Shown: one piece after another, positions 1 through 6,809 of the stretch
How positions within the stretch are numbered: the first letter of the stretch is position 1
How the letters are laid out: every line of letters starts with the position of its first letter
Source: Desulfobacterales bacterium
GTDB lineage: Bacteria > Desulfobacterota > Desulfobacteria > Desulfobacterales > JAFDCJ01
DNA: 6,809 nucleotides
NCBI GenBank assembly: GCA_020345785.1
Contig: CP070771.1
Location: forward strand, 6,406,488 to 6,413,296
Direction of reading: 5' to 3'
Position numbers and translations under genes: made by a program
Notes under the pieces: generated by a model
Databases searched by the model: none
What the model was told of the DNA's origin: nothing
The model's input: the letters and a program-made list of their open reading frames with translations, nothing else

Positions 1-1
1 T

Positions 2-43
2 TCCGAAAAAACGGAAAGCGGTGAGGAGTCCAATCAAAATTGA
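2..43 (+). CDS. Possible 3' end of an upstream gene (partial)
   Basis: Frame 2 is open from the window edge and ends at TGA (41-43), giving a polar, acidic tail SEKTESGEESNQN. Such tails are common at protein C-termini, and the stop lies 40 bases before the lon ATG. In many bacteria lon follows tig-clpP-clpX, so this could be the end of clpX, but that is inference from known gene order only: 13 residues do not identify a family. The other two forward frames are also open for short stretches, so the frame choice is not certain. Confidence 0.3.
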   Translation, partial: SEKTESGEESNQN

Positions 44-69
44 GCATTCAATCGCCCCCCCCCGTAATT

Positions 70-73
70 GGAG
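70..73 (+). promoter_or_regulatory. Ribosome binding site of lon
   Basis: GGAG lies 10 bases before the ATG at 84, a slightly long spacing. The next in-frame ATG (position 96) has no purine-rich motif in front of it, so 84 is the better start. A three-codon frame ATG-ACC-TAA (74-82) sits between this site and the lon ATG and is probably fortuitous. Confidence 0.5.
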
Positions 74-83
74 ATGACCTAAT

Positions 84-2507
84 ATGGTCGGCTTCATGCA
101 GCCTCATGACGAAGGAAAGCGCTCGGAAGATATCCCGCAGGACCTTCCGATTCTGCCATTGCGCAACACCGTGGCTTTTCCTTTCATGATATTGCCTCTG
201 GCGATCGGTGTTCCACGTTCGATAAAATTAATTGAAGACGCACTACACGGCAACCGGCTGATCGGCCTCATCACCAGTCGGGATCCAATGCTTGACGAAC
301 CGGTTCCCGGACAGGTTTATGAAGTAGGGACCGTGGCCAGGGTTCTCCGGGTCCTGCGCAGTTCCGACAAGGATCTGCATGTGGTGGTGGAAAATCTGGA
401 GCGCTTTAAGGTCAAACATTGGCTGACCAACGAACCTTACCTTCAGGCCCACATAGAACTTGCACCGGACGCAATCGAGCCCGGACTTGAGTTGGATGCC
501 CTCATAAGAAGTTTGCGCGATCTGGCCAAACAGGTTATCGCGCTCATACCGAATATACCCGACGAGCTGGCTAATTTTTTGGACCAGGTGCATGACCCGC
601 GCTACCTTTTTTACATGGTGATATCCAACTCCCGCATGGATATTGCGGAATGTCAGCGTATCTTGGAAATCGATGTATTCAGCGATAAAGTCAGCGCCGT
701 CATCGCATATCTGACGCGCGAGAAGGAAATTTTAACCCTCGGGGAAAAAATACAATCCGAAGCGCGGGAAAAAATGGATAAAGCCCAGCGCGAATACTAT
801 CTGCGCCAGCAGCTGAAAGCCATTCGGGAGGAGTTGGGAGAATCCGAGGACGCCGAAGGAGAAGCCGCCGATTATGCCGCCAAACTCGAAAAAGCCGATA
901 TGCCCGCGGAAGCCAAAAGGGAGGCCCAGCGGGAATTAAAACGGTTCAAGGGTATGTCGCCCCAGGCGGCCGAGTACGCCTTAATCAAAACGTATCTCGA
1001 CTGGCTGCTGGAGCTGCCCTGGAATGTGCTGAGCGAAGACCGGCTGGACATCAACCATGCACGGACGGTCCTGGATGAAGATCACTATGATTTGCAGGAA
1101 GTCAAAGATCGCATCATCGAATTTCTTGCCGTGCGCAGGCTCGTGCGCGAGCGGGGTTTGGAAACCAAAGCGGGCCAAGAGGAAAAAGCCGCCGAGGCAA
1201 CGGGCGCAATTCTATGTTTCGTGGGACCGCCTGGGGTCGGCAAAACCAGCCTCGGGCAAAGCATCGCCCGCGCCCTGGGGCGCAAGTTTACCCGCATGAG
1301 CCTGGGCGGCCTGCGGGATGAAGCCGAAATCCGCGGCCATCGCCGCACCTATATCGGTGCCCTCCCGGGACGCATTATCCAGGCCGTCAAGCGCGCCGGC
1401 ACGCGCAACCCGGTATTTATGCTGGACGAGGTGGACAAAATCGGCACCGATTGGCGCGGCGACCCCAGCAGTGCGCTGCTGGAAGTGCTCGATCCCGCCC
1501 AAAACCATGCCTTCCGCGATCACTACCTGGACGTTAACTTTGACTTAAGCGACGTCATGTTTATCACCACCGCCAACCAGCTGGAAACCGTTCCGCCGCC
1601 GCTGCGCGACCGCATGGAGGTCATATCGCTTGACGGTTACACGGAATACGAGAAGATTCATATCGCCCGATATTTTCTCATCCCCCGCCAGCTGAGGGCC
1701 AACGGCCTGCGCAAGGAAGAGATGACGATCGTCGATGAAGCCCTGTGCAAGATTATCCAGGACTACACGCGCGAAGCGGGCGTGCGCACTTTGGAGCGCC
1801 AGATCGGGTCGATTTGCCGCAAGGTCGTGGTGAAGATTGCCGGCGACGAAATCACGCATCTGAAAATCACGCCGCAAATCGTGCGTGAATTTCTCAAAAA
1901 GGAAAAATTCGAGGCCGAAACCTTGGAAACTTTAGAGATTCCAGGTATTGCCACCGGTCTGGCGGTAACGGCGACCGGCGGCGACATCCTGTTTATCGAA
2001 GCCACTCGCCTGACAGGCAAGGGCAATTTGACCCTGACCGGACACTTAGGAGACGTTATGCGCGAAAGCGCCCAAATCGCCCATAGCTACGTTTGGTCCA
2101 AGGCAGAGCAGCTTGGTATCCCCGCCGCTGATTTTGAAAAGGCCGACGTGCACTTGCATGTACCGGCCGGCGCCGTTCCCAAAGACGGCCCGTCTGCCGG
2201 TGTGGCCATGGTGACTGCCATCGCCAGTTTGTTCTGCCGCAAACCCGTGCGGGGAAACGTCGGTATGACTGGTGAGGTAACGCTGCGAGGCCGAGTGCTG
2301 CCGGTCGGGGGAATTAAGATGAAAATACTGGCCGCCCACCGCGCCGGACTGACCACCGTCATTTTGCCGAAAAGAAATGCCCACGAATTGGATGAACTGC
2401 CGGAAGACGTGCGGCAGTCGCTGACATTTGTAACCGTGGAGCAAATTCAAGAAGCCCTCGAAACGGCCTTGGGGCTGAAAATACCGATCCGACGCAGTGA
2501 GAATTGA
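84..2507 (+). CDS. lon: ATP-dependent protease Lon (LonA type)
   Basis: Cytosolic AAA+ serine protease that unfolds and degrades damaged proteins and selected regulators, acting as a homohexamer. The 807 residues are the usual LonA length. The N-terminal substrate-binding domain begins at LPILPLRNTVAFP (about residue 21) and runs to about 215. A charged helical linker follows (about 225-270, with EYYLRQQLKAIREELGE). The ATPase has Walker A GPPGVGKTS (381-389), Walker B FMLDEVD (445-451) and an LRDRM segment (507-511) typical of the arginine-finger region. The C-terminal protease domain has KDGPSAG with catalytic Ser704, and Lys747 exactly 43 residues later, the same spacing as the E. coli Ser679/Lys722 dyad. 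One oddity: the usual GG(I/L)KEK reads GGIKMK, with Met746 in place of Glu. The gene is complete, with no frameshift. No heat-shock promoter could be supported in the 83 bases upstream. The family call is near certain. Confidence 0.97.
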   Translation: MVGFMQPHDEGKRSEDIPQDLPILPLRNTVAFPFMILPLAIGVPRSIKLIEDALHGNRLIGLITSRDPMLDEPVPGQVYEVGTVARVLRVLRSSDKDLHVVVENLERFKVKHWLTNEPYLQAHIELAPDAIEPGLELDALIRSLRDLAKQVIALIPNIPDELANFLDQVHDPRYLFYMVISNSRMDIAECQRILEIDVFSDKVSAVIAYLTREKEILTLGEKIQSEAREKMDKAQREYYLRQQLKAIREELGESEDAEGEAADYAAKLEKADMPAEAKREAQRELKRFKGMSPQAAEYALIKTYLDWLLELPWNVLSEDRLDINHARTVLDEDHYDLQEVKDRIIEFLAVRRLVRERGLETKAGQEEKAAEATGAILCFVGPPGVGKTSLGQSIARALGRKFTRMSLGGLRDEAEIRGHRRTYIGALPGRIIQAVKRAGTRNPVFMLDEVDKIGTDWRGDPSSALLEVLDPAQNHAFRDHYLDVNFDLSDVMFITTANQLETVPPPLRDRMEVISLDGYTEYEKIHIARYFLIPRQLRANGLRKEEMTIVDEALCKIIQDYTREAGVRTLERQIGSICRKVVVKIAGDEITHLKITPQIVREFLKKEKFEAETLETLEIPGIATGLAVTATGGDILFIEATRLTGKGNLTLTGHLGDVMRESAQIAHSYVWSKAEQLGIPAADFEKADVHLHVPAGAVPKDGPSAGVAMVTAIASLFCRKPVRGNVGMTGEVTLRGRVLPVGGIKMKILAAHRAGLTTVILPKRNAHELDELPEDVRQSLTFVTVEQIQEALETALGLKIPIRRSEN

Positions 2508-2849
2508 TCCTGCCTGAATTTCATGCCTAAAATTCCAACTTTATCAACGTTTTTTTATTGACCGTTCCAATGCTGCCGGGTTAGAGAGTACTCGCAAATT
2601 TTAAGATCAACCGAACAGAGAAAAGCATCCGAGCCCAGAGGACCCGGCTTTGATCTCAACCCCTAAGGGGGGAGCTTGCCGCTGTCTCGAATGCCATGAT
2701 GGAATGTCGAAGATCCGCCTTTGGAGGGGAGGAAAAATCAGCCTCCATTCATATGCCAGCGGCAGGGTGTAAGTATGGACAACCAAAAAATACTCTCGCT
2801 TTAACGGTAAATACTTTTTAATTCTCATCCCGCTAGAGCAGGAAGGCTT
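2508..2849. other. Gene-free gap between lon and the ABC ATPase gene
   Basis: This 342-base stretch has no frame that resembles a protein. A 73-codon minus-strand open frame (2607-2828) lacks a ribosome binding site and family resemblance. No GC-rich stem followed by a T-run is visible after lon; the T7 run near 2550 has no stem before it. No convincing -35/-10 pair was found. The last 110 bases hold inverted repeats involving the next gene's start (separate entry). The middle part (about 2610-2770) is more GC-rich than the ends and could be a dispersed intergenic repeat, which cannot be judged without the rest of the genome. Confidence 0.6.
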
Positions 2850-2859
2850 ATGAATGGAG
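2743..2859 (+). repeat. Inverted repeat pairing with the start codon of the ABC ATPase gene
   Basis: CTCCATTCATATGCC (2743-2757) is the reverse complement of 2845-2859, which spans the ATG at 2850, with 14 of 15 positions matching; the only mismatch is T2754 opposite T2848. In RNA the arms would close an 87-base loop. AGCGG (2758-2762) can also pair with CCGCT (2830-2834), leaving AGAGCAGGAA (2835-2844), which holds the ribosome binding site, as a bulge. A competing pairing is visible: TGCCGCTG (2677-2684) with CAGCGGCA (2757-2764), and GGAGG (2728-2732) with CCTCC (2742-2746). That layout would suit translational control, but function is inference. Confidence 0.45.
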
Positions 2860-4091
2860 TCAAATCATATTCCAGGCCCATGAAACGACCTGTCATCCGT
2901 TTTTATAATGTCTTCAAAAAATTCGGCACCAACCAGGTGCTTGCCGGCGTCAGTCTGCGAGTTTATCAGGGGGAGGTAACAACCATCATCGGCAAAAGCG
3001 GCGTCGGCAAAAGTGTACTGCTCAAGCACATCATCGGCCTGTTGCAGCCTGATTCGGGTGAAATCCTCCTTTACGGGCAGCCCATGTCCAAGATGAAGAC
3101 CTCGCAGATCAACAAGCTGCGGGCCAAGTTCAGCTACGTATTTCAGGATGCGGCGCTGTTTGACTCCCTGACGGTCTATGACAATATCGCCCTACCCCTG
3201 CAGGAAGGAACATCGCTGCCGAAATCTGAGATCAGGACGCGGGTTCAAGACAAGATGCAGCAATTCGAGCTGCAGGCCTTTCGTGACAAATATCCCGCCC
3301 AGATATCCGGCGGCATGAAACGGCGGGTGGCGCTGGCAAGGGCCCTGGTTACGGATCCTGAGGTCGTCCTGCTGGATGAACCGACCGCCGGCCTTGATCC
3401 TGTCCGTCGCAACGCGGTGTATGCCATGATTGTGGACTTTCAGAAAAAATTCGGTTTTACCGCGGTCATGATCAGCCATGAAGTCCCGGATATCTTTTAT
3501 TTCTCCCAGCGGATCGTCATGTTGGATGAGGGCAAAATCCGTTTTGAAGGCACTCCCGAGGAGGTTCAACGATGCTCCGATTCGACGGTGCAGCTGTTCA
3601 TCCAGGGCTTGGAAAAGCCGCGCGATGCTCTGACCGGCATGGCCACACCGGTGCAGGGGGAGCGAAAATTCCATGAAGAGTTGGCGCGCCTGCAGCGCCA
3701 CCAGATTGCCTTCTCCGTGGTAATGCTCACCGTCGAAAACCTGGATGAAATTTACGAAAAAATGGGGCATGTGGCGGGCCAGACCATTCTCAAAAACTTT
3801 GCCGCTCAAATAAAGCAGCGTCTCGATCTCACCGATTCCTGCTCCCGCTACAGCATGGACAGGATACTCGTCGTGCTGCACAACGCCGACATCGATGACG
3901 CCCGCAAGTTTGCCACTCGACTGGCCCGGGATCTGAAGATCGAGGATCTGATAAACAGAGACGAAGATGCGGATCTGTCGGTTCGCATCAGCGCTGGCTA
4001 CGCCCAGGCCGAAGAAGAAAGCCTGATCAAAGAAGTGCTGGCAAATGCGGAGTCAAAAGACAGCCTGTATTACGAATTTGAGTTAAAGTAA
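2850..4091 (+). CDS. MlaF-type ABC transporter ATPase fused to a degenerate GGDEF domain
   Basis: Residues 15-256 form an ABC ATPase of the MlaF/Ttg2A type, which powers phospholipid movement between the membranes together with an MlaE-like permease and an MCE protein. Visible are Walker A GKSGVGKS (48-55), Q-loop Gln99 in YVFQDAALFDSLTVYDNI, signature SGGMKRRVALARA (153-165), Walker B VVLLDEP (172-178), D-loop AGLD (180-183) and H-loop His210; all catalytic positions are kept. MlaF proteins normally end near residue 270. Here a second domain (about 259-413) follows the GGDEF pattern: DALTGM, FSVVMLTVENLDEIYEKMGHVAGQ, and RYSMDRILVVLHNADIDDA where RYGGDEFAVLLP is expected. GGDEF is replaced by SMDRI (335-339), so cyclase activity is unlikely. 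The start at 2850 has AGGA at 2840-2843 with 6-base spacing; the next in-frame ATG (2880) has only a weak site. No transporter partner gene is nearby. The ATPase call is firm and the exact subfamily less so. Confidence 0.9.
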   Translation: MNGVKSYSRPMKRPVIRFYNVFKKFGTNQVLAGVSLRVYQGEVTTIIGKSGVGKSVLLKHIIGLLQPDSGEILLYGQPMSKMKTSQINKLRAKFSYVFQDAALFDSLTVYDNIALPLQEGTSLPKSEIRTRVQDKMQQFELQAFRDKYPAQISGGMKRRVALARALVTDPEVVLLDEPTAGLDPVRRNAVYAMIVDFQKKFGFTAVMISHEVPDIFYFSQRIVMLDEGKIRFEGTPEEVQRCSDSTVQLFIQGLEKPRDALTGMATPVQGERKFHEELARLQRHQIAFSVVMLTVENLDEIYEKMGHVAGQTILKNFAAQIKQRLDLTDSCSRYSMDRILVVLHNADIDDARKFATRLARDLKIEDLINRDEDADLSVRISAGYAQAEEESLIKEVLANAESKDSLYYEFELK

Positions 4092-4172
4092 CGCCCTTAA
4101 TTCTACTTTGTCATATTTTTCTACGCATCAGCACCCTCTTATAACAGACTGATATAGCGGACAAAAGAATGC

Positions 4173-4209
4173 CTAAAATGATCTAAATTGTCTAAAATGA
4201 CTAAAATTA
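4173..4209 (+). repeat. Four tandem 9-10-base CTAAA-type repeats
   Basis: Four head-to-tail units are visible: CTAAAATGAT, CTAAATTGT, CTAAAATGA and CTAAAATTA. The spacing is close to one helical turn, so the same sequence recurs on one face of the DNA, as in arrays of regulator half-sites or intrinsically curved DNA. The array lies about 207-243 bases upstream of the predicted sigma-54 transcription start. Function is unknown; chance slippage in AT-rich DNA is the alternative. Confidence 0.5.
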
Positions 4210-4239
4210 AGGAATTGTCGATTCTGATTCCAACCAAAT

Positions 4240-4256
4240 AGGAACTTTAGGTTCCT
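4240..4256 (+). promoter_or_regulatory. Perfect inverted repeat, candidate upstream activator site
   Basis: AGGAAC-TTTAG-GTTCCT is a perfect 6+6 inverted repeat with a 5-base centre. Its midpoint is about 168 bases upstream of the predicted sigma-54 start, within the usual -80 to -200 range of sites for sigma-54 activators. A looser relative, GGAAT-N11-ATTCC (4211-4231), lies next to it. No regulator gene is in the window, so the protein that would bind is unknown. Confidence 0.4.
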
Positions 4257-4370
4257 GATATCATTAATATAATAGTTCTAACAGGTTACCGCTGCTTCCG
4301 TCTTTCGGTCCTCTTCTGCCTGAACCGATTATTCTCACCTCAAGACTCACTTAATAAAAATTTTATATAA

Positions 4371-4383
4371 TTTCAATAAGTTA
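4371..4383 (+). promoter_or_regulatory. Candidate IHF binding site
   Basis: TTTCAATAAGTTA matches the IHF consensus WATCAANNNNTTR at every defined position but one (T for A at position 2). An A/T-only stretch of about 20 bases lies directly 5' of it, as at strong IHF sites. It lies about -45 to -33 from the predicted start, close to the sigma-54 promoter and between it and the inverted repeat, which fits DNA bending. AT-rich DNA gives such matches by chance, hence the moderate confidence. Confidence 0.4.
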
Positions 4384-4388
4384 TGATA

Positions 4389-4405
4389 TTGGCACGCTTG
4401 TTGCG
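4389..4405 (+). promoter_or_regulatory. Sigma-54 (RpoN) -24/-12 promoter
   Basis: TTGGCACGCTTGTTGCG matches the sigma-54 consensus YTGGCACG-N4-TTGCW closely: GG at 4391-4392, GC at 4403-4404, and exact spacing between them. Transcription should start near 4416, leaving a leader of about 65 bases before the ATG at 4481. Sigma-54 promoters need an ATP-dependent enhancer-binding activator, so the transporter gene is probably switched on by a specific signal. Confidence 0.85.
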
Positions 4406-4480
4406 AGAGTTGCAGTAAAGGATGCATTCGGCGCGCACGATCGGTTTTGCAGTCAAAATATTTTCGTAACAGGAAAATGT

Positions 4481-6067
4481 ATGATTCTCAAATCGAAGCA
4501 GGTGCAGTTGGTCATCGCTTTACTCCTGGGGGTCGCGGTCATGCTGTTGCCCCGGCCCGAGGGGAGGATATTTAAAATCACGGGGCCCGGCAGCCAAACG
4601 TTGATACGGCAGCTCGGCGCCCACTTCAAACCGCTTCCGCCCAAACCGGGCCTAGCCGCGAATGTCGCTTTCGAGGTTGAGGCCCAAAATCCGGGCCGCC
4701 CGGAAGCCACGGCTGATTTTATCCAGCAAGCGGCCGCCAGGCTCAAACTTGAGGATGTCCAGGTGCATTATGTCGACGGCCTCTCACCCAAAGCCAAGCG
4801 CCTGCTGGCCATCATGGTGGTATTGATTTTTTTATTTATTTTCGAGCCGATCCCGCTGGAGGCCACCGCGCTTTGCATCGGCATCCTACTGGTGGTCACC
4901 GGGGTGGGCGATTTTAAATCCGTCTGGGCCGCCTACATGCATCCGGTTGTGGTTTTCATCATGTCGTGTCTGATCTTTGCCGTCTCTCTGGACAAGGCCG
5001 GCCTGACCACGCGCATGGGATATTTTATCATCAGAAAATCAGGCAGCAGCATCACGCGTTTTACCTTCATTCTGACAATCGGCCTCGGAACCGCTTCGAT
5101 GTTCATGCACGATGCGGCCGCCTGTGCCATCGGCATTGTCACCATGCTGCCGATGATGCGGGCGGCCGGTATCGAACCGCACACCCGGACGGCCCGCTTT
5201 ATGATGCTGTCCCTGCCTTTTGCCGCATCCTGCGGCGGGATGGGCAGTCTGATCGGCGGGGGGCGTTGTATGGTGGCCGCAGCGTTCCTCAAGGAATTTA
5301 CCGGGCTGGAAATCTCGTTTTTCGATTGGATGAAATACGCCATGCCGGCGGCCTTGTTGTGCGTTCCCTTGGCGGTCGGTGTGGTTTATCTGGTCTACCG
5401 CCCGGACCCGAATATAAAGCTTCCCCGATTCGGAAAAAGCCTCGGCCCGTGGAGTGCCATGGAGAAAAAAACCCTGGCCATTACCCTTCTGACCTTTTTT
5501 CTGTGGCTCACAAAAGGGTTTCATGGAATTGATTATTCCGTGACCGGCATGTTCGGGGTGGTCCTGCTGATCATCTCTGGGGTTTTGAAGTGGACCGACA
5601 TCCACGAAAACATGGAGTGGGGAACCGCCCTTTTTATCTTCGGCGGCGGCATCTCGCTGGGATTGGCCATGGACTATTCGGGTGCGGCGGCCTTCTTTGC
5701 CAACCTGTTTTTCCCTCTGATTCGAGGCAGCGGATGGCTGTTGCTTTATTTAGGAGTGGGCGTATTCGGTGCCCTGGTCACCAATGTCATGGCCAATGTG
5801 GCGGCCGCGGCGCTGATTCTGCCGATTGTCATTCCCATGGCCCAGATGGAAGGGGTGAATCCCACCATTCTGGCGCTGTGCCTGGGACAGGCCACATCCT
5901 TTGCAATGCTGCTGGTCATCGGCTGCCCGCCGAACGCCATTTCCTACAGCTACCATTATTTCAAGGCGTCTGACCTGACAAGAGCCGGCGCGGTGGCGAC
6001 GCCGGTGTTGCTGGCCGCGCTGGTCATGGTGGCCGCCGTGTGGTGGAAAATTCTGGGACTGGTTTAA
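4481..6067 (+). CDS. SLC13/DASS-family transporter with an inserted domain after the first helix
   Basis: Inner-membrane secondary transporter of the divalent anion:sodium symporter (DASS/SLC13) family, whose members carry dicarboxylates, citrate, sulfate or similar anions. Family features: LLPRPEG after the first helix (10-23), FEPIPLEATAL (121-131), FAASCGGMGSLIGGG (247-261), an EWGTALFIFGGGISLG block (379-394) and GCPPNAISYSYHYF (481-494), among many hydrophobic helices. Residues 29-100 look like a soluble insert: known members run from LLPxPEG almost directly into LSPxAxRLLAI, which resumes here at 101. The two cation-binding SNT motifs are changed: FMHDAAACA (208-216) and TNVMANVAAAA (434-444). 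The first TPPN-like loop reads GGGRC, while the second keeps PPNAI. Ion coupling and substrate may therefore be unusual and cannot be assigned. The start has AGGA at 4471-4474, six bases before the ATG. Expression probably depends on the sigma-54 promoter upstream. Confidence 0.88.
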   Translation: MILKSKQVQLVIALLLGVAVMLLPRPEGRIFKITGPGSQTLIRQLGAHFKPLPPKPGLAANVAFEVEAQNPGRPEATADFIQQAAARLKLEDVQVHYVDGLSPKAKRLLAIMVVLIFLFIFEPIPLEATALCIGILLVVTGVGDFKSVWAAYMHPVVVFIMSCLIFAVSLDKAGLTTRMGYFIIRKSGSSITRFTFILTIGLGTASMFMHDAAACAIGIVTMLPMMRAAGIEPHTRTARFMMLSLPFAASCGGMGSLIGGGRCMVAAAFLKEFTGLEISFFDWMKYAMPAALLCVPLAVGVVYLVYRPDPNIKLPRFGKSLGPWSAMEKKTLAITLLTFFLWLTKGFHGIDYSVTGMFGVVLLIISGVLKWTDIHENMEWGTALFIFGGGISLGLAMDYSGAAAFFANLFFPLIRGSGWLLLYLGVGVFGALVTNVMANVAAAALILPIVIPMAQMEGVNPTILALCLGQATSFAMLLVIGCPPNAISYSYHYFKASDLTRAGAVATPVLLAALVMVAAVWWKILGLV

Positions 6068-6104
6068 TGCGGGATATCCGGTAAACGCCGCCACCATGAA
6101 AAAT

Positions 6105-6542
6105 CTATCGTTTAATCACGAAAACCGGTTTTTTACACTTGCGGATAACCTTCTCCGAGACCGAACCGAGAAATATTTCCTGCAGGTTGCTCCAGCCGTG
6201 CGACCCGATGACGATGGCCGAAACGTTCTCTTCCGCTTCAACCTTCAAAATCTCTTTCACGGGTATGCCGATTTCAACTCGAGACCGGGCTTTCAGACCG
6301 GCCGCTGTTAATTCTTTTACCAAATCATTTAGCCTTTTTTCCGTTTCTTCTAGTTTCTTTTTTTCCAGCATTTCAGATTCATGTTCGCCCAGAAGCCGGT
6401 GAACCTGGTCGAAGCCGCGTACATCAACGACATGCAGAACGACCACTTCGCCGGTTCCGCTGTCTTTGAGTTGTTTGATGTACTTAAGCGCCTTGATCGC
6501 CACATCCGAAAAATCTGTGGGGTATAAAATCTTTTCAAACAT
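6105..6542 (-). CDS. Universal stress protein, UspA family
   Basis: Small cytosolic nucleotide-binding protein of the UspA superfamily, linked in general to survival under stress; no specific partner can be read from the sequence. The 145 residues are one Usp domain. It begins MFEKILYPTDFSD, the usual first strand with Asp10. The C-terminal ATP-binding motif G-x2-G-x9-G-S is complete (Gly113, Gly116, Gly126, Ser127 in GSHGWSNLQEIFLGS), which places it among ATP-binding rather than non-binding members. A charged helical stretch (53-79, EHESEMLEKKKLEETEKRLND) lies in the middle. A strong ribosome binding site AAGGAGG (6550-6556) lies seven bases before the ATG. The gene converges with the transporter gene, with a 37-base gap between the two stops (TAG here). 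Its leader lies inside or next to the inverted-repeat element described separately. Confidence 0.95.
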   Translation of the reverse strand: MFEKILYPTDFSDVAIKALKYIKQLKDSGTGEVVVLHVVDVRGFDQVHRLLGEHESEMLEKKKLEETEKRLNDLVKELTAAGLKARSRVEIGIPVKEILKVEAEENVSAIVIGSHGWSNLQEIFLGSVSEKVIRKCKKPVFVIKR

Positions 6543-6577
6543 TTTCAGGCCTCCTTTTACCTAATTAATCCGCCTTT

Positions 6578-6587
6578 AAAAATAGCA
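6578..6587 (-). promoter_or_regulatory. Candidate extended -10 promoter element for uspA
   Basis: On the minus strand TGCTATTTTT gives TG-N-TATTTT, an extended -10 form with four of six matches to TATAAT. Transcription from about 6572 would leave a leader of about 30 bases containing the ribosome binding site. No good -35 box is seen at the proper distance. The element is part of the left arm of the inverted-repeat element, pointing outward. Confidence 0.3.
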
Positions 6588-6611
6588 CGTTCAGGGTTGT
6601 AATTTGCTTTT

Positions 6612-6633
6612 TGACAACTGAAGTAAGTTGTCA
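6612..6633. promoter_or_regulatory. 22-base palindrome upstream of uspA, operator-like
   Basis: TGACAACT-GAAGTA-AGTTGTCA is a perfect 8+8 inverted repeat with a 6-base centre. Neither strand has a T-run after it, so it is not an intrinsic terminator. If uspA starts near 6572, the palindrome lies at about -40 to -61, a typical position for a dimeric regulator. It lies inside the inverted-repeat element but off its centre. Which regulator family would bind it cannot be told. Confidence 0.45.
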
Positions 6634-6737
6634 GATCGAAAGTCCAGCGGATTAATTACTTAATGCTGCGCATTTTTTTCTTTTTTTATTTTACGTTTTA
6701 TCCAAACCTAGTTATGCTATTTTTCAGGGCGGAGTAA

Positions 6738-6809
6738 TTAAAGTGGCTTGCAGTAGATGACTTTGTTGTCGCCCGGGGCGTAGAATTCGGCCAGCACCGC
6801 ATCCAGCCG
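6738..6809 (-). CDS. C-terminal end of an unidentified protein (partial)
   Basis: The minus strand is open from the window edge to TAA (6738-6740) and ends with AEFYAPGDNKVIYCKPL. The mix of acidic, aromatic and glycine/proline residues looks like coding sequence, and the frame stops where the AT-rich gap begins. Twenty-three residues are too few to name a family. The stop codon is the outermost three bases of the right arm of the inverted-repeat element, so the present C-terminus may have been set by an insertion. The gene lies 195 bases upstream of uspA on the same strand and could be co-transcribed with it. Confidence 0.6.
   Translation of the reverse strand, partial: RLDAVLAEFYAPGDNKVIYCKPL

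Follow-up and report, generated by a model that had tools for sequence, protein, structure and literature searches.

A degenerate GGDEF domain at the C-terminus of an MlaF-type ABC ATPase marks a widespread protein family with many Desulfobacterales members

The control by which the Mla phospholipid transporter of E. coli is turned on and off is poorly understood, and the C-terminal tail of its ATPase, MlaF, and the STAS protein MlaB have been proposed as handles (PMC7367683). The MlaF tail, of about 25 residues, wraps around the neighbouring subunit, touches MlaB and is required, and artificial dimerisation of a truncated MlaF largely restores function (PMC7367683). A 6,809-nucleotide stretch of DNA from a Desulfobacterales bacterium (GCA_020345785.1, contig CP070771.1), analysed here as a whole and referred to as the window, encodes a 413 a.a. 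protein (2850..4091, +) that carries a GGDEF domain where MlaF has this MlaB-contacting tail. What does a cyclase-type domain do on a lipid-transport ATPase? A first-pass annotation of the window had proposed that an MlaF-type ATPase is fused to a dead cyclase fold, which regulates the transporter.

The reading frame opens at ATG 2850, 3' of a candidate ribosome-binding site (AGGAAGG, 2840..2846, +). An alternative start, ATG 2880, lies ten codons downstream at residue 11, where methionine is present in 97 of 121 aligned sequences. The N-terminal half contains an ABC_tran domain (residues 32-180, 2943..3389, +; Pfam PF00005, E 2.7e-38) with an intact Walker A motif (GKSGVGKS, residues 48-55, 2991..3014, +), the ABC signature SGGM (residues 153-156, 3306..3317, +) and an intact Walker B motif with the catalytic glutamate (VVLLDE, residues 172-177, 3363..3380, +). 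The first two motifs fall in conserved columns, and D176 and E177 are invariant in the alignment. Mla- and TGD-like systems are described as having a conserved methionine at this place in the ABC signature (PMC7367683). With its motifs present and conserved, the ATPase half is active-looking and of the MlaF type. It shares the ATPase fold, the motifs and SGGM with E. coli MlaF of the MlaFEDB complex (6xgy, 6xbd), and residues 26-254 align with residues 19-247 (of 269) of MlaF chain 6xbd_I. The score against the MlaF equivalog NF008809 of NCBIfam (185.5 bits, E 1.1e-54) lies far below the curated cut-off of 441 bits, and the protein is therefore called MlaF-type rather than an equivalog. An inter-domain linker (residues 254-262, 3609..3635, +; pLDDT <50) begins where the E. 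coli MlaF tail would start.

The remainder of the protein belongs to the GGDEF family. Pfam PF00990 matches residues 258-401 (3621..4052, +) of the full protein with 61.9 bits (E 8.3e-17; profile positions 3-148 of 161; cut-off 23.8 bits), and residues 259-413 taken alone (3624-4088, +) match with 64.0 bits (E 1.8e-17). A search of PDB sequences with the domain returned 32 chains at E ≤ 0.01, mostly named cyclase or GGDEF proteins. The predicted secondary structure of residues 267-412 runs H-E-H-H-E-E-H-E-H-E, an order which we take to fit the GGDEF fold. A chance match is ruled out by the Pfam E-value of 8e-17 together with a family of full-length relatives. The structure model of the window protein has a pTM of 0.58 and an uncertain linker placement; the fold-library searches gave only ABC proteins among the matches listed, the ATPase filling the list, and the model of a clade C relative was poor (pLDDT 64.6) and was left unused.

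Residue by residue, the domain was compared with the diguanylate cyclase chain 3ign_A, to which it aligns without gaps across the motifs; the positions are named by their roles in active cyclases. Within the former substrate and metal motif (TVENLDEIYEKMGHVAGQ, residues 294-311, 3729..3782, +), the first metal aspartate has become Thr294, the guanine-binding asparagine Tyr302 and the guanine-binding aspartate Gln311. The former I-site (residues 326-329, 3825..3836, +) reads DLTD instead of RxxD, with Asp326 in place of the arginine and the aspartate retained as Asp329, and the signature GGEEF has become SMDRI (residues 335-339, 3852..3866, +). These are the losses that the first-pass annotation had listed for the window. 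A diguanylate cyclase has GG(D/E)EF and the metal aspartate, for which the window protein has SMDRI and Thr294; an I-site effector of c-di-GMP has RxxD shortly before the signature, for which it has DLTD. An active cyclase is ruled out for the relatives as well, with GG at the signature in none of 348 aligned rows (one, P0251, is gapped there). The string VGGDDF in P0182 was picked up by pattern matching, and the alignment does not place it at the signature column.

The fusion is real and commoner than the letters of the window alone could reveal. When rows are counted in which the match extends to query residue 340 or further, 63 of the 146 genomes in one order (that of genome G001) have it, as do no fewer than 72 of 241 in the same class and, at E ≤ 1e-86, 49 of 395 in the phylum; the order and class counts rule out an assembly or frameshift artefact. 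In protein searches with the C-terminal region, the window sequence retrieved 274 proteins, that of a clade B member 28 and that of a clade C member 567, and among the matches listed (120 of 274, all 28 and 120 of 567) nearly all combine ABC and GGDEF or are fragments of such proteins. Many carry the jgi name phospholipid/cholesterol/gamma-HCH transport ATP-binding protein, and those named by NCBI are assigned to Desulfobacterales, Desulfobacteraceae and, in one case, Deltaproteobacteria. MlaF-GGDEF is thus a widespread family of hundreds of proteins, many named Desulfobacterales, in three groups (clades A, B and C), with the window in clade A. At E ≤ 1e-158, 389 genomes yielded the two clade A copies already known and no others; partial copies (L106, E 3e-137) are not returned at this threshold. 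The 348 aligned rows (124 clade A, 86 clade B and 138 clade C) include fragments and proteins present twice, as locus and as database entry; distinct GGDEF stretches number 106, 85 and 122, or 313 in all. Loci were assigned to clades by the ATPase tree and database proteins by the search that found them. In the ATPase tree, clade C is split from A and B (support 0.975), and A nests within B beside L042, L079 and L052 (weak support, 0.545); clade B is perhaps a grade that gave rise to A.

Known proteins offer three comparisons. Degenerate GGDEF domains act as effectors in PopA, PelD and CdgA, and in LapD and FimX together with EAL. As in these, the domain has been kept and catalysis lost, a regulatory role is likely, and clade B retains the I-site motif; on the other hand, the window protein has no I-site arginine, and the partner domain is an ABC ATPase. 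The ABC ATPases MetN (3tuz, 6cvl), PotA and those of the MalK type have an extra C-terminal domain, with a control role in several of them, and the window protein likewise has an extra domain after its ATPase; to our knowledge, the C-terminal domains of these ATPases are not GGDEF folds. Finally, in the same genomes, MlaE proteins with an N-terminal STAS domain (e.g., that of L009) also bring a regulatory domain into an Mla-type system by fusion, although there the STAS domain is on the permease, whereas here the GGDEF domain is on the ATPase. The window protein is a known type of transporter ATPase in a new variant, with a likely regulatory role for the added domain.

The reading we favor, which we hold to be about evenly balanced between right and wrong, is that the GGDEF domain is a C-terminal regulatory and dimerisation module that stands in place of the MlaF tail and sets the rate of phospholipid transport. 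The dead domain would occupy the place of the MlaB-contacting tail, and two GGDEF domains would meet beside the ATPase dimer. Such a pair could favor or hinder closure of the ATPase dimer and its seating on MlaE, and would thereby set the phospholipid transport rate without a linked MlaB. Regulation of the transporter by the dead cyclase fold, as first suggested for the window, is likewise our best guess.

The residues retained in the three clades bear on what signal such a module might read. Clade A has Thr294 in 121 of its 124 rows, Asp329, Arg333 and Tyr334 in all 124, and a signature of the form S[LMI][DE][RK][IV] in 119. At position 302, asparagine is found in 107 rows and tyrosine in 10, the window among them; the tyrosine reported in the first-pass annotation is therefore present in the window but is not a feature of the lineage. 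Glutamine at the guanine-Asp position is shared by all three clades (A 111/124, B 77/86, C 132/138; 320/348 overall), which suggests that A, B and C have one origin. In canonical GGDEF domains from four genomes carrying MlaF-GGDEF, this position is Asp in 24 of 25 and Asn in 1 of 25; the sample comes from 25 of 30 loci, with the signature recognised by pattern, and represents canonical domains only. The I-site motif RxxD is present in 64 of the 86 clade B rows, in none of the 124 clade A rows and in none of the 138 clade C rows; clade A mostly has DxxD, and clade C has neither. The loss of the arginine, likewise reported earlier, thus holds for the window and for clade A but not for clade B. 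Binding of c-di-GMP at the I-site of the window protein is unlikely, because the arginine is an aspartate, whereas the RxxD of clade B fits such binding. Under the favored reading, the signal in clade B might be c-di-GMP at the retained I-site, and that in clade A, where the I-site has been rebuilt to DxxD, is probably not I-site c-di-GMP and would probably be another ligand or a protein partner.

In an alternative reading, the dead domain would be a nucleotide receptor through which c-di-GMP or another nucleotide switches the transporter on and off. Clade B keeps RxxD although GG is present in no row, at a rate close to that of active enzymes (20 of the 25 canonical domains), and the glutamine at the guanine-Asp position, together with Asn302 of clade A, is compatible with an altered base preference. 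Yet RxxD is absent throughout clades A and C, the window has Tyr302, a related set within clade B (L045, L039, L087, L076, L077, L078, L105 and others) has lost the arginine, and position 326 comes no higher than 35th among 153 columns when clade B is ordered by conservation. We consider this reading unlikely.

The connection of the favored module to a transporter comes from gene neighborhoods. The recurrent neighbors, by Pfam, are MlaE, MlaD, MlaC and MlaA, and relatives lie in mlaE-F-D-C-A operons. With a chain defined by gaps within 420 bases, and with genes of at least 340 a.a. counted, 86 of 100 distinct MlaF genes in the loci are chained to MlaE, 88 to MlaD, 62 to MlaC and 46 to MlaA. 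For nine genes, no chained neighbor of these kinds is present; they are the four clade A loci and five others that are of clade C type, of which two have short flanks. The available flanks of the window, L001, L002 and L106, all clade A, contain no mla gene, those of L001 and L106 being short. As the window copy is a paralogue that stands alone, its transporter link rests on its relatives. The nearest relative of clade A seen in an operon is that of L122, 63% identical to the window protein, whose longest ORF begins 81 bases past mlaA, at the end of a complete set of genes in the order mlaE-mlaF(clade C type)-mlaD-mlaC-mlaA, and is followed 26 bases further 3' by an RsbW-like ATPase gene. At four loci (L045, L046, L048 and L049, in G001 and G056), runs of 100 N, several of them about regularly spaced, break up records presented as one large contig and resemble scaffold gaps, and the gene neighborhoods there may therefore be misjoined.

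RsbW-like genes directly 3' of MlaF-GGDEF are found in three loci (L034, 2779-3207; L051, 7408-7998; L122, 34-447), between it and mlaE in L034 and L051, with HATPase_c_2 confirmed by Pfam in L034 and L122. In L051, a STAS gene (10217-10552, -) also lies beside the operon, on the opposite strand. The STAS and RsbW profiles were built from one seed each from the loci, and counts made with them are lower bounds. This arrangement, including that of the nearest operon relative of clade A in L122, is what would be expected if the GGDEF domain were a docking site for a stress-type partner switch (an RsbW-like kinase with a STAS antagonist) rather than a ligand receptor, and possible phosphoregulation of MlaB has been raised by Kolich et al. 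(PMC7367683). However, only three loci are involved (4 of 100 genes), and the flanks of the window (2.8 and 2.7 kb) contain no RsbW-like gene, which leaves this reading distinctly improbable.

The stand-alone position of the clade A copies, seen in 4 of 4 loci, could also mean that the clade A protein no longer serves Mla and works instead with a different MlaE-type permease or outside transport altogether. In the clade A genome G002, no second MlaF-GGDEF appears at E ≤ 1e-75, and each of its four MlaE genes has its own adjoining ATPase; G002 is, however, a draft genome from which genes may be missing, and the strong conservation of the ATPase and the operon context of L122 further count against a departure from Mla, which we judge to be very doubtful. 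Under the favored regulatory module, a stand-alone clade A copy would instead provide a second ATPase, under different regulation and exchanging with the operon-encoded one.

Does the GGDEF domain simply stand in for MlaB? The operons of the relatives, compared with MlaFEDB, have no MlaB-like gene that we could see, and no STAS-sized MlaE is found in the MlaF-GGDEF loci. In a STAS_2 search of 24 genomes, 17 of them GGDEF-bearing, the sole match lying 5 kb or less from MlaF-GGDEF adjoins the L051 operon (G071). Of the 24 genomes, 23 encode STAS_2 proteins at some location, and MlaB may be encoded elsewhere in the genome, unlinked. Conversely, 20 loci with an MlaE of at least 371 a.a. show no GGDEF match; the ATPase was recognised in 17 and a STAS profile on MlaE in 8, and Pfam confirms the STAS domain for the MlaE of L009 (382 a.a.). 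These STAS-MlaE/MlaF systems are distant relatives that make up a subfamily of their own (34-36% identity for the two that were compared), and the mutual exclusion of STAS and GGDEF may therefore reflect ancestry. GGDEF-less MlaF operons in seven genomes also have no STAS_2 within 4 kb, G088 having one 4.6 kb away, and GGDEF-less members nest within clades B and C of the ATPase tree (N_L098, support 0.926; N_L102 beside L075, 0.995). The nesting points to repeated loss of the GGDEF domain. As far as the tree and the operons indicate, some lineages can dispense with the domain, which is no simple MlaB substitute, because GGDEF-less MlaF in like operons, several of them nested in B and C, is mostly without linked STAS_2 too; a plain stand-in for MlaB was accordingly retained as only part of the model.

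The ratio of GGDEF to ATPase divergence is 1.08 in clade A (the median of 3000 random pairs among 103 sequences), 1.33 in clade C and 1.75 in clade B. By this measure, the clade A domain is under strong selection, and since it is nearly as conserved as the ATPase, it is probably functional although dead as an enzyme. The idea that an old fusion is decaying and that the domain is what is left of it would suit the faster divergence of the domain in clade B and the repeated loss, but is hardly credible when, across the 124 rows of clade A, many domain residues vary little or not at all and divergence is near the ATPase rate.

No description of an MlaF-GGDEF fusion was found in the open-licence PMC literature on ABC transporters, MlaF or Mla together with GGDEF, in keeping with the first-pass annotation, which had not recognised the architecture as described; in passages of PMC6637903 and PMC11878068, which name both, MlaF and GGDEF are treated as separate proteins. 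Hundreds of proteins, many of them named Desulfobacterales, carry a domain of c-di-GMP signaling in place of the MlaF tail. If the domain controls the ATPase, a single polypeptide would tie envelope lipid asymmetry to a second messenger or a stress switch, and the three clades, with their differing I-site states, provide a natural series that could separate ligand binding from structural roles. A broader proposal, which we advance only tentatively, is that MlaF-GGDEF gates phospholipid transport across a large branch of diderm bacteria, in clade B through c-di-GMP and in clades A and C through another nucleotide or an RsbW/STAS switch, with the stand-alone clade A copies as exchangeable motors that are tuned differently. 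Second-messenger machinery would then be wired straight into outer-membrane lipid homeostasis.

The genes around the window copy, which are not part of the fusion, encode a Lon protease (84..2507, +; TIGR00763), a DASS-family sodium-coupled anion symporter (4481..6067, +; TIGR00785, PF00939) and a universal stress protein (6105..6542, -; PF00582); Rfam gave no above-threshold match anywhere in the window. Other stand-alone copies also lie near proteostasis or stress genes, with two usp-like genes in L001 and GroEL in L002, and GroES/GroEL is found about 3 kb past a clade C copy in L067. Such neighbors are no more than suggestive of a stress regulon for the stand-alone copies. An exact match to TGGCAC-N5-TTGC, which we take to be a sigma-54-type consensus, lies at 4390-4404 (+), 76 bases 5' of the symporter start at 4481; 0.54 chance matches are expected with one mismatch allowed. 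The first 98 residues of the symporter (4481-4774) fall outside its Pfam and NCBIfam match.

The clade A copy of L106 (974-2020) lacks about 55 ATPase residues around the Q-loop, with the GGDEF domain present, and represents an assembly error or a broken gene. L068 has a stand-alone clade C MlaF-GGDEF between an alpha/beta hydrolase gene and a histone-deacetylase-family gene (5327-6229, 8122-8802), and in L053 a similar 300-a.a. gene adjoins MlaF-GGDEF. In L013 and L014 of G002, two divergent MlaE genes each lie 3' of an ORF that combines a GAF domain with a class III nucleotide-cyclase domain, and each is followed by an ABC-like ORF (a weak Pfam match in L013), which makes another pairing of a cyclase with an Mla-type permease.
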